IMG/VR virus record: IMGVR_UViG_3300029267_002354
Span: 1 to 64,000 of that record
DNA: 64,000 bases
DNA from: a virus
Strand: one strand, 5' to 3'
In this document: piece by piece, positions 1 to 64,000 of the stretch
Layout: every line of letters starts with the position of its first letter
How positions within the stretch are numbered: the first letter of the stretch is position 1
Position numbers and translations under genes: made by a program
Notes under the pieces: generated by a model
Seen by the model: only the letters and a program-made list of their open reading frames with translations
Databases searched by the model: none
Told to the model about the DNA's origin: nothing

Positions 1-558
1 GTGGCGTTTGGCGGCCGGGACCTGACTGCTTGTGAGATCCTGGATCTGGACATTTCGGACCAGGACAAGCTGCATATCACGCTTGGAATCGGCGAGTTGA
101 CGGACAGGGAGGTTCAGGAAATATCCTTCAGGTTCGCAGAGAGGGTCCTCCCGGAGTTCGAGTCTCCCATGGGCGATGACACATTGAGGAAGTGTCTGCG
201 CACGGCACGTGAATACCTGGAGGGCGACATCGTCATCGGGGTGCTGGACAAAGAAACTCGGGCGCTGGAGAAGAGGGCGGATGATCTCCAGGGCGAGATC
301 GCCGAAGGTGGCGGTGATGATATTCGAAAAGAGATCATTCATAGCTGCATGTGGGCGGTGATCTGGGCGATGTACGCCTGGAATGTCGAGGCAGGGCCGC
401 AGTCGATGTACGCGTGCAATGCTTCGCATTCTGCGTGCTGGGTGAAGAGCTGGCATGCTGATGACGACGAGTTCGAGCGCCTTTTCGGCGAGGAGGAGAA
501 GGTTCACGTTCAGATCGTCCGTGAGTACCTGCATTGGAGGGAGGCGAAAGTTGGGTGA
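1..558 (+). CDS. Imm-5-like (putative immunity-type) phage protein, possibly 5' truncated
   Basis: This is a 185-residue acidic protein whose frame is open at the window edge, so the GTG at base 1 may be an internal codon. Residues about 43-75 carry FRFAERVLPEFE and then LRKCLRTAREYLEG. That resembles, from memory, the phage Imm-5-like family, in which an FAE-x-VLP stretch is followed by an A-R-x-Y helix and an Ala/Trp-rich helix (here AVIWAMYAW). The family is named for similarity to immunity proteins, and its role in phages is unknown. The C-terminal half has several Cys and Trp residues. It is the first gene of a long, tightly packed plus-strand run of small genes and overlaps the next start by 8 bp. 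Confidence 0.5.
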   Translation: MAFGGRDLTACEILDLDISDQDKLHITLGIGELTDREVQEISFRFAERVLPEFESPMGDDTLRKCLRTAREYLEGDIVIGVLDKETRALEKRADDLQGEIAEGGGDDIRKEIIHSCMWAVIWAMYAWNVEAGPQSMYACNASHSACWVKSWHADDDEFERLFGEEEKVHVQIVREYLHWREAKVG

Positions 559-838
559 CAAGAAGAATATGAGCGCTTCGAAGATGAACGATCGGAGGGC
601 GTTGTACGTGGTGTTGTCGATCACGTTCTGGTTCGCGGCTATGATGGTGTTGGGGTACATGTACTTCTTTTCGAAGGAGATCAGCACTCCGATGTTTTGG
701 TTTCTCCTGCTGATCCTGGCGAACTTCTCCATGGAGTCGAGGTCGACGGTGCATGGGATGAACTTACTCAATCGGTCGATCAATTCTCAGCTTTGGATCC
801 TCAGGAGATCGATGGGAATGGAGGAGAAGGATGGGTGA
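551..838 (+). CDS. Small membrane protein with two predicted transmembrane segments
   Basis: I chose the TTG at 551 because GGAGGGAGG lies at 537-545 just upstream; an ATG at 569 is the alternative. The product is about 95 residues. A hydrophobic segment (LYVVLSITFWFAAMMVLGYM) is followed by a short loop and a second one (MFWFLLLILANF), then a basic tail ending in EEKDG. This suggests a two-span inner-membrane protein with no recognisable family. It overlaps both neighbours, as expected for translational coupling. Its role is unknown; a superinfection-exclusion or holin-like role is possible but unsupported. Confidence 0.55.
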   Translation: MGDKKNMSASKMNDRRALYVVLSITFWFAAMMVLGYMYFFSKEISTPMFWFLLLILANFSMESRSTVHGMNLLNRSINSQLWILRRSMGMEEKDG

Positions 839-1232
839 TGCACCGAGGCCGAAAAAGGACGACGGGACCTTTTGGTGTTCCTTTGACGAGTGTCCGTGTT
901 GGGACGGGTATTGCTCGGTTACGCACTACAGGTGCAAGCGTAGCGATGATCCTGTCCTGTGTGGAGGGATTGCTGTACACTTCGAGAAGCAGATCGAGGC
1001 GTATCAGATGCATCTCCGCGACCGGCTACTCGTGGACGCTACGCCTGATGAGGAACTCCCACTCCGAATCCTGGAGGCGTACATCGATCACAGCGAGACG
1101 ACAGACAACCTGCTCGGGCTTCCCCCGGAGAACCCTCTGATTCAGAGGATGGAGGAGGCGCGCAAGGAGCGGAATGTGATCCTGAGTAATGCGATGACGT
1201 GTGTTCGGTTTTTCGAGAAGGACAAGTCATGA
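831..1232 (+). CDS. Cysteine-rich hypothetical protein
   Basis: This 133-residue protein starts at an ATG overlapping the previous stop by 8 bp. The N-terminal 45 residues contain a cluster of cysteines (WCSFDECPCWDGYCS...HYRCK...VLCGG) that could bind a metal. The remainder is charged and probably helical (RDRLLVDATPDEELPLRILE). I do not recognise the family. The ATGA overlap with the next gene indicates one operon. Confidence 0.6.
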   Translation: MGDAPRPKKDDGTFWCSFDECPCWDGYCSVTHYRCKRSDDPVLCGGIAVHFEKQIEAYQMHLRDRLLVDATPDEELPLRILEAYIDHSETTDNLLGLPPENPLIQRMEEARKERNVILSNAMTCVRFFEKDKS

Positions 1233-1633
1233 AGAAGAAAACCAATAAGGTTGTGAAGGATCTCCCTGATGGGTTTGTGGAGATTTTTGCTTTGGAGAAC
1301 GGATGGATCGGGACCGTGGAGAACGTTGCATTCAGCAGGGAGGATCAGCTTGCTGTTGCGGACATCGGTGGAGGTGAATGGACGGTGCTTCCTGTCGGGC
1401 GCGACATCGGCGGGTACAGCCCGTTTGGAGCGATAGGTGGGTACAACATAAGCGCGCCGGTTGTTGGCCGTTTGCTGGCCCTTCTTGGCTTCTGGAGCGA
1501 GGAGGAGGCTGACTCTTTTGGAGTTTGGTACTGGGAGGAGACCAGACGGCGTACGGCGAAGTACGAAATCAACAGGCACAAGGAAGCTTTGGAGAGAGCC
1601 GGTTACACGGTATCCAAGAAGAAGTCCTCCTGA
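1229..1633 (+). CDS. Hypothetical protein
   Basis: The ATG at 1229 overlaps the previous stop as ATGA, so I chose it over an upstream in-frame codon at 1199. The 134-residue product begins with a lysine cluster (MKKKTNK) and has a central region of alternating Gly and hydrophobic residues (VADIGGGEWTVLPVGRDIGG), consistent with a beta-rich fold, then a charged C-terminal helix. No family is recognised. A gap of about 80 bp with a promoter follows. Confidence 0.6.
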   Translation: MKKKTNKVVKDLPDGFVEIFALENGWIGTVENVAFSREDQLAVADIGGGEWTVLPVGRDIGGYSPFGAIGGYNISAPVVGRLLALLGFWSEEEADSFGVWYWEETRRRTAKYEINRHKEALERAGYTVSKKKSS

Positions 1634-1641
1634 TTTTCCTG

Positions 1642-1670
1642 TTGAAAAAATCTCTTTTTTGATGTAAATT
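1642..1670 (+). promoter_or_regulatory. Candidate sigma70-type promoter
   Basis: TTGAAA at 1642-1647 and TAAATT at 1665-1670 are separated by exactly 17 bases. They lie in an AT-rich gap between two otherwise abutting genes. The site would drive the genes from 1716 onward. No transcript data are available. Confidence 0.55.
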
Positions 1671-1715
1671 CTCAGCCCTGTTTGATCGATGGGGAGATCC
1701 CAAAGGAGGATGGTT

Positions 1716-2192
1716 TTGAGCGATATCGTGAGCGTTATCATGGTTGGAATGTTGGGATTGGGGGTGATTTGGGCATTTTGGGGGATGTTCAGGGACAGGA
1801 AAGAGCCGGTTGGGGGCCTGATTTATGTGGCTTCTCCGTTCACCAGTCCGAGCAAGGAAGTCGAGCGTGCGCGGTACCAGGATGTCGTTGACGCGTGCGC
1901 GCGAATGTTCGAGGACGGCTTCCATGTCATGTCTCCGATTGCACACTGCTATCCGATGTTTGAGCGTGGGAACATGCCAGGCGACTTTGAGTTCTGGAGG
2001 GCGTACAACTACGCCGTTCTCTCCAGGTGCGAGGAGCTGTGGGTCCTGACGATAGATGGATGGAAAGATTCCAAAGGTGTCCAGGGGGAGATCGAGTTCG
2101 CGAGGAAACGAGGGATCCCGATCGGTTACGTAATATGCGATGTAGGTGGAGTTTGGGAGCTGAGTGATGAAGATGGAAGAAGAACTGCGTAG
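1716..2192 (+). CDS. DUF1937 domain protein with N-terminal membrane anchor
   Basis: An AGGAGG at 1704-1709 sits 6 bases before the TTG at 1716, which I prefer to the ATGs at 1689 and 1710. The first ~22 residues (DIVSVIMVGMLGLGVIWAFW) form a hydrophobic anchor. From YVASPFTSP the sequence follows the DUF1937 pattern known to me: SPIAHCYP, a W-R-AYNY-AVL-RCEELWVL segment, then GWKDS-GVQGEIEFA and a Rossmann-like GIPIGYV strand. DUF1937 resembles nucleoside 2-deoxyribosyltransferases, so a nucleotide-related activity is plausible but unproven. The membrane anchor is unusual for the family. Confidence 0.7.
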   Translation: MSDIVSVIMVGMLGLGVIWAFWGMFRDRKEPVGGLIYVASPFTSPSKEVERARYQDVVDACARMFEDGFHVMSPIAHCYPMFERGNMPGDFEFWRAYNYAVLSRCEELWVLTIDGWKDSKGVQGEIEFARKRGIPIGYVICDVGGVWELSDEDGRRTA

Positions 2193-2523
2193 GCTGAAGG
2201 AAGAGAACGAGAAGCTGAAAGGGGCCGCTATTGAGTCCGTGTTCGCGGACTTGATCCTGAATGTGGCGGCGAGGCACCCGGGGGCGAGAATTTGGATCGA
2301 TGTCCCGAGTGATAGCTTCAAGGCGATCGTCCTTCATGTTGGCGTTCAGAGGGACGGGAAGATTTACAGGGCTCAGAGGGCCGTGACGGCTGAAGAGATT
2401 GGTGAATGTAGGGTTAACATCTGGGCTGATACCGTCGATCAGGTTTGCGAGGATCTTGAGGTGGAGATCAATAGGGCGAACTCAAGTTCGTCAAACGGAA
2501 GTGATGGAGGACTAAGGGAATGA
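2167..2523 (+). CDS. Hypothetical protein with N-terminal coiled coil
   Basis: Translation probably begins at the ATG at 2167, inside the end of the DUF1937 gene; GTG at 2164 is possible. The first 20 residues (MKMEEELRRLKEENEKLKG) are heptad-like and probably coiled coil. The rest is a mixed alpha/beta domain with no family I recognise. Codons near the 3' end read through one copy of the dispersed palindrome (2477-2490), giving ANSSSS. The stop overlaps the next start as ATGA. Confidence 0.6.
   Translation: MKMEEELRRLKEENEKLKGAAIESVFADLILNVAARHPGARIWIDVPSDSFKAIVLHVGVQRDGKIYRAQRAVTAEEIGECRVNIWADTVDQVCEDLEVEINRANSSSSNGSDGGLRE
2477..2490. repeat. Dispersed palindrome copy 1 (CGAACTCAAGTTCG)
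   Basis: Perfect copy of the 14-bp element, here inside the 3' end of the 2167-2523 gene, about 30 bp before the next start codon. Confidence 0.9.
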
Positions 2524-3104
2524 TCATCTACGGTGGAACGAGGGAGCAGATTGAGCAGCAGCTGGAGTGCGATCACGATTGGCACGGACCCTGTATGGAC
2601 GACAAGTACCGTTACATGAAGTGCGGGAAGTGCTTCTGCGTGGATCGGGACATCATGGTGAACGACGAGAAGGGTGCCCTGGAGCATATCCCGGCCACGG
2701 CTAGAGAGGTCGAGGAGACGCACGATCTTATTCATGAGGTTGAGCAGCTACGCGCGCGCAGGAAGGAGACCTTGGTTCTGAACGAGAAGCTCCGCGAGGA
2801 GCGGTATGAGTTGCTGGCGGAGATTGATCGACAACTCGGAACGTTCAATGCGGAGAAGATGACCAAGCAATTGAAGGCCCCTGCCGAGAATGCTCTCTAC
2901 GATCTGATTGACGAGAACCTGAGAAAAGATGCGGTCATCGAGGAGCTGAACAAGCATGCCGTGAATGCATCGATCCGGAGTTGGGTTGATGAGAATTGGC
3001 AGCCGTGTCCGAAGTGCAACATGCGTGGTTTCACGTTCGGTATTCGGTGCCAGGAGTGCAGCGGCATCGGGCGTGTGAAGGGTGAACCTGTTCCTGTTGA
3101 TTGA
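2520..3104 (+). CDS. Zinc-ribbon/coiled-coil protein, unknown function
   Basis: This 194-residue protein has three visible parts. An N-terminal Cys/His region contains CDHDWHGPC and CGKCFC. A long charged helix follows (about residues 60-120, EVEQLRARRKETLVLNEKLREE). The C-terminal CPKCNMRGFTFGIRCQECSGIGRV resembles a DnaJ-type zinc ribbon. The layout suggests metal binding with a coiled-coil spacer. Its ATG overlaps the upstream stop. Confidence 0.6.
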   Translation: MIIYGGTREQIEQQLECDHDWHGPCMDDKYRYMKCGKCFCVDRDIMVNDEKGALEHIPATAREVEETHDLIHEVEQLRARRKETLVLNEKLREERYELLAEIDRQLGTFNAEKMTKQLKAPAENALYDLIDENLRKDAVIEELNKHAVNASIRSWVDENWQPCPKCNMRGFTFGIRCQECSGIGRVKGEPVPVD

Positions 3105-3124
3105 TCCAGAAGGGCGGTGGTGCC

Positions 3125-3517
3125 GTGACAGATGTCCGCTCTCAGAGGATTTGGAAATGGGCAAGCTACAAGGTTAAGAGCGGCAAATGCAGGTTCTTGG
3201 GCTGTGAAAATGATGAGGTTGCAGAAACAGCTGAGGGTGACATGTGCCTGGATCACTACATTGGGCTTCCGGCCTGTGAGGAGTGCGGTGGTCCTGCATG
3301 CGGATCAATGGAACCGATCCGGTGCATGTCTTGCCAGGATATGAGCGAGACAACCCGGGCACTCACTGCAACGTTCTCTTCGCTGGAGAACGAGGGTGGG
3401 TTGTTGGATTCAGCGTATGGGGTGCGGAAGGAGATCCGGCCCTTTGAGAAAAGGATAGGACGTGCAGAGTTGGTTTCGTGGGCGAAAGCGATCATGCGGA
3501 GATCTGAAGCAGGATGA
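3125..3517 (+). CDS. Cysteine-rich protein, paralogue of the next gene
   Basis: I place the start at GTG 3125; a TTG at 3101 is possible. The product is about 130 residues. Its N-terminal half shares with the next gene the pattern W-A-x-YKV-x-x-GKCR, C, ETxEGxxCLxHYxxLPxCxECG, which looks like a zinc-binding module with paired C-x2-C motifs. The C-terminal half differs and is longer here, ending in a basic helix. The function is unknown. Confidence 0.65.
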   Translation: MTDVRSQRIWKWASYKVKSGKCRFLGCENDEVAETAEGDMCLDHYIGLPACEECGGPACGSMEPIRCMSCQDMSETTRALTATFSSLENEGGLLDSAYGVRKEIRPFEKRIGRAELVSWAKAIMRRSEAG

Positions 3518-3526
3518 GGTGGAGAA

Positions 3527-3892
3527 TTGAGCGAGAAGAGGTCGGAGCGGGTGCGGGAGTGGGCGCGATACAAGGTGAGGATGGGTAAGTGCCGGGAGCA
3601 GTCTTGTAATGTGGAGATCGTTTCAGAGACGCCAGAGGGGCGCCTGTGCCTCGAACACTACTGCAGGCTCCCGTCATGCGTGGAGTGTGGAAAGGCGGCC
3701 TCAGGAGGGGCTCGTCTTTGCGCTGAGTGCGAGAAGAAGAGGGATGAAGCGCTTGGGATGACATCCTCTTTGAGCTACCACGAGGAGGTGTCCGGGCATG
3801 ATACGATTGGAATGGGTGGCATGAATCAGATGCGAAGGAGAATGTGGGGAACGAACCCCGATGGGTCGAAGAAGAAAAAGAAAGCGAGTTGA
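3527..3892 (+). CDS. Cysteine-rich protein, paralogue of the preceding gene
   Basis: The start is TTG 3527 with GAGGTGGAG upstream. The 121-residue product repeats the N-terminal module of its neighbour (WARYKVRMGKCR ... ETPEGRLCLEHYCRLPSCVECG), so the pair arose by tandem duplication and then diverged in the C-terminal half. A second C-x2-C (LCAEC) supports zinc binding. The tail is basic (GSKKKKKAS). Confidence 0.65.
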   Translation: MSEKRSERVREWARYKVRMGKCREQSCNVEIVSETPEGRLCLEHYCRLPSCVECGKAASGGARLCAECEKKRDEALGMTSSLSYHEEVSGHDTIGMGGMNQMRRRMWGTNPDGSKKKKKAS

Positions 3893-3895
3893 AAT

Positions 3896-4159
3896 ATGGC
3901 ACGGGCTATTGTTGGCGCTGCTGATGCGATTGCACAGAAGGACGAGTCCGATCGTAAGATGAGGCAGGCGGTTTTGGATGCGTTGAAGGAGGAGTTTCCG
4001 TGGGGGTGCAGGGTCATGTCGGAAGATATGACTGCAACGGTTGTGGGTTGGTATGCAGATCGTCTTGTCGTTCTGGATGGTGACAATGGGCTCGGGAGTA
4101 TTCAGGTGACTCAGCATGATGGGCGTCTGAGTGTCGCGAAGCTGGATGATGGAGAGTGA
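3896..4159 (+). CDS. Hypothetical small protein
   Basis: An 87-residue protein begins 4 bases after the previous stop. An Ala-rich, charged helix (residues about 5-32) precedes a small beta-rich region (WGCRVMSEDMTATVVGWYADRLVVLDG) ending in an acidic tail. No family is recognised. Confidence 0.55.
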   Translation: MARAIVGAADAIAQKDESDRKMRQAVLDALKEEFPWGCRVMSEDMTATVVGWYADRLVVLDGDNGLGSIQVTQHDGRLSVAKLDDGE

Positions 4160-4160
4160 G

Positions 4161-4397
4161 ATGCTCTACAGAAACAAGACGTGCATCGTTTGTCGGGAGA
4201 GGGGCACCTGGGAGGACTTTGGGTCGACGTGCCCATCTTGCAGGCGGGAAGCCGAAGAAGAGAAGAAGAGGGAGCACCTTGAGGCGCTAAAGAAGCTCTC
4301 GGTTGAGGAGCGTCTCGCGAGGATCGAGGAGCAGTTGTACGACCGTCCGTGGTCGAAGATGGGCTGGAGACCAGAGCCAAGATTGGGTGGACAATGA
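4161..4397 (+). CDS. Zinc-ribbon protein with charged helix
   Basis: The ATG at 4161 has GGAG at 4151-4154, giving a 6-base spacer, so I prefer it to upstream in-frame ATGs. The 78-residue product has CIVC and CPSC, a four-cysteine zinc ribbon, followed by an EEEKKREHLEALKKLSVEER helix. It may be a small nucleic-acid or protein-binding adaptor; no specific role can be assigned. It overlaps the DHH gene start by 4 bp. Confidence 0.55.
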   Translation: MLYRNKTCIVCRERGTWEDFGSTCPSCRREAEEEKKREHLEALKKLSVEERLARIEEQLYDRPWSKMGWRPEPRLGGQ

Positions 4398-5362
4398 GCA
4401 AGCATCACATCATTTATCACAACGACGCGGATGGGTACGCTTCGGCTGCGATTGCGTATCGTTTCCTGACAATGGAGAAGGATAACAGGGTTCCCGAGGA
4501 TGACGTTGTCTTTCATCCGTTCACCTATGGTATGCGGTTCCCTGGCGAGATCGACAGAATGAGAGATCTTGTCTACATACTCGACTTCAGTTTTCAGCCG
4601 GAGGGATTGATGGTGGAATTGGCTGAAGATTTTGGTGGTCGATTGGTTTGGATCGATCATCATCAGACGAGCTTGGATGCAGAAGAGGAGCACCATGAGC
4701 TGGGGAGGGTTCCTGGGATGCGACGTGTAGTCTGGTCGGAGTCTGTGCCGGATCCGATTTCTGGGTGCGAATTGGCGTGGGCTCACTTTTTCATGTTGGA
4801 CAATCCTCCGTTCGTAATCAGGATGATTGGGGACTGGGATGTCTGGAGGTGGAAGGAAAAGGATGAGTTGACGCAGAAGTATGTGCAGGGGCTGCAGTAT
4901 TACTTGAAGGCGTCTGGTGCGGACCCCAAGGATGATCATGCTCTTGGCATGTGGCTCGGGATGATGGAGTTGACGAAAACTGACATTGTTCGATCTTGTT
5001 GTGAGCCAGGGATCAAAGTGATGGAGTACCAGAAGCGGGAATGGCGCAAGATGATGGGGGAGAGATCCTTCGAGGCAACGTTTGCCGGGATGAATGCGAT
5101 CGTTGTGAACGAGAAGGGGAACTCCACCATGTTCGACGGGTTCTACGATCCGGAGAAGCACACCGTCATGGTCGCATTCCATATGACCGGGCTCAATGTG
5201 ACCGTTTCGATGTACACGGAGAAGACCGAGGATCTTCGCCTTGGAAGGATTGCGAAATCACTCGGGGAGAAGGCTGGGAGCAAGTCCGGTGGTGGACATG
5301 CTGGCGCTGCTGGGTTCCAGTGCGACCTTCAGTTTTTTGAGAAGATCTGCCAGGTGAAATAG
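4394..5362 (+). CDS. DHH/DHHA1-family phosphoesterase
   Basis: This 322-residue protein has the hallmarks of DHH phosphoesterases: HNDADGYAS at residues 9-17 (motif I, metal-binding Asp residues), YILDFSF (motif II), W-IDHHQT near residue 87 (the DHH motif) and a C-terminal DHHA1-type GGGHAGAAGF near residue 305. Family members hydrolyse phosphodiester bonds in short oligonucleotides (nanoRNases), cyclic dinucleotides or polyphosphate, using two metal ions. In a phage it could recycle short RNA or destroy cyclic-nucleotide defence signals, but that choice is inference. There is no signal peptide, so it should be cytoplasmic. Confidence 0.85.
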   Translation: MSKHHIIYHNDADGYASAAIAYRFLTMEKDNRVPEDDVVFHPFTYGMRFPGEIDRMRDLVYILDFSFQPEGLMVELAEDFGGRLVWIDHHQTSLDAEEEHHELGRVPGMRRVVWSESVPDPISGCELAWAHFFMLDNPPFVIRMIGDWDVWRWKEKDELTQKYVQGLQYYLKASGADPKDDHALGMWLGMMELTKTDIVRSCCEPGIKVMEYQKREWRKMMGERSFEATFAGMNAIVVNEKGNSTMFDGFYDPEKHTVMVAFHMTGLNVTVSMYTEKTEDLRLGRIAKSLGEKAGSKSGGGHAGAAGFQCDLQFFEKICQVK

Positions 5363-5371
5363 GAGGGTGAA

Positions 5372-5605
5372 ATGGGAAGGGGATATTCGGACGAGAAGGG
5401 CTCGTATCCTGGGTTGGCGGGGTGGATGGAATGGCTTTTTTGGAGGAAGCTATGTGTTCGGCCAGACTGGGGGTGTGAGTGGGATGGGCAGAAGTGGTTC
5501 GAATTCCTCCGGATCAGGAGCCTTGTCGGGTGGTGGTACAACTTCACCGGAAGGATCGCGTCCAAGTTTCACAAGATGAATTGTCCGAAGTGCGCGGGCC
5601 GTTGA
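5372..5605 (+). CDS. Tryptophan-rich hypothetical protein
   Basis: A strong AGGAGG precedes the ATG at 5372. The 77-residue product is unusually rich in Trp, Phe and Arg (GWMEWLFWRKLCVRPDW, GWWYNFTGR) and ends with a lone C-x2-C (CPKCAGR). It may associate with the membrane surface. No family is recognised. Confidence 0.5.
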   Translation: MGRGYSDEKGSYPGLAGWMEWLFWRKLCVRPDWGCEWDGQKWFEFLRIRSLVGWWYNFTGRIASKFHKMNCPKCAGR

Positions 5606-5621
5606 GGCCCAGGAGGAAGAG

Positions 5622-5942
5622 ATGTATTTTTGTGGTGAGTACGTTTTCGACAAGACGCATTGGTTTGTGGAGATCCCGGCCCTGGGAGTGCAGAGCCAGG
5701 GGTTCACTCCCGAGGATGCGATGGTCATGGTGTGCGATGCCGTGATGAACCTGGTGAACGAGGACGGGTTCGTGGTCGAGGCGTACCGCGATCCGAGCCT
5801 GGGTGAAAGGAACTTCCGGATCAAGGCGAACAATCCGGACCTCTTGGCGTTGTTCCATACGTTCAGGGAGTCGATCGGCAATCCGGATGTGCCGGTGCGG
5901 CGCTGGGAAGATGTGAAGGCTGAGTTTTTTGAGCGAACTTGA
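5622..5942 (+). CDS. HicB-like (UPF0150 fold) protein
   Basis: This 106-residue protein begins with a strand-rich segment and continues VEIPALGVQSQGFTPEDAMV, which fits the HicB/UPF0150 pattern of a proline-containing strand, Gly and a T-x-E-x-A helix. HicB proteins are antitoxins that block HicA mRNA interferases. I see no HicA-type partner beside it, so it may be an orphan antitoxin or a domain used otherwise. The last codons overlap a dispersed palindrome (5934-5947). Confidence 0.5.
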   Translation: MYFCGEYVFDKTHWFVEIPALGVQSQGFTPEDAMVMVCDAVMNLVNEDGFVVEAYRDPSLGERNFRIKANNPDLLALFHTFRESIGNPDVPVRRWEDVKAEFFERT

Positions 5943-5947
5943 GTTCG
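5934..5947. repeat. Dispersed palindrome copy 2 (CGAACTTGAGTTCG)
   Basis: The copy spans the stop codon of the HicB-like gene and ends 14 bp before the next ATG, upstream of its GGGAGG ribosome-binding site. The outer G and C extend the arms to 7 bp. Confidence 0.9.
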
Positions 5948-5961
5948 CGGGAGGTTGAGAG

Positions 5962-6231
5962 ATGGCGGCTGCAATTGATAGAGTTGTCGAAATGGTCGAG
6001 AGTGCTCGTGAGCTGAGGACGAGTGATCTGATTGATCTGATCACGGGAGTTGGGTCCATCCTGAAAGGGAGGGAAGGGGCCATACTTTCTGAGTCGTACG
6101 TGTCAGTTGAGGTCCCAGATGAGCACTCGGGTGTGGTTGGGATGTATATTCAAAGGAGGCCCGGGCCAATAAAGACGGTGAAGATCAATCTCATGTTCAA
6201 CAGGAAGCACATAGGGGAAGGTGGAGATTGA
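5962..6231 (+). CDS. Hypothetical small protein
   Basis: An 89-residue protein follows a GGGAGG ribosome-binding site that lies just after a dispersed palindrome. The N-terminal half is helical (IDRVVEMVESARELRTSDLI). The C-terminal half has strands with VSVEVPDEHSG. No family is recognised. Its stop overlaps the next start as TGATG. Confidence 0.55.
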   Translation: MAAAIDRVVEMVESARELRTSDLIDLITGVGSILKGREGAILSESYVSVEVPDEHSGVVGMYIQRRPGPIKTVKINLMFNRKHIGEGGD

Positions 6232-6518
6232 TGCCGAAGTATAGAAAGAAGCCGGTGGTGATTGAGGCGTTTCAGTTCACCGAGGATGCGTCGCATGATC
6301 GGGACAATTGGCCGGAGTGGCTCAAGATGGCGTGGTTTGATTATGGGTATGGTGCTCCTGGCGGTCTGTGGTTAATGGGTTCGACGTGGTACTGTGGAAC
6401 ACTGGAGGGGCAAAACAAGATAACGCTTGGTGATTTCATCATCCAGGGGGTGGATGGCGAGATCTATCCGTGCAAGCCGGATATCTTCCACCGGACATAT
6501 GAGGCTGTTGGTGGGTGA
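6231..6518 (+). CDS. Widespread uncharacterised phage protein (KYRKKPVVIEA family)
   Basis: The 95-residue product starts with MPKYRKKPVVIEAFQ and ends with GDFIIQGVDGEIYPCKPDIF-type residues. Both ends are characteristic of a very common but uncharacterised family in phages of many hosts. The whole sequence is one small domain and its length matches the family. The start at 6231 overlaps the upstream stop. Confidence 0.75.
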   Translation: MPKYRKKPVVIEAFQFTEDASHDRDNWPEWLKMAWFDYGYGAPGGLWLMGSTWYCGTLEGQNKITLGDFIIQGVDGEIYPCKPDIFHRTYEAVGG

Positions 6519-6831
6519 CGGTGTTGTTTCTGTCGTTGACTTCAAGAACAAGCAGGCGATTGATCTGAAGGACAAGCCGGTCGGCGGATGCAACCACATG
6601 CGGCTGAGCGTTGATCCTGTGCTCCGGGTGGTTGAGTGCTCTCTGTGTGGGGCAAAGCTGGATCCTGTTCAGGTGCTTGTTGAGTTCGCGAAGCGAGAGA
6701 GGCGCATGAGTTATACGCGCCAAGCCTACGAGGATGCTCGGAAGAAGACCCAGGATCTGTCTGCGGAAGAGAGGCGCATCAAGGCTAGGATCCGTCGCGC
6801 GGAAAAGAAGCTGAAGGGGATCGAAGGTTGA
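6511..6831 (+). CDS. Small zinc-finger-like protein with basic helical tail
   Basis: The GTG at 6511 overlaps the previous gene by 8 bp and has GAGG at 6501. The 106-residue product contains CNH and ECSLCGAKLD, so a C/H-x-C2-C metal site is likely. A highly charged helix follows (SAEERRIKARIRRAEKKLKG). Nucleic-acid binding is plausible. No family is recognised. Confidence 0.55.
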   Translation: MGDGVVSVVDFKNKQAIDLKDKPVGGCNHMRLSVDPVLRVVECSLCGAKLDPVQVLVEFAKRERRMSYTRQAYEDARKKTQDLSAEERRIKARIRRAEKKLKGIEG

Positions 6832-7292
6832 GTGAAATCCAGTACAAAATAGAACATCAGATGCAACCGGATCAGAAGTCCTGCGTGTCCACATGCGTGG
6901 CTATGCTGTTGGGGGTCCCGGCCACGGGTCAGCAGCTTGTCAGATTCCAGGGCGACTACTTCGATGATAGAGAGACGGCGTCCTCGTTTCTGCGCAGGAA
7001 GGGCATGAAGAACCGGGCGCTCTTGACCGAGGATCGCACGATGAACTTCGGGCGCGTCTACATCCTGTCGGTCCCATCGCTGAACAACGTTGGTGGAATG
7101 CATGCGATCGTCGTTGACATGCGGGACGTGATGGAGATCTATGACCCGCAGAAAGGGACCGGGAAGAAGTACTACGGGACGGACGGCGACGGGCAGGAGT
7201 TGGTTTCGTACAACCTGGATGTGGTCGTGGATTGCTACGATCACTACCGGGATAAGATGGATCGTGAAAAAAGGAGAATGCAGGATGAGTAG
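6828..7292 (+). CDS. C39-like / papain-fold cysteine peptidase
   Basis: A TTGA overlap starts this 154-residue protein. Residues 13-23 (QPDQKSCVSTC) carry the oxyanion Gln and catalytic Cys19 in the style of C39-like peptidases. The catalytic His is likely H92 in GGMHAIVVD, followed by an acidic residue in EIYDPQKG (D106). The spacing and order Cys-His-Asp fit the family, which cleaves double-glycine-type leaders or acts on other proteins. The substrate is unknown. There is no export signal, so action is presumably in the host cytoplasm. Confidence 0.65.
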   Translation: MSEIQYKIEHQMQPDQKSCVSTCVAMLLGVPATGQQLVRFQGDYFDDRETASSFLRRKGMKNRALLTEDRTMNFGRVYILSVPSLNNVGGMHAIVVDMRDVMEIYDPQKGTGKKYYGTDGDGQELVSYNLDVVVDCYDHYRDKMDREKRRMQDE

Positions 7293-7557
7293 TGGAGTTG
7301 AGAGCAGAAGTGTTGCGACGTTGCATGGTGTTCTTCGTGTTGAGAGGGATGAACCTTTGCCGAGGGTGATGTTTGTGGTTGCGAAAGATGGAGATGGAGA
7401 AGTTGATGCACGCAATTTTGTTTTGTTGTCGGCGCTTTCTCCTGAGCTGCAGAAGGCTGTGAGAGATGAGTTCCGGGAGAAGTCGGTTACGTCAAGGGAT
7501 ATGATTGATCAGCTTCATCCGGAAACGCAGGAAGAACTCAAGATGGGAAGGATCTAG
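7285..7557 (+). CDS. Hypothetical small protein
   Basis: The ATG at 7285 overlaps the previous stop and has AGGAG upstream. The 90-residue acidic product has a strand-rich N-terminal half (VATLHGVLRVERDEPLPRVM) and a helical C-terminal half (ELQKAVRDEFREKSVTSRD). No family is recognised. The next gene starts immediately after its stop. Confidence 0.55.
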   Translation: MSSGVESRSVATLHGVLRVERDEPLPRVMFVVAKDGDGEVDARNFVLLSALSPELQKAVRDEFREKSVTSRDMIDQLHPETQEELKMGRI

Positions 7558-8079
7558 ATGGAAGGCTGTCAGAGATGCATCATGTTTGATGGTGGTGTTT
7601 CGGGTGCTCGTTTTAGCGAGGACAGGATCTACAGATACAAGCTCTGGAGGATGTGGGATCCGGCGAAGGACTCTGTGGTGTTCGTTGGTCTCAACCCTTC
7701 CACGGCTGATGAGAATGTCGATGATCCAACGGTGAGACGGTGCATTGGATATGCGAAGGATTGGGGGTACGGGTCGATTTTCATGCTCAACATCTTTGCT
7801 TTTAGGGCGACAGATCCACGGGAGATGAAGTTGTCAGAGGATCCTGTTGGGGCAATGAATGATTCGTTCTTGGTAGAGGCGTCCAAGGGTTCTGGGTTGG
7901 TAGTTGGGTGCTGGGGGGCGCATGGTGGTCATCTCGGGCGCGGGAGAGCTGTTCTTGAAATGATGAGAGAAAACGGGATTCGAGTTCATTGCCTCGGGTT
8001 GACAAAGGCAGGTCATCCGAAGCATCCGCTGTACCTGAGAAAAGACTTGGTTCCTGTTCTGATGAATGGAGAAGGTTGA
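7558..8079 (+). CDS. DUF1643 family protein
   Basis: This 173-residue protein shows the DUF1643 signature: RYKLWRMWD, VVFVGLNPSTADE, DDPTVRRC, then WGYGSIFMLNIFAFRATDP, a VGAMND segment and a GCWGAHG motif. Its length is typical. DUF1643 members are common in phages and beside mobile elements, and no activity has been established that I know of. The ATG directly abuts the upstream TAG, and its stop overlaps the QueC-like start as TGATG. Confidence 0.8.
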   Translation: MEGCQRCIMFDGGVSGARFSEDRIYRYKLWRMWDPAKDSVVFVGLNPSTADENVDDPTVRRCIGYAKDWGYGSIFMLNIFAFRATDPREMKLSEDPVGAMNDSFLVEASKGSGLVVGCWGAHGGHLGRGRAVLEMMRENGIRVHCLGLTKAGHPKHPLYLRKDLVPVLMNGEG

Positions 8080-8717
8080 TGACTGGAAGGAACATTGTTG
8101 TTTGGTCGGGAGGGGCGGACTCGACGCTCGTGTTGAACGACTACGCAGGCGTTTCATCTGAGGATTACCCGGTGGTGGCTCTTTCGGTTGCGGGGCACCG
8201 TTTTCTGGGTTCTGAGTTCCTGAAGGCCCAGGGGAAGGCGCAGGCGGAGTACCTGAAGCTGGCGAAGAAGCGCGGGTACCATATCAGGCACGAAAAGATC
8301 CTGTTCTCCGGGAACTACGATTGGGGGGTGAAGAAGAACTGCCGTGATGATGGGGCTCCTTCAGCGCAGTCGGTGATGTGGCTCTCTGCCGTGATGAACG
8401 TTGTGGGCGAAGGAGACAAGGTCCATTTCGGCTACATCAAGGGGGACTGCTTCTGGCACTACCGGGAGCAGTTCGAGGCCGCGTTTGGCGCCCTGTGCGC
8501 CCTGAAGGGGGTCAAGGCGAAGTTGAACTATCGCCTGGAGTGGGAAAGGAAGGGGGACGTCTTGAGGAGGCTGAAGGGGGCAAAGATTCCGCAGAGGTGT
8601 TGGTTCTCGTGCGAGTATACGAAGAATGGAAAGCCGTGTGGGTCGTGTGCGAAGTGCGATGAGATCAAGATGGCGAAGTTGGACTGGCGGTTCAAAAGCA
8701 GCAAGAGGCCGGAGTGA
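8079..8717 (+). CDS. QueC-like PP-loop ATPase (7-cyano-7-deazaguanine synthase-like)
   Basis: The 212-residue product has a PP-loop near the N terminus (VVWSGGADST, residues 8-16), a conserved SxGHRF-like segment, and a C-terminal zinc-binding set of cysteines starting near residue 174 (CWFSCE ... GKPCGSCAKC). This combination is typical of QueC, which converts 7-carboxy-7-deazaguanine to preQ0. In phages preQ0 can feed 7-deazaguanine modification of DNA or host tRNA queuosine. No folE, queD, queE or dpdA homologue is visible in this window, so the pathway assignment is tentative; another PP-loop enzyme is possible. Confidence 0.7.
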   Translation: MTGRNIVVWSGGADSTLVLNDYAGVSSEDYPVVALSVAGHRFLGSEFLKAQGKAQAEYLKLAKKRGYHIRHEKILFSGNYDWGVKKNCRDDGAPSAQSVMWLSAVMNVVGEGDKVHFGYIKGDCFWHYREQFEAAFGALCALKGVKAKLNYRLEWERKGDVLRRLKGAKIPQRCWFSCEYTKNGKPCGSCAKCDEIKMAKLDWRFKSSKRPE

Positions 8718-8719
8718 CA

Positions 8720-8923
8720 ATGATCAGGGTCGAGACGGGTTGCTACCATGTTACTGTCGAGAATGGGGTTGCGTCGATGCCACCGCGCCCGTATCCAGAG
8801 GCTGTGGTTCCGAAAGGTGAGGTTGTGATCGAATGCGATGGTGTATATGACTGCTTTGTGTTCTCTGGTGGGGATGTTGATCCCAGGAAAAGGGCTGTTG
8901 AGCTGGTCGAGGAGAGGTTTTGA
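8720..8923 (+). CDS. Hypothetical small protein
   Basis: GGAG at 8710-8713 gives a 6-base spacer to the ATG at 8720, which I prefer to GTG 8714. The 67-residue product is probably a small beta-rich domain (HVTVENGVASMPP, EVVIECDGVYDCFVF) with an acidic end. No family is recognised. Confidence 0.5.
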   Translation: MIRVETGCYHVTVENGVASMPPRPYPEAVVPKGEVVIECDGVYDCFVFSGGDVDPRKRAVELVEERF

Positions 8924-8925
8924 AG

Positions 8926-9423
8926 ATGGGTGATGTGAAGAAGTCAAACATTGGGACGTCGTTTGATTCCTTCCTGGAGGAAGAAGGGATCATGGATGAT
9001 GTAGATCGGGATGCGCAGAGGCGAATCAAGAAGATGAAGGGACTGCGATTTAGGATAGTAAAATGTGGTCCTGGTGCGTATTTTGTGCAGCGCAGAAGGT
9101 GGTTTGGATGGGAAACGCAGTGCGGATATCATCGTGGTGCGCCGGGCGACTTTGCATATCGGTATTGTGAGGCAGCGAATCCGTATGCATTGATCGATCA
9201 CACGATCCCAGATCTGATAAGTGAGTTTGAGAAGCCGACCTTGCCGAAGGCGAGGGTTAGAGAGATGAGAAGAATGAGGGCGTATCGCCTGAGGGGCATT
9301 ACAGGTGTTGTCGATCTTGAAAGGGCAACGAGGAAGCTCCTTGATCATCAGGCCACGAATCCTCCGCATACAGAGTTCGTCCCGCCTGGAGATATTCCTA
9401 TGGAGTGGGAAGTGTCAATGTAA
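8926..9423 (+). CDS. Protein with N-terminal antitoxin-like motif and unknown C-terminal domain
   Basis: The ATG at 8926 is 8 bases after GGAGAGG. Residues 6-20 (KSNIGTSFDSFLEEE) closely resemble the opening of XRE-type antitoxins (pattern NIGSSFDDFL-x-EEG). The usual helix-turn-helix continuation is not evident. Instead there is a basic region (KKMKGLRFRIVKCGPGAYFVQ) and an aromatic domain (WFGWETQCGYH), then an Arg-rich helix. It may be a fusion that has borrowed an antitoxin N-terminal segment. Confidence 0.5.
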   Translation: MGDVKKSNIGTSFDSFLEEEGIMDDVDRDAQRRIKKMKGLRFRIVKCGPGAYFVQRRRWFGWETQCGYHRGAPGDFAYRYCEAANPYALIDHTIPDLISEFEKPTLPKARVREMRRMRAYRLRGITGVVDLERATRKLLDHQATNPPHTEFVPPGDIPMEWEVSM

Positions 9424-9472
9424 CGCGTGTCGGGGTAGCAAGATGGTGGATCCTGGGATTCAGGAGAGAGTA

Positions 9473-9802
9473 ATGGCTGATAGTTTTTGGAAGATCATGG
9501 CGAAGAAGCGTCGTGAGCAACGGCAGGCTCCTGCGGAGTCAGAGGTTCCGCGCCACAAGAGGCGCAAGCCGAAGAGGAAGCGGTACACGGTCGAGATGAA
9601 GCGTAGGCCGGAGCAGAAGTGCTGGTTCTCTTGGCACAAGGAGTGGAGCTGCCACGGGAAGTACGAGACTTTGAAGAGCGCGAAGCAGGCGATGAGGAGT
9701 CTGAAGAAGGATCGGCTGTGGGGGGAATACCTGCACCGGATCGTGGATGATGGGACCGGCCAGGTCCTGGTGACGAATGAAGAGGAGATGCCAGATGAGT
9801 AG
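9473..9802 (+). CDS. Highly basic hypothetical protein
   Basis: CAGGAGAG at 9461-9468 supports the ATG at 9473. The 109-residue product is strongly basic (HKRRKPKRKRYTVEMKRRPE). It then has a compact W/C/H-containing region (CWFSWHKEWSCHGKYE) ending in an acidic tail. It looks like a small nucleic-acid-binding protein; no family is recognised. Confidence 0.5.
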   Translation: MADSFWKIMAKKRREQRQAPAESEVPRHKRRKPKRKRYTVEMKRRPEQKCWFSWHKEWSCHGKYETLKSAKQAMRSLKKDRLWGEYLHRIVDDGTGQVLVTNEEEMPDE

Positions 9803-10100
9803 TGAAGAGAAGCCAAAGATTCAGCGACCGAGTGTCAGGCCAAAGGGGCAGGGAATGCGGGGTGAAAATGCGTCATTTGCGATGAATAAAAAGGTGATTC
9901 CCATTGCCACGTACAGCACCATTGAGAGGGAAGGCGCGTTTCTGGAGGTCTCGCACGGATCTGAACGGGTGCTGGGGCTGAATGTGGTTTTTGCGGACGT
10001 GGATCAGATGTGTGCGAGTGGGGGTTGTGAGTGGTGCGATCGCCTCCGTTCCAGGATTCGATCTCGTGTCGATCCGTCGATGATGAGAGTGGGCAACTGA
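9795..10100 (+). CDS. Hypothetical small protein
   Basis: AGAGGAG at 9781-9787 precedes the ATG at 9795. The 101-residue product has a basic, disordered-looking N terminus (KPKIQRPSVRPKGQG), a central strand region and CASGGCEWC, a possible metal site. It overlaps the previous gene by 8 bp. The function is unknown. Confidence 0.5.
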   Translation: MSSEEKPKIQRPSVRPKGQGMRGENASFAMNKKVIPIATYSTIEREGAFLEVSHGSERVLGLNVVFADVDQMCASGGCEWCDRLRSRIRSRVDPSMMRVGN

Positions 10101-10158
10101 CGCGGGACTGGCAGAGAACAGCAAGGGCATGCAAGTGCTCCGGCAAAGGAGAATGAAA

Positions 10159-10518
10159 ATGGTGACAGTTGAGATGATGAAAGAGGCCCTGGAGGGTCAT
10201 GTCGATGAGCTTCGGAAGAGCCTGAGCCGGAACAGGAAGCTCCTGAAGTCAGTGGGGAGGTGGCGAGCGACAGTCGATGCTCATCTGGATGCTGCCCGGG
10301 TATGCTTTGATGGGTTGGCCACAGGTGATCCCGTGGAGGAGATCGAGTACGAGCCGGAGACTGGGAAGCCATACGTGTGCATCGTCCTTCCTGTGAAAGA
10401 GGACCTGGAGGCGGTCCTGGCGGCGAACCAGGAGTACTACAAGAGGATCAGCCGTCACAACTTCTCCGACATGGTTGTGCTCAGCGTGGTTCCCGGGAAG
10501 GATGGAGAGGATGGTTGA
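10159..10518 (+). CDS. Hypothetical helical protein
   Basis: AAAGGAG around 10145-10151 favours the ATG at 10159 over those at 10129 and 10153. The 119-residue product is helical at the N terminus (MMKEALEGHVDELRKSLSRN) and ends with a strand-rich segment (SDMVVLSVVPG). The last bases overlap the next start. No family is recognised. Confidence 0.5.
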   Translation: MVTVEMMKEALEGHVDELRKSLSRNRKLLKSVGRWRATVDAHLDAARVCFDGLATGDPVEEIEYEPETGKPYVCIVLPVKEDLEAVLAANQEYYKRISRHNFSDMVVLSVVPGKDGEDG

Positions 10519-11053
10519 TGTGAACGCTGAAAAGGAAGAGTTGTTCTTCGAGGCGGAGACGAGGAAGCATCAGCAGGAGGTCTCAAAGAACATGGTCTCT
10601 TTTGCGATGGAGATCCTCCGGAGGGCCACGGTGCATGATGCTTCGAAGTTGGTGTCGCCGGAGCGCGAGATCTTCATCCGGATGACTCCGAGGTTGCGCG
10701 AGCTGACCTATGGCTCGGACGAGTACAAGGCTGCGCTGGAGGAGCTGGGGGAGGCGCTGACGCACCACTACAGCAAGAACTCTCATCACCCTGAGCACTT
10801 TGGCACCGATCCGAGTAGCAGCGTCGATGGGATGAGCCTGTTCGATGTGGTGGAGATGCTCTGCGACTGGATGGCGGCTACAAAGCGGCACGCTGACGGG
10901 AGCATTCAAGAGAGCCTGGAGATTAACCAGGATCGGTTCAAGATCCCCTCTCAACTCGTGGGCATCATGCGCAACACTGTGCCGGAGATCGGGATGGACG
11001 AGGGGTACGAAGACCCAATTCAAAAGGCGAACTCAAGTTCGCAGGAGGGATGA
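10511..11053 (+). CDS. DUF5662 family protein
   Basis: This 180-residue protein matches the DUF5662 pattern as I know it. HDASKL is followed by SPEREIF, then TYGSDEYKAAL, the His-rich HHYSKNSHHPEHF, GMSLFDVVEMLCDWMAATKRH and a final N-x-DRF segment. The clustered His and Asp residues suggest a metal site like that of HD-type enzymes, but no reaction is established. The C-terminal codons read through a dispersed palindrome (11028-11041). Confidence 0.8.
   Translation: MVDVNAEKEELFFEAETRKHQQEVSKNMVSFAMEILRRATVHDASKLVSPEREIFIRMTPRLRELTYGSDEYKAALEELGEALTHHYSKNSHHPEHFGTDPSSSVDGMSLFDVVEMLCDWMAATKRHADGSIQESLEINQDRFKIPSQLVGIMRNTVPEIGMDEGYEDPIQKANSSSQEG
11028..11041. repeat. Dispersed palindrome copy 3 (CGAACTCAAGTTCG)
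   Basis: Located in the last codons of the DUF5662 gene and directly before the AGGAGGG ribosome-binding site of the next gene. Confidence 0.9.
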
Positions 11054-11055
11054 AA

Positions 11056-11970
11056 ATGCCTTTTGACTACAAGGATGGTGTGTTCAATATTCCGGAGAAC
11101 GAGTTCAACGAGTTCGAGGAGAGGGATATCTATGTGCCATGGAGTGTGGACCTTCGTGTTGGAGGTGTGGTGAACCTTTCTGCTGTTGGGTACGATGGGT
11201 ACTATGCCGTAAACAAAATTGAGGAATTGGGTGAGGACAGATCGCACTGCAAAGTCACTGTTCAAAAGGTCGCCAATGTGAAGGATGTGGATGAGGCGAG
11301 GAAGGGATTTGACGGGATCCCTGTGTCTTTCAGTGATGAGATGATCGAGCGATTTAGTACTCCTGCAATGGAAATGGCGGAGCAGCTCGTGCCTCCACCG
11401 GAGAAGGATCTGAGGATCCACAGAGACGGGACAGTGATGGAGGGGATGCGGTCGGCCAAGACGCATGAGGCGGCCAAACGTGCAGTGACGAAGTTTCTGC
11501 GCGAGCAATCCTGCCTTGGAATGTTCATGGACCCGCCCAAGCCTGTGTATGCTCCGTATATTCCGCTGCAGATATCGGAGAGTCCTTTTGCGTCTCCGGA
11601 TGGCTGGAATGGAGATCTGCTCTTGTCCAGTCGTCAGCAGCGCGAAGAGGGGCCGAGGATCAAGAAGGAGAAGCTTCACGAGTACTTCAACCAGATTGTG
11701 ATCGAGTTCGACGGAGAGAGGATCGAGTCTCCTGCTCCGCCAGGCGGATTCGAGTGCTATGCGGCTCAGTCATTTGGGCCTTACCCTATTCGTGTCTTGG
11801 ACTATTGTGCAGACAGCGCCATATCAGAATCGATCGTCGATCTGAGGAGGTTTGTCGGGATAGATGACTCTGGCGCTTGCTGGGCACACGACTGGCTTTG
11901 TGATGCGAGGGTGAAGAATGGTTTGTACCTTGTCCAGAAAAGGCAATTTGAGCGCGTCACGGAGAGGTGA
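11056..11970 (+). CDS. Hypothetical protein
   Basis: AGGAGGG at 11043-11049 gives the ATG at 11056 a good spacer. The 304-residue acidic product has a strand-rich N-terminal part, a central region with EQLVPPPEKDLRIHRDG (resembling short structural linkers), and a C-terminal domain containing two Cys near CWAHDWLCD. No family is recognised. It is the largest unknown in the early region. Confidence 0.55.
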   Translation: MPFDYKDGVFNIPENEFNEFEERDIYVPWSVDLRVGGVVNLSAVGYDGYYAVNKIEELGEDRSHCKVTVQKVANVKDVDEARKGFDGIPVSFSDEMIERFSTPAMEMAEQLVPPPEKDLRIHRDGTVMEGMRSAKTHEAAKRAVTKFLREQSCLGMFMDPPKPVYAPYIPLQISESPFASPDGWNGDLLLSSRQQREEGPRIKKEKLHEYFNQIVIEFDGERIESPAPPGGFECYAAQSFGPYPIRVLDYCADSAISESIVDLRRFVGIDDSGACWAHDWLCDARVKNGLYLVQKRQFERVTER

Positions 11971-11972
11971 GG

Positions 11973-12407
11973 ATGGCCAAGAAGAAGATCACGGCCCAGG
12001 ATGCCGTCGATGTCCTAAACCGCGCCCTGGAGGCCGACAGGGGCGCTGTGATGGCGCTTCGTGACGCCAAGGTCCCATGCAATGATGCCCTGGCGCTCGA
12101 TCCAACGATTCAGGTCTCGTCGACAAACGATCCTGCGATTGTCCACGATGCGTACCAGGGCGGTGAGCTGATCACGGTTGGGGGCGGCAAGCGATACCAG
12201 GTCGGGTTCCTGGGGATGCTGAATGGCATCTTTGGGATCTTGCCGTCTGGGCAAGGTAGGATTGCGGCGGTGTACGAACTCGTGTGTGCGAATTGCACCC
12301 TGGATGAGAAGGACGTGAAGGGGCTTGTTGCCGGGAGCAAGTGTCCGTCCTGCGGGATGCCGCTGAGGATTGGGAGATTGATGAAATTCGTAGAGGTCAA
12401 GAGGTAG
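11973..12407 (+). CDS. Hypothetical protein with C-terminal zinc ribbon
   Basis: The ATG at 11973 follows GGAGAGG at 11961. The 144-residue protein has a helical N-terminal part, a middle strand region (GGGKRYQVGFLGMLNG) and a C-terminal CANC...CPSCG ribbon suited to one zinc ion. The function is unknown. Confidence 0.55.
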   Translation: MAKKKITAQDAVDVLNRALEADRGAVMALRDAKVPCNDALALDPTIQVSSTNDPAIVHDAYQGGELITVGGGKRYQVGFLGMLNGIFGILPSGQGRIAAVYELVCANCTLDEKDVKGLVAGSKCPSCGMPLRIGRLMKFVEVKR

Positions 12408-12409
12408 GA

Positions 12410-12423
12410 CGAACTTGAGTTCG
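12410..12423. repeat. Dispersed palindrome copy 4 (CGAACTTGAGTTCG)
   Basis: Lies between the stop at 12407 and the AGGAGGGG ribosome-binding site before the ATG at 12439. It fills most of the intergenic gap. Confidence 0.9.
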
Positions 12424-12438
12424 CTCCAGGAGGGGAAG

Positions 12439-12732
12439 ATGGCTGAGAAGAAGGTCGCCGCGACACAGCAGATGGAGATCAGCCTCAAGGACATGCAGTC
12501 GATGACGATCGATGTTCAGCACGTCGGGACCGGGGTGATTCTTGGGGTGATTGATCCGAGCGGGGGTGCCATTGCTGAGGGCGCTGTGATCCCGACGCTG
12601 ATGTACGCGTTGGCCTTCGCTGCGAAGGAGCGGGGCTTTCACATGTCTCGATTCGGGGATGCGATGAAGGAGTTCCTGGAGAAGGTTGACGATAGCCTGG
12701 ACCGAGAGAAGGCTAACAGAGTGTTGAACTGA
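12439..12732 (+). CDS. Hypothetical small protein
   Basis: AGGAGGGG precedes the ATG at 12439. The 97-residue product has a strand region (MTIDVQHVGTGVILGVIDP) and a C-terminal amphipathic helix (DAMKEFLEKVDDSLDREKAN). No family is recognised. Its stop is shared with the start of the next gene. Confidence 0.55.
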   Translation: MAEKKVAATQQMEISLKDMQSMTIDVQHVGTGVILGVIDPSGGAIAEGAVIPTLMYALAFAAKERGFHMSRFGDAMKEFLEKVDDSLDREKANRVLN

Positions 12733-13097
12733 TGATCGACGGGCTTCTCGACATTCTCAAGGACATCCGCATCCCCCCCGCGCCGAGTGAGAACTTCGTG
12801 GTGGAGGAGATCTCCAAGAGGCTCACAGGTGCGGGCATCTCATTCGAGCGTGAGGTTTGGGTCGCGAAGCGTTCCAGGGTGGATTTCATGCTCGAAGATG
12901 GGGTGGTGATCGAGGTCAAGCGCGGGAAGCCAAACTCGAAGACGGTGGCTGCGCAGCTGAAGAAGTACGCGGCGAGCGTGAATGTTTCGGAGATTATCCT
13001 AGTGTCGGAGCGTGGACTTGTCTGGCATATCGAGGAGTCGAATGGTAAGCGTGTCCACTACGTTTCTCTCGCGCGAAATTGGGGGCTGACTATATGA
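12732..13097 (+). CDS. PD-(D/E)XK nuclease-like protein
   Basis: The 121-residue product shows a restriction-endonuclease-like core: a helix with ISKRLTGAGI-FERE, then RVDFMLEDGVVIEVKRGK, where D51, E61 and K63 would be the D-ExK triad. An AAQLKKYA helix and an EIILVSER strand follow. Such small single-domain proteins occur as phage-encoded nucleases or Holliday-junction-resolvase-like enzymes. The location directly before a helicase suggests a DNA-processing pair, which is inference. Confidence 0.65.
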   Translation: MIDGLLDILKDIRIPPAPSENFVVEEISKRLTGAGISFEREVWVAKRSRVDFMLEDGVVIEVKRGKPNSKTVAAQLKKYAASVNVSEIILVSERGLVWHIEESNGKRVHYVSLARNWGLTI

Positions 13098-16003
13098 TGA
13101 TTCCTGACTACCTCAAAGAGCCGACGCTGGGTGGCCACATCTTCGGAAAGCTTGAGTATGACGACGAGGATGATGTCTTCGTGCTGACCGGAGAGCCTCT
13201 TGTGCTGCAGTACGCTAAGAGGATCTTTCCGGGCGCGCGTGTGACGCGAGGTGGCGGTGGGAAGATGATGTTCCATCGGACGCGGCGCGAGGTGGCAGAC
13301 CTGAACTGGCTTCTGATGCGGTTCCCGCTGAACATCGACCAGTGCAAGCCGATCCTGGATCGCGCACGGGATGATGCGGTGTTCCAGATCAAAAGCCGGA
13401 TGTCTGGGATGGACAAGGCGAGGACGAAGCCCCCGGAGAGCTTCCTTGGGAAGTTGTACCCGTACCAGGAGGTTGGGACCACGTTCCTGAAGACCAACCA
13501 GCGGTGTGTGCTCGGTGATGGGATGGGGCTTGGAAAGACGTGGACTGCCCTGGCGGCTGCGGCTGCTGCGGGGGACTATCCGGTGTTGGTGGTTTGCCAG
13601 ACGCATGTGCAGAATCAGTGGCAGCGCATGATCGGAACGCTGTTCGATCTGGCCGGTGCGACAGTCACCGAGGGGATGAACCCATTCAGGGTGGCGAAGG
13701 AGCGCGGGAAGAAGATGGCACCGATTCTGAAGTCGCAGACGCCGTACAAGATCCCGGACACACCGTTCGCGATCATCCACTATGGGTTGATTGCGTATTG
13801 GGAGCGGGCGCTGAGGAAGCGTGGGTTCAAGACGGTGATCTTCGATGAGGTTCAGGAGCTTCGCCACACGGGCACTGCGAAGTACTCTGCTGCATCGAAC
13901 CTATCGACGGTTGCCGAGGACGTGTGGGGGCTCTCGGGGACCCCGGTGTACGGGTATGGTGCGGAGATTTGGTCAGTGATGAACGCGATCGACTTCCACT
14001 GTCTGGGGTCGCACGAGGCTTTCACGCGCGAGTGGTGCACTGGGTACGGGGAGAAGATTGTCTCGGATCCACAGGCCCTGAATGGCCATCTGTCGCGCGA
14101 GGGGTTGCTTCTTCGAAGGCGTGCCGACGATCCGGATGTTGCGATTGATCTGCCGCAGGTGGTGCGGAAGGTCGAGGACCTGAACCACGACGAGATCCTG
14201 TACGACAAGCTCATTGGATCGGCGCGGGAATGCGCGAAACGGTATGATGGAGCGGGTTTTACGACCAAGGGACGCTTGGCTCGGATGATGGACACGCAGG
14301 GGCGGAAGGCGACTGGCGTTTCGAAGGCGGCCTACGTTGCGGAGTTCGTGGAGAGCCTGATTGAGGCCGGGGAGAGGCCGCTTGTGTACGCGTGGCATCA
14401 CCAGGTGCATGACATCTACAAGGAGCGGCTGGGGAAGTACAATCCAGCCGTCTTCACAGGAAAAGAGACGCCGAAGCAGAAGGAGTACTTCCTGGAGAAA
14501 TACTCTGAGGGCGAGATGCCGATGGCCCTCCTGAGCCTTCGGTCTGCTGCTGGTTTGGATGGGCTCCAGCATCACGCATCGATGTGCGTGTTCGGGGAGT
14601 TGGACTGGTCACCTGCTATACATTGCTTTGATGAAAAGACGGAGGTTTTGACACGGGATGGGTTCAAGGGGGTGGACGATGTTTCGGTTGGAGATGTCGT
14701 TGCTGGATTTGATGTAGGGAGCGGAGAGATAAGATGGGTTCCGGCTCTTGGGAAAGTGGACCGGATGCTTGATGATGATGAGAAGTTGTACAGGACGAAG
14801 ACCGTCACTCTTGATCTTTGTGTTACCGGAGATCACAGGATGGTTTATCGTAGCAACCGGAGGACGAATAAGGGGACCGTTAGGTCTGAATGGAGAGTTG
14901 ATACGGCTGAGAACTTGTCAGGTGTGAAGAGGAGATACGTTCCTGTCTGTGGAGTGCAAGATGCCACAGGGGTGAGCTTGTCAGATGACGAGTTGAGACT
15001 GATCGGTCTCTTTGTGAGCGATGGGAGCTTTAACGGTAGGCAGGTTACTATTTACCAGTCAGAGGATCAGCCCTGGAACAAGGACATCGTCGAGATCTTG
15101 AACGGTGCAGGGGTTCAGTGGTGGGTCAACCGCGTTCGTGGAATGCTTTGGTATGGGATCCCGACCGGGGCAAGAAAGAGCAGATTGGACCACGATAAGC
15201 CACTGAAGGGGTGGCGTGACTTGGCTCCTTATCTGGACAAAGACATGAGTCCTCTCCTTGATGATTGCACGAGGGATCAGCTTGAGTGTTTCATTCATGG
15301 ACTTTGGCTTGGTGACGGGGCGAAGAAAAAGTGGAACTCTTCTGTCAGGAGGATAACGAATACGAATATTGTTATGCTTGAGAGGCTTCAGTCGCTTTGT
15401 GTCCGTAGGGGGTTCTGCGCGAATATATCGACTAGGAAATCGAGAACATCTGCTGGGAATGTTGTGTACGATATCTACATCAGTGACAGGCAGGATGCGT
15501 ATCTGCAGGACAACCCAAAGAGGCTGAATTCGTTTAAGGAGGATTTGGATTGCGAGGGTGAGAGGGTATGGTGTTTGAACAATGAGCTTGGCACGCTCGT
15601 GGTGAGGAGAAATGGGAAGGTTTGCATCACTGGGAATTCCCAGTGCGAGACGCGGATTGCACGAATTGGTGTCGACAAGACGCTGGAGGATGTGCCGAGC
15701 TACTACTGTGTTTCGAGCGTTGGTCACGACGAGATCATGATGGATGTCCTTGGCGTGAAGACAGGCCAGTTTGTCGGTATCATGGGGGATGAGCCCGAGT
15801 CGTACGAAGAGCAACGAGAGGCAGAGAAGCGTGCCACGCTTCGGATAAAAAGACTCGCCAACAAGCTGAAGAGCGAAAGCAGGGAATTGCCAAGCCCACC
15901 GAAAGAGGATAGGATAGTAGAGCAACCGTTGGCCAAGGGTCGCCCGAAGGGTGCTCGCGGCAAGTTGATCTGTGCTTTTGGTGGGAAGTTGGGTGATGGC
16001 TGA
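13094..16003 (+). CDS. SNF2-type superfamily 2 helicase containing an intein
   Basis: The precursor is 969 residues; about 631 remain after intein removal. Helicase motifs are clear: Q-like LYPYQEVG, Walker A GDGMGLGKT (about residue 141), motif Ia VLVVCQTHVQNQW, DEVQ (about 252), SGTP (about 281), then RPLVYAWHHQ and AAGLDGLQ in the second domain, and QCETRIARIG as motif VI. Homologous phage proteins remodel DNA or act in replication and repair. The intein (14624-15637) splits the gene immediately before motif VI, so splicing is needed for activity. The ATG at 13094 overlaps the previous stop. Confidence 0.85.
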   Translation: MMIPDYLKEPTLGGHIFGKLEYDDEDDVFVLTGEPLVLQYAKRIFPGARVTRGGGGKMMFHRTRREVADLNWLLMRFPLNIDQCKPILDRARDDAVFQIKSRMSGMDKARTKPPESFLGKLYPYQEVGTTFLKTNQRCVLGDGMGLGKTWTALAAAAAAGDYPVLVVCQTHVQNQWQRMIGTLFDLAGATVTEGMNPFRVAKERGKKMAPILKSQTPYKIPDTPFAIIHYGLIAYWERALRKRGFKTVIFDEVQELRHTGTAKYSAASNLSTVAEDVWGLSGTPVYGYGAEIWSVMNAIDFHCLGSHEAFTREWCTGYGEKIVSDPQALNGHLSREGLLLRRRADDPDVAIDLPQVVRKVEDLNHDEILYDKLIGSARECAKRYDGAGFTTKGRLARMMDTQGRKATGVSKAAYVAEFVESLIEAGERPLVYAWHHQVHDIYKERLGKYNPAVFTGKETPKQKEYFLEKYSEGEMPMALLSLRSAAGLDGLQHHASMCVFGELDWSPAIHCFDEKTEVLTRDGFKGVDDVSVGDVVAGFDVGSGEIRWVPALGKVDRMLDDDEKLYRTKTVTLDLCVTGDHRMVYRSNRRTNKGTVRSEWRVDTAENLSGVKRRYVPVCGVQDATGVSLSDDELRLIGLFVSDGSFNGRQVTIYQSEDQPWNKDIVEILNGAGVQWWVNRVRGMLWYGIPTGARKSRLDHDKPLKGWRDLAPYLDKDMSPLLDDCTRDQLECFIHGLWLGDGAKKKWNSSVRRITNTNIVMLERLQSLCVRRGFCANISTRKSRTSAGNVVYDIYISDRQDAYLQDNPKRLNSFKEDLDCEGERVWCLNNELGTLVVRRNGKVCITGNSQCETRIARIGVDKTLEDVPSYYCVSSVGHDEIMMDVLGVKTGQFVGIMGDEPESYEEQREAEKRATLRIKRLANKLKSESRELPSPPKEDRIVEQPLAKGRPKGARGKLICAFGGKLGDG
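14624..15637 (+). mobile_element. Intein with LAGLIDADG homing endonuclease motifs
   Basis: The inserted element is 338 residues in frame. It begins at a Cys (CFDEKTEVLTRDG, block A) after extein residues SPAIH. It has a TGDHRMVY motif (block B His) and two dodecapeptide-like motifs, LIGLFVSDGSF and FIHGLWLGDGAK, typical of a two-motif LAGLIDADG endonuclease. It ends with CITGN followed by extein Ser. The terminal Asn and the +1 Ser fit standard splicing, though the usual penultimate His is Gly here. Removing it joins DWSPAIH to SQCETRIARIG, restoring helicase motif VI. Confidence 0.88.
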
Positions 16004-17087
16004 TCTGGCGTCAAAGAAGAAATCTCAGATAAAATTCAAGCGTGTCAAGGCACTCCGGTGCTACGATCAGGTCGTTGATCTCCTATACGCGGGATACCCC
16101 CTCTCTACGGTGGCGAATTTCATCCAAAAGAGGATGAAAGAGAGCACTGACATCACGCACCAGTCGATGATTGTGCTGCTGAGTCGCTTCCGGAGCGAGA
16201 TGAACACGGGGGAGATGATCAAGGGGACGCTTCCTCGGGTGTTCTCGAAGGCGGAGCAGAAGTTTTCCAACAAGATGCAGGAGTTGGAGCGTCTGGAGGA
16301 TCAGTATCAGATGATGCAGTTCCGGCTGGATGTCGCGCACGGGGAGGAGCGTCTGAGCGGGGAGATCAACCCCAATGTGGACAAGGTTGCGAAGTCCATC
16401 CTCGGAATCATCGACAAGATGCACGCCATCAAGATGGATCTGGGGCTGATCGGCTCCCGGGACCTTGGGACGATTACGGTTTCGGCGGAGAATGTTGAGC
16501 GCATCAAGGAGAAGTATGGGTCTGGGGCCGCGCGGGCCTTCGAGGATCCGGTTTCTCGTGGACGCGTCCTGGCTGCTCTCAACGCGATGCGGAAGGCTGG
16601 GCGGCTGCGTGACAAGGATGGGAACCCGCTGGACATTGAGAACAAGATGAATCTCTCGGACGAGGAGAGGGGGAACATCATCGACGCTGAGTTCGAAGAG
16701 ACTGTCGGTTCTGGCGCCGAAGATGAAGATCTGTACGACGGGTCGGATGACGGGGAAGACGGGGAACCTGGGGGCGATTTCATGCCACAAGGGGAAGATT
16801 TCTCTGAGCCGATGGAGGACATGACTGATGAGACGGTCGTGGCCCTCGATCCTGCGATGGATGATGAAGAGGAGCCAGAGGAGGAGCCAGAGGAGCCCCC
16901 CAAGAAAACGAAGCCGAAGCCGAAGTCGGAACCGAAGGTTCGACACCCGGATTCGGACAAGACGGAGATGGAGCCGGTCCGTAGGCCGACGAGGCCCAAC
17001 ATGCCACCAGGGCCAGCGAAGCCCAGTGTTCGTGGGAACATCAAACAGAGAACGACATCTACTCAGAGACGCAAAAAGGACGAGTAG
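15996..17087 (+). CDS. Probable terminase small subunit or packaging-associated protein
   Basis: The ATG at 15996 overlaps the helicase stop. The N-terminal ~60 residues of this 363-residue protein look like a DNA-binding helical domain (CYDQVVDLLYAGYPLSTVAN). A coiled-coil-like middle follows (EQKFSNKMQELERLEDQ). The C-terminal third is very acidic and then Pro/Lys-rich (DDEEEPEEEPEEPPKK), probably disordered. Direct placement before the large terminase is where small terminases usually lie. The assignment rests on position and architecture, not a sequence motif. Confidence 0.5.
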   Translation: MADLASKKKSQIKFKRVKALRCYDQVVDLLYAGYPLSTVANFIQKRMKESTDITHQSMIVLLSRFRSEMNTGEMIKGTLPRVFSKAEQKFSNKMQELERLEDQYQMMQFRLDVAHGEERLSGEINPNVDKVAKSILGIIDKMHAIKMDLGLIGSRDLGTITVSAENVERIKEKYGSGAARAFEDPVSRGRVLAALNAMRKAGRLRDKDGNPLDIENKMNLSDEERGNIIDAEFEETVGSGAEDEDLYDGSDDGEDGEPGGDFMPQGEDFSEPMEDMTDETVVALDPAMDDEEEPEEEPEEPPKKTKPKPKSEPKVRHPDSDKTEMEPVRRPTRPNMPPGPAKPSVRGNIKQRTTSTQRRKKDE

Positions 17088-19139
17088 ATGATCATCGTAA
17101 CCAAGCAAGGACGGAAGAAGTCCGTCCTGACACCAGATGAAATAGAAGAGCGGGCAGGGGACATCGTCTCGAATTTGACTCCGCAAGAGCAGGAGCTTTT
17201 CTTCGGGCTCTTGGATGACGATGTGGAGGAGCAGGCCAAGGTCGAGGAGACGATGATTCAGCACCGGTATCACACGAGGCCGGTGTCGATGGAGCAATTT
17301 ATCGAGGATCCGTACTACCTTGGTGAGTCGTGCACGACGATTTACCCGCAGCTGAAAGAGGACCTGATCAACCTGTTTGAGCATCCCTACCGGGAGGTGG
17401 TTCTCACAGGTGGTATCGGAGTCGGAAAGACGTATAGCCTTTCGATTGCCCTGTGTCGGGTGATCTATGAGCTGTCCTGTCTGGTGAACCCGCAGAAGAC
17501 GTTTGGCCTGTCCTCTGGTACCGAGATGGTGATCCCACTGATCTCGAAGAACCTGATCCTGGCCCGGGAGGTCATGAAGACGGCTGTCGATGACAAGCTC
17601 AAAGAGAGCCCGTACTTCATGGAGAAGTTCACGCCGAAGATCTCAAAGGATGCGACGGTGTTTCCGAATAACATCCGTGTGGTCATCGGTTCGTACGGCT
17701 CGGAGCGTATCCTGGGATCGAACGTTTTTGCATGCGGGCTGGACGAGACGAACTTCCCGCCGACCCGCCGGTCCCAGCAGATCACCACGGCGATCGGGCA
17801 GCGGAAGACGGCGGCTCACTTCGATCCAGTCGAGAAGGTCTACAGGAACCTTTTGCGTCGTATCAAATCCAGGTTCCAGAAGGCCGGTGGGGACTTCCCG
17901 GGGATGGTCATCCTGGCTTCTTCGGCAGCGACCCTGGAGAGCTTCACCGAGCGGAAGATGCGTGAGAGCGCGAATGATCCACAGGTCTTCGTGCGGGACC
18001 ATACGGCTTGGACGGCGAAGCCAGAGACAGAGTTCTGCGGCGAGAAGTTCTGGGTCATCTGCTCTACATCCTCCTTGAGAGCGCGGATTCTCGAAGAGGA
18101 AGAGTACGACGACATCACGGATGAGTACCTGGAGGAGAACGACGCTTGGCTGATCGACATCCCGATCGAATACCTCACGGACTTCGAGACGGATATCGAG
18201 AATGCTTTGAGGGATATTGCTGGTATTTCAACACAGGCAATCTCGTCGTTCATCCAGCGGCCCGAGGCTGTTGATGCGTGTGCGGTTGAAGAGCTTCCTC
18301 ATGCGTTCTCGATGGGGGAATGGACCGCTGGTGGGCCGGGATCGTTCCTGTGGCGCCAGATGTGCAAAGAGTTTGAAAGGACGATTCCTGGCGGGTACAA
18401 GGAGACGGCGTGGGCACCGAAGATCAACCCCAAGAAGATGCGGTGGTGTCATATTGATACGTCGTTGTCCGGGGACGCGACTGGATTCTGTGTTGGGCAC
18501 ATCGACAAGTGGGTGGAGGTCGTGCGCCGTTCCGAGAAGGGGGAGCACTTCGCCGAGCTTGCACCGTTCTACATCATCGACGTCTTATTGAGGATCAATC
18601 CGCCTCCAGGGGAGCAGATTTACATGCCGGACCTTCGGAGGTTGGTGTACGAGTTGCAGGCGCACGGGTACACATTTGCGGGGCTTTCCACGGATACCTA
18701 CCAGTACGTCGAGATGCATCAGCAGATACGAAGGCGGGGAATCACACCTCACATCGTTTCGATGGATGTGAAGACCGATCCGTACGATGAGCTGAAGAGG
18801 GCCATTTACGAGGATCGGATCCGGTACCACAAGTACGATCCGTTTATTGAGGAGCTGAAGTTCCTGGAGTACGACAGGCTGAAGGGGAAGATCGACCACC
18901 CTCAGGCGGGGTCGAAGGACGTCTCTGATGCGGCGGCAGGTGTGGTATATTCTTTGTTGGAACATTCGACACGCTTGCCAATTGGTCTCGGGTCTGATAC
19001 CTCTAAAAAGAGCATGCATGCGAATTCTTGGGTGAGTACCCTGGTTCCGGCATCTCAGGTCGACCTGGAAGAAGTGAGAGAAGCTGCTGATGATGCAAGA
19101 GACGACTCCGAGTTTGTCCCCATCCTGTTTGGAGATTAA
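17088..19139 (+). CDS. terL: Terminase large subunit
   Basis: This 683-residue protein has a packaging ATPase with Walker A VLTGGIGVGKT (about residues 104-114) and Walker B-like FACGLDETN (about 214). The nuclease domain has HIDTSLSGD (first Asp, about 455), STDTYQ (about 535) and KDVSDAAAG (about 611), matching the RNase H-like triad. It pumps DNA into the prohead and cuts concatemers, docking on the portal encoded next. The ATG abuts the previous stop. Confidence 0.93.
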   Translation: MIIVTKQGRKKSVLTPDEIEERAGDIVSNLTPQEQELFFGLLDDDVEEQAKVEETMIQHRYHTRPVSMEQFIEDPYYLGESCTTIYPQLKEDLINLFEHPYREVVLTGGIGVGKTYSLSIALCRVIYELSCLVNPQKTFGLSSGTEMVIPLISKNLILAREVMKTAVDDKLKESPYFMEKFTPKISKDATVFPNNIRVVIGSYGSERILGSNVFACGLDETNFPPTRRSQQITTAIGQRKTAAHFDPVEKVYRNLLRRIKSRFQKAGGDFPGMVILASSAATLESFTERKMRESANDPQVFVRDHTAWTAKPETEFCGEKFWVICSTSSLRARILEEEEYDDITDEYLEENDAWLIDIPIEYLTDFETDIENALRDIAGISTQAISSFIQRPEAVDACAVEELPHAFSMGEWTAGGPGSFLWRQMCKEFERTIPGGYKETAWAPKINPKKMRWCHIDTSLSGDATGFCVGHIDKWVEVVRRSEKGEHFAELAPFYIIDVLLRINPPPGEQIYMPDLRRLVYELQAHGYTFAGLSTDTYQYVEMHQQIRRRGITPHIVSMDVKTDPYDELKRAIYEDRIRYHKYDPFIEELKFLEYDRLKGKIDHPQAGSKDVSDAAAGVVYSLLEHSTRLPIGLGSDTSKKSMHANSWVSTLVPASQVDLEEVREAADDARDDSEFVPILFGD

Positions 19140-19141
19140 GC

Positions 19142-20806
19142 ATGGCGTGGCTTGACTGGATAGGTACCTTCTTTTCGAAGGAAAAGGAGCAACAGGTCGC
19201 AAAAGAGGCTCGCGGAGTATCGGTCGGGACCCCCGGACAGGCGGGGCAGGTCGGTAGCGGAAACCTGGAGTCCGAGCCGGGCTACGGGAATCTTTGCGAT
19301 TCGCTTGGTGTCGATCAGGACCTGATGCGTCGGTATGCCGACTACGAGAACATGGACGACTATCCCGAGACGTCCATGGTTCTTGATCGCTATGCGGACG
19401 ATTCGACGATTCCGGACTCCATTCACAACAAGACGATCTGGTCCATCTCCAGAGACAAGGTTTTCAGAGATCTGATCGATGACTGCATGCACAGGCGCGT
19501 GCAGATCGAGGAGGACATCTGGGTCGCGGTTCGGACGCTCTGCAAGTATGGAAACCTCTTCGGTGAGGTCCTTGTGAACGAGACCGGTGTGGTCGGTATC
19601 AACTGGCTGCCGGTTGCCACGATGCGGAGAATTGTTGACGAGAAAGGTGCCCTGATTGGGTTCGTCCAGGACATGACGGGGACTTTCAACTTCGATTACA
19701 AGGAATCGATCGATGCGTTGAAGGCCCACCAGCTCCCGGAGGTTCACGACACCGACAACCACAAGAAGGTGACGTTTTTCAGGCCCTGGGAGGTTGTCCA
19801 TTGGAGGCTGCGCAGCAAGATGATGCGCGCTCAGTACGGGTACAGCGTGCTGGATTCGTCCCGGTGGGTTTGGAAGCGTCTGATTCTGATGGAGGACACG
19901 GCGCTCGTACAGAAGCTCACTCGATCACCTGGAAGGTATGCCTTCTATGTGGACACGGGGGATCTGCCGCCCAAGGAGGCGATGGCTCTCGTCAAGAAGG
20001 TGAAGCGGGGTTACAAGAAGAAGAAGTTGGTGGACCCGAGCACGGGTCAGCTGGATTTCAGATACAACCCGCTCTCTCCGCATGAGGATTTCTGGGTTCC
20101 AACCCGTGGGCAGAAGGACTCGACGAGGATCGAGGTAGTTTCTGGCCCAGATGTTCAGATGATGGACGACGTCGAGTACTTCCGCGAGAAGCTAAGGAAG
20201 GCTTCTGGGGTTCCGGACGAGACGGAAGACGCATCCAAGCCGTTCAGCGAGGGGAATGCACGGTTTGCGCGCGCGTGTATGCGTGTGCAGCGTGAGTTCA
20301 TGACCGGGATGAGAAAGGTCATTAAGGTCCACCTGGCGGCACTGAACATCGATGCCGATTCGGTGAAGTGGCATCTGAAGATGACCATCCCGTCTCCGGT
20401 GTTCGAGATGCAGCAGATCGAAATCATGAATGCGCGGGCGGCCCTTGCTGACTCGATGACTGAGTGGACGACCAAGACTTGGATTCTGCAGCACGTCTTC
20501 AAGTTCCCAGAGGACGACGCAACAGCGATGTCGCGGGACAAGACCGATGAGGTTGACGAGGTCATGAAGCGTGAGGCTGCGACCCAGGCGGATATCATCA
20601 GGCTGTACCCACAGTTGCAGGATATGCCGGTGCCGGAGGGGTCCGAGCCGGTGAAGGAAAGTATCAAGAGTGAGATTGCTGGGCTGAAGAAGATCTATGA
20701 AGAGACTAGTCAAAGCTCTTCAGAGGTGATAAAAAGATTCGAGAGGCTGGATTCGAGATTGGGTCGCGTTGAAAAGACCATCAAGACTTCGGCTATCTCG
20801 GGATAG
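19142..20806 (+). CDS. Portal protein
   Basis: The 554-residue product begins 2 bases after terL. It has features of myovirus portals: ENMDDYPETSMVLDRYADD near residue 70, a long stem region with WEVVHWRLRS and YGYSVLDSSRWVWKRL, RSPGRYAFYVDTGDLPP, and a FWVPTRGQ ... EVVSGPDVQMMDDV segment. The portal is the dodecameric ring through which DNA enters the head and to which the neck attaches. The C terminus is charged and coiled. Confidence 0.9.
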   Translation: MAWLDWIGTFFSKEKEQQVAKEARGVSVGTPGQAGQVGSGNLESEPGYGNLCDSLGVDQDLMRRYADYENMDDYPETSMVLDRYADDSTIPDSIHNKTIWSISRDKVFRDLIDDCMHRRVQIEEDIWVAVRTLCKYGNLFGEVLVNETGVVGINWLPVATMRRIVDEKGALIGFVQDMTGTFNFDYKESIDALKAHQLPEVHDTDNHKKVTFFRPWEVVHWRLRSKMMRAQYGYSVLDSSRWVWKRLILMEDTALVQKLTRSPGRYAFYVDTGDLPPKEAMALVKKVKRGYKKKKLVDPSTGQLDFRYNPLSPHEDFWVPTRGQKDSTRIEVVSGPDVQMMDDVEYFREKLRKASGVPDETEDASKPFSEGNARFARACMRVQREFMTGMRKVIKVHLAALNIDADSVKWHLKMTIPSPVFEMQQIEIMNARAALADSMTEWTTKTWILQHVFKFPEDDATAMSRDKTDEVDEVMKREAATQADIIRLYPQLQDMPVPEGSEPVKESIKSEIAGLKKIYEETSQSSSEVIKRFERLDSRLGRVEKTIKTSAISG

Positions 20807-20815
20807 GGGTGAGAG

Positions 20816-21673
20816 ATGTACATCCAAGGTTCTGCGATCGACAAGAAATTCAAAGGGAGTCTGGAGCACCAGGCCCAGCTCATCGGCGAGGCGATTGCTG
20901 AGCATTTCGGTGATTCTCCCGTGAGTGTGCTCGCTACTCAGGCGAAGCATGCGTTTGTTGTGGATGGGTCCGGATCCATTCTGAAGGTCTCCTACAAGGT
21001 CGAGGGCAAAGAGGTGAAGGTCACCCGAGCCAAGAAGACCGACGAGATTCCCGTGATCGAGGACAAGGATGTCCCACGGTTTGTCTCCGATCAGCTGCGC
21101 TCTTTGGCGGAGGCTGTGATGAGTGGAAAGCCGATGGAACGAACTCAAGTTCGTGAACTCGCGCAGCTCATCGACAAAGACGAGGCGTATTGGGTCTCTG
21201 ATGTGATCGAGGGGATCGACGAGGCTGTCGAGAACGGCACCTGGTTCGGGATGTACGAAGCGAACCAAGAGCAGATTCGGACGACCATGTACGGTCGAAT
21301 CCGTGAGATTGAGTCTCCATTCACTTCCACAAAGTTTTCGAAGATCGCACCGTCGAAGCTCTCGAAGTTCGAGGGTGAACTCCGTGAAGCGGTGAGCGTT
21401 TTGTCCGGTTTGGTCAACAAGGTAGTTGACGAATGCTCAGGGATGGTGTTTGATCAGGATCAGGATGATTTTTTCAGTGCTATCTGTGAATCGTTGAAAG
21501 TTGAAGCGCAGGCCATTGGTGGCTTGCTCGGCAAGGCCGAAAAGTTGATGCGATCTGACGATGTCGGTCGCGTTGCAGAAGCACATGACAGGCTTGCTGA
21601 GCGAGCGAAGACAATGGCCGTCGTGACCGAGTACATGAAGACTAGGTCACAACCAACAGGAGACGAGGAGTAG
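20816..21673 (+). CDS. Hypothetical head-module protein
   Basis: The 285-residue product is mostly helical, with an N-terminal strand region (HAFVVDGSGSILKVSYKVEG) and a long C-terminal helical region (ESLKVEAQAIGGLLGKAEKLM). It sits between portal and protease genes, so a head-assembly or scaffold-related role is likely from position. A dispersed palindrome is embedded in frame (21140-21153, coding RTQVRE). No family is recognised. Confidence 0.5.
   Translation: MYIQGSAIDKKFKGSLEHQAQLIGEAIAEHFGDSPVSVLATQAKHAFVVDGSGSILKVSYKVEGKEVKVTRAKKTDEIPVIEDKDVPRFVSDQLRSLAEAVMSGKPMERTQVRELAQLIDKDEAYWVSDVIEGIDEAVENGTWFGMYEANQEQIRTTMYGRIREIESPFTSTKFSKIAPSKLSKFEGELREAVSVLSGLVNKVVDECSGMVFDQDQDDFFSAICESLKVEAQAIGGLLGKAEKLMRSDDVGRVAEAHDRLAERAKTMAVVTEYMKTRSQPTGDEE
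21140..21153. repeat. Dispersed palindrome copy 5 (CGAACTCAAGTTCG)
   Basis: Located well inside a coding sequence, not at a gene boundary, so at least some copies are tolerated within genes. Confidence 0.88.
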
Positions 21674-21677
21674 AAAA

Positions 21678-22745
21678 ATGGCACAGAAGAAGGTCACGAC
21701 AACCCTCAATGAGGACATGCAGGTTCTCGGCATCCCGGGTGTCAACATGGCAGAGCAGGCGCGTCTTGGTGGCATCCCTCTGAGCGAAGACAAGGACGAG
21801 GGACCGGCCGATGACGAGCTTCAGGAGATGATGAAGGAAGGGTACAAGGAGGGCATGACGTGCCCGAAGTGCAAAAAGGGCAAGATGTCCAAGCACAGGT
21901 GCCCGGACTGCGGATTCGAGGTCAAGCCAGAGTATCGCCAGGATCCTGGGAAGCAGGTTGCTGCTTCCACGAACGAGGAGGCCGAGGGCGACGATGAGGT
22001 TCATCCCCTCGACGCACCTGAAGTGAACGAGGACCTGTTCACTGCGATCATGGACCTTCCGTTTGACGACATGAAGGCCGAGGACGTGGAGGAGGTTCTG
22101 GAGGCTCTCAAGGAGAAGGACCTTCCGGAGGATGCTTCTGACGGGCTGAAGGAGCGTGCCGAGGAGGTCGTGGACTTCCTGATCGAGGCTGTGGCGAAGA
22201 AGACCCGTCGGGCGAAGGCTGGATCGATGGCGAAGAAAGCCTCCTTCCAGTGCCCTCCCGGAACCCGGAAGGACCCAAAGGACAAGGCTGGCCGTCGGTG
22301 TATCCGCGCCGCGAAGGCCGCTGGTGGATCAGGCAAGCTCGCCAAGGAGACCCGCAAGAAGGGTCGCTGGGCGAAGTCCGGCAAGGGCAAGAAGTCTGCT
22401 CGCAAGTCGTCTCGTTGGGCTGCCCGTCGTGAGGACATCCAGTCGCCGTTCGCTGCTGAACTGCATGGACTCCTAGAGGATACGCAGGAAGAGATCCAGG
22501 AGAGCGTGCGCGACGAGATCATCGAGCGCATTGGCGACATCCTGGAGATGTTCTGCGAGGAGTTCAACGATGAGGCCGTGACGCGCGTCTTCGAAGAGGC
22601 GTACGAGCCGGTGCTTTCTTCCATGGAATCCGGGCGTCTGGACGAGGACGTCATGGACGAGGACGAGTTTGTCGCTGAAATCAAGCCACTGGTGACGCTG
22701 ATCCACAAGTCGATCGAGCGCATCGGGGCCGACTCGGGAAACTGA
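21678..22745 (+). CDS. Hypothetical head-module protein with zinc ribbon and basic region
   Basis: This 355-residue protein has CPKCKKGKMSKHRCPDCG (a four-Cys zinc ribbon) at about residues 55-75 and an acidic helical middle. A strongly basic region around residues 175-250 contains PPGTRKDPKDKAGRRC and KKGRWAKSGKGKKSARKSSR. The C terminus is acidic. Such charge segregation is common in internal head or scaffold proteins and would allow DNA binding. The function is inferred only from position. Confidence 0.5.
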   Translation: MAQKKVTTTLNEDMQVLGIPGVNMAEQARLGGIPLSEDKDEGPADDELQEMMKEGYKEGMTCPKCKKGKMSKHRCPDCGFEVKPEYRQDPGKQVAASTNEEAEGDDEVHPLDAPEVNEDLFTAIMDLPFDDMKAEDVEEVLEALKEKDLPEDASDGLKERAEEVVDFLIEAVAKKTRRAKAGSMAKKASFQCPPGTRKDPKDKAGRRCIRAAKAAGGSGKLAKETRKKGRWAKSGKGKKSARKSSRWAARREDIQSPFAAELHGLLEDTQEEIQESVRDEIIERIGDILEMFCEEFNDEAVTRVFEEAYEPVLSSMESGRLDEDVMDEDEFVAEIKPLVTLIHKSIERIGADSGN

Positions 22746-22765
22746 TAAGTCGTCTCGGCGAGGCG

Positions 22766-22963
22766 GTGTGGCGTCGTCGCACCGGTACTACGTCGGGACG
22801 ACAGGAGCTGGTTGGTTTTGAGTCGCTTAAAAAAGCTGCTAGGCCCGATGGCAAGAAAACGGATAGACGAGTCTCCCCGGAGGCCAAGAGGAAACTCGAC
22901 CGCAATCCGCTTGGAAGAACACGTTTCAGGCGGTGGCGAAGCAAAACCGGCAAGAGAGGGTGA
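22766..22963 (+). CDS. Small, very basic protein (uncertain)
   Basis: A GTG at 22766 with GGCGAGG upstream opens a 65-residue frame rich in Arg and Lys (FESLKKAARPDGKKTDRRV, RTRFRRWRSKTGKRG). It ends by overlapping the ATG at 22963 near the protease start. This fills an otherwise empty 220-bp gap and its charge suits DNA binding. An alternative is an N-terminal extension of the protease gene in another frame, which I consider less likely. Confidence 0.4.
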   Translation: MWRRRTGTTSGRQELVGFESLKKAARPDGKKTDRRVSPEAKRKLDRNPLGRTRFRRWRSKTGKRG

Positions 22964-22967
22964 TGAG

Positions 22968-24605
22968 ATGCCGAATCTGCTGATTGAATCGAATCCAGTA
23001 ACCATGACACTCCATGAGAGTGCCGGTGGTAAGGTGATCGCTCGCGGCGAGTATGGTCGTGTTGGCGTTGCGACTCAGAACGGGCGCATCTACCCCGAGA
23101 AGCTGATGGAACGGGAGATCAATAGGCTGAGTGCCGATCTTTCGAGCCGTCGCGTACTCGGGGAACTGGATCATCCGACGGATGGGAAGACGAGCCTGAA
23201 GCGAGTCTCCCACGTCATCACCGGTCTCAAGATCAAAGATGGTATCATCATTGGCGAGGCCGAGATCCTCAACACACCTGAAGGGCAGACTCTCAAGGCT
23301 CTGATCGAGGCGAAGGTTCAGATCGGCGTTTCGTCCAGGGGGTTTGGATCCACTCGTCCCTCTGAGGACCCGAAGATGGAAGGTGATGTGGTCCAGGATG
23401 ACTTCGTTTTGAAGACCTGGGACTTCGTTGCCGACCCGGCTGTCAAGACGGCCATTCCCGGGATTTTCACCGAGGACGTGGACGAGAACCAGCCTGACAT
23501 CGCAGAGATGTTCCTGGCCGAGTTTCCTGACATCGCATCGAAGCTCCAGGAGGACGCTCTCGATCGTGCGAAGCTGAAGGTCAACAAGGGCGTCGAGGAG
23601 GCCGTAAAAGAGGCCGAGGATCGTGTCCGGGCGGAGTTGTCCGAGAAGTTCGAGAAGGGCCTTGCTGAGGCCATCGTGGACGCCAAGGAGCAGCTTAGCG
23701 AGGAGCTGCGCGAGGAGTTCGAGTCCGATCCGGAGATTGGCGGAGCGAAAGCTGCGCTGTCTGCCATCTGGGAGATGGTTGCGCCGTTCAGGGCCACGGA
23801 TGATGAGGTAGCATTGGCAGACGCGGAGAAGGCACGGGAGCTGGAGGTTTCCGAGGCCAAGGACGCGGCTGTGCAGGCGGAGGATCGTGCGGTTCAGGCC
23901 GAGTGCATGGCGTACATCGAGCGTGAGATCAACGGTCATCCGATGGCGGAGTCGATCCGGGGGTTGGTCAAGAAGGCCAAGTTCGACGGGCTCGACGATG
24001 CAAAAGAGAAGCTCGCGGCAATTCTCTCCGATCTTCCGGAGAGGACGGACGAGAACTTTGTCTCCCGCGAGGAGGCTGAGTTGCGCGAAGAAAATGCCGC
24101 GATGAAAGAGAAAGTATCCCTCCTCAGTGAGAGGGTGAATTCGCTGGATAGTAAACTGCGGAGAGCTGTAGAGGTTGGTGACGAGCTGGATGCTCAGCGA
24201 GTAGATGCTGAGGCTCGGGCGCATGAGCTGGAGGAACAACTCAAGGAGACATCTTCGAAGGTTGACTCGATGAAGGGACAACTGGAAGAGGCCGACAAGA
24301 TGTTGGAACTCGAAGCGTACAAGCGCGACAAGGTTGCTGGGATGCCAAATGGTAGAGAGCTGAGTAGTCTCCTGGAGGACATCACCTCCAAGGACAAAGT
24401 TGATGAGTTGGTGGCGAAGAGGGGCTATCGGGAGGTCTCCAGTCAGGAGCTGGCCGAGGCGAGGAAGACCCTTGCTCGGGGTGCCGGTGAAAGGCAGGAG
24501 GAAGAGAGGCCGCTGGCCGAAGGAACTGTGTCAACGAGACCGACATCTGACGATCTCGGGAATGACATGTCCTTCATGAAGCGGTTGGCAGGCGTCGGCG
24601 AGTAG
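22968..24605 (+). CDS. Prohead protease fused to scaffold-like domain (gp21/gp22-like)
   Basis: I start at ATG 22968 (AGAGGG upstream); the frame is open further 5'. Residues 1-165 match T4 gp21-type proteases: RVGVATQNGRIYPEKLMER, RRVLGELDHPTDG (catalytic-region His), RVSHVITGL and GVSSRGFGS (catalytic-region Ser), then a DFVADPA segment. Residues about 170-520 are a charged, Ala/Glu-rich coiled-coil region like the gp22 scaffold. A single polypeptide therefore appears to provide both core scaffold and maturation protease. T4-type proteases cut after L-x-E or I-x-E. Confidence 0.8.
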   Translation: MPNLLIESNPVTMTLHESAGGKVIARGEYGRVGVATQNGRIYPEKLMEREINRLSADLSSRRVLGELDHPTDGKTSLKRVSHVITGLKIKDGIIIGEAEILNTPEGQTLKALIEAKVQIGVSSRGFGSTRPSEDPKMEGDVVQDDFVLKTWDFVADPAVKTAIPGIFTEDVDENQPDIAEMFLAEFPDIASKLQEDALDRAKLKVNKGVEEAVKEAEDRVRAELSEKFEKGLAEAIVDAKEQLSEELREEFESDPEIGGAKAALSAIWEMVAPFRATDDEVALADAEKARELEVSEAKDAAVQAEDRAVQAECMAYIEREINGHPMAESIRGLVKKAKFDGLDDAKEKLAAILSDLPERTDENFVSREEAELREENAAMKEKVSLLSERVNSLDSKLRRAVEVGDELDAQRVDAEARAHELEEQLKETSSKVDSMKGQLEEADKMLELEAYKRDKVAGMPNGRELSSLLEDITSKDKVDELVAKRGYREVSSQELAEARKTLARGAGERQEEERPLAEGTVSTRPTSDDLGNDMSFMKRLAGVGE

Positions 24606-24639
24606 CCGATCGTCACATCAATTTTGAGGAGAATTACTC

Positions 24640-26265
24640 ATGAGTAATCAGGCAACCGAAGCGCGTGCTCTTCTGGAGCAGGCAGGTCCGAAAACCGTTC
24701 ACGATCAGAGCTACGCTGGCGCATGCATGGCCAAGTGGGGCGAGCTTCTGGAGGGGATTCCCACCAAGGGCGACAATGGGTACACCAAGAAGGTGACCGC
24801 GCTTCTGCTCGAAAACGAGATGGAGCACATCAAGTCCTTCACTGAGGACACTCTGTCGACCAACGCTGGCGCGTTCACCAAGTACGTGTTCCCGATCCTG
24901 CGCCGGGTTTTCCCGAACCTGATCGCGAACCAGCTCGTGTCGGTTCAGCCGATGACGTCCCCGGTCTCGGGCATCTTCTACTACGAGAAGAAGTACGACG
25001 ATCGGAAGGGCACGAAGATCCCGCAGGGGTCCATCAGCAACAACCCGACCGACATGAACTACGACGGCAAGCTGAATGCCGACGACAACGTCAACCAGAA
25101 CTTCGCGAAGTACTACAGCAGCGAGTTCATCGATTACGATGACACCTGCACCGACACCGGAACCAGTACTGCGACCCTGAACCAGGGTTCCGCGAACTGC
25201 CGCGTGACCGAGTGGAGCCCGATCCGTGCGAACGGAACGGCTGGCCAGCGGACCTTCTACGTGAAGGCGTACTACCGCTGCAACGACGCGGACAACGCGA
25301 ACACCCCGACCGAGGTCATCGCCACGATGGACGACTCGGGCAACCTGATCGACGACCTGAACCCGTCCGGGACGCAGAACGTCGGTTCCTTCGACGTCAC
25401 CACAGGAAACTGGGCGATCACGCCGCTGGGATCCGGTGGTTCGGCATCGAACTTCACCAACAACACCGTGATCTACTTCCAGTACTTCGTGAACTGGGAG
25501 CTGGTCGGCTACACCGATGGCGCCGAGATCCCGAGCATCAGCCTGGACATCGCTCTGCACACCGTGCAGGCCGAGAGCCGCAAGCTGAAGGCCCGCTGGA
25601 CGGTCGAGGCTGTCGATGACCTGCGCGCCCTCCACGGTCTGGATGCCGAAGCCGAGCTGGTTTCGACGTTCTCCAACGAGGTCATGCTGGAGATCGATCG
25701 CGAGATCGTGACCGAACTCATCAACGGTGCGGCCCACTCGGCCAACTACACCTACAGCTCGACCACGCCGGGCGAGGTGGAGAGCATCCGCCAGATGGTG
25801 ACGCAGATCTCCGCGATTTCCGCTGAGATTCACCGCACCTCCGGTCGTGCTCCGGCCAACTTCCTGGTCGTGTCCCCGGCAGTCGGCGGACTCCTGGACC
25901 AGCTCTCGACGCACGGCGACTTCGCCAGCATCGAGCAGAACGTCCAGAGCCCGAGCTACGGTCCGCTGACCAGCAACTTCGGCATCGCGCGCATCGGTAC
26001 GCTGCTCCGCAAGTGGGCGGTCTACCAGGATCCGTACATGACCGGAGACCAGGTGCTGATCGGCCTGAAGGGGAACAACTTCCTGGATGCCGGTTATGTG
26101 TACGCTCCGTACGTACCGCTGCAGGTCACCCCGACGTTCCTCGACCCGAACGACTTCACGTTCAGGAAGGGCGTCCGGACCCGCTACGCGACACGCATGC
26201 TCCGTCCGGAGTACTACGGCGTGCTCAACGTGAGCGGCCTGCCGACGGTCACCTCCAACCTGTAA
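24640..26265 (+). CDS. Major capsid protein (gp23-like)
   Basis: The 541-residue product follows a GAGGAG site. The N-terminal ~65 residues are helical with several L-x-E sites (ALLEQ, ELLEG), and the mature body begins around FPILRRVFPNLIANQLVSVQPM. SGIFYYEKKYD and a central insertion rich in Asn, Thr and Ser follow. ADFxx-like C-terminal motifs (VYAPYVPLQVTPT, RYATRMLRPEYYG) are typical of T4 gp23-type capsids. Codons here are unusually C-ended compared with neighbours, as expected for a very highly expressed gene. A strong terminator follows. Confidence 0.9.
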   Translation: MSNQATEARALLEQAGPKTVHDQSYAGACMAKWGELLEGIPTKGDNGYTKKVTALLLENEMEHIKSFTEDTLSTNAGAFTKYVFPILRRVFPNLIANQLVSVQPMTSPVSGIFYYEKKYDDRKGTKIPQGSISNNPTDMNYDGKLNADDNVNQNFAKYYSSEFIDYDDTCTDTGTSTATLNQGSANCRVTEWSPIRANGTAGQRTFYVKAYYRCNDADNANTPTEVIATMDDSGNLIDDLNPSGTQNVGSFDVTTGNWAITPLGSGGSASNFTNNTVIYFQYFVNWELVGYTDGAEIPSISLDIALHTVQAESRKLKARWTVEAVDDLRALHGLDAEAELVSTFSNEVMLEIDREIVTELINGAAHSANYTYSSTTPGEVESIRQMVTQISAISAEIHRTSGRAPANFLVVSPAVGGLLDQLSTHGDFASIEQNVQSPSYGPLTSNFGIARIGTLLRKWAVYQDPYMTGDQVLIGLKGNNFLDAGYVYAPYVPLQVTPTFLDPNDFTFRKGVRTRYATRMLRPEYYGVLNVSGLPTVTSNL

Positions 26266-26302
26266 AGCAGGTAGGGGGCGTCTGTTGACGCTGTGAACCC
26301 AG

Positions 26303-26341
26303 GGGCCGGGTCGGTGGCTAACCGGCTCGGCCCTTTTTTTT
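26303..26341 (+). terminator. Rho-independent terminator after the capsid gene
   Basis: A 13-bp stem (GGGCCGGGTCGGT against ACCGGCTCGGCCC, two G-T pairs) with a 5-base GGCTA loop is followed by eight T residues. It is the clearest terminator in the window and separates the capsid gene from the following acidic protein gene, allowing extra capsid transcript. Confidence 0.93.
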
Positions 26342-26358
26342 GCAAGGAGAAAACCAAA

Positions 26359-26934
26359 ATGAAAACCGGATACATCATGACGAGGCGGTTCAATAGGCCG
26401 ACGACCTTCCAGGGTACCCGTATCGTGAAGCGTCCTGGGAATGTGCCGGACGGTATCGAGAGGATCGACATCCCGTTCAAGCCGATGCAGGTCACATACG
26501 TGGACGATGACATCGACATGAGCGCTTCTGTTGAGAGTGGGTGGATTTTCAAGAGTAGGGCGCCGAAGGCTGTAGAGCCAGAGGAGATCCCGGAGAGCCT
26601 CAAGGATCTGGAAGAGGAGCCCGACAAGGAGCCAGAGGATCCAGAGGATGAGGATCCCGGAACGGAAGTGGGCGACGACACGGATGTGGAGGCTGATGCG
26701 GACACGGAGACCGACGGTGAGACCGATGCGGATGCCGAATCCGATGACGATGGCGCGGATGCCGATGACGACACCGACGTGGACGACGTGGACGACGATG
26801 ATGAAGACGAAGCTGCGTACGAGTTGCTCGAAGATGGCAGCTATCAGTGTCTCATCTGCAAGGCTCAGGATGAGGAGAAGATCCTGAAGACCGAATCTGG
26901 TATGCTGGCTCATATCGAGAGCAAGCACCAGTAG
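26359..26934 (+). CDS. Acidic, Asp-rich protein with C-terminal zinc finger
   Basis: AAGGAGA at 26344 supports the ATG at 26359. The 191-residue product has a basic N-terminal ~75 residues and a long Asp/Glu-rich stretch at about residues 85-150 (DADTETDGETDADAESDD). It ends with a C2H2-like finger (CLICKA ... HIESKH). The acidic repeat suggests a DNA-mimic or charge-balancing head protein, which is inference. Confidence 0.55.
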   Translation: MKTGYIMTRRFNRPTTFQGTRIVKRPGNVPDGIERIDIPFKPMQVTYVDDDIDMSASVESGWIFKSRAPKAVEPEEIPESLKDLEEEPDKEPEDPEDEDPGTEVGDDTDVEADADTETDGETDADAESDDDGADADDDTDVDDVDDDDEDEAAYELLEDGSYQCLICKAQDEEKILKTESGMLAHIESKHQ

Positions 26935-26946
26935 AGGGGTGGTGTC

Positions 26947-27576
26947 ATGAGGGATTTAATGGAGAGGATGCGGTATCTTTCTGGTGTCAGCCAGGACGGA
27001 TCGCTCGATGATGTTGTGCTATCAGAGGTAAAGCATACGGTTGACGGTAGGACCAAGAACGTTATGACTAATCCGGAGGATGTTCTTGGGGCTGTTCTCA
27101 GGAATGCTGGGTTGAATCCGCGCAAGAATGATGTTCACGAATACGAGTCTGACGTCGACGCTCCAAATGTTGATGCAATAAGGGTTTCGTACTCGATTCT
27201 TGGCGGAAGAGGTGGGGCTGTATCTGGAAAACAGAAGTCGATCGTTATCACGTCGCTTGATCCGGGAACGAACAAGGAGAAGGAGATCTTCCGGGTTGCG
27301 TTTCCGAATGCGGTGTACAATTCATGCAGGATGCAGAAGACATGGTGGTATGACGGAGAGCCGTCGTTCAAGAATCCTGATGGAGCGAAGAAGGCGATCG
27401 ACCAGGCTGTGTCTAGTGCTTCTCGGTTCCTCTCAAGGTACGTCAGCAAGGCAAAGAAGGCGAAGCCGTCTGCGGGTGTTGGTATGCTTGGCAAGGCAAT
27501 GAAGGCGAATAAAAAACTCAAACTCGGAATTGACGAAGGTGCTCTCCAGAAGCTCTTCGCCGAGATTGAGAGGTAG
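26947..27576 (+). CDS. MRDLMER-tagged hypothetical protein
   Basis: The 209-residue protein starts MRDLMERMRYLSG, one of twelve proteins in the window with this type of N-terminal peptide, containing L-M-E. The body has DPGTNKEKEIFRVAFPNA and a conserved-looking WWYDGEPSF segment. The C terminus is basic (GKAMKANKKLKLG). It lies in the head module, apart from the main cluster at 51-57 kb. The biochemical role is unknown. Confidence 0.55.
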   Translation: MRDLMERMRYLSGVSQDGSLDDVVLSEVKHTVDGRTKNVMTNPEDVLGAVLRNAGLNPRKNDVHEYESDVDAPNVDAIRVSYSILGGRGGAVSGKQKSIVITSLDPGTNKEKEIFRVAFPNAVYNSCRMQKTWWYDGEPSFKNPDGAKKAIDQAVSSASRFLSRYVSKAKKAKPSAGVGMLGKAMKANKKLKLGIDEGALQKLFAEIER

Positions 27577-27585
27577 GAGGGGCTA

Positions 27586-28308
27586 ATGCTTGAGCACGAG
27601 AAGCGTTTGGATGATGTGGTTCCGGCTGGGAAGTTTGGCGATGGTGAGGCTGTCGAGGTGAGGACCAAGATGGGGGCCGTCGTGACTTCTGGGCAGGTGA
27701 TGTCCGTCACTCCGTTCGGCCTCACTGTCCGAGAGGAAAGTGGCGACACGAAGTTCTACCCGGAGAGGTTGTACCTTTTCGCCTCGCTGGTGGAGGATCC
27801 GCCGACTGTTGTGGCGAACCAGCTGCATGACATGTCTCTCGACGCCCGTGTTCAGGAGAAGTTGAGAACTATGGGGGAGGCCGGTGATCCGACTCCTTCC
27901 GAAACTGGCGCGAAGCCGATCGATCCGAACGCGAAGCCTGACGAGTACAAGGACAAGGACGGGCGCAAGGATGTCGATATCAAGCAGAAGGGCGACGACG
28001 AGAAGGGCAAGAAAGAGCCCGAGAAGAAGCCTGAAAAGAAGCCCGAGAAGAAGGACGGAGCTGTTGCGGATCCTGAGTCATCGATCGACATGAAGAACCT
28101 GCCAGACGATGTCAAGCAGGCGATCGTGACGACCCAGGATATGGACGAGTCGCAGCTAAATGGTGTCTTGAGTGACATTTCCGACGCGGCCATGAAGGCC
28201 CTCAAGCGGACGTCTGTCGCCGAGACGGAGCTGTACGACGTTGTTCAGAAGATCAACGATGCGTCTTACGAAGTGCTGACTGGGAAAAAGCCGCCCAAGA
28301 AGGAGTAG
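27586..28308 (+). CDS. Hypothetical protein with KKPEKK repeat linker
   Basis: AGGAGG precedes the ATG. The 240-residue protein has an N-terminal beta-rich domain (residues ~1-75), a charged linker with repeated KKPEKKPEKK near residue 150, and a C-terminal helical domain (AIVTTQDMDESQLNGVLSD). Its place between capsid and neck genes suggests a head or connector component. No family is recognised. Confidence 0.5.
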   Translation: MLEHEKRLDDVVPAGKFGDGEAVEVRTKMGAVVTSGQVMSVTPFGLTVREESGDTKFYPERLYLFASLVEDPPTVVANQLHDMSLDARVQEKLRTMGEAGDPTPSETGAKPIDPNAKPDEYKDKDGRKDVDIKQKGDDEKGKKEPEKKPEKKPEKKDGAVADPESSIDMKNLPDDVKQAIVTTQDMDESQLNGVLSDISDAAMKALKRTSVAETELYDVVQKINDASYEVLTGKKPPKKE

Positions 28309-28311
28309 GTC

Positions 28312-29034
28312 TTGAGGTTCACAGAAGCCCAGGTCAAAGAGTGGATTTGCAGGCGACTCGGAAAGGGCGTCATCAAAGTCGAGCTGACCGATGATCAGGT
28401 TGACGATGCCGTCAACGACGCAAAGGAGTGGTGGCAGATGTGGGTGGGGCAGGCGAAGAGCGTGCTCTACACCCTGACGGGGAACACCGAAGTCCCAGAG
28501 GCTCTGATTGCGAGTGACATCGACTCCGTCGTGGACGTTGTGTTCGAGATCGAGTCGGAGAGTTTTCAGAACCTGTTTGCCTGGGCGGACGTTGAGATCA
28601 ACCCGTACACGTGGATCTACTCCTGTGGCGAGGCCGGTGGGTATTCCACGCTTGTCCAGTACATGCAGTATCGGGAGCTTGCGAAACAAATCACGTCATC
28701 GGAGAAAGATTGGGATTGGGATCGGGCGAAGCGATCTGTTATCATTACACCGAAGCCGGACGCCGGATCGCGTGTGCTGATCACGTACATTTCGACGACC
28801 ATGGAGATGAGTTACTTGACGAATTATGAGATGAGGGTCTTTCGGAACTACGCGCTTGCGCAAGCGATGAAGACGCTCGCTGTGATTCGGATGAAGTACT
28901 CTGGGAAGCCGTCGGCGACCGGAGAGTTCTCCATGGATGGAGACGCGATGTGGGCAAATGGAGAGGCCCTGGAGGGTGACATGGAAGAGAAGATGCGCCA
29001 GCTCCAGGCTCCTGTTGGATTCTTTGCAGAGTGA
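28312..29034 (+). CDS. Probable neck / head-tail connector protein
   Basis: A TTG at 28312 begins this 240-residue protein. The N-terminal helix carries ELTDDQVDDAVNDAKEWW, a pattern common at the start of adaptor/neck proteins, followed by beta-rich segments and a C-terminal helix (MRVFRNYALAQAMKTLAVIRM). Position after the capsid and before the fibres fits a gp13-like neck component. The assignment is by fold-like pattern and order. Confidence 0.55.
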   Translation: MRFTEAQVKEWICRRLGKGVIKVELTDDQVDDAVNDAKEWWQMWVGQAKSVLYTLTGNTEVPEALIASDIDSVVDVVFEIESESFQNLFAWADVEINPYTWIYSCGEAGGYSTLVQYMQYRELAKQITSSEKDWDWDRAKRSVIITPKPDAGSRVLITYISTTMEMSYLTNYEMRVFRNYALAQAMKTLAVIRMKYSGKPSATGEFSMDGDAMWANGEALEGDMEEKMRQLQAPVGFFAE

Positions 29035-29048
29035 CGAACTCAAGTTCG
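29035..29048. repeat. Dispersed palindrome copy 6 (CGAACTCAAGTTCG)
   Basis: Begins at the last base of the TGA stop region of the neck gene and lies just before the GAGGAGAGGG ribosome-binding site of the gene at 29067. Confidence 0.9.
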
Positions 29049-29066
29049 TTTTGAGGAGAGGGTAAA

Positions 29067-29948
29067 ATGGATTTCAATGAGCTGAAGGAAATGGCCAAGA
29101 TCTCTGATCGGATCGCGGATGAGGACGAGCGCAGGCTCTTGGAGCACAGTCATGTGGATGACTCTCGTCTGGTGCAGACCGTCAAGAACCTGGAGGAGGC
29201 CGGGATCGGGTCGACCATTTTGACTCCTCTTGTCCGGATGATGGACCGCAAGGACATCTTCCCTGTTCAGGGCAAGGAGTCTGACGGCGAGATCATGTTC
29301 CGGTTCGAGGATCTGATGGACGCCCAGAACCTCTACGACTTCATGGTCAATCTGGGGCTCGTGGAGCCGGGCGAGATCAAACTGCACGTCTCTGAGCACC
29401 AGGTTTCGGTCCATTTCCAGTCTGGTGTCCTGATGTCGAAGCCAGAGGCGATCCAGGTTGCCTTGATGGCCTATGAGGAGAGCCGGTACGGGGACGAGGA
29501 AAACGATGAAGCGTTTGAGTCCCTGGTGCAGGATGTCGAGGAAGTCCTGATGGAAAGGACCAAGGTTTCCGGTGCTCCGAAGAAGCGTGCGAAAGGGAAC
29601 CCGTTCCATGACAAGGACGGGCGCCTGGCGGGCGCGGATGCGATATCCGGGTCCAAGGGTGGGTCCTTCTCGATGGGCAAGACGAAGCTCAAGTTCACTG
29701 GGGACAAGAAGGCCAAGAGCGGAGACAAGGTGGTCAACTTCGCCTCGACGAAACGACCGTGCGGGCGCAACGCGCGTACGAAGGGCAAGAACATCCGCTG
29801 CTGGGACGGGTCTGCGATGGAGGCTGTATCCACGATTCTCGTGAAGAAGAACGGGATGCAGCAGATCGAGGATGCGGAGCTGGAGATGATGATCCGGGTG
29901 CTTGACGGCATCGAAGAGGATCGCAAGCTCATCGCTGCGAAACAATGA
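29067..29948 (+). CDS. Hypothetical structural-module protein
   Basis: The 293-residue product has an acidic helical N-terminal half. The C-terminal half contains NPFHDKDGRLAGADAISGS and KRPCGRNARTKGKNIRCWDG, motifs I have seen in uncharacterised head/tail-region proteins of large phages. A strong GAGGAGAGGG site precedes it. The function is unknown. Confidence 0.55.
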   Translation: MDFNELKEMAKISDRIADEDERRLLEHSHVDDSRLVQTVKNLEEAGIGSTILTPLVRMMDRKDIFPVQGKESDGEIMFRFEDLMDAQNLYDFMVNLGLVEPGEIKLHVSEHQVSVHFQSGVLMSKPEAIQVALMAYEESRYGDEENDEAFESLVQDVEEVLMERTKVSGAPKKRAKGNPFHDKDGRLAGADAISGSKGGSFSMGKTKLKFTGDKKAKSGDKVVNFASTKRPCGRNARTKGKNIRCWDGSAMEAVSTILVKKNGMQQIEDAELEMMIRVLDGIEEDRKLIAAKQ

Positions 29949-29951
29949 TTC

Positions 29952-30500
29952 ATGGCTCGCGTCTACTTCAACGAGGAGGCTGAGTACCTTCGGTCTCTCG
30001 AAGAGGAGCGGATAGAGCTTGTCGGCCCCGATTGCGAATACTACACGCTGAATCGCGGGAAGAACGTAGACGCGCTCTACGGCGAGCCGACGAATGATCC
30101 GCTCTATGGGGGGTCCTCTCCGCGTGGGAGCGATTCTGACTCCAACGAGTCCTGGAACTTCTGTCCTGACATTTTGGTTGGGGAAGAGCCGATCACGTTT
30201 CCGGTGGCGATCGAGTATCAAGAATCTGACAATCGAACTCCGATGGTGAGAACGGAGGGTTTTCACTATGAGTACGATGCGATCGTTGCGATTTCGAGAA
30301 ATCACTGGGAGTGCGCGTGGGAAGACACGACGTGCGCAGGGCGAGAGCCCAAGGAAGGGGATGTAATTTATCTCTTTGGTGAGTGGTGGGATGTTGTGAA
30401 AGCCGGGCGAAGCGGGTATATTTTGGATTCGCCGGACTTCGTTGGTTACAAGCTGGAGCTGAAGAAACGCACACAATTCACTCCAGACAGAAAGGTCTGA
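29952..30500 (+). CDS. Probable neck protein (gp14-like)
   Basis: The 182-residue product opens with RVYFNEEAEYLRSLEEERIE and continues DCEYYTLNRGKNVDALYGEP, resembling the start of T4 gp14-like neck proteins, in which YY and YGE-P motifs recur. A strand-rich domain with EPITFPVAIEYQE and DVIYLFGEWWDVV follows. It probably joins the completed head to the tail. Confidence 0.55.
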   Translation: MARVYFNEEAEYLRSLEEERIELVGPDCEYYTLNRGKNVDALYGEPTNDPLYGGSSPRGSDSDSNESWNFCPDILVGEEPITFPVAIEYQESDNRTPMVRTEGFHYEYDAIVAISRNHWECAWEDTTCAGREPKEGDVIYLFGEWWDVVKAGRSGYILDSPDFVGYKLELKKRTQFTPDRKV

Positions 30501-30501
30501 G

Positions 30502-36176
<5,675 letters not shown>

Positions 36177-36185
36177 GAGTTTGAA

Positions 36186-37628
36186 ATGAGTAAGCCCGAC
36201 ATTAGTTCTGACGTTCTACAATTCATCGATGCAAATGTGATTGTCACAGATCCTGACACCGGAAAGAAGGGGACATTTGCAATGATGCAGATGCTCGTGA
36301 ATCGTCGCGAGTTATTTAATGATGCCCAGAATCCATTGCATGTTGATGGCTTTGTCCCTCTGGTAGGTGAGAATGGATCTGTGACAAATCTGAACGCCAT
36401 CCACGGGAAGCTCGGGTGGCACAACCAGCAGGTGCATGGGGCTCTCTGGCAGAAGCCGTCTGATCTCTTGATCTTCTACGGGTATCCCAACTCGTTCAAT
36501 AGTGCGGTCAACGGGTGGGACAATGAGAAGGTTGCCAGAGACATGGCTCAGTACGGGTTGATTGTCCTGGGTGATGGTCTCCAGACTCTTCTGGCGTCCG
36601 GGTCGCATGATGGTTCGAGTGGGGCCTCCACGCTCACTGACTCAACGGCAAGTTGGACAACTGATGAGTTCGTTGGGAAAAAGATTGTGAATGTGACCGA
36701 CGGGAGCACTGGATCGATTACAGCCAACACGGCTACCACGATCACAGCAACCCTTTCTGGTGGAACGGAGAACGACTGGGACGCTGGGGATGAGTACCGT
36801 GTGGCCAACCATGCCGACTATGCAAATGTCTTCAAGATCGTTCCGAGGATCAAGCAGTACAACCCATCGGCGAAGATCTTTGGGTACGTGACTGTGAACC
36901 AGACGCTCGCGAACTTCGAAGACAAGGCTGACGATTGGGATGCTCTGGGTGTAGATGGCATCTTTATGGACGAGGCCGGGTACGACTACGGGACGACAGC
37001 TACGAATGACCGGGACGCATTCAACGCCAAGGTGGACTACGTTCATGCGTTGAGCAGTGCGAGCACCTGCTTCGCGAACGCCTGGAATATGGATCACATT
37101 ATCGGAACCGCGAACGATCCTAGTAAGCCGAACACGACGTGGAACCCAGATCTGGAAGAGTCGAGTCTCACGGCAGATGACTGGTACCTGCTTGAGAGCT
37201 GGCCGGTCAATACGGATTCGTATACCTCTAGCACTCCGGTGGGATACGAGGCGAAGGCGGACTGGGCTGCGCGAGGAGTGAAGGCACAGGGGCACAGGGC
37301 GACGTACGGGATCAACCTTGCGGCGTCTGGCATTATCAACAACAGCAACACGGGTGGTCAGGACCTCTTCGACTTCCTGTTCGTGAGCGCGATGATGTTT
37401 GCGATGGACGCTGTTGGTTCGAGTGACGCGAGCTACGCATCTTCGAGTTCTGCTGTGGACTGGTGGACCAGACCTGACGTCAGTAAGATGGGGGCATTGT
37501 ATTCCCTGAACGCATCTGTCATAGAGGACTCTGGGGATGCAGATGTGTACTGGCGGTACACGGAGTTCGGGCGCTTCAAGCTGGACTTCTCTAGCAGTGC
37601 CCAGGACGCGACGGTCGAGAAAAGGTAG
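36186..37628 (+). CDS. Tail protein with TIM-barrel glycosidase-like domain
   Basis: The 480-residue product has barrel-like strands: LLIFYGYPNSFNS, YGLIVLGDGLQ, AKIFGYVTVN and GVDGIFMDEAGYDYG (about residue 258-269), where the Asp and Glu are in the right place for catalysis. This resembles spherulation/GH114-type glycosidase-like proteins found in phage tail regions. An inserted ~70-residue beta domain (about residues 136-208) is also present in the tail sheath. It probably degrades or binds surface polysaccharide; the substrate is unknown. Confidence 0.65.
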   Translation: MSKPDISSDVLQFIDANVIVTDPDTGKKGTFAMMQMLVNRRELFNDAQNPLHVDGFVPLVGENGSVTNLNAIHGKLGWHNQQVHGALWQKPSDLLIFYGYPNSFNSAVNGWDNEKVARDMAQYGLIVLGDGLQTLLASGSHDGSSGASTLTDSTASWTTDEFVGKKIVNVTDGSTGSITANTATTITATLSGGTENDWDAGDEYRVANHADYANVFKIVPRIKQYNPSAKIFGYVTVNQTLANFEDKADDWDALGVDGIFMDEAGYDYGTTATNDRDAFNAKVDYVHALSSASTCFANAWNMDHIIGTANDPSKPNTTWNPDLEESSLTADDWYLLESWPVNTDSYTSSTPVGYEAKADWAARGVKAQGHRATYGINLAASGIINNSNTGGQDLFDFLFVSAMMFAMDAVGSSDASYASSSSAVDWWTRPDVSKMGALYSLNASVIEDSGDADVYWRYTEFGRFKLDFSSSAQDATVEKR

Positions 37629-37649
37629 GCTGAATCTGGGAGGTTGTTG

Positions 37650-39290
37650 ATGCTGTCTTTGGCGATGGTTGTGAAGGATGAAGTGCTGACGATTGAGCGT
37701 GTGATCGAGTCGGTCAGCGGGGTGGTCGACGAGATCGTCGTCGGCGTGGACACTGAATCCTCAGACGGAACCCGGAAAATTGTAGAGAGGCTTGCCGATA
37801 AGGTGATCGATGTCGACCTGTCCAGGGAGCTTCGGGAGAAGGGGTCTGTTTGTGGGGATGAAGACTGGGGGTTCTCGAAGGCTCGGAACACAGTGATCGA
37901 GGCATGTGATCCGGAGAACTGGAAACTGATTTTGGATGGTCATGAGTTTGTCAGGAACCCGGATGTGCTCATGGGCGAACTTGAGTTCGCTTTCGGGCGC
38001 TTTGACGGGGTCACTGTGTCCGTTCACTTTGAGCCGGACTCGTACGGCATCCCCGTGGAGATCTTCGAGTCTGCGCGGGTCCTGGGGCCTTCAGTGCGGT
38101 ACAAGAACCCGATTCACAACGTTCCCGTGATCGGGAGGATGTATTATGCCAAATCGGTGGTGGTCGAGCACATGAAGCAAAAACAGGACAGATCTGCGAA
38201 GGTCGCTCGGGACGTTCAGCGTGCAGATTCGAATATTCAGGCGTTCATGGAAAAGGTCTCGAAGGATCCTGCGGATTCAAGAAGCTGGTTCTATCTAGCG
38301 ACAGCGTACAAGGAATCATCCATGTGGCCGCAGGCGATAAACGCGTACAGCGAGTATCTGAAGGTGTCCAGCTGGAAAGAGGAGAGGTGTCACGCGCGTA
38401 TGAGAATGGGCGCATGTCTTGATCGCCTTGGAGAATTCGACAGTGCGCATTCCCAGTTCGCGCTTGCGATCCAGGAGTTTCCTCAGATGGCGGAGCCTTA
38501 CTACTATCTCGGGCACCTGACGCACAAGCTGGGACGGTACCATGAGGCGCAGGTCTGGCTTGAGCGCTGTGTCCAGATGGAGATGCCGAACTGCTCGCTC
38601 TTCCTCACGCCAAAGATCTACAAGGTTGATCGCTACGACAAGCTTTCGATGGTCTACCATCACCTGGGGCACTTTGGCCGAGCGATCAAGATGGCGGAGA
38701 AGGCTCTCGAATCGGCGAGCATCAAGAGGATCTATGACAACGTTGAGTTCTGGAGGGGGCACATCCGAAGGCATGGCGGAGAATACTACGACCAGGTCTG
38801 GGAGGGCAGCTGCGATCCGTCTGATCTTGAAGAGCGCAGGATGGGTGTCATGGGAAAAGCGGTGTATCAGGCTTCGCGAGTCCTGGATGTCGGGTGCGGC
38901 CCCGGCCATATGATGGGGCACGTTTGTCCTGCGTCTGAGTATGTGGGGGTGGACGTCTCCGAGCATGTCAGAGACATCATTCAGGAGCGTGGGCGCGAGT
39001 GTTTTGTGAGCTTGGAGGATGTCCCGGATTACCGCTTTGATGCGTGCCTGCTTGGGGAGATCGTCGAGCACGTCGAGGACGATCTTGAGTTCGTTCTATC
39101 GCTGCGGAAGAAGCTCAAGGATGGGGCTGTTGTCGTGGCGAGTGTCCCGAGGTATTGCTCGATGCGTGACCCGGCGCACACCAGGGATTACACTGAGGGT
39201 GAGTTCATGGAGCTGATGGGACACCTTGGAAAAACCGAGATGTTGGATCCGATTGGTCCGTGGATGATCAGCAAGACTGTGATAGGATAG
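37650..39290 (+). CDS. Glycosyltransferase (GT2)-TPR-methyltransferase fusion
   Basis: I start at ATG 37650, 6 bases after GGGAGG. The 546-residue protein has three domains. The first is a GT-A/GT2 domain with MVVKDE, VDTESSDGT and ILDGHEF. The second is a TPR region of about 150 residues (WFYLATAYKESSMWPQAINAY, MRMGACLDRLGEFDSA, YYYLGHLTHKLGRYHEA). The third is a class I SAM methyltransferase, VLDVGCGPGH near residue 412. Similar fusions decorate proteins or surface polymers. Its position after the fibre genes suggests modification of fibres or of the host surface. A dispersed palindrome is within the GT domain. Confidence 0.8.
   Translation: MLSLAMVVKDEVLTIERVIESVSGVVDEIVVGVDTESSDGTRKIVERLADKVIDVDLSRELREKGSVCGDEDWGFSKARNTVIEACDPENWKLILDGHEFVRNPDVLMGELEFAFGRFDGVTVSVHFEPDSYGIPVEIFESARVLGPSVRYKNPIHNVPVIGRMYYAKSVVVEHMKQKQDRSAKVARDVQRADSNIQAFMEKVSKDPADSRSWFYLATAYKESSMWPQAINAYSEYLKVSSWKEERCHARMRMGACLDRLGEFDSAHSQFALAIQEFPQMAEPYYYLGHLTHKLGRYHEAQVWLERCVQMEMPNCSLFLTPKIYKVDRYDKLSMVYHHLGHFGRAIKMAEKALESASIKRIYDNVEFWRGHIRRHGGEYYDQVWEGSCDPSDLEERRMGVMGKAVYQASRVLDVGCGPGHMMGHVCPASEYVGVDVSEHVRDIIQERGRECFVSLEDVPDYRFDACLLGEIVEHVEDDLEFVLSLRKKLKDGAVVVASVPRYCSMRDPAHTRDYTEGEFMELMGHLGKTEMLDPIGPWMISKTVIG
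37976..37989. repeat. Dispersed palindrome copy 7 (CGAACTTGAGTTCG)
   Basis: Inside the glycosyltransferase domain, coding GELEFA; flanking G and C extend the arms to 7 bp. Confidence 0.88.
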
Positions 39291-39306
39291 CCGGAGAGGT
39301 GATGAT

Positions 39307-39801
39307 GTGATTCTGATTGACCTGAACCAAAGCGAAGTGACCCTTCAGGTTTATGCCATGAATCCGGACGGATCTCAGAAGCTCGATGTGACTTCAGGGA
39401 CCGTCCGCGTGTACTACATGAACGCTGGTGTCGAGCAGGAGGTTCTCGCGGCGACGCCCCTGGTTCAGGTCGGAGCGACCAATGTCTGGCGGTACACTTG
39501 GAACCCTGCGTCTCTTCCGGTGAGGGAGTACGTTGCCGAGTACAAGATCAATGACGTGGTGAGGTCGGCGAAGATCAGCGAGGACGTTGTGGTTCGTGAC
39601 ATTGCCACTCAGACAGACCTCCTGATCATCAAGGCGGATGTCGAGTTGATCAAGAAGGTGGAGACGGGGCGTTGGAAGATCGAGAGCAACCAGATGACCT
39701 TCTATGATGACGATGGCGTGACTCCGTTGCTGGTCTACAACCTGTACGATGACGCTGGTGTTCCGTCGATGACGGATGTGTTCGAGAGAAGGGAACCGTG
39801 A
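39307..39801 (+). CDS. Hypothetical tail-module protein
   Basis: A GTG at 39307 follows GGAGAGGTG. The 164-residue product is beta-rich at the N terminus (LNQSEVTLQVYAMNPDGS, TVRVYYMNAGVEQEV), like an Ig-type decoration domain. The C-terminal segment (RWKIESNQMTFYDDDGV, YDDAGVPSM) resembles the ends of small phage tail or baseplate proteins. The next gene's GTG overlaps its stop. Confidence 0.55.
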   Translation: MILIDLNQSEVTLQVYAMNPDGSQKLDVTSGTVRVYYMNAGVEQEVLAATPLVQVGATNVWRYTWNPASLPVREYVAEYKINDVVRSAKISEDVVVRDIATQTDLLIIKADVELIKKVETGRWKIESNQMTFYDDDGVTPLLVYNLYDDAGVPSMTDVFERREP

Positions 39802-39965
39802 ACAGGATCATCACGAGAGGGATGGGGCCGCGCCACCTCCTGGTGACCAGGGGGTACGGGATTAGTAGTGCGGTTCAGAAGTTCCGCGAGATTCTCAACC
39901 TCGTCTCGAAAATCGGGACGAGTCTTTCGTTGGTGTCGAAATGGAAGAAGACAGACTGTGCCTGA
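39798..39965 (+). CDS. Small tail-region protein
   Basis: A GTGA overlap with the previous stop starts a 55-residue protein. Its opening, NRIITRGMGPRHLLVTRGYG, resembles short proteins often found in this part of myovirus tail operons. The C-terminal part is a helix (VQKFREILNLVSKIG). The gene is too short for automatic length cut-offs but has good coupling on both sides. Confidence 0.6.
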   Translation: MNRIITRGMGPRHLLVTRGYGISSAVQKFREILNLVSKIGTSLSLVSKWKKTDCA

Positions 39966-40096
39966 CATCGAAGATCGGATCCATTGTGGATGAGGGGATA
40001 TCCCTGGTCTCCCAGGTGTCTCCTTCTCTGGAGCTGGTATCCAAGACGTCGGATGGGCTTGAACTGGTTTCAAAGATAGAGGTGGAAGAGATATGA
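39941..40096 (+). CDS. Small repetitive protein (LVSK repeats)
   Basis: An ATG at 39941, inside the end of the previous gene, opens a 51-residue frame ending as ATGA over the next start. The sequence contains related units (ISLVSQVSPS, LELVSKTSDG, LELVSKIEVE). The previous product also has LNLVSKIGTSLSLVSK. The ribosome-binding site is weak. It is probably coding because of tight coupling and the repeat in the same frame. Confidence 0.5.
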   Translation: MEEDRLCLTSKIGSIVDEGISLVSQVSPSLELVSKTSDGLELVSKIEVEEI

Positions 40097-40401
40097 GTTG
40101 TGATGCAGCATGTAGTGGTCCCAGCAACTATTTCGTTGGGGATGCCGGAACATTGATCACCGTTGATACGTGCAGTGACATCACGGCGGCGACGCTTGCT
40201 GCCCTGGATGTGATGAAGCCGGACGGGTCCACGGATCGATGGGTTGGCTCAGTGGTGGACACTACAAAGATTCAGTACGTCGTGAGTGTTGGTGACTTTG
40301 ACCAAGTCGGGGAGTACCGACTCCAGGCGTACATTGAGATGCCAGGGTGGCAGGGCTGGGGGAACACCGTGACGTTCAAGGTCTCTGCACGGTTCCAATA
40401 A
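40093..40401 (+). CDS. Small beta-rich tail-module protein
   Basis: The 102-residue protein contains TLITVDTCSDITAATLAAL and EYRLQAYIEMPGWQGWG, a pattern of small Ig-like or BppU-like domains seen in phage baseplate and fibre-associated proteins. It has start and stop overlaps with both neighbours (ATGA and TAATG). Confidence 0.55.
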   Translation: MSCDAACSGPSNYFVGDAGTLITVDTCSDITAATLAALDVMKPDGSTDRWVGSVVDTTKIQYVVSVGDFDQVGEYRLQAYIEMPGWQGWGNTVTFKVSARFQ

Positions 40402-41267
40402 TGGCGAAGAAGATCAGGTTCAAGAAGCCGAGGATTTCGACGAACTCTCCTGTTCTTGGGATGTTTGGGCTCCGGAGCTACGTCAAAACTTTCAACCTCA
40501 TGGCGAAAGACATGCCAAAGCGGATGCAGCGTGGTCGGCAGCTGTTTTTGCTCTCGGTTGGTGGCATGGTTCGCGATAGCGTGCAGCGTCTTGCGCCTGA
40601 GATTGACATGGGCGATGAGGGGTTTGAGTACAAGGAGCATCTGAAGGTTGCCCTGGTGAGTGGAGAGGTGGACGGAATGGATGCGGTGGCCATCTTCTTC
40701 GATAATGCGAAAGTCAAGCTCAGCTCCGAGAACATGGATCAGAAGGTTCTCTATTTCCAGGCGACAGAGAGGTCTCCAGAGTGGGTGAATGTGCTCATGG
40801 TGTATGGCCCGTGGCCTGCGACGATGGTGCCTGTTCCGTTTGACAACATGGATGCGAAGGTTGTCTCGCGGAATGCCAGGGAGGACGAGATAAAGGCGCT
40901 TGCGGGGCGTCTGTACGTGAAGCGTGGGGACATAGAGACGGACCTTCGCAGGGCCGGTGCGACGAAGGTGACGATCGACAAGACGCCTCACGGGGCGGGT
41001 ATTGTGGTTCATGAAGATGTCGGATATAATGTTTTGCGTGCTGAGTTTGGTTTTGACGGTGAGTCCCAGAAGGCGCACTGGAGGCCAGCTCTGAAAGAGG
41101 TGAAGGGGAAGGTTCCAGATCTGATGAAGCGGTACCTCATGTATCTCAAAACTGGCCGGGAGAGTTTTTTTGAATTGCCATCTGATATCGTGCGCGCTAC
41201 GGTATCAGAGTTGAACAAAGGGGCGAAGTTCGCGAGTGAATTGGCCCCGTTTGCCCCGAAAGGGTAG
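40401..41267 (+). CDS. Hypothetical tail-module protein
   Basis: The 288-residue product is basic at the N terminus (KKIRFKKPRIS). It then has FNLMAKDMPKRMQRGRQ and LSVGGMVRDSVQRLAPE, reminiscent of HK97 gp10-like tail-completion proteins, which start with a helix binding the tail end. Later parts are strand-rich. A tail completion role is a guess from these features and gene order. Confidence 0.5.
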   Translation: MAKKIRFKKPRISTNSPVLGMFGLRSYVKTFNLMAKDMPKRMQRGRQLFLLSVGGMVRDSVQRLAPEIDMGDEGFEYKEHLKVALVSGEVDGMDAVAIFFDNAKVKLSSENMDQKVLYFQATERSPEWVNVLMVYGPWPATMVPVPFDNMDAKVVSRNAREDEIKALAGRLYVKRGDIETDLRRAGATKVTIDKTPHGAGIVVHEDVGYNVLRAEFGFDGESQKAHWRPALKEVKGKVPDLMKRYLMYLKTGRESFFELPSDIVRATVSELNKGAKFASELAPFAPKG

Positions 41268-41282
41268 TTGAAAGGTGAAGTG

Positions 41283-41570
41283 ATGCCAGAAGTTTCAAGG
41301 TTGGACGATCTGAATTCGACATTGGTTGGTGTGGAGAACGAGCTTCTAAAGCGGAAGGTGCAGCGCCAGGACGACACAATCGACGGCGCCATGGACATCA
41401 TCAACAAGGCCGCAGAGGATGGCGCGATCGAAGTCAAGGATTGCGACGGTTGTGGCGGGGACGAACCGGATCCGGATGGTGGTTCAGAGGAAGAGCCCGA
41501 GGGCGGCGATGGGGATGACGGTGGAGATGATGGCGACGGCGGTGACGATGGTGGCGGCGAGGGCGACTGA
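41283..41570 (+). CDS. Small protein with acidic Gly/Asp-rich tail
   Basis: The 95-residue product has a helical N-terminal half (VENELLKRKVQRQDDTIDG), CDGCGG, and a C-terminal tail made almost entirely of Asp, Gly and Glu. The tail is probably disordered. I chose ATG 41283 over TTG 41268. The function is unknown. Confidence 0.5.
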   Translation: MPEVSRLDDLNSTLVGVENELLKRKVQRQDDTIDGAMDIINKAAEDGAIEVKDCDGCGGDEPDPDGGSEEEPEGGDGDDGGDDGDGGDDGGGEGD

Positions 41571-41573
41571 AAA

Positions 41574-41587
41574 CGAACTCAAGTTCG
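41574..41587. repeat. Dispersed palindrome copy 8 (CGAACTCAAGTTCG)
   Basis: Sits in the intergenic gap right after a stop codon, followed by the AGAGGGT ribosome-binding site for the ATG at 41600. Confidence 0.9.
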
Positions 41588-41599
41588 CAGAGGGTCTGA

Positions 41600-42346
41600 A
41601 TGAGCATACTTGGAACAGTGAGCCTTCGTGATTGGGACGAAGGATGCATGAAGACCCTTGGGGCGGACATTTCAACATACCAGGTGGACGGAGACACGCG
41701 CGCGATCTACACGGTGGACGTGCCGTACCTCGATTCCGGCTTTGCAGACTTGGGCGACAGGGTTCCAGTCCAGTTCCAGGATCCGGAGGATGTGTACCAG
41801 CCGTTCGTCTTGCCGTGTTTTCAGTTTCGTCAGAACGATCTGACGCCTGCGTTTGACAGACATCCCTGGTACACGTGGGTCGCCCGTGCACCGGCTGATG
41901 ACGCTGTGGAGATCATCCTCCCGGACGGAACGAAGGGGTACGACAAGTACAAGAACCAGTGGAGGGCGACTCAGTTCGACATCACGTACGATTGTATGGT
42001 GCTTGCCAGGCGTAAGCAGGAGGCGCTCCTCATGCTCTTCTACGCTCTTCGGCACTTCATCCCACCTTGGTTCATTTTCAAAGTTGTTGACAGCAAGGGT
42101 GATGTGCGAGAATATGATGCAGGAGAGATGACAATTTCGAATACTTCGGAGTTGGCGGACATCGCGGAGAGGACAGTGAGCTACACGATCTCATTCACGG
42201 TCAGAGCGGAGGTTGACATCCACGATGATCGTGTGTTCGCAGCCATGGTCGAACCGCATGTGACTTACGCACGGTACACACCCTCTGAGATTTCAGAAAT
42301 CAACCAGAAGAATCGGGACGTCCGTCTCGGTATCTCAGAAAGCTAG
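41600..42346 (+). CDS. Hypothetical tail-module protein (possible tail terminator/baseplate)
   Basis: The 248-residue protein lies directly before the sheath operon. It contains IYTVDVPYLDSGFADLGDRVPVQ, a central WYTWVARAPADDAVEIILPDG and helix QEALLMLFYALRHFIPPW. T4-like tail terminators (gp3/gp15) occupy this position, but no diagnostic motif is visible. Confidence 0.5.
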   Translation: MSILGTVSLRDWDEGCMKTLGADISTYQVDGDTRAIYTVDVPYLDSGFADLGDRVPVQFQDPEDVYQPFVLPCFQFRQNDLTPAFDRHPWYTWVARAPADDAVEIILPDGTKGYDKYKNQWRATQFDITYDCMVLARRKQEALLMLFYALRHFIPPWFIFKVVDSKGDVREYDAGEMTISNTSELADIAERTVSYTISFTVRAEVDIHDDRVFAAMVEPHVTYARYTPSEISEINQKNRDVRLGISES

Positions 42347-42354
42347 GAGGAATC

Positions 42355-42858
42355 ATGCCGTGGTTTTACTATTCAGGAAATGTCCCTCGATCGGTACAGG
42401 TGAAAAAAGGTCTTTCGATTGCCTTGAAGCCTCACAGTAAGGTTGAGATCTTCGACGTGAACACCCCCGAGGTGAAGGCACTCAAGAAAAAGGGAGATCT
42501 TCGTCTGACTTCGAAGCCGAAGGGTGCTGTTTCACTGAAGGATGCCCCGACGATGTCCGCGAAGGATGTCGAGAAGGTCACCCCGAAGTCGAATCTCGCG
42601 AAGGTTGTCGCGGAGAAGGGTGTGACCGGAAAGAAGGGGCAGACGCCGAAGTCGAAGAAGCCCGAGATGACAGAGGGTGAGACGCAGGCTGCCTCGAAAA
42701 ACAAACCGGTCGAAGAGTCCAAGCCCGACACTAAGGGATCGGACGTCGAAAAAGCTGAAGATGTTGACGTGTTGTCGAATGCTGAAAGTGGCCCCGATGG
42801 AGATGGGGACGGCAAGAAAAAGAAAGCAAGAAAAGGCCGTGGCCGCAAAGGTCAGTAG
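42355..42858 (+). CDS. Basic, Lys-rich protein
   Basis: The 167-residue product begins with a small beta domain (residues ~1-50, FYYSGNVPRSVQVKKG), resembling the start of short phage structural proteins. The rest is low-complexity Lys/Glu/Pro, ending KKKKARKGRGRKGQ. It may be a structural protein with a DNA- or polyanion-binding tail. Confidence 0.5.
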   Translation: MPWFYYSGNVPRSVQVKKGLSIALKPHSKVEIFDVNTPEVKALKKKGDLRLTSKPKGAVSLKDAPTMSAKDVEKVTPKSNLAKVVAEKGVTGKKGQTPKSKKPEMTEGETQAASKNKPVEESKPDTKGSDVEKAEDVDVLSNAESGPDGDGDGKKKKARKGRGRKGQ

Positions 42859-42883
42859 GTCCTAGACAACACGGAGACAGAAA

Positions 42884-45664
42884 ATGCCCGAGTACACTTA
42901 CCCTGGCCCACGAATCCAAGAAGTATCAGGTGGTCCTGGCCCGATCGCAGGGGTTTCGACATCGAATCTCGGCCTGATCGGCTTCACAAAGAAGGGACCC
43001 GTCGACGAGCCGATTCTGTCGACGAGCTTCAATGAGTTCAAGGCTTCCTTCGGTGACTTCACTGAGGACGGCCTGACCCCGACGATGGCGTATGCCTTCT
43101 TCCAGAACGGTGGCCAGCGGCTCTACACGGTGCGTGTGACTGCCTCGGATGCCGAGGATGCGCTCTGGGATTACCTCTACTCGATCACGAGTGCGAGCCC
43201 TGAGGAGCTTGGCGACACCGCCGAGGGGACCGGAATCTACAGCCTGCAGATCGACAATGCTCCGATCGATCCGACCAGTGTTGAGATCACGTTCAACAGC
43301 GGATCTACGGACAATGTGTTCACCGACGCTGCTGGCGATGGCGTTCTCACGAAGACGAGCGGCGCGGGATCTGGCGGGACGGGTTCGATCAACTACACCA
43401 CAGGTGAAGTGAGCATCACCCTCGCCGTGCCTGGAGACTACACGGGTGGCGCGGACAAGATCGAGGCCGTGTACGACTACGTGGTGTTCCAGTTCCGGAT
43501 GAAGTGGCCGGGCGAGGCTGGGAACTACTACCGCGTGAGCATCGTGCCTGGAGACAGCGACTACCTCACTCAGGCGACCGCTTCCTACAGCAGGTTCACG
43601 GTCCTGGTCGAGGAGGATACCGACGCTGGTGTGACCGGTGTTCCGTCTTGGGTGACGGTCGAGCAGTTCACCGACCTCGTGTTCAACGACACGAGCAGCC
43701 CGAACTACATCGAGACGGTCATCAATGCCGACTACAACGGATCGGACATCATCGAGGTCGTCGGTTACGGCAACGAGATGAATCCTCCTGAGCTGCAGGG
43801 GACCCAGGTCACCGCAGAGGACTTCTCGGGAACGATGGTCCATTCGGATGGATCTTCCGCGTCGACACCGGACGTCTACGATGGGCTCTGGAAGGGGTGG
43901 ACGTACGATCTGGCCAACGGATGCTTCCCGACGACGTTCGATGCGAGCTTCAAGTTCTCGGATGGCGCGATCTACGCTTCCGGCGCGGATGACTCGGGTG
44001 GATCAGGAAACGCTTTCCTGACCGACTCGACGGCGGCGTGGCCGGTGAACGGCCTGGTCGGTCTGATTCTGTACAACACAGCCGACGGAAGCCATGGTGT
44101 CATCACGGCGAATACCGCGACGACGGCGACGGCGACTCTGGCCGGTGGTACCGGGAACGACTGGGACGACACCGACACCTACGAGATCCGGGCTCCTTTG
44201 AGGATCGGAACGGGTGCGGCGGGTCCGGTTGCGGTGGCGGATGTTGTTTCACCTGGAAGCACTTCTGTCCCGGCGGCGATCACTCCGAGTTCGGTGAAGA
44301 TCACTGTTCAGCTGACCACGGCTGGATCCCAGGTTATCGTCGATGACGGATCTGGAAACCTGTGGGATGGTGTGGCTGGTGCATGTGGAACGATCGACTA
44401 CACGACGGGCCAGATTGCCTACTCCGGTACCGATGATCAGATCGACATCAGCGGTGTCACGGCGTGGGCCGCCGACACGATCGTTGCTGGTGCTCCGATT
44501 TGGTTCGCGTGCGACTACGCGACTGCGATCTCGGTTGTGGACGACGGTGATGGGAATCTGTCGCTCAACACGACACAGGCGACTGGGTACCCGCAGAAGT
44601 TCATCTTGGACGAGAACGGCACCAACGAGATCGACTACGACACTGGCGGGTTCACTCTGACGTGGGCCGTCTCCGGATCCCCGGCGCTTGGACCGGGTGG
44701 CGCGACTGCTCAGACGGCGGACTACTACACGCAGCCTGACGAGAGCGTGACGGGGCAGATGACGGGCGGATCCGACGGCTCGGCCCTGACATCGAATGAT
44801 GTCGTTGGGGCGACCCTGGCGGCGGACCAGCGCGGTCTGTGGGCGTTCGGCAAGGTGGATGAGCTGATGCAGCTCGTGGCCTCGGACTTCCAGACGGACA
44901 CGACGGTTGCCGACTCGCTGATCACCTACGCCGAGCTGAACAAGGACAAGTTCGTGATCCTGACGGTCCCGGCAGGTCTCACTCCGCAGGAGGCGGTCAA
45001 CTGGAAGAAGTTCCAGCTGCAGAAGTTCACCTCCTACGCGGCGCTGTACTACCCGCACATCAAGATCATCGACCCGGTCACCGAGGTGGCCACAGATGTT
45101 CCTTGCGGTGGTCACGTCGCGGGTGTGTACGCGCGAACGGACATCACGAAGAACGTCGGCAAGGCTCCGGCTGGTGTCGAGGATGGGAAGATCAACTGGG
45201 CGGTTGGACTGGAGCTGGATCTCACCAGGGACCAGGTCGGCGTCTGCTACCCGGAGAAGATCAACTGCCTCGTTCAGTGGCCGCAGACCGGACGTTGCGT
45301 CTGGGGCGCTCGTACCCTCGATATCGCGGGTGGAGAGTGGCCGTACATCCAGATGCGGCGCCTGTTCATGTTCTGCGAGAAGTCGGTGTTCAACGCGACG
45401 CACACGCATGTGTTCAAGAACAACGGTCCTTCTCTGTGGGCCGCGATCCGGACCCAGGTTTCGAGCTTCCTTCTGGGGCTCTACCAGGCCGGATACTTCG
45501 CCGGAACCAGCGCAGAGGATGCGTTCTACGTGATCTGCGACCGGACGAACAACCCGCAGAACACGGTGGATCAGGGGCTCGTTTTCTGCGACATCGGTAT
45601 CGCACCGAACAAGCCTGCGGAATTCATAGTATTCCGGTTCCAGCAGAAGGCTCTGACCGCGTAA
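42884..45664 (+). CDS. Tail sheath protein
   Basis: The 926-residue product is long for a sheath (T4 gp18 is about 660) because of inserted beta domains. The N terminus has PGPRIQEVSGGPGPIAGVSTSN and LIGFTKKGPVDEP. The C-terminal ~250 residues are typical: AALYYPHIKIIDP, GHVAGVYARTDI, KINCLVQWP, CVWGARTLDI, YIQMRRLFMF, EDAFYVICD and a final EFIVFRFQQ. Inserts include a SINYTTGEV-type domain (about 128-200) and the LTDSTAAW/ITANTATT domain (about 362-437), probably on the outside. Codons are highly biased, suggesting high expression. Confidence 0.9.
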   Translation: MPEYTYPGPRIQEVSGGPGPIAGVSTSNLGLIGFTKKGPVDEPILSTSFNEFKASFGDFTEDGLTPTMAYAFFQNGGQRLYTVRVTASDAEDALWDYLYSITSASPEELGDTAEGTGIYSLQIDNAPIDPTSVEITFNSGSTDNVFTDAAGDGVLTKTSGAGSGGTGSINYTTGEVSITLAVPGDYTGGADKIEAVYDYVVFQFRMKWPGEAGNYYRVSIVPGDSDYLTQATASYSRFTVLVEEDTDAGVTGVPSWVTVEQFTDLVFNDTSSPNYIETVINADYNGSDIIEVVGYGNEMNPPELQGTQVTAEDFSGTMVHSDGSSASTPDVYDGLWKGWTYDLANGCFPTTFDASFKFSDGAIYASGADDSGGSGNAFLTDSTAAWPVNGLVGLILYNTADGSHGVITANTATTATATLAGGTGNDWDDTDTYEIRAPLRIGTGAAGPVAVADVVSPGSTSVPAAITPSSVKITVQLTTAGSQVIVDDGSGNLWDGVAGACGTIDYTTGQIAYSGTDDQIDISGVTAWAADTIVAGAPIWFACDYATAISVVDDGDGNLSLNTTQATGYPQKFILDENGTNEIDYDTGGFTLTWAVSGSPALGPGGATAQTADYYTQPDESVTGQMTGGSDGSALTSNDVVGATLAADQRGLWAFGKVDELMQLVASDFQTDTTVADSLITYAELNKDKFVILTVPAGLTPQEAVNWKKFQLQKFTSYAALYYPHIKIIDPVTEVATDVPCGGHVAGVYARTDITKNVGKAPAGVEDGKINWAVGLELDLTRDQVGVCYPEKINCLVQWPQTGRCVWGARTLDIAGGEWPYIQMRRLFMFCEKSVFNATHTHVFKNNGPSLWAAIRTQVSSFLLGLYQAGYFAGTSAEDAFYVICDRTNNPQNTVDQGLVFCDIGIAPNKPAEFIVFRFQQKALTA

Positions 45665-45682
45665 GCGGGATAGGGGATTGAG

Positions 45683-46447
45683 ATGACCACTACGGTAATA
45701 CCGGTAGTCTCTATTCAGGAAGTGTACAGTACGGGGCAGATCAATGGATCCGCCCCGGACGGTACGCCGACTGATGAGCAGGAGTACAGGGGCAGGATCC
45801 AGAAATGGCTGGCTGGCTCTGTTGGCGGGGAATTCGATGCTCCAGATCTGACCGGCATGCGTGTCGAGCAGGTGTTCTGGTTCATCGAGGCCGCCTCAAC
45901 TCCCAATGTCGACATCTACCTGGTGGACGACAATGGGACTGAGTACCTCATCGATTCACAGAATCTTGCGAGCGGATCGTGGGCTCAGACCAACCACGGG
46001 ATCATGGTTCCTCCGGGGTTCAAGATCCGCGTCAAGTCCGATCAGGCAATTGGTGCTGCGGTCCCGATCGTCTCTGAGGACACTGGGGTTACCGGTGATG
46101 GTGTGTCTGCGGACTACGAACTTGTGTTCGCTGAGACGCCTGTCAAGGCTGGGACGGTATCCATTGTGGCTGGGAGCGTGACGTTCACGGATCCTGGCTC
46201 GGATGGAATTCTGGTTGGTGCCGGTGGCGGTGGGGGATCTGGGACGATCGATTATCTGACTGGTGTCGCGACGATTACCCTGAACACGCCATCAGATTTC
46301 AATGCGGTGAATGCGCTTGCGAGCTACACCCACGAGAAATTCGGGCGTGTGGGGATCGTGATTCACCAGGGATGGGGACAGCCAACGCCGAGTCAGACTG
46401 GAATGATTGGCAAAGAGAGTCTTCCTCCGTCCATGCAGCGGGCGTAG
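45683..46447 (+). CDS. Tail-module protein with sheath-type beta domain
   Basis: The 254-residue product begins with strands (VIPVVSIQEVYSTG) and a domain with FWFIEAASTPNVDIYLVDD, like membrane-facing or decoration lectins. The C-terminal part contains TVSIVAGSVTFTD and GTIDYLTGVATITL. That part is related to inserts in the sheath protein just upstream. It may decorate the tail surface. Confidence 0.55.
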   Translation: MTTTVIPVVSIQEVYSTGQINGSAPDGTPTDEQEYRGRIQKWLAGSVGGEFDAPDLTGMRVEQVFWFIEAASTPNVDIYLVDDNGTEYLIDSQNLASGSWAQTNHGIMVPPGFKIRVKSDQAIGAAVPIVSEDTGVTGDGVSADYELVFAETPVKAGTVSIVAGSVTFTDPGSDGILVGAGGGGGSGTIDYLTGVATITLNTPSDFNAVNALASYTHEKFGRVGIVIHQGWGQPTPSQTGMIGKESLPPSMQRA

Positions 46448-46466
46448 GAGTTAAGGAGAGAGAGAA

Positions 46467-46994
46467 ATGGCACGAGCAGCTGTTGATGATCTGATGCAAT
46501 CGTTCAGGTTTCACGTCGTTGCGACGACAGCCGACGCGACAAACCCTCTCGAATTCAGCCGTCCTGGCGAGTTCGAGGGAGGCGGGCAGGCTGGATTCCA
46601 AAGCGTGACGATTCCTGAGGTGAGCGTCGAGGCCACGGAGTACCGTGAGGGCACCTTCGTTTGGACCCAGAAATATCCTGGGCCGCCCACCGTATCGGAC
46701 GTGACTCTGATGCGAGGTGTGGCGAAGGCCGACACAACCTTCTACGACTGGGTCAGGGATAGCATCGACGGCGACGAGTATCGCTGCGATGTTACGATCT
46801 ACCACTACCAGCGCACAGAGATGGGTGCTGCGTCTCAGTCGGAGACGGGAGACACCTTCCGTCGGATCGAGTGCAAGAACTGCTTTGGTATGCGCGCCAA
46901 GCCAGCTGGTGATTTCGACTCCATGTCCGGGGAGGTATCCCTGGCCGAGGTCGACTTCGCGCTGGAGTCGTTCATCCTCGAACCGTCTGCATGA
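46467..46994 (+). CDS. Tail tube protein (gp19-like)
   Basis: The 175-residue protein opens with a helix (AAVDDLMQSFRFHVV), then FQSVTIPEVSVEATEYREG and TVSDVTLMRGVAKADTTFYDWV, which match the T4 gp19-type tube fold (two orthogonal beta sheets). The C terminus with VSLAEVDFALESF is also typical. It should stack as hexamers inside the sheath. Confidence 0.8.
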   Translation: MARAAVDDLMQSFRFHVVATTADATNPLEFSRPGEFEGGGQAGFQSVTIPEVSVEATEYREGTFVWTQKYPGPPTVSDVTLMRGVAKADTTFYDWVRDSIDGDEYRCDVTIYHYQRTEMGAASQSETGDTFRRIECKNCFGMRAKPAGDFDSMSGEVSLAEVDFALESFILEPSA

Positions 46995-47018
46995 TCTTCA
47001 GAGGGAGGAGCACCTTGA

Positions 47019-47576
47019 ATGGCCAGGAGTCGTGCAGCGGACTTTTTGCAGAACCATCGCTTCTGGCTACTTGATGTAGTTCCTAGCGCGACGTTCCCGT
47101 ATCTGGTTTTGGGCGCCCCTCTTCTCGGGTTTCAATCCATCACAACGCCGGAATACACAGCTGACGTCGACGAGATCAAGCAGCTGAATTCGATGTACAA
47201 GAGGCATGTGTACTCCGGTGGTGGGGTGGGACCGATCACGTTGACACGTGGGATGCTTGGATACGACGACACGTTTTGGCAGTGGATGTCGAGGGCTATT
47301 CGTGGGATCGATACGACGAATCGGGATCTTTTGTTGATTCAGTTTTCAAACATAAGTTTGTCCGGTCTTGATGCTGGTCCTGTCGAGGACTTGCCAGGAG
47401 ATGCCTGGGAGGGGAGAGCTTTTCTTCCGGCCAAAGCATGGCTTCTGTGGGATTGCATCCCGACGCGGTACAAAGCTGGATCGGACTTTGATGCCCAAAG
47501 TGGGCAGGTCAGCATTGCGGAGCTAGAGGTGCAACCGTGGGCTTTTACCGAAATCACACTCGGAAGCCCGTTATAG
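47019..47576 (+). CDS. Second tail-tube-like protein
   Basis: The 185-residue product is a paralogue of the preceding tube protein. It has FQSITTPEYTADVDEIKQ, GPITLTRGMLGYDDTFWQWM and a C-terminal QVSIAELEVQPW. T4 gp54 and gp48/gp19-related proteins form a tube-initiating ring, so this may be a tube-initiator or alternate tube subunit. Confidence 0.7.
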   Translation: MARSRAADFLQNHRFWLLDVVPSATFPYLVLGAPLLGFQSITTPEYTADVDEIKQLNSMYKRHVYSGGGVGPITLTRGMLGYDDTFWQWMSRAIRGIDTTNRDLLLIQFSNISLSGLDAGPVEDLPGDAWEGRAFLPAKAWLLWDCIPTRYKAGSDFDAQSGQVSIAELEVQPWAFTEITLGSPL

Positions 47577-47586
47577 GAGAAGAGTG

Positions 47587-48042
47587 ATGTCGAGGAAATT
47601 GGTAGAGGAGCTGAAAAGTTTTCTGGATGACAAGCCGGTCGTGGCCGAAGGGAATGAGATCTCCGAGGATCAGGATGGCGAAGAGAATCCAGAAGAGAGC
47701 GAAGTGAGTGTGTTGGATGAGGTCGACAGTCTCCTGGGTGACGAAGATCAGGAAGTTGGTGATCTCGAAGAGATGAAGGTGTATGAGGTTCCGAGGCGCA
47801 AGGCTGATCTCGACGAGAAGACACCGGCAAATCTGAAGAAGCGCGTGGCTCTTTTGAAGAGCGCGGCCAAGAAGGTCGAGGGGGCGATTGGGGATCTGGC
47901 GAAGATTCCGAAGCTCGACTTCATGGGGGATATCCCCCATTTCTCCGAGAAGCTCCATGATGCTCTTGTTGGCGAGGGTGCTGGCAGCGGGACCGGGCTC
48001 GTGGATCTAGCGAAGGGCTACGAGAAGGAAATGAAGAAGTAG
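47587..48042 (+). CDS. Possible tagged helical protein (MSRKLVEE)
   Basis: The 151-residue acidic product starts MSRKLVEELKSFLDD, resembling the L-x-E leaders of nearby proteins. It has an acidic middle (SEDQDGEENPEESEVSVLDE) and a C-terminal Lys-rich helical part (KKRVALLKSAAKKVEG). The ATG at 47587 follows GAGAAGAG. The function is unknown; T4 chaperones of tape measures occupy a similar place. Confidence 0.5.
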   Translation: MSRKLVEELKSFLDDKPVVAEGNEISEDQDGEENPEESEVSVLDEVDSLLGDEDQEVGDLEEMKVYEVPRRKADLDEKTPANLKKRVALLKSAAKKVEGAIGDLAKIPKLDFMGDIPHFSEKLHDALVGEGAGSGTGLVDLAKGYEKEMKK

Positions 48043-48044
48043 GA

Positions 48045-48058
48045 CGAACTCAAGTTCG
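48045..48058. repeat. Dispersed palindrome copy 9 (CGAACTCAAGTTCG)
   Basis: Just after a TAG stop and before the TTGGAGGAGAG ribosome-binding site of the next gene. Confidence 0.9.
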
Positions 48059-48074
48059 CTTGGAGGAGAGAATC

Positions 48075-48467
48075 ATGTCAGACGGAAAGAACAAGGTCCT
48101 CGGGATGCTCCTGGAGAATGCTGGAGTCAACCCGGATTCCATCCTTGGTGAAGGCGCCGTGGAAGAGTCCAGTTTCAAGATGGGAAAGGACCACATGGCG
48201 GCCCTCTCGCTCTGGAAGGGGCAGCACGGGAAGGGTTGGAAGAAGGCCCTCAAGAAGGCGTGGAAGACCGGAGACTACGGTCCGTCCCAGGGGACCAAGT
48301 TCGAGAAGCGGATGGACGCCGCCATGAAGGACCTAAAGGTCAAAGGTGGTCTTCGCTGGCTGGAAGCCTACGAGGATGTCCAGGACGATGGCGAAGGCGA
48401 CGTGTCTGGTGGATTCAAGATGCGTGGTCTGATCGAGAAAAAGATGGAAGATGGCGATGTTTCATGA
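48075..48467 (+). CDS. Basic protein with C-terminal MRGLIEKK motif
   Basis: GGAGGAGAG supports the ATG at 48075. The 130-residue product has a Trp/Lys-rich middle (LWKGQHGKGWKKALKKAWKTG). Its C terminus contains MRGLIEKKMEDGDVS, which resembles the MRELIER leader that starts other proteins in this module. That is an unusual place for the motif. The function is unknown. Confidence 0.5.
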   Translation: MSDGKNKVLGMLLENAGVNPDSILGEGAVEESSFKMGKDHMAALSLWKGQHGKGWKKALKKAWKTGDYGPSQGTKFEKRMDAAMKDLKVKGGLRWLEAYEDVQDDGEGDVSGGFKMRGLIEKKMEDGDVS

Positions 48468-48801
48468 TCTGAAGTCCAGGAAGTTTGTCGTTGCGATTCT
48501 CGCTGCGATTCTGATCGTGGCCAACGATGCTCTCGGGAAGCCTGTGAGCGACGAGGCTATGTACTCCGCCCTCGGATTGATCGGAACGTACATCCTTGGA
48601 CAGGGGATCGCCGATCATGGCGCTCAGGGGGCCGCTACGGCGGCCAGGAGGGCCGTGAACCATGGGGTGAGGATCGAGGCCGCTGTTCGGGACGTCCTGG
48701 GCATGGATGGCGTCGACGAGGCCCCTGTGGATGATGATGGGCCGAATTGGGAAGATACAACCGAGGTGGATCCCGAGGACAAGAAGGAGTTGCTCGGTTA
48801 G
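48451..48801 (+). CDS. Holin-like small membrane protein
   Basis: The 116-residue product has two hydrophobic helices near the N terminus (KFVVAILAAILIVANDALG and ALGLIGTYILGQGIADH) followed by an Ala-rich helix and an acidic tail. Such short two-span proteins with LGQGIAD are frequent in phages, often called holins. The amidase endolysin is encoded about 1.2 kb downstream, which supports a lysis role. It is not proven. Confidence 0.6.
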   Translation: MAMFHDLKSRKFVVAILAAILIVANDALGKPVSDEAMYSALGLIGTYILGQGIADHGAQGAATAARRAVNHGVRIEAAVRDVLGMDGVDEAPVDDDGPNWEDTTEVDPEDKKELLG

Positions 48802-48845
48802 CAGTTTTGTCAGTTGAATGGTGCCGGTTGTTTTTTTTAGGGTTC

Positions 48846-48861
48846 GCGAACAATAGTTCGC
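48846..48861. repeat. Dispersed palindrome variant (GCGAACAATAGTTCGC)
   Basis: The arms CGAAC/GTTCG are kept but the centre is AATA. The preceding bases make a second, overlapping palindrome GTTCGCGAAC at 48842-48851. It lies in the ~80-bp gap before the AGGAGAGAG site of the gene at 48881. Confidence 0.88.
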
Positions 48862-48880
48862 TTTGATAGGAGAGAGAAGA

Positions 48881-49402
48881 ATGAGAAACCCAGCAAACGC
48901 ACCAAGTGATGACAAAATCAGGAACGCAGGAGCGGTTCCGTGGGCATCGCAGATCCCGAACGACACAGAGGCTGAGGGGAATTACGTCTCCGACGTGCTC
49001 AGCAACATGGGCGAGAGGCTTCGCGCTGTCGTCTCCGATCTCGCGATCGACACTCTCAACGATGAGCAGTCGGTTGCCCTGGGGGGTGTCGCATCGAAGC
49101 AGTTTGCTCCGACGCACGCCATCGTGCAGATGGCAACTGTGTCCGGAGCTGCGGCGGCGGGTGACTTCCAGATCAGCATCGGAATCACCAGCGGTGGAAC
49201 TGAGATCCTTGCTGCCACGGCATGCACTGGCGTCATCGCAATCGACACCAAGCTGATCATCGATCTCAGTGCCGTCGTGAAGCCTGCTCTTCCGGCGAGT
49301 TCGACACTGTATGTCAAGGTCACTACGGCGGACACGACGGCTGGTGCCGGTCACCTTGCCAAGGTGTACGTTGTCGGAGAGGTGATCGCGACAGAAGGAT
49401 AA
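48881..49402 (+). CDS. Probable structural protein, unknown
   Basis: The ATG at 48881 follows AGGAGAG and the palindrome variant. The 173-residue product is Ala/Thr/Ser-rich with predicted beta segments (FQISIGITSGGTEILAATA, TLYVKVTTADTTAGAGH), like a small virion decoration or tail-fibre protein. The N terminus is Asn/Pro-rich. No family is recognised. Confidence 0.5.
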   Translation: MRNPANAPSDDKIRNAGAVPWASQIPNDTEAEGNYVSDVLSNMGERLRAVVSDLAIDTLNDEQSVALGGVASKQFAPTHAIVQMATVSGAAAAGDFQISIGITSGGTEILAATACTGVIAIDTKLIIDLSAVVKPALPASSTLYVKVTTADTTAGAGHLAKVYVVGEVIATEG

Positions 49403-49453
49403 AAATCCGCTTGGAACCGGATGGAGTTTGGCATTTTGCAAGGGAAGTCAGTG

Positions 49454-49558
49454 ATGAAATCGATGGCTGAAAAAGTGAAAGAAGCTGGGCTCCGTTTGGT
49501 TCTGGGCATCAATTTTGAGATTCCAAGCGCTCCCTCTGTTTGGGAGAGGTTTTCTTGA
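49454..49558 (+). CDS. 34-residue small protein
   Basis: An AAGGGA at 49440-49445 precedes ATG 49454. The short frame (MKSMAEKVKEAGLRLVLGI) is helical and its stop overlaps the next start as TGATG, which is the usual coupling here. It fills the 150-bp space between two genes. It may be a leader or a minor virion peptide. Confidence 0.4.
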   Translation: MKSMAEKVKEAGLRLVLGINFEIPSAPSVWERFS

Positions 49559-50049
49559 TGAAAGACGAAGTGAAAGCTGTCCCGGTAGACATGTCTCCGC
49601 AGTACGTGGCAACAGAGGATGCGTTATCCACGGCGAGATATCTGCTCTTCAAGACGGGGCTGGTGAACCGGGGTTTTGTTTCGCCGAGCCCGACCGGGAC
49701 AGCTGAATATTCGATGACTCTGGTTGCCGATCTCCTGGATGCGAAGCGCAAGAGTGTGGGATCCGTTCGGGTCAATGTGCTGGTCCCGGTTGCTGGGAAT
49801 AGCATCAAGTACATCATCGAGTGGACCAGGGACATCTTTGGGTTCTGGTACCGGCAGGTGGTGGTTGTCCCGGACGGGGTGAGTGATCCGATTGCGAAGA
49901 GTGTCCCGAAGTTGAAGCAGGCTTTCGAGTCAGTGAGATGGACGGCACAGGGGGTCACGAAGGTGGCCTCCATGAACAGGATGTTCAAAAAGGTGAAGAA
50001 AAACCGGACTGCCGATCGGACGGTTCGCGCAGGGATGAGGATGTGGTGA
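49558..50049 (+). CDS. Hypothetical protein
   Basis: The ATG at 49558 lies behind GGGAGAGG. The 163-residue product has strand-rich segments (YSMTLVADLLDAKRKSVGS, WYRQVVVVPDG) and a basic C-terminal end (FKKVKKNRTADRTVRAG). It directly precedes the endolysin with a TGATG overlap. No family is recognised. Confidence 0.5.
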   Translation: MKDEVKAVPVDMSPQYVATEDALSTARYLLFKTGLVNRGFVSPSPTGTAEYSMTLVADLLDAKRKSVGSVRVNVLVPVAGNSIKYIIEWTRDIFGFWYRQVVVVPDGVSDPIAKSVPKLKQAFESVRWTAQGVTKVASMNRMFKKVKKNRTADRTVRAGMRMW

Positions 50050-51011
50050 TGCTGACGAAGAATCAGGTTTCTGCGGCGAACAGCTACAACGCGGGTCGTA
50101 TCTCGGATGGGCGCCTGGACGTGAACACGATGCCGTGGCCATGGGACGAGTTGACCGGGGATGGTTTTGTGTGGGCCACGGTGGCGTTTCAGCAGGACCA
50201 GAGGCTCTCGGTGGACGGGAAGCTGGGGCCTGCGACGGAAGGCGCCATTCGTGGTGAGTTTGGCTCTCAGGAGCCGTCGGTACCGCCGGTGGTTGAGGTT
50301 CCAGATGGGCAGTTCTCGAATGCGATCATCGTTGACGGGAAGCGCATCGTTCTTCCTGAGGAGTTCGTGAAGGCCGGGTTGTCCGCGAGCAACTATCTGG
50401 ATGATGGGGAGGCCCATTTCAAGAGTGGCGTCAGAGCAGATGATCCTGTCCACTTTGTGCTGCATGAGACGTGCGGAAATACGGCGTCTGGTTGCGTGAA
50501 TACGCTGAACCGGAAGGCCAAGGACAGCGGGTACAATTACGGTGTCCATTTGATCATGGATCCTGGTGGCCATATTTCATGTCACAACGACCTCGTGAGA
50601 GAGCAAGTTGTTCATGCCAACCAGTGCAACAAGACGTCGTTTGGGATCGAGGTGGTGAATCCGTACGCTCCGAGCTACGTCTCGAAGCCTGACGTTTTTT
50701 CGAAGACGATTCCCGCTCAGTGGTGGACCTGGTGCCCGGATAAGAATGATCGTCGCTACGTATTGCCGACGGATGCTCAGATGGCAGCGATTCGGTTGTT
50801 GGCACCATGGCTTTGCGAGGTCACCGGGGTTCCGTTCTGTTTCCCGACCAAGAACCTGAACGGCGGGAACCGTCAAATCAATGGATGGGATGCATCTCCG
50901 AAGGCCAGGCCGAATCCTGGGGTGGTCGCACATCGTGACTTCTCTTCGCACGCGGACGGCCGATACATGCTTCTGGATCTGATCGACTTCTCCCAAGGAG
51001 GGATGGAATGA
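50049..51011 (+). CDS. N-acetylmuramoyl-L-alanine amidase endolysin
   Basis: The 320-residue protein has an N-terminal peptidoglycan-binding type 1 domain (WATVAFQQDQRLSVDGKLGP, residues ~40-70) and an amidase_2 domain. The latter has HFVLHETCGN (zinc-ligand His about 139), YNYGVHLIMDPGGH, FGIEVVNPY and VVAHRDFSSH. It cleaves the amide bond between muramic acid and the stem peptide to lyse the host. There is no signal peptide, so a holin is needed. The PG-binding plus amidase_2 order is common in phage lysins. Confidence 0.85.
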   Translation: MLTKNQVSAANSYNAGRISDGRLDVNTMPWPWDELTGDGFVWATVAFQQDQRLSVDGKLGPATEGAIRGEFGSQEPSVPPVVEVPDGQFSNAIIVDGKRIVLPEEFVKAGLSASNYLDDGEAHFKSGVRADDPVHFVLHETCGNTASGCVNTLNRKAKDSGYNYGVHLIMDPGGHISCHNDLVREQVVHANQCNKTSFGIEVVNPYAPSYVSKPDVFSKTIPAQWWTWCPDKNDRRYVLPTDAQMAAIRLLAPWLCEVTGVPFCFPTKNLNGGNRQINGWDASPKARPNPGVVAHRDFSSHADGRYMLLDLIDFSQGGME

Positions 51012-51622
51012 AACGCTTGCTCGAAAGTCTCGGGACCTTTCTCGATGAGGCGAAAGGGAAGAAGAAGCGGAAACGCCGCATGCGTAGGCGCGCGCGGGAG
51101 GCGGATGTCGCGCTGGCCAGGGGTATTGGAAGTGCCATGCGTGCACGCGCGCACGAGATCGAGAAGCTTCTTCCTGTTCCATGGGAGATCTCTGGGAATT
51201 TGGATCTGGATAGGCAGAGTGTTGAGAAGCATGGAGAGGTCCACATGGATGGGGCGATCCTTGCAGACCACGACTATCCGATCGGCGTGAACGATGACGG
51301 GGATAGGTTCAACGAGGCCGAGGCTCGGATTGTCGTTTCTTGCATCCCGGAGAATGGTGGTTCAGAGGTCGGGTGTGCGGTCGTCGTGGACGAGTTCTAT
51401 CCGACATCCCGGGATCACGATTCTGTGGAGCTGAAACCCGCTCTCAGGATGGGAGAGGTGTTTGTCGAGTCGGTGTGGAAAAAGAAGAAAAAGCCGTTTG
51501 ACCCTGGTCGTGATCTCTGGCCTCTGATAAAAGAGGCTATGGTCAAGCTCAGGAAAAAAATGCCAGAATATGAAGAGCTGGATCCTGACTACGGTCTGTC
51601 TGATACCGAGCGGTATCTGTAA
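51008..51622 (+). CDS. Tagged hypothetical protein (MKRLLES leader)
   Basis: The 204-residue protein starts MKRLLESLGTFLDEAKGKK, with the L-L-E site of the shared leader. A very basic stretch (KKRKRRMRRRAREAD) follows. Later are a strand region (ARIVVSCIPENGG, VGCAVVVDEFYP) and a Lys-rich end. It overlaps the amidase stop. It may be an internal head protein that binds DNA; this is inference from the leader and the charge. Confidence 0.5.
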   Translation: MKRLLESLGTFLDEAKGKKKRKRRMRRRAREADVALARGIGSAMRARAHEIEKLLPVPWEISGNLDLDRQSVEKHGEVHMDGAILADHDYPIGVNDDGDRFNEAEARIVVSCIPENGGSEVGCAVVVDEFYPTSRDHDSVELKPALRMGEVFVESVWKKKKKPFDPGRDLWPLIKEAMVKLRKKMPEYEELDPDYGLSDTERYL

Positions 51623-51639
51623 CTCGGGTGGAGTGAGAA

Positions 51640-51978
51640 ATGAGAAATCTTACCGGAAGACTTGAGAACTTCATCTCCTCTGCGAATGGCAAGCGGAAGG
51701 AGAACGCTCTCTCTGTCAAGGAGGAGCGGTTGTTCCGTTCGCTGAAGACGCAGGGCGAGCGTGCGGTCAAGGGTCGTGAGGTCACGAAGACGGTTTTCGA
51801 GTCGAAGTTCCGTGATTCCGTCTCGTTTCTCATGATCATGGAGGGGCGCCACTCGATGTCCGTTGGAAGCCAAGTGGCGAGGCGATTCGAGGAGTCCGCG
51901 ATGGTGGAGGCGGTGGAGGTCGTGAAGACGAAGCGCGGTGCGTGCGTCGTTGTTCGTCCTGCAGGTGAAGATGCGTGA
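51640..51978 (+). CDS. Tagged hypothetical protein (MRNLTGR leader)
   Basis: The 112-residue basic product begins MRNLTGRLENFISSANGKR, a weaker version of the shared leader (L-T-G replaces L-x-E). The remainder is helical with KTVFESKFRDSVSFLMIME and a basic C terminus (VVKTKRGACVVVRPA). The function is unknown. It overlaps the next gene by 8 bp. Confidence 0.5.
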   Translation: MRNLTGRLENFISSANGKRKENALSVKEERLFRSLKTQGERAVKGREVTKTVFESKFRDSVSFLMIMEGRHSMSVGSQVARRFEESAMVEAVEVVKTKRGACVVVRPAGEDA

Positions 51979-52309
51979 TCTGATTGAAAGGAAGATGTCC
52001 GATTTCGAGCGGATTGGTCTTCGTGCCATGAAGAAGGCGAAGGAGCGCGAGGCGAGGGATCCTGATCAGCCGTGGTGGGCCTTCGGGTACATCGAGGGGG
52101 ATTACGAGGGTGTGAAGCAGAAGGCAAACTCGCAGAGGTTGCGCCCGAAGAACATCAAAGAGAGCAAGGCTGGAATGTATTGGAGACCTCGTAAATCGAT
52201 CATGAGGATCAGCGGTCTCAAGAGTAAGGTTGTTGCATTTTACAACAACAACGAGAACCGGTTTGTCGTGTTCAAAGAGGGGATGGGGCCAGCCCCTTCA
52301 TCTCCATAG
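51971..52309 (+). CDS. Tagged hypothetical protein (MRDLIER leader)
   Basis: Start ATG 51971 gives the leader MRDLIERKMSDFERIG. The 112-residue product then has basic helix RAMKKAKEREARD and a compact domain PWWAFGYIEGDYEG through YWRPRKSIMRISG, which could be a small nucleic-acid-binding or enzyme-like domain. No family is recognised. Confidence 0.5.
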   Translation: MRDLIERKMSDFERIGLRAMKKAKEREARDPDQPWWAFGYIEGDYEGVKQKANSQRLRPKNIKESKAGMYWRPRKSIMRISGLKSKVVAFYNNNENRFVVFKEGMGPAPSSP

Positions 52310-52324
52310 TGAGGAGAGATTTCA

Positions 52325-52633
52325 ATGAGTGGAACGAGTGGGACAATTTTTGAAGAGATGAAGATCGCAGATCGCATCATGGGCAACGTGTCAGAGGAAG
52401 AGGTTCTCGACGAGGCTTCTTACGACAACAAGAGTGCGTACAAGGCTGCCAAAGAGGCGCTCGCGAGCGTCCAGAAGGCTGGTCTAACGATGAAGGATAT
52501 GGCGAAATCGAAGTGGGGCAAGGCGAACAGCAGCGATGCTAGGGCGCTGAATGATCTAGTCAAGCAGACTGACAAGGTCGCCTCGAAACTCAGGGGTATT
52601 GCTGCTGGGCTGGGGGTTCAGGCTGGAGTGTAG
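52325..52633 (+). CDS. Hypothetical helical protein
   Basis: The 102-residue product starts MSGTSGTIFEEMKIADRIM and lacks the clear leader of its neighbours, but has F-E-E/L-D-E sites. The remainder is Ala/Lys-rich helix (YKAAKEALASVQKAGLTMKD). GGAGAG precedes it. It is probably co-expressed with the tagged genes. The function is unknown. Confidence 0.5.
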   Translation: MSGTSGTIFEEMKIADRIMGNVSEEEVLDEASYDNKSAYKAAKEALASVQKAGLTMKDMAKSKWGKANSSDARALNDLVKQTDKVASKLRGIAAGLGVQAGV

Positions 52634-52641
52634 GTGATCTC

Positions 52642-53277
52642 ATGACGACTTCTGCAAACATCGACGGTGTTGTGAAGCCTCTTGGTATGGTTCGCCGGGA
52701 TTTTCATTATGGATCTGGGCGCGTGTACACGATTGGTGAGATCACTCCTCGCCGGAAGAAGAAAAAGACCGGCTATGCCAAGGTGGGCATGATCCGGATC
52801 GAGAGCGCAGGCCCCGTGGAGGAAGCTTCATTCACGAAGCCGTACGGTGCCAAGAAGGACAACCTCTGGCTGACTGGCAAGAAGGTCGGTGTTTGGAGGA
52901 CGATCCGTGGGCGCAGGTACTTCTTCCCTCTGGACGGATCCTCTCCGACCCCGACGGTCAAGGGTGGCAAAAAGAAGGGCAAGGGGATCCTGGCAAAGGT
53001 CCTCGGTGTCGTTGGCATTGGTGGCCCGAAGAAGAAAAAGAAGAAGTCAAAGAGCCGTGAATCTGCCGCTGGGATTGAGCAGGCGAGCGACGCCATGAAG
53101 AAGACAACGGAGCTTCTCAGGAAGGCCAAGGGGTCCAAGGGCGGCAAGGCTGTCACAGGCCCGCTGAAGGCGATGCAGAAGGCTTTGCAGAACGATGACG
53201 CAAAGGCGTTCAAGAAGGCCGAGAAGAGCCTCCAGAAGGCCGCACAGAAGCTCGCCAAGCGCAAGGGGCAGGGATGA
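52642..53277 (+). CDS. Very basic Lys-rich protein
   Basis: The 211-residue product is strongly basic (PRRKKKKTGYAK, GGKKKGKGILAK, PKKKKKKSKSRE) with a beta-rich core (RDFHYGSGRVYTIGEI, GRRYFFPLDG) and a C-terminal Ala/Lys helix. It has no tag. Histone-like or internal DNA-binding roles are possible. It overlaps the next start. Confidence 0.5.
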   Translation: MTTSANIDGVVKPLGMVRRDFHYGSGRVYTIGEITPRRKKKKTGYAKVGMIRIESAGPVEEASFTKPYGAKKDNLWLTGKKVGVWRTIRGRRYFFPLDGSSPTPTVKGGKKKGKGILAKVLGVVGIGGPKKKKKKSKSRESAAGIEQASDAMKKTTELLRKAKGSKGGKAVTGPLKAMQKALQNDDAKAFKKAEKSLQKAAQKLAKRKGQG

Positions 53278-54104
53278 GAACTCTTCTGGAAAGAATGGAT
53301 GAGCTTGATGTGCTGATCCTGGAGTCATGGCAGAGTACTGTCACTCTCGAACTCGATGATTTCGAGGACGAGGTGGAGGGCTATATGTATGACTCATTTT
53401 TCCGGGCAAAAGAAAGACGACCGGAGGAGTACGATGCCAAGGACTGGCGCAAGGACAAGGGGTATTCTGATTGGCACAAGATGGTTGTCGGCCCGACCAG
53501 GAAGAGCATGGCGAAGATCGCCAGCGGTGTCGCGCGCATCATAAAGGGGCTGGATCTCGATGGGATTCGAGCGACGGTCAAGCCGTGGCCGAGGTCTACC
53601 ATGTACTCAAGCGGCGGTGATTACGGGACACCTACTGACATGGCGACCGTTTACATTCATAGGGGTGGAAAGCGCGGGAGAACATCTCCGAGCTTTACGT
53701 ATTTTGGCCCGCGAGAGATTGATGATGTTCTCGATGCTGGGGACGGTGACTTTTTCAACGATCCAGAAGTGGAGCATGCATATTTCCAGGTCGTGAGTGA
53801 GCTTCGGAGCCCTGGGAGCACGAGGAAGAGGAAGCCTGTGAAGGTTTACACCTCCAGGCCGAAGAAGGATCGGAAGATCTACGATAACGCGAAAGAGGTC
53901 CCATCTGGCATTTTTGTGACGAACGATCCTGATCGTGCGTATGGATTTGGCCGCGATCTCGGAAGCAAGGATGGTCGAGATTTGTACCGGATTGTTGTTG
54001 ATAGCAATCGGCTGGTGCAGACGCTGAAGTCTGGAAGGATCAGGGACTATCAGATTGTCGGCAAGGGCAAGGTTCCGATTCGCGAGATTGAGAGGATTGC
54101 ATGA
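53274..54104 (+). CDS. Tagged protein with ADP-ribosyltransferase-like C-terminal region
   Basis: The 276-residue protein starts MRTLLERMDELDVLI (L-L-E leader). The C-terminal ~90 residues include VKVYTSRPKKDRKIYDN, PSGIFVTNDPDRAYGFGRDL and DLYRIVVDSNRLVQTL, a pattern reminiscent of ADP-ribosyltransferase-like folds (G-I-F-x-T-x-D-P then an A/F-x-G segment). A canonical R-STS-ExE triad is not clear, so activity is uncertain. In T4, Alt is a packaged ADP-ribosyltransferase with a capsid-targeting leader, so the combination is suggestive. Confidence 0.5.
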   Translation: MRTLLERMDELDVLILESWQSTVTLELDDFEDEVEGYMYDSFFRAKERRPEEYDAKDWRKDKGYSDWHKMVVGPTRKSMAKIASGVARIIKGLDLDGIRATVKPWPRSTMYSSGGDYGTPTDMATVYIHRGGKRGRTSPSFTYFGPREIDDVLDAGDGDFFNDPEVEHAYFQVVSELRSPGSTRKRKPVKVYTSRPKKDRKIYDNAKEVPSGIFVTNDPDRAYGFGRDLGSKDGRDLYRIVVDSNRLVQTLKSGRIRDYQIVGKGKVPIREIERIA

Positions 54105-54427
54105 GGGATCTTTTGGAGAGGCTTGCTTCTGTATCCGAGCAGAGGAATGGTGAGTACGAGGGTCGCAAGGTGAAGCTTGAGGATCCGTTCAGGTTGCCTT
54201 CTGGCAGTAAGAAGAAGTTCGGCGTCTATGTTCGAAACCCGGATACTGGGAATGTGGTGAAGGTCACGTTTGGGGATCCGAACATGGAGATCAAACGTGA
54301 CGATCCCGAGAGAAGGAAGTCCTTCAGGGCGCGTCATCGGTGCTCAGAGCAGTCTGACAAGACGTCAGCTGCGTACTGGAGCTGCAAGATGTGGGAAAAA
54401 GGAACTCCGGTTTCAGATTTGGATTAG
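54101..54427 (+). CDS. Tagged DUF5872-like protein
   Basis: The 108-residue product has the leader MRDLLERLASVSEQ, then LEDPFRLPSGSKKKFGVYV, VVKVTFGDPNMEIKRDDP and RRKSFRARHRCSEQSD with a final YWSCKMW. This fits the DUF5872 pattern as I recall it, a small basic family found in many large phages, usually near virion genes. The conserved His and Cys residues may bind metal. The function is unknown. Confidence 0.7.
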   Translation: MRDLLERLASVSEQRNGEYEGRKVKLEDPFRLPSGSKKKFGVYVRNPDTGNVVKVTFGDPNMEIKRDDPERRKSFRARHRCSEQSDKTSAAYWSCKMWEKGTPVSDLD

Positions 54428-54436
54428 GAGAGGATC

Positions 54437-55030
54437 ATGGAGAATACACGGAAGCTGATGGAGGGTTTGGAGACTGCCTTGGACGAAGAAAAGTGGGTCA
54501 AGGGCGTCGAGACGAAGTGGTCTCCGCCAGAGGGGTTCTTCAAGCAGGATGCCGGGAAGATCGCGAGTGGTCTCATGTCGGCGTCGAAGGACAAGGCCCA
54601 GGCTATGGAGCGGCTGAACTTCTACATCAACCGTGCCGGGAAGAACCTCAGCGATGAGGACAAGTCTCGCCTGGAGGACGCAAAGAAGAAGCTGTCTGCC
54701 ATGGGAGAGGATGTCGAGGAGATCAGCGAGGCAAAGGCGGGTGCCGCATCTGTTCGGCTGATCAAGTCAAAAACCGACTTCCTGAAGAAGCAAGCTGGGG
54801 AACTTCAGAAGGCCGCGTCTGAGATGCAGTCTGTTTCCAATAAGGCAGGGAAGGCAGGACACTGGGCGATTGCTAATGGCATGTTCCATGTTGCTGCCAG
54901 GGTTGAGGATTATGTTCGTCGTGCGCTCAACGAGGTTGAACTTGCGATGGATTCTCTTCCTGGCGATGACGCTTCAGATTCTGTCATGCGTGATTGGGCG
55001 ATTCGCGTGAAAGACGGGTATTACAGGTAG
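54437..55030 (+). CDS. Hypothetical helical protein with L-x-E rich N terminus
   Basis: The 197-residue product begins MENTRKLMEGLETALDEEKW, with L-M-E and L-E sites like the leader of its neighbours but shifted. The body is almost entirely helical (EDKSRLEDAKKKLSAMGED, EMQSVSNKAGKAGHWAI). GGAGAGG precedes it. Its neighbours suggest a virion or internal protein. The function is unknown. Confidence 0.5.
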   Translation: MENTRKLMEGLETALDEEKWVKGVETKWSPPEGFFKQDAGKIASGLMSASKDKAQAMERLNFYINRAGKNLSDEDKSRLEDAKKKLSAMGEDVEEISEAKAGAASVRLIKSKTDFLKKQAGELQKAASEMQSVSNKAGKAGHWAIANGMFHVAARVEDYVRRALNEVELAMDSLPGDDASDSVMRDWAIRVKDGYYR

Positions 55031-55033
55031 GTC

Positions 55034-55390
55034 ATGGCGATCAAGTGGGAGCCCAGGCCATTTCCGGCAAAGGTCCTGCGTGTTGTCGATGGCGATACGC
55101 TGGAGCTTCTGATCGACTGCGGGTTTGACATCCATAGTCGTCAGATGGTTCGGCTTGCGCGCGTGGACACCCCTGAGATCCGTGGCGAGGAGCGCAACGA
55201 AGGTCTGAAGTCCATGGAGTTTGTAGAGGACTTTCTTCACGGGGTTGAGCAGGTTCTTGTGACAACCCAGAAGGACAGGGGAAAGTTCGGCAGGTATATC
55301 GGCGAGATTGTCGTCATAAAAGATGGCGAAATGGTCAACCTGAGTGATAGACTGCTGGAAGAAGGTCTGGCAGAGGAGTATGGGAAATGA
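55034..55390 (+). CDS. Thermonuclease-like protein (staphylococcal nuclease fold)
   Basis: The 118-residue protein is one SNase domain: KVLRVVDGDTLEL (Asp19 and Asp21 as calcium ligands), VRLARVDTPEIRG (Arg and Glu catalytic) and KDRGKFGRYIGEI (second catalytic Arg). It would cut DNA or RNA nonspecifically. There is no signal peptide, unlike secreted SNases. It sits among tagged proteins but does not itself carry the tag. Confidence 0.82.
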   Translation: MAIKWEPRPFPAKVLRVVDGDTLELLIDCGFDIHSRQMVRLARVDTPEIRGEERNEGLKSMEFVEDFLHGVEQVLVTTQKDRGKFGRYIGEIVVIKDGEMVNLSDRLLEEGLAEEYGK

Positions 55391-55746
55391 GTATGCGTGA
55401 ACTGATCGAAGCAAAGAAGAAAATCACCCCAGAGGTCGACGCTGAGTTGGAGAAAGAGTACTCGAAGATTCGACACATCGAGCCTCAGGAGTTCAACGCA
55501 TCAACCAAGGCCGGAGAGCGTGTCCGGGTGAAGATTGAACCCGGGAAGAATCTCGGAAAGACGTACTCCATACGGATCGTGAATCCGGGTCGAGGCGTGA
55601 ACGCTTTTTTCTTTGAGAAACCGGAGGACATTGACGATCTGATGAAGACGATGTCCTCTCTGGTGAAGAAGGCCAAGAAGGCTGTCGAGAAAAACGACAA
55701 GGCAAAGAGCGACTTCTGGAAGAGACTCAAGACGGAGTACGACTGA
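55387..55746 (+). CDS. Tagged hypothetical protein (MSMRELIEAK leader)
   Basis: The 119-residue product has leader MSMRELIEAKKKITPEVDA. It then has a strand region (GERVRVKIEPGKNLGKTYS) and a Lys-rich helix. Its first ~24 bases are nearly identical to those of the next gene, so this pair's leaders are recent duplicates. The ATGA overlaps the nuclease stop. The function is unknown. Confidence 0.5.
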   Translation: MSMRELIEAKKKITPEVDAELEKEYSKIRHIEPQEFNASTKAGERVRVKIEPGKNLGKTYSIRIVNPGRGVNAFFFEKPEDIDDLMKTMSSLVKKAKKAVEKNDKAKSDFWKRLKTEYD

Positions 55747-56042
55747 TGAGTATGCGTGAACTGATCGAGAGGAAGCTTGAAGAGGGCCGGAAGGTCAGCT
55801 CAAGTACGGTCATCCGTGCGTTGCGTGGTGTTGCAGAGGACGAGGATGCTGATGAGGCCGCGTTCCTGAACCTTCTGGCGGACAGAATCAACCAGACATA
55901 TCCTGGCGAGGACATTGATATCCGGGTGATCAACAAGGTGGCCAAGGAGCCCGTGTTTAAGAAGTACTGGAAGAAGATCGGGAGCGCGGATCTGCGCGAA
56001 CTCATCTCCGATTCCTGGGACATGATTTCGAATGGAAGGTAG
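55746..56042 (+). CDS. Tagged hypothetical protein (MSMRELIERK leader)
   Basis: The 98-residue product starts MSMRELIERKLEEGRKVSS and is helical throughout (VIRALRGVAEDEDADEA, ADLRELISDSWDMI). It overlaps the previous stop by one base. The leader is among the closest to the apparent consensus. The function is unknown. Confidence 0.5.
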   Translation: MSMRELIERKLEEGRKVSSSTVIRALRGVAEDEDADEAAFLNLLADRINQTYPGEDIDIRVINKVAKEPVFKKYWKKIGSADLRELISDSWDMISNGR

Positions 56043-56044
56043 CC

Positions 56045-56515
56045 ATGCGCGAGCTGATTGAAAGAATAGTGTTGAAGTCGTTTCCGGCGCATCTCAAGAA
56101 GAAGATGGCCGATGACAATCGCACCCTGAAGAACAACAAGGGTCGGATTATCAAGCGGTTGACATCTCCGTCGGTTGGTATGAGCAAAAAGGAGGCCGAG
56201 TCATACTTTGACTCCGTCCTGCATCCGAAGACACAGCTGTCCATCCAGCAGAGGGCGGATGCTTTCCGGTTCATCAAGGAGGGAGTCGAGTTTGACGGAG
56301 AAGTGCTGGATGAGATAAGGCAGAGGGCTCCGGCTACTCATGGCACCGTGGATGTTCGGATCGTTCCACTCCGTGGGAAGTGGAAGGTCTTTGTCAGGTT
56401 CGATGGAAACCTGGTGGAGAGTGACGAGGCGACGAGTTTCATGAAGGCTCTGAAGAAAGCTTCGCTTCATGCCGCCGATGCTGTAGACATGGGGTACACA
56501 GGCGACTTGCCGTGA
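56045..56515 (+). CDS. Tagged hypothetical protein (MRELIERI leader)
   Basis: The 156-residue product has leader MRELIERIVLKSFPAHL, then a basic helix (LKNNKGRIIKRLTSPSV), QLSIQQRADAFRFIKEG and a strand pair (TVDVRIVPLRGKWKVFVRF). The latter looks like a small RNA/DNA-binding fold. The function is unknown. Confidence 0.5.
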   Translation: MRELIERIVLKSFPAHLKKKMADDNRTLKNNKGRIIKRLTSPSVGMSKKEAESYFDSVLHPKTQLSIQQRADAFRFIKEGVEFDGEVLDEIRQRAPATHGTVDVRIVPLRGKWKVFVRFDGNLVESDEATSFMKALKKASLHAADAVDMGYTGDLP

Positions 56516-56521
56516 TTAGAG

Positions 56522-56535
56522 CGAACTCAAGTTCG
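56522..56535. repeat. Dispersed palindrome copy 11 (CGAACTCAAGTTCG)
   Basis: Lies between the stop at 56515 and the ATGGAGG ribosome-binding site of the gene at 56549. Flanking bases extend the arms to 7 bp. Confidence 0.9.
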
Positions 56536-56548
56536 CATGGAGGTTGTT

Positions 56549-56902
56549 ATGAGAGAGCTGATTGAGAGGATGGAGGCGAAGGGAGAGAACGCGAACCTGC
56601 TGGAGCTGCTGAAGAAGAAGGTTTCTGGCTCCAAGATTGTTCGTTCGACGGGGAGTAACCTTTCGAATGCGCCGAGCGGATCGAGTAGGTCCTTGGTTGT
56701 CCTCGGGGATGAGATTGCGGGATCTGGTGGCACTGTTCCGTTTAGGAGCGAGTTCACGATAGCAACTCACTTTATTCCGACTGGCAAGGCTGGAGATATG
56801 CTCTTTGATCCCAAGTCGTACAAGGAGCTGAAGAGATACCTGCCGAAGCATGAAACGCGGGGCAAGCTCCATGGTCAGAAGCTGAAAGTGTATTTTACCT
56901 AG
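56549..56902 (+). CDS. Tagged hypothetical protein (MRELIERM leader)
   Basis: ATG 56549 follows GGAGG at 56539 after the palindrome. The 117-residue product starts MRELIERMEAKGENANLLE, then has Ser/Gly-rich middle (GSSRSLVVLGDEIAGSGG) and a basic end. It is the last of the tagged run and the last gene before the tRNA promoter. The function is unknown. Confidence 0.5.
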   Translation: MRELIERMEAKGENANLLELLKKKVSGSKIVRSTGSNLSNAPSGSSRSLVVLGDEIAGSGGTVPFRSEFTIATHFIPTGKAGDMLFDPKSYKELKRYLPKHETRGKLHGQKLKVYFT

Positions 56903-56912
56903 GAATACAGGG

Positions 56913-56941
56913 TTGACACGCGCTCGTTTCTGAGCGATATT
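56913..56941 (+). promoter_or_regulatory. sigma70-type promoter upstream of the tRNA cluster
   Basis: TTGACA at 56913-56918 and GATATT at 56936-56941 are separated by 17 bases, close to consensus. It lies in a ~250-bp gene-poor gap after the last tagged gene and about 215 bp before the first tRNA. Confidence 0.7.
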
Positions 56942-56959
56942 CCCCAGAGAGACGGAACG

Positions 56960-57058
56960 ATGACTATGGCAATAACCAGAATGGCGACAGAGCGCAAACA
57001 AGGCGGGAATGACCGTCCTGTCGACGTGCGCCCGGACGCCACGACGGAAAGGCCATAG
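56960..57058 (+). CDS. Possible 32-residue peptide in the tRNA leader
   Basis: ATG 56960, soon after the promoter, opens MTMAITRMATERKQGG and ends at TAG 57058. The ribosome-binding site is weak (GAGAGACGGAA). It could be a leader peptide or chance. Bases 57059-57155 show no gene, only AT-rich sequence. Confidence 0.25.
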   Translation: MTMAITRMATERKQGGNDRPVDVRPDATTERP

Positions 57059-57155
57059 GAATTCGGGACGTCTTTTTCGATCTAAAAATCACAAAAACAA
57101 AAGGCGTCTCGGAAGACACGGAATTGTGTGTTCTTTGACAACTTACGTTCCAGAC

Positions 57156-57228
57156 GGCTCCATGGACTAATGGTTAGGTCAGCGGCCTTTCACGTCGCTA
57201 GTGGCGGGTTCGAGTCCCCCTGGAGTCA
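57156..57228 (+). tRNA. tRNA-Glu (TTC)
   Basis: Acceptor GGCTCCA/TGGAGTC pairs with one G-T; anticodon loop CTTTCAC gives TTC. Discriminator A. No encoded CCA. Confidence 0.92.
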
Positions 57229-57232
57229 ATTT

Positions 57233-57311
57233 GGCTCCTTAGCTCAGTTGGTTTTAGAGCGCTGGCCTGTTAAGCCAGAGTGCGTGAGTTCAAGTCTCAC
57301 AGGGGCCTCCA
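57233..57311 (+). tRNA. tRNA-Asn (GTT)
   Basis: Acceptor GGCTCCT/AGGGGCC; anticodon stem CTGGC/GCCAG with loop CTGTTAA gives GTT. Encoded CCA at 57309-57311 after discriminator T. Confidence 0.9.
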
Positions 57312-57312
57312 T

Positions 57313-57385
57313 GCTGGATTAGCTCAGCAGGCAGAGCACCTCCTTCGTAACGAGGATGTCGCCGGTTCGATTCCGGCATCCAGCC
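57313..57385 (+). tRNA. tRNA-Thr (CGT)
   Basis: Acceptor GCTGGAT/ATCCAGC perfect; anticodon loop TTCGTAA gives CGT, with one C-C mismatch at the base of the anticodon stem. Confidence 0.88.
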
Positions 57386-57400
57386 ATATGAAAAAGGCAA

Positions 57401-57483
57401 GCTGGAGTCGCCTAGTGGTTGATGGCACTGGATTTGTAATCCAGAGGCGAAAGCCCGCGTCGGTTCGAATCCGGCCTCCAGCT
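57401..57483 (+). tRNA. tRNA with Thr (TGT) anticodon and class-II body
   Basis: Acceptor GCTGGAG/CTCCAGC and anticodon stem CTGGA/TCCAG are perfect; loop TTTGTAA gives TGT. The variable region is 14 bases with a GGC-GAAA-GCC hairpin and the D stem is 3 bp, the layout of Leu, Ser and Tyr tRNAs rather than Thr. Discriminator T. The identity of the charged amino acid is therefore uncertain. Confidence 0.82.
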
Positions 57484-57488
57484 CTGAC

Positions 57489-57574
57489 GGACCGATACTC
57501 AAGTGGTCAACGAGATCTGACTTTTAATCAGATGCCTTTGTGCTTCGAGGGTTCGAATCCCTCTCGGTCCTCCA
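57489..57574 (+). tRNA. tRNA with Lys (TTT) anticodon and class-II body
   Basis: Acceptor GGACCGA/TCGGTCC and anticodon stem TCTGA/TCAGA are perfect; loop CTTTTAA gives TTT. A 14-base variable region and 3-bp D stem match the architecture of the preceding tRNA. Encoded CCA at 57572-57574. The class-II body is unusual for Lys. Confidence 0.82.
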
Positions 57575-57577
57575 AAT

Positions 57578-57649
57578 GCCTCTGCGATGTGACTGGTCGC
57601 ATGCGAGATTTCCAATCTCGACGAGTCGGTTCGAGTCCGGCCAGGGGCT
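57578..57649 (+). tRNA. tRNA-Gly (TCC)
   Basis: Acceptor GCCTCTG/CAGGGGC; anticodon stem CGAGA/TCTCG; loop TTTCCAA gives TCC. Discriminator T, as usual for Gly. Confidence 0.92.
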
Positions 57650-57650
57650 C

Positions 57651-57723
57651 AGAAGCGTAGATCAATTGGTAGATCACAAGCTTTTGGTGCTTGGTGTTGT
57701 GGGTTCAAGTCCCACCGCTTCTT
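57651..57723 (+). tRNA. tRNA-Gln (TTG)
   Basis: Acceptor AGAAGCG/CGCTTCT; anticodon stem CAAGC/GCTTG; loop TTTTGGT gives TTG. Confidence 0.9.
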
Positions 57724-57729
57724 TTGAAT

Positions 57730-57802
57730 GGGGCTGTAGCTCAATTGGGAGAGCGCTTCGCTTGCACCGAAGATGTCGCAGGTTCGATTCCTGTCAGCTC
57801 CA
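57730..57802 (+). tRNA. tRNA-Ala (TGC)
   Basis: Acceptor GGGGCTG/CAGCTCC with the third base pair G-T; loop CTTGCAC gives TGC. Discriminator A. Confidence 0.92.
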
Positions 57803-57804
57803 CC

Positions 57805-57822
57805 GACGAACTTTAGTTCGTC
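57805..57822. repeat. Dispersed palindrome variant between tRNAs
   Basis: GACGAACTTTAGTTCGTC has 8-bp arms and centre TT, between the Ala and Arg tRNA genes. It is the longest-armed copy and is intergenic with no ribosome-binding site nearby. Confidence 0.9.
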
Positions 57823-57824
57823 AT

Positions 57825-57898
57825 TGATCCGTAGCTCAGTGGATAAGAGCACCTCTCTCCGGAAGAGGGTGTCGTAGGTTCGATTCCTACCGGGTCAG
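57825..57898 (+). tRNA. tRNA-Arg (CCG)
   Basis: Acceptor TGATCCG/CGGGTCA; anticodon stem CCTCT/AGAGG; loop CTCCGGA gives CCG. Starts with T1-A72. Confidence 0.88.
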
Positions 57899-57903
57899 AA
57901 AAC

Positions 57904-57979
57904 GCCCCTGTAGGCTAGTGGATAAAACCGCAGCGCTACGGACGCTGAATCGCTGGTTCGAGTCCAGCCGGGGGTGCCA
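57904..57979 (+). tRNA. tRNA-Arg (ACG)
   Basis: Acceptor GCCCCTG/CGGGGGT; anticodon stem CAGCG/CGCTG; loop CTACGGA gives ACG, which reads CGT after deamination to inosine. Encoded CCA at 57977-57979. Confidence 0.9.
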
Positions 57980-57980
57980 G

Positions 57981-58051
57981 CGGGCCATAGCTCGAAGGTC
58001 GAGCGCCGTTCTCATAAATCGGTGGTGAAGGTTCGATTCCTTCTGGCCTGA
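57981..58051 (+). tRNA. tRNA with CAT anticodon (Met or Ile2)
   Basis: Acceptor CGGGCCA/TGGCCTG; loop CTCATAA gives CAT; one T-T mismatch in the anticodon stem. Initiator, elongator Met and lysidine-modified Ile cannot be told apart by eye. Confidence 0.85.
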
Positions 58052-58056
58052 AACAT

Positions 58057-58129
58057 CGGGGCATAGCTCAGCTGGGAGAGCGGGGGCCTTACAAGCCTCA
58101 GGTCGCAGGTTCGATCCCTGCTGCCCTGA
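58057..58129 (+). tRNA. tRNA-Val (TAC)
   Basis: Acceptor CGGGGCA/TGCCCTG; loop CTTACAA gives TAC; T arm GCAGG/CCTGC perfect. Confidence 0.9.
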
Positions 58130-58136
58130 CTGTTTT

Positions 58137-58160
58137 CCTGGATTCGTCCAGGTGGGTTTT
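58137..58160 (+). terminator. Hairpin after the first tRNA group
   Basis: CCTGGA-TTCG-TCCAGG is a perfect 6-bp stem with a stable TTCG tetraloop, followed by TGGGTTTT. This fits a modest intrinsic terminator or an RNA processing signal for the tRNA transcript. Confidence 0.65.
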
Positions 58161-58165
58161 CTGGC

Positions 58166-58194
58166 TTGACACGATTTGTGGCTATGGTAGCTCT
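58166..58194 (+). promoter_or_regulatory. Possible promoter of the gene within the tRNA cluster
   Basis: TTGACACG at 58166-58173 repeats the -35 context of the 56913 promoter. The -10 region is unclear (TATGGT is only 11 bases away), so the call is weak. It would serve the gene at 58249 and perhaps the second tRNA group. Confidence 0.35.
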
Positions 58195-58248
58195 TGATGC
58201 AGAGAGACAGGCATCGAGGCACGTGTTGAGAGAGAAAAGGAGATAGTT

Positions 58249-58587
58249 ATGATTTTGAAAATAAAACAGCAGAGTCAGGAAGATGGTGTGTCGGATCGCT
58301 GGTGGGTCCTCGGTGAGATTGCCAAGGTCAGCTATGCGATGGAGCCGATGGAGGGTTTCTACGTCGGCAACGAGAAGGATCCAAAGACAGACAAACTGCA
58401 TGCAGACATTGTTCTGGTTAATCCCATGGCGTCAGTCAAGGATGACGAACTTCAAACGGTTCCTGTTAATCGGATCGTTGCCAGGGATATTCGTGACAAG
58501 GAAACGGTGATTCTCTTCAATACGGTTGCATATTTGTGCAACGATCGTGGAGAGACCATAGAGAAGATCGTCGGAAATCACTGGTAG
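58249..58587 (+). CDS. Hypothetical protein between the tRNA groups
   Basis: AAAAGGAGA precedes the ATG. The 112-residue product is strand-rich (DRWWVLGEIAKVSYAMEPM, ETVILFNTVAYLCND) with an acidic, helical middle. No family is recognised. It interrupts the tRNA array and has its own possible promoter. A T-rich stretch (TCTCTTTTTTT) follows, without a clear stem. Confidence 0.6.
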   Translation: MILKIKQQSQEDGVSDRWWVLGEIAKVSYAMEPMEGFYVGNEKDPKTDKLHADIVLVNPMASVKDDELQTVPVNRIVARDIRDKETVILFNTVAYLCNDRGETIEKIVGNHW

Positions 58588-58635
58588 GTAGCAGCCTTCT
58601 GTCTGTCTCTCTTTTTTTGTAATCGGTAAGTGTTT

Positions 58636-58709
58636 CCGGGATTAGTTCAGCCTGGAGGAACGCTCGCTTTGGGAGCGAGAGGTCGCAGGTTCAAATCCTG
58701 CATCCCGGA
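58636..58709 (+). tRNA. tRNA-Pro (TGG)
   Basis: Acceptor CCGGGAT/ATCCCGG; anticodon stem CTCGC/GCGAG; loop TTTGGGA gives TGG. C1-G72 and A73 are typical of Pro. Confidence 0.92.
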
Positions 58710-58720
58710 CTGTTTGAGAT

Positions 58721-58794
58721 GGTGCATTCGCGTAGTGGTCTATCGCACCGGCCTGTCACGTCGGAATTCACGGGTTCGAATCCCGTATGCACCG
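58721..58794 (+). tRNA. tRNA-Asp (GTC)
   Basis: Acceptor GGTGCAT/ATGCACC perfect; anticodon loop CTGTCAC gives GTC; discriminator G, as expected for Asp. Confidence 0.92.
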
Positions 58795-58795
58795 C

Positions 58796-58868
58796 CGAGG
58801 AGTAGAGCATTGGATGACTCGCTTGCTTCGGGAGCAAGACCAAGCTGGTTCGATTCCAGTCTCCTCGA
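58796..58868 (+). tRNA. tRNA-Pro (CGG)
   Basis: Acceptor CGAGGAG/CTCCTCG; anticodon stem CTTGC/GCAAG; loop TTCGGGA gives CGG. Confidence 0.9.
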
Positions 58869-58871
58869 AAC

Positions 58872-58944
58872 GGATCCGTAGGCTAGTGGATGAAACCGGT
58901 CGGCTTCTACCCGACTCTCCCCCGTTCGAATCGGGGCGGATCCT
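58872..58944 (+). tRNA. tRNA-Arg (TCT)
   Basis: Acceptor GGATCCG/CGGATCC perfect; anticodon stem GTCGG/CCGAC; loop CTTCTAC gives TCT. Confidence 0.92.
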
Positions 58945-58948
58945 CTCT

Positions 58949-59022
58949 CCCAGGATGGCCAAGTCTGGTAAGGCACGCCTCTCATACGGGCGGTATCGCA
59001 GGTTCAAATCCTGCTCCTGGGA
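58949..59022 (+). tRNA. tRNA with CAT anticodon (Met or Ile2)
   Basis: Acceptor CCCAGGA/TCCTGGG perfect; anticodon stem CGCCT/GGGCG with one T-G; loop CTCATAC gives CAT. This is the second CAT tRNA of the cluster, so one of the two may be Ile2 or elongator Met. Confidence 0.88.
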
Positions 59023-59027
59023 CTGAT

Positions 59028-59101
59028 TGCCTCGTAGCTCAGGGGACAAGAGCAGAGGATTCCTAATCCTCGTGTCGGCGGTTCGATTCCGTCCGGGGCA
59101 G
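59028..59101 (+). tRNA. tRNA-Arg (CCT)
   Basis: Acceptor TGCCTCG/CGGGGCA; anticodon stem GAGGA/TCCTC; loop TTCCTAA gives CCT. It is the last tRNA and lies 10 bp from the end of the convergent gene. Confidence 0.9.
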
Positions 59102-59111
59102 CAAGCGGGGA

Positions 59112-59840
59112 TTATTCTTCTTTGGCGTACACGCCGGGGGAGTGGGTGACGGACTCTGTCACAGGCTCGGTCTCTGGGATCCCCTTTAGTTCGGACAGGA
59201 CGCCTTTGGTGGCTTCCTTGAGTTCCTTCAGAAGGTCGAGGTATTCGTGGTTTGGCATGCTGTAGTGGTGCTTTATTCGTTCTAGGAATTCGATTTTCTG
59301 GGAGAGGCCAGAGTTCCTCATGACGCATCCTACGCCAGTTTGGTGGTGCCAGAATTTGCATCCGGCTGCAAAGCGCCATGTGGAGCTTCTTTCGTCCCGA
59401 GAGAAATATCGTGTCTCGTTGTCGAAGATGCAGTCACCGAGGAGGTAGAACGCAATCTCGACATGCTTGATGGCTGGCCCAAGGCAGAACTCGCGGACAT
59501 TGGTGTCGAAGCTCCTGTCGATGTTCCATTCCTTGACTGCTTCTGCCGCGTTTCTTCGGATTTCTTCGAGGTACCACTGGTTGAGCTGGAAGATCTTGTC
59601 TGTGACGAAGGAGTCCCATTCCTTGTCGAACGTCTCGACGAACTCTTCGTTCCTGTGCGGGCTTGGGGTGGTGGCTTTCAGCCATTTTTCGTGACCTTCG
59701 CGCATCGCCTTGTCGTGGTGAGACCAGTCCAGCTTGTAGAGCACGGCTGATGACCCTTTCCCTTCAACAGGGTACAGGTCGTCCGCTCGGCCAAGCCTGA
59801 CGATCTTTGGAAAACTCAATGGGGATTTCAGTGAAAGCAT
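59112..59840 (-). CDS. Hypothetical protein, last gene of the minus-strand operon
   Basis: GGAGGTAACGTC precedes ATG 59840 on the minus strand, so I prefer it to a longer frame from 59909. The 242-residue product contains many aromatic and charged residues (DKEWDSFVTDKIFQLNQWYLEE) and a C-terminal Pro/Glu/Thr tail. No family is recognised. It converges with the tRNA genes. Confidence 0.55.
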   Translation of the reverse strand: MLSLKSPLSFPKIVRLGRADDLYPVEGKGSSAVLYKLDWSHHDKAMREGHEKWLKATTPSPHRNEEFVETFDKEWDSFVTDKIFQLNQWYLEEIRRNAAEAVKEWNIDRSFDTNVREFCLGPAIKHVEIAFYLLGDCIFDNETRYFSRDERSSTWRFAAGCKFWHHQTGVGCVMRNSGLSQKIEFLERIKHHYSMPNHEYLDLLKELKEATKGVLSELKGIPETEPVTESVTHSPGVYAKEE

Positions 59841-59922
59841 GACGTTACCTCCGTCGTTGTAATGATGCCACGACCCTCGTGGCGTTCCCGAACGATCTAT
59901 TTCTGTCACATCGGAGTTGTCG

Positions 59923-59928
59923 TGTCAA
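59923..59928 (-). promoter_or_regulatory. Possible -35 element upstream of the 59112-59840 gene
   Basis: TTGACACGA on the minus strand repeats the sequence seen before the 58249 gene. A -10 box is not evident (CAGAAA at 17 bases). The 59841-60026 gap otherwise shows no gene. Confidence 0.3.
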
Positions 59929-60026
59929 TGCCAGAGGCAGCAGGAGGCGATTCCTTGGCCTCTTATTTGTATTTGGAGCGTGGGTTGTGATTTCCGAGAA
60001 AACGGCGAGGTTTGGCGTGTGCTTGC

Positions 60027-60311
60027 TCAGTCGGCTGGATCTTTACCGTCTTTGATGATCTGGATCGCGCGATGGATCGGGAGGTTGAACTTTTCCTCGA
60101 TGATGACCATGTCGGCTTTTTCCCATCGGTGGCCAAATCGCACGTCCCGGCAAATGTCTCCTTCGACGACGGTGACGTGCCCGCATACGCGCAGGTAGCT
60201 TCTTCCGGTTGCGAACCCTCGCTCGACGCTTGTGTTATTGCAGGTCTTTTCACCGGGGAGCATGGATTCTAGTATTTCTTTGACTTTTTCGAGTTTCTCT
60301 TCTGGGCTCAT
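60027..60311 (-). CDS. Hypothetical small protein
   Basis: AAAGGAAA precedes the ATG at 60311. The 94-residue product has an N-terminal helix (EEKLEKVKEILESMLPG), two Cys (CNNTS, RVCGHV) and a C-terminal acidic end. No family is recognised. Confidence 0.55.
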   Translation of the reverse strand: MSPEEKLEKVKEILESMLPGEKTCNNTSVERGFATGRSYLRVCGHVTVVEGDICRDVRFGHRWEKADMVIIEEKFNLPIHRAIQIIKDGKDPAD

Positions 60312-60325
60312 TTGTGATTTCCTTT

Positions 60326-60460
60326 CTAGTCTGCGTTCCAGCCTTCGGATACTCCGAACGCGAAGACTTCTGCTGTGTACCCGAGGATGTACCCGAGGAT
60401 GAACAGCGGGGAGAATGCGACTCTGACGATGGTTCTCAGGATTTTTCGGGTGGTTTTCAT
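60326..60460 (-). CDS. 44-residue membrane peptide
   Basis: GGAGGACAG precedes ATG 60460. The 44-residue product has a basic N terminus (MKTTRKILRTIVRV) and one hydrophobic segment (AFSPLFILGYILGY), so a single-span membrane protein is likely. The DNA contains a short direct repeat coding GYILGY. A dispersed palindrome lies just upstream. Confidence 0.6.
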   Translation of the reverse strand: MKTTRKILRTIVRVAFSPLFILGYILGYTAEVFAFGVSEGWNAD

Positions 60461-60476
60461 TCTGTCCTCCTTCCGG

Positions 60477-60490
60477 CGAACTTGGGTTCG
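60477..60490. repeat. Dispersed palindrome variant (CGAACTTGGGTTCG)
   Basis: Arms are conserved with centre TTGG. On the minus strand it falls between a stop at 60492 and the GGAGG ribosome-binding site at 60460, as in the plus-strand genes. Confidence 0.88.
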
Positions 60491-60491
60491 C

Positions 60492-61286
60492 TCAGATGAA
60501 TACGCAGTTGCCCTCTTCGTGACGGATGAAATCCTCTCCGAACATCTCCATCCACTGTTCCTTGGTCGTTTTGTAGTCTGCGAACGTGGTCGCGTTCTCG
60601 GCGCACCATTCGGCCAGTGCTTCTGCGGACTCGAAGACGGGGCTCTGGGGCGAGCCTTCAGAAGTCGTTTCCCAGAGTTGGAAGCCCTCGCCTTCGGGTG
60701 GATCTTTGCGATCCCAGGCGTCGTTCTTCTCCTTGTGCTCCTTGCTGTCGAAGATCTCTCCTTTGCCCTTGCATTCTTGGCATTCGACTTCGATGCCCCT
60801 CTCCTTGCACTTCTTCTTGATGAGGACGTGTGCGCACAAAGGATTCAGCCCGAATCCTGTCCTGTCGTACTCGGCGAGTTCATCCGGCGTAGGGATGTAG
60901 CCGTTGTTGAACTTGAGCCATGAGTTTCCGCCCTCTTCCTTCTGCTTGCGGACGATCTCGCGTTGCTCTTCGTTGATCGGCACCCGGGTGAAGTCCCAGA
61001 GGAGATCGGACTTAGCCAGAATCTCGGCCTCCTCCTGGGTGAGGTTCTGGCTCCATGCGTTCGCATTGTATCGACGGGTTTTCTCCTCGTCGACCCAGAC
61101 CCATTTTTCGTCGTGGTATCCGTACCATTGCAGGAGCAGCAGTTTGGCCAGTGGACTGTAGCCGAGTCCTATGCCGTCGCCGCATTCCGGGCACTTCCTC
61201 GGTCGGTGCGGATTGATGTACCCTTTCCAGGTTTTATTGAGCGGCCAATCGAAATCCATGGGCACTCTTCTCAGCTCTCTTCCCAT
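60492..61286 (-). CDS. Widespread phage protein (GRELRRVPMDFDWP family)
   Basis: The 264-residue product opens MGRELRRVPMDFDWPLNKTW, a signature I know from many tailed phages. It has CPECGDG and CQECKGKGE zinc-ribbon segments, GYIPTPDELAEYDRTGFG and a C-terminal WEMFGEDF region. The family is uncharacterised. Its length is usual. Confidence 0.78.
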   Translation of the reverse strand: MGRELRRVPMDFDWPLNKTWKGYINPHRPRKCPECGDGIGLGYSPLAKLLLLQWYGYHDEKWVWVDEEKTRRYNANAWSQNLTQEEAEILAKSDLLWDFTRVPINEEQREIVRKQKEEGGNSWLKFNNGYIPTPDELAEYDRTGFGLNPLCAHVLIKKKCKERGIEVECQECKGKGEIFDSKEHKEKNDAWDRKDPPEGEGFQLWETTSEGSPQSPVFESAEALAEWCAENATTFADYKTTKEQWMEMFGEDFIRHEEGNCVFI

Positions 61287-61295
61287 TTTTTTCTC

Positions 61296-61829
61296 CTATG
61301 AAACGAGCTGGAACAGCTCGTCGGTTGTGAGTTCTTCGTCCTGGAGTTTCATCGTTGTGGCCGAGATCAGGTCTTCGAGTTTGATCTTCGACCATTTCTT
61401 TGCTTCCTCGGGAGTGAGCCCGAGCAGCAGCGCCATAGCAATCTTGACCTTCGAGTTGCCGACCATCTTGGGTCCGGTAACGCTCAGTATCATCGGATTG
61501 CCTGGGGCGTACTCCGCGACCTGGTCGATGACTTCGTTGTCGATCTTGCTGACCTGCCCCCATGCCCAGATGGCCCTCAGGATCGGTTGCATCTCTTCCT
61601 TGGGTCCTTCGAGCCAGGTTGTGTCATGGCAGGACAGCACGTCCGTCTCGATCTTGACCGAGATGGATCCGTTCATTCTTTCGGTGACGTCCGTGATCTT
61701 GCCACCGTATCCGAGTTCGAACTCAAAGAGGGTGATCATGGCCTGGTCCAGTGTGATCTCGGACTTCGGCGGGACGTTCTTGAAGGTGTTCTCGAACGGC
61801 TTTTTTCGCTCTCCGTATCTCGTCAGCAT
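61296..61829 (-). CDS. Hypothetical protein
   Basis: AGGAGGGA precedes ATG 61829. The 177-residue product has strand-rich N-terminal half (ITLDQAMITLFEFELGYGG, GSISVKIETDV) and helical C-terminal half (IAMALLLGLTPEEAKKWSK). It overlaps the preceding gene by 7 bp. No family is recognised. Confidence 0.55.
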   Translation of the reverse strand: MLTRYGERKKPFENTFKNVPPKSEITLDQAMITLFEFELGYGGKITDVTERMNGSISVKIETDVLSCHDTTWLEGPKEEMQPILRAIWAWGQVSKIDNEVIDQVAEYAPGNPMILSVTGPKMVGNSKVKIAMALLLGLTPEEAKKWSKIKLEDLISATTMKLQDEELTTDELFQLVS

Positions 61830-62212
61830 TTTTCTTCCCTCCTGATTTTTTCGATATACTCGTCGCATACTTTTTTCGCTTGCCTGAGGGAGCATCCGGT
61901 CCGCTTTCTGTATCTTGCGATTGCGTAAATTCTGTGTTTGGACGCAAGCCTTGATCTGAACCCGGCATGTGGAATGCCGTCCAGGGCCTGCATCTCTCTT
62001 CTTTCGAGCAGGGCGGGGTTTTTGGGGTCGAACGGCGTCTCCGGATCGATAAATGCCCGGTGGTTCTGGACGCCTTGGCGGACGAACTCAAGTTCGTGGA
62101 GTGCTCCACGGCATTGCTCGTCTTCCATGGACTGCAGCACTTTGTGATAGTGGGCGATCCTCGTGTCGAGGAAGGCGAGTAGTTTCTCGGTATTGATCGT
62201 GTCATCCTTCAT
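61823..62212 (-). CDS. Hypothetical helical protein
   Basis: The 129-residue product is helical, with a possible C-terminal DNA-binding helix (RYRKRTGCSLRQAKKVCDEY). A dispersed palindrome is inside it (62083-62096, coding HELEFV). It overlaps its neighbours on both sides. No family is recognised. Confidence 0.55.
   Translation of the reverse strand: MKDDTINTEKLLAFLDTRIAHYHKVLQSMEDEQCRGALHELEFVRQGVQNHRAFIDPETPFDPKNPALLERREMQALDGIPHAGFRSRLASKHRIYAIARYRKRTGCSLRQAKKVCDEYIEKIRREEKC
62083..62096. repeat. Dispersed palindrome copy 14 (CGAACTCAAGTTCG)
   Basis: Inside the minus-strand gene at 61823-62212. Confidence 0.88.
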
Positions 62213-62333
62213 TGTCTTCTCCGTCCTCGGTTTCGATCATTCCGGATGCGCTCGTGTACTCGCCGCACTCCGGGCAGTAGATGTAGTCTGTCAGGAACAT
62301 GCAACCGCAATTCTGACACTCGTACTTGATCAT
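62202..62333 (-). CDS. 43-residue zinc-ribbon protein
   Basis: AGGAGA precedes ATG 62333. The product MIKYECQNCGCMF...YCPECGEY has two C-x2-C pairs (a complete four-Cys zinc ribbon), then an acidic tail. It is too short for usual length limits but has good ribosome-binding site and coupling to the next gene. It is probably a small nucleic-acid or protein-binding ribbon. Confidence 0.65.
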   Translation of the reverse strand: MIKYECQNCGCMFLTDYIYCPECGEYTSASGMIETEDGEDNEG

Positions 62334-62342
62334 CGTCTTCTC

Positions 62343-62603
62343 CTATCGACCGACGCCGGTACCGGAGACTCCGTTCGGCAGGAAGCGCTCGGCCAGGGCA
62401 TGCAGCTCTTCCAGGGAGAGCGTGATGGCGTGCTCCTCGACGAGTCCCTTCTTGGTAATGGAGACGCCGTGGTCGGATTCGATCGCGAATCCGTGGTCGA
62501 CGACGATGCCTCTCTCCTCTGGGATCTCTTTTCCGGTTTCGTCGACGACCTTGTCGCCGAGTTTCCAATTCAGCATGTCTGATCCTGCGTAGTGCTTTGC
62601 CAT
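62343..62603 (-). CDS. Hypothetical small protein, first gene of the minus-strand operon
   Basis: GGAGGAAGG precedes ATG 62603. The 86-residue product has strand segments (MLNWKLGDKVVDETGK, GIVVDHGFAIESDHGV) and a C-terminal Leu-rich helix. No family is recognised. It lies just downstream of a near-consensus promoter. Confidence 0.6.
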   Translation of the reverse strand: MAKHYAGSDMLNWKLGDKVVDETGKEIPEERGIVVDHGFAIESDHGVSITKKGLVEEHAITLSLEELHALAERFLPNGVSGTGVGR

Positions 62604-62648
62604 TTTCTTGTTTCCTTCCTCCGGGCATCTTGCTCGGCATCTGTGAAG

Positions 62649-62677
62649 ACATTAAGCCGGTTTTTAAGGTTTGTCAA
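62649..62677 (-). promoter_or_regulatory. sigma70-type promoter of the minus-strand operon
   Basis: Reading the minus strand, TTGACA (62677-62672) and TAATGT (62654-62649) are 17 bases apart. It is the best promoter for genes from 62603 down to 59112. The 37-bp repeat array begins just upstream of it. Confidence 0.8.
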
Positions 62678-62718
62678 CAAAAGATTCGAAGAAAAGTGCG
62701 GCTTCATAAGCGTTTGAG

Positions 62719-63830
62719 ATGTTTGCGTTTACGTGGAATGTTTCTGTTTCCTGATATGGCTTCGATCAGAAAAAATGTTTCATTCGTTCCATATGGTTGC
62801 TCGTTGTCCCTTGTGTTTCCGTTTTCCTAGATGGATCTCGGTCGTGATTAATGCTTCCGTCTGCCGTTCTGCCTGCGATTCACATGGTTGTTTCGCTCCT
62901 GCACTGTGTCTGCTCTGACTCCTTTTGGTTCATTTCAGCATGATGGATACGATCGAGAGTCTTGCTTCTGTCGGTCAACTCGTCTCACCTTCCATTATTC
63001 TGGTTCATTAATGCCACCTGGGTGCGCTCCAGTTTTGTGGTTCTCTTTCCGGAAATGGCTTCGATCGAGAGATATGGTTCCGTCGCTGTGGTTGGCTTCG
63101 TTTCAGCGTTATGGTTCCATTGCCACGCCTGACTACTCTTCATCCTTTGGGATCCGTCACGTCGATTGGATTCACTCTCAACACTTGCTTCCGTCATTCG
63201 TCATGGCTCCGATCCGCGCAACTGTTTCTATCTGGCCTTCTGTCTTCGAATGAGCGGTTTGACTCCATCGATTTTACTGTCTTCGATCGCACACCATGTT
63301 TTTGTCGTGAGTGTTGGCTTCGATTCGTTGTGTTGATTCTCTCTGGATCCATGTCTTCGTTTTGATCACTTGGTTCCGTCTAATATCATGGCTGGTTCTG
63401 AAACCATGCTTCTGTCCGGGTACATGTCTTCGATCGGGTGACTTGGTTCTTTCTGTTTTTATGTCTTCGATCTCCGAGTGTGGTTCGGTCTTGGAAGATG
63501 TCTTCGATCAACCCACTTGTTTCATTTCCACAAGATGTCTTCGATCAGAGATCGTGTTTTTGTCGTGGATGATGTCTTCGATCACGAGCTTTGGTTCTTT
63601 TACGCAGACTGTCTTCGAATCTTCTACTTGGTTCGTTCAAGCAGCGTGTCTTCGATCGTATTCTTTGTTTCTGTCGTCGAAAGTGTCTTCGATCATGAGC
63701 AGTGGTTCTTTTACCTAGACTGTCTTCGTTCGGGCATCGTGTTTCCGTCAGGAAGATTGTCTTCGATCACCGAGCATGTTTCAGTTGTTTCCCGTGTCTG
63801 GTTTTCAAAGAGCAATGCGAACTTGAGTTC
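62719..63830 (+). repeat. 37-bp degenerate tandem repeat array, about 30 units
   Basis: Twenty-nine full units and a partial one start at 62719, 62756, 62793 and so on to 63794. From 62981 to 63388 and from 63424 to 63794 every interval is exactly 37. Each unit has a core TGTCTTCGATC (or TGGCTTCGATC), 7 variable bases, a second core about TGGTTCTTTC or TGTTTCTGTC, then variable bases. No gene fits: 37 is not a multiple of 3. Most units contain GATC. It fills about 1.1 kb upstream of the minus-strand promoter; the nature is unknown. Confidence 0.9.
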
Positions 63831-63831
63831 G
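63818..63831. repeat. Dispersed palindrome copy 15 (CGAACTTGAGTTCG)
   Basis: Immediately downstream of the minus-strand gene end at 63836, at the edge of the 37-bp array. Confidence 0.9.
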
Positions 63832-63835
63832 TTTT

Positions 63836-64000
63836 CTAGACCTCGCCGTAGAGGTGCCGGAGGCTTTTTCCGTCGGTCTCGACCTCGGGCGGCGCGATGT
63901 AGTGGGAGTGTTCTCCTTCGCAGTGCTTCGAGAAAGCGAACGGTACCGGGGGTGCCTCACCGTAGTAGTCCCGGTACATGACGTCGTGGAGGTGGCTCAG
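63836..64000 (-). CDS. C-terminal part of a hypothetical protein (truncated at the window edge)
   Basis: The minus strand is open from the right edge to TAG at 63836-63838, giving 54 residues with HDVMYRDYYGEAPPV, CEGEHSHYIAPPE and a final HLYGEV. The codon use fits coding DNA and the sequence has no stops in frame. No family can be named from so little. Confidence 0.6.
   Translation of the reverse strand: MSHLHDVMYRDYYGEAPPVPFAFSKHCEGEHSHYIAPPEVETDGKSLRHLYGEV

What the first reader, a model, noticed from the sequence alone, without database searches (positions are those of the whole stretch)
62719..63830. Non-coding array of about 30 degenerate 37-bp tandem repeats upstream of a promoter
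Unit starts recur at exactly 37 bases across long runs (for example 63424, 63461, 63498, 63535, 63572, 63609, 63646, 63683, 63720, 63757, 63794). Each unit keeps two short cores, TGTCTTCGATC and about TGGTTCTTTC, at fixed distance, separated by variable segments. That two-core plus spacer layout over 1.1 kb, not in frame with any protein, suggests a protein-binding array: a replication origin with iterons, a packaging or segregation site, an enhancer-like element, or a transcribed array of small RNAs. GATC occurs in most units. I know of no described phage element of this kind, but that is a limit of memory.
Basis: partly seen in the sequence, partly recalled or inferred. Interest (0 to 1): 0.88.

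Follow-up and report, generated by a model that had tools for sequence, protein, structure and literature searches.

The report
TIGR guide-RNA array beside TasA gene
The repeat array in this phage is a store of about 29 small two-part guide RNAs of the recently described TIGR-Tas kind, lying right behind the gene for its RNA-binding partner protein; it is a new member of a known but poorly understood RNA-guided DNA-targeting family.

Summary
In detail: 62,720-63,805 holds 29 full units of 37 bp plus a truncated end. Model score is 603, against at most 38 in shuffled DNA. Read on the MINUS strand, each unit is edge repeat GATCGAAGACA, 8-nt spacer, loop repeat GANNGAACCA, 8-nt spacer. Spacer columns carry almost no information.

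The gene ending about 30 bp from the array on the same strand (stop at window 63,836, running off the window to 65,005) encodes a 389-aa Nop-domain protein. A profile of its family matches solved TasR (E 5e-43), TasH (2e-22) and, weakly, IS110 transposases. Its AlphaFold model retrieves only Tas structures at E<=0.001. It has no RuvC or HNH domain, so it is a TasA.

Of 22 viral homologues, 19 have a 35-37-bp dual-repeat array downstream on the same strand, mostly with GA..GA..C(A/G) repeats and about 8-nt spacers.

So this is a TIGR-Tas (TasA) locus (PMC12045711), not an origin, packaging site or protein-binding array. Guide processing and target binding are inferred. Targets are unknown: spacers match the phage's own 81-kb record no better than chance. 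Notable: its length (29 units; most are 5-15), edge repeats that drift away from tas while putative box positions stay fixed, and a Cys-containing TasA insertion.

The parts
62720..63805 (-). TIGR dual-repeat array: 29 full units of 37 bp (edge GATCGAAGACA 11 nt, spacer A 8 nt, loop GANNGAACCA 10 nt, spacer B 8 nt, minus-strand reading), bounded by divergent or truncated edge-type repeats at 63,805-63,795 (AAAACCAGACA) and 62,730-62,720 (AAACGCAAACA)
   Evidence: strand from relatives
63836..64000 (-). 3' end of the tasA gene (389 aa; whole gene window 63,836-65,005 = L003:2824-3993, beyond the window), stop codon TAG at 63,838-63,836; Nop-domain protein without nuclease
63818..63831 (.). Palindrome CGAACTTGAGTTCG between tas stop and array; one of 14 copies in the 81-kb genome, so a genome-wide element and not specific to the array
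62649..62677 (-). Promoter-like TTGACA-17-TAATGT just beyond the distal end of the array, for the next minus-strand gene (62,603-62,343); the TTGACAAACC box also lies upstream of tasA (L003:4071-4062) and of another minus-strand unit (L003:5544-5535)
   Evidence: By eye; TTGACAAACC matches; promoter activity inferred

Best explanation
The array and the gene next to it are a TIGR-Tas system with a nuclease-free effector (TasA). Most likely tasA and the array are transcribed together on the minus strand. The transcript is cut within the edge repeats into about 29 guide RNAs of roughly 36-37 nt, each carrying two 8-nt spacers flanked by box C/box D-like motifs. A TasA dimer binds one guide, one subunit on the edge repeat and one on the loop repeat, and binds double-stranded DNA whose two strands pair with spacers A and B. 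Having no nuclease, it would block or bend the target rather than cut it, for instance silencing a competing element or host genes. SHOWN here: anatomy, homology, fold, absence of a nuclease domain, conservation of gene plus array and of strand across relatives. INFERRED from the experimentally studied relatives: transcription, processing, dimer binding, DNA targeting. UNKNOWN: the targets and the benefit to the phage.
For: Array anatomy fits the published definition (two alternating 8-12-nt repeats interspaced by about 9-nt spacers, up to 12): 11- and 10-nt repeats, 8-nt spacers, spacer columns at most 0.24 bit against 1.4-2.0 bits at fixed core positions. Both repeats share one skeleton RA..GAA..CA, as expected for a symmetric dimer. 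The adjacent protein: PHROG 4285 at 1e-31; family profile hits only Tas and IS110 in the PDB (TasR 4.9e-43, TasH 1.6e-22, IS621 5.8e-6); AlphaFold model pLDDT 75.9 retrieves Tas chains at ranks 1-11, then IS110 recombinases. Homology to TasR starts after its RuvC domain. 19 of 22 viral homologues and one genome-contig homologue (both sides) have 35-37-bp dual-repeat arrays beside tas, with closely similar repeats (e.g. GAGCGAACCA/GAGAGATCCA).
Against: No transcript, processing or binding data exist for this locus. The published 3' rho-independent terminator was not found on the minus strand past the array. Edge repeats of the distal half are degenerate. The repeats carry GA where the TasR structure shows UG. 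No target was found for any spacer pair in the phage's own record.
Confidence: 0.93

Rival explanations
1. It is a TIGR array, but the guides are read from the plus strand, convergent with tasA.
For: On the plus strand both repeats begin with TG, like the published UG box, and a palindrome followed by TTTT lies at that end.
Against: Relatives' arrays lie downstream on the tas strand with repeats ending in CA or CG and GA near the start; the minus strand here has that form, the plus strand does not. The palindrome recurs 14 times in the genome, mostly between a stop codon and the next start, so it is not a dedicated array terminator.
Confidence: 0.04
2. A DNA element: iterons of a replication origin, a segregation (parS-like) site or a packaging site bound by a phage protein at the repeated cores.
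For: Regular spacing near 3.5 helical turns, two cores per unit, non-coding. ParB-like genes occur with some TasA loci according to PMC12045711.
Against: The neighbouring protein is an RNA-guided effector of the Tas family and nearly all its viral homologues carry a like array whose repeat sequence differs between loci. Pfam searches of ten genes around the array, which include tasA, showed no ParB or replication initiator. Pure protein-binding arrays do not predict the two hypervariable 8-nt slots of fixed length.
Confidence: 0.02
3. A relic: an IS110-type transposase remnant beside a decaying repeat array, no longer active.
For: PHROG 4285 is labelled transposase; distal edge repeats are degenerate.
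Against: The gene is a full-length open frame with conserved motifs; even in the distal half the putative box positions stay at 0.86-1.00, which points to continued selection. There is no DEDD catalytic domain, and the profile is far closer to Tas than to IS110.
Confidence: 0.04

Closest known systems
TIGR-Tas dual-repeat systems with TasA (Faure et al. 2025, PMC12045711; e.g. the Flavonifractor plautii FpTIGR locus)
   Same: Solo Nop-domain protein beside a non-coding array of two alternating short repeats with two short spacers per unit; unit length 35-37; array begins and ends with incomplete edge-type repeats; shared end motifs in both repeats.
   Different: 29 units where most arrays have 5-15; GA and NCA-type ends instead of UG/CCA; no terminator found past the array; 8-nt spacers (as in the TasH array of Salicola phage CGphi29); Cys-containing insertion of about 85 residues in TasA; edge repeats drift with distance from tas.
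TIGR stem-loop arrays (second array type of the same paper; likely in Gordonia phage Morrissey and Mycobacterium phage Euphoria here)
   Same: Homologous TasA-like protein (24-28% identity in alignment A1) next to a non-coding stretch.
   Different: Palindromic stems with variable loops, no alternating fixed repeats (by eye).
IS110-family transposases with bridge RNA (IS621, ISCro4)
   Same: Nop-like RNA-binding domain, weak sequence and fold match.
   Different: No DEDD RuvC domain, an array instead of a single bridge RNA.
CRISPR arrays
   Same: Works like one in storing many variable guides between repeats.
   Different: Two alternating 10-11-nt repeats, 8-nt spacers, a Nop-domain protein in place of a Cas effector, no Cas protein recognised nearby.

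Membership tests
TIGR-Tas (dual-repeat type) | Nop-domain Tas protein encoded beside the array | tested here: met
   Profile to TasR 4.9e-43 and TasH 1.6e-22; fold search ranks 1-11 are Tas; gene ends about 30 bp from the array
TIGR-Tas (dual-repeat type) | Two distinct alternating 8-12-nt repeats with two spacers of about 9 nt (up to 12; 8 in SpTIGR) | tested here: met
   Edge 11 nt, loop 10 nt, spacers 8 nt in 28/29 (A) and 26/29 (B) units
TIGR-Tas (dual-repeat type) | End motifs (box C, box D) covary between edge and loop repeat | tested here: met
   Shared skeleton RA..GAA..CA; xA..CA in 23/29 edges and 28/29 loops
[quoted passage not shown]
   Both ends carry divergent edge-type repeats (AAAACCAGACA; AAACGCAAACA), but truncation cannot be told from drift
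TIGR-Tas (dual-repeat type) | Predicted rho-independent terminator after the array ('typically') | tested here: not met
   None found on the minus strand past 62,720. The paper calls this typical, not defining
TIGR-Tas (dual-repeat type) | Array processed to about 36-nt guides bound by Tas | not testable with these tools
   Needs small-RNA sequencing
TIGR-Tas (dual-repeat type) | Spacers A and B direct binding to opposite strands of a DNA target | not testable with these tools
   No target known; no better-than-chance match in the own record
TasR / TasH | N-terminal RuvC or HNH nuclease domain | tested here: not met
   Homology starts at TasR residue 121; no Pfam nuclease match; the first about 25 residues are low confidence. 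Hence TasA
IS110 transposase | DEDD RuvC-like catalytic domain | tested here: not met
   Absent from the sequence ahead of the Nop region
CRISPR-Cas | Cas protein and one repeat type of about 25-36 nt | tested here: not met
   No Cas protein among the PADLOC- and Pfam-searched neighbours; two short alternating repeats
Iteron origin / partition site | Cognate initiator or ParB gene next to the repeats | tested here: not met
   Pfam shows no initiator or ParB among the ten genes searched around the array; others not searched

The most novel reading that the evidence does not exclude
The graded divergence of edge repeats away from tas, with putative box positions kept fixed, records polar growth or polar homogenisation of the array: units near tas are the youngest, made by a mechanism not yet known for TIGR arrays, and all units stay in use as guides.
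Probability: 0.2. Interest if true: 0.65.

Novelty: new member of a known kind. Interest (0 to 1): 0.42.

Why it matters
How TIGR arrays arise and grow, and what nuclease-free TasA proteins do, are stated as open in the founding paper. This locus adds a long array with a measurable gradient of repeat divergence. The related set gathered here (22 viral loci, 19 with a downstream array) shows that phage proteins filed as 'transposase' (PHROG 4285) include TasA proteins with guide arrays, so targets, growth and turnover can be studied by comparison.

Tried and rejected
(a) Plus-strand reading of the array with a terminator at 63,818-63,835: first favoured, dropped after comparison with relatives and after finding 14 copies of the palindrome. 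(b) Three-unit (111-bp) tandem duplication suggested by TRF: spacers alone do not support it (best pair 11/16, P 0.14 against column shuffles). (c) Self-targets: 29 spacer pairs against the 81-kb record, two geometries, gaps 0-2; no better than re-paired spacers. (d) Cross-targets among related loci: one exact 16/16 match, L034 unit 6 to the tas gene of L022, but no general enrichment in tas genes, and of 14 exact occurrences in viral contigs only that one lies in a tas gene, so chance is likely. (e) Rfam: no match. (f) Nucleotide search of phage records: no match. (g) Exact-core pattern in viral contigs: one hit, inside a coding region, chance. (h) Single-sequence AlphaFold failed (pLDDT 35); the run with 23 aligned sequences was usable. 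(i) Relatives sought with the small gene beyond the array and with P0001 alone: none found; an alignment was needed.

Full report
OBSERVATION. The window is the first 64,000 bases of an 81,012-bp virus record that encodes a tail sheath, a terminase and baseplate proteins, i.e. a contractile-tailed phage. The finding is right. Autocorrelation of 62,653-63,834 has its maximum at 37 (0.476 against a mean of 0.276), with harmonics at 74 and 111. A segmentation with two alternating motifs gives 30 edge and 29 loop repeats from 62,720 to 63,805. Its score is 603, while 40 dinucleotide shuffles reached at most 38. A 32-42-bp periodicity detector fires nowhere else in the window, and the array occurs once in the record. 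A few 1-2-bp indels occur, mostly in the left half; the phase is otherwise kept.

ANATOMY. On the minus strand each unit reads GATCGAAGACA (edge, 11 nt), 8 nt, GANNGAACCA (loop, 10 nt), 8 nt. Spacer columns carry at most 0.24 bit over all units, while the fixed positions of the edge (G5, A7, C10, A11) and loop (A2, G5, A6, A7, C9, A10) carry 1.4-2.0 bits. Spacer lengths are 8 in 28/29 (A) and 26/29 (B) units. Both repeats share the skeleton RA..GAA..CA; the edge has one base more.

THE GENE. The gene on the minus strand whose stop codon is at window 63,836-63,838 runs off the window (L003:2824-3993, 389 aa, P0001). It ends about 30 bp from the array. A GGAG ribosome-binding site precedes its start, and TTGACAAACC lies further upstream, a box that also precedes two other minus-strand units (promoter role inferred). 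PHROG 4285 'transposase' matches at 1e-31. The best PDB sequence match is 9MTY at E 0.0099 in three collinear pieces; 9MTY is the TasR structure of the TIGR-Tas paper. With one homologue added, the profile matches 9MTY alone at 4.6e-15. With 23 members it matches TasR 4.9e-43, TasH 1.6e-22, IS621 5.8e-6 and ISCro4 2.6e-5. The AlphaFold model from that alignment (pLDDT 75.9, pTM 0.73) retrieves Tas chains at ranks 1-11 and IS110 recombinases after them. Homology begins at TasR residue 121, after its RuvC domain, and no nuclease domain is seen in Pfam. P0001 is therefore a TasA. Between its two conserved halves it has an extra region (about residues 131-217) with four cysteines, of low confidence in the model; two relatives (L022, L023) also carry Cys-containing insertions there.

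RELATIVES. A search of genome contigs gave one homologue of 40% identity (L021), with 36-bp dual-repeat arrays on both sides. A search of viral contigs with the pair gave 22 loci. In 19 of the 22 an array of period 35-37 lies downstream of tas, in most within a few tens to hundreds of bases, in L022 about 1.5 kb away. The exceptions are L030 (weak periodicity upstream only), L037 (none convincing) and L042, whose contig ends inside tas. Read in the tas direction most repeats have the form GANNGANNC(A/G), e.g. GAGCGAACCA/GAGAGATCCA in L032-L034 and L038-L041, GAGAGAACCG/GAGCGAGCCG in L028, L035 and L036, and TGAGAAACCA/TGCGAGCCA in L043; spacers have a median of 7-9 nt, mostly 8. This puts the guide strand of the window's array on the minus strand, the same as tas. 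The re-trained score for the opposite strand is not orientation evidence, because the model can relearn the reverse complement; the repeat form is. More distant homologues in Gordonia phage Morrissey and Mycobacterium phage Euphoria have palindromic, stem-loop-like gaps upstream of the gene (by eye), resembling the second array type of the paper.

MECHANISM. The published work (PMC12045711) shows that such arrays are transcribed and cut in the middle of edge repeats into 36-nt tigRNAs bound by TasA, TasR and TasH, that for TasR and TasH the two spacers pair with opposite strands of one DNA target, and that a TasR dimer reads edge and loop repeats in the same way. The present locus has the sequence features needed for that path, so it is inferred here: tas-array transcript, about 29 guides, TasA dimers, double-stranded DNA binding without cutting. 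What the phage gains is unknown. Spacer pairs have no better-than-chance match in the phage's own record, so regulation of the held 81 kb is not supported; the record may be incomplete. Cross-matching 262 spacer pairs from 18 arrays to the related loci gave one exact match in the published geometry, to a conserved stretch (KLFLSH) of another virus's tas gene. The same 16-mer occurs in 13 other viral contigs outside tas genes, so this is most likely chance.

VARIATION. Edge repeats diverge from their consensus with distance from tas (rho 0.55, p 0.002); loop repeats do not. In the distal half the edge positions A2, G5, A7, C10 and A11 stay at 0.86-1.00, while positions 3, 4, 6, 8 and 9 drift. 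This suggests that distal units are still selected for binding and that tas-proximal units are younger or homogenised. It is one array, so it is a lead only. Arrays of L035 and L036, with identical tas proteins, share their first four units and their last unit nearly exactly but differ in length (16 and 7 full units), which shows internal gain or loss.

LIMITS. Everything about RNA production, processing and binding here is inference by homology. The transcription terminator that the paper calls typical was not found. The 81-kb record may be a fragment, and the host is unknown.

VERDICT. Real, well explained, a new member of a known and recent kind. Confidence in the identification is high; DNA targeting by this very protein rests on homology.

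Noticed in passing
window 2478, 5935, 11029, 12411, 21141, 29036, 37977, 41575, 48046, 56523, 62084, 63819; L003:6939, 12733: A palindrome GAACTYRAGTTC (mostly extended to RCGAACTYRAGTTCGY) occurs 12 times in the window (0.01 expected) and twice more in the rest of the record, mostly between a stop codon and the next ribosome-binding site; its role (hairpin in mRNA, or a protein-binding site) is unknown.
   Followed up: partly
L035 and L036 arrays: Two viral loci with identical tas proteins have TIGR arrays that share their first four units and nearly their last but differ internally (16 against 7 full units): direct evidence of internal gain or loss of units.
   Followed up: no
L038 and L041 arrays: Arrays of related viruses contain spacer pairs that differ by one base (e.g. 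CCAGACAA...CTTAATGT and CCAGACAA...TTTAATGT; CGAGTTCC and CGAGTTCT, each with GGCTGTAT), which suggests shared ancestry of units with point changes, perhaps following a target.
   Followed up: no
L034 array unit 6; L022:4790-4805: Spacer pair AAATTGTT/GGGACAAG matches 16/16, in the published geometry, the conserved KLFLSH stretch of another virus's tas gene; a collection-wide check makes chance likely.
   Followed up: yes
L004 (Gordonia phage Morrissey) and L005 (Mycobacterium phage Euphoria): Genes labelled hypothetical protein or transposase are TasA-like and sit beside palindromic non-coding gaps that look like stem-loop TIGR arrays; about 75 mycobacteriophage records carry the gene.
   Followed up: partly
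window 57156-59102: A cluster of 18 tRNA genes on the plus strand.
   Followed up: no
window 30879-36176: A 1,765-residue open frame made largely of collagen-like G-x-T triplets, with many 9-bp-multiple tandem repeats.
   Followed up: no
L003:4399-4854 (minus strand): Protein with a cyclic-phosphate processing receiver domain (cREC_REC, PF20274, E 1.2e-20), a short distance upstream of tasA on the same strand.
   Followed up: no
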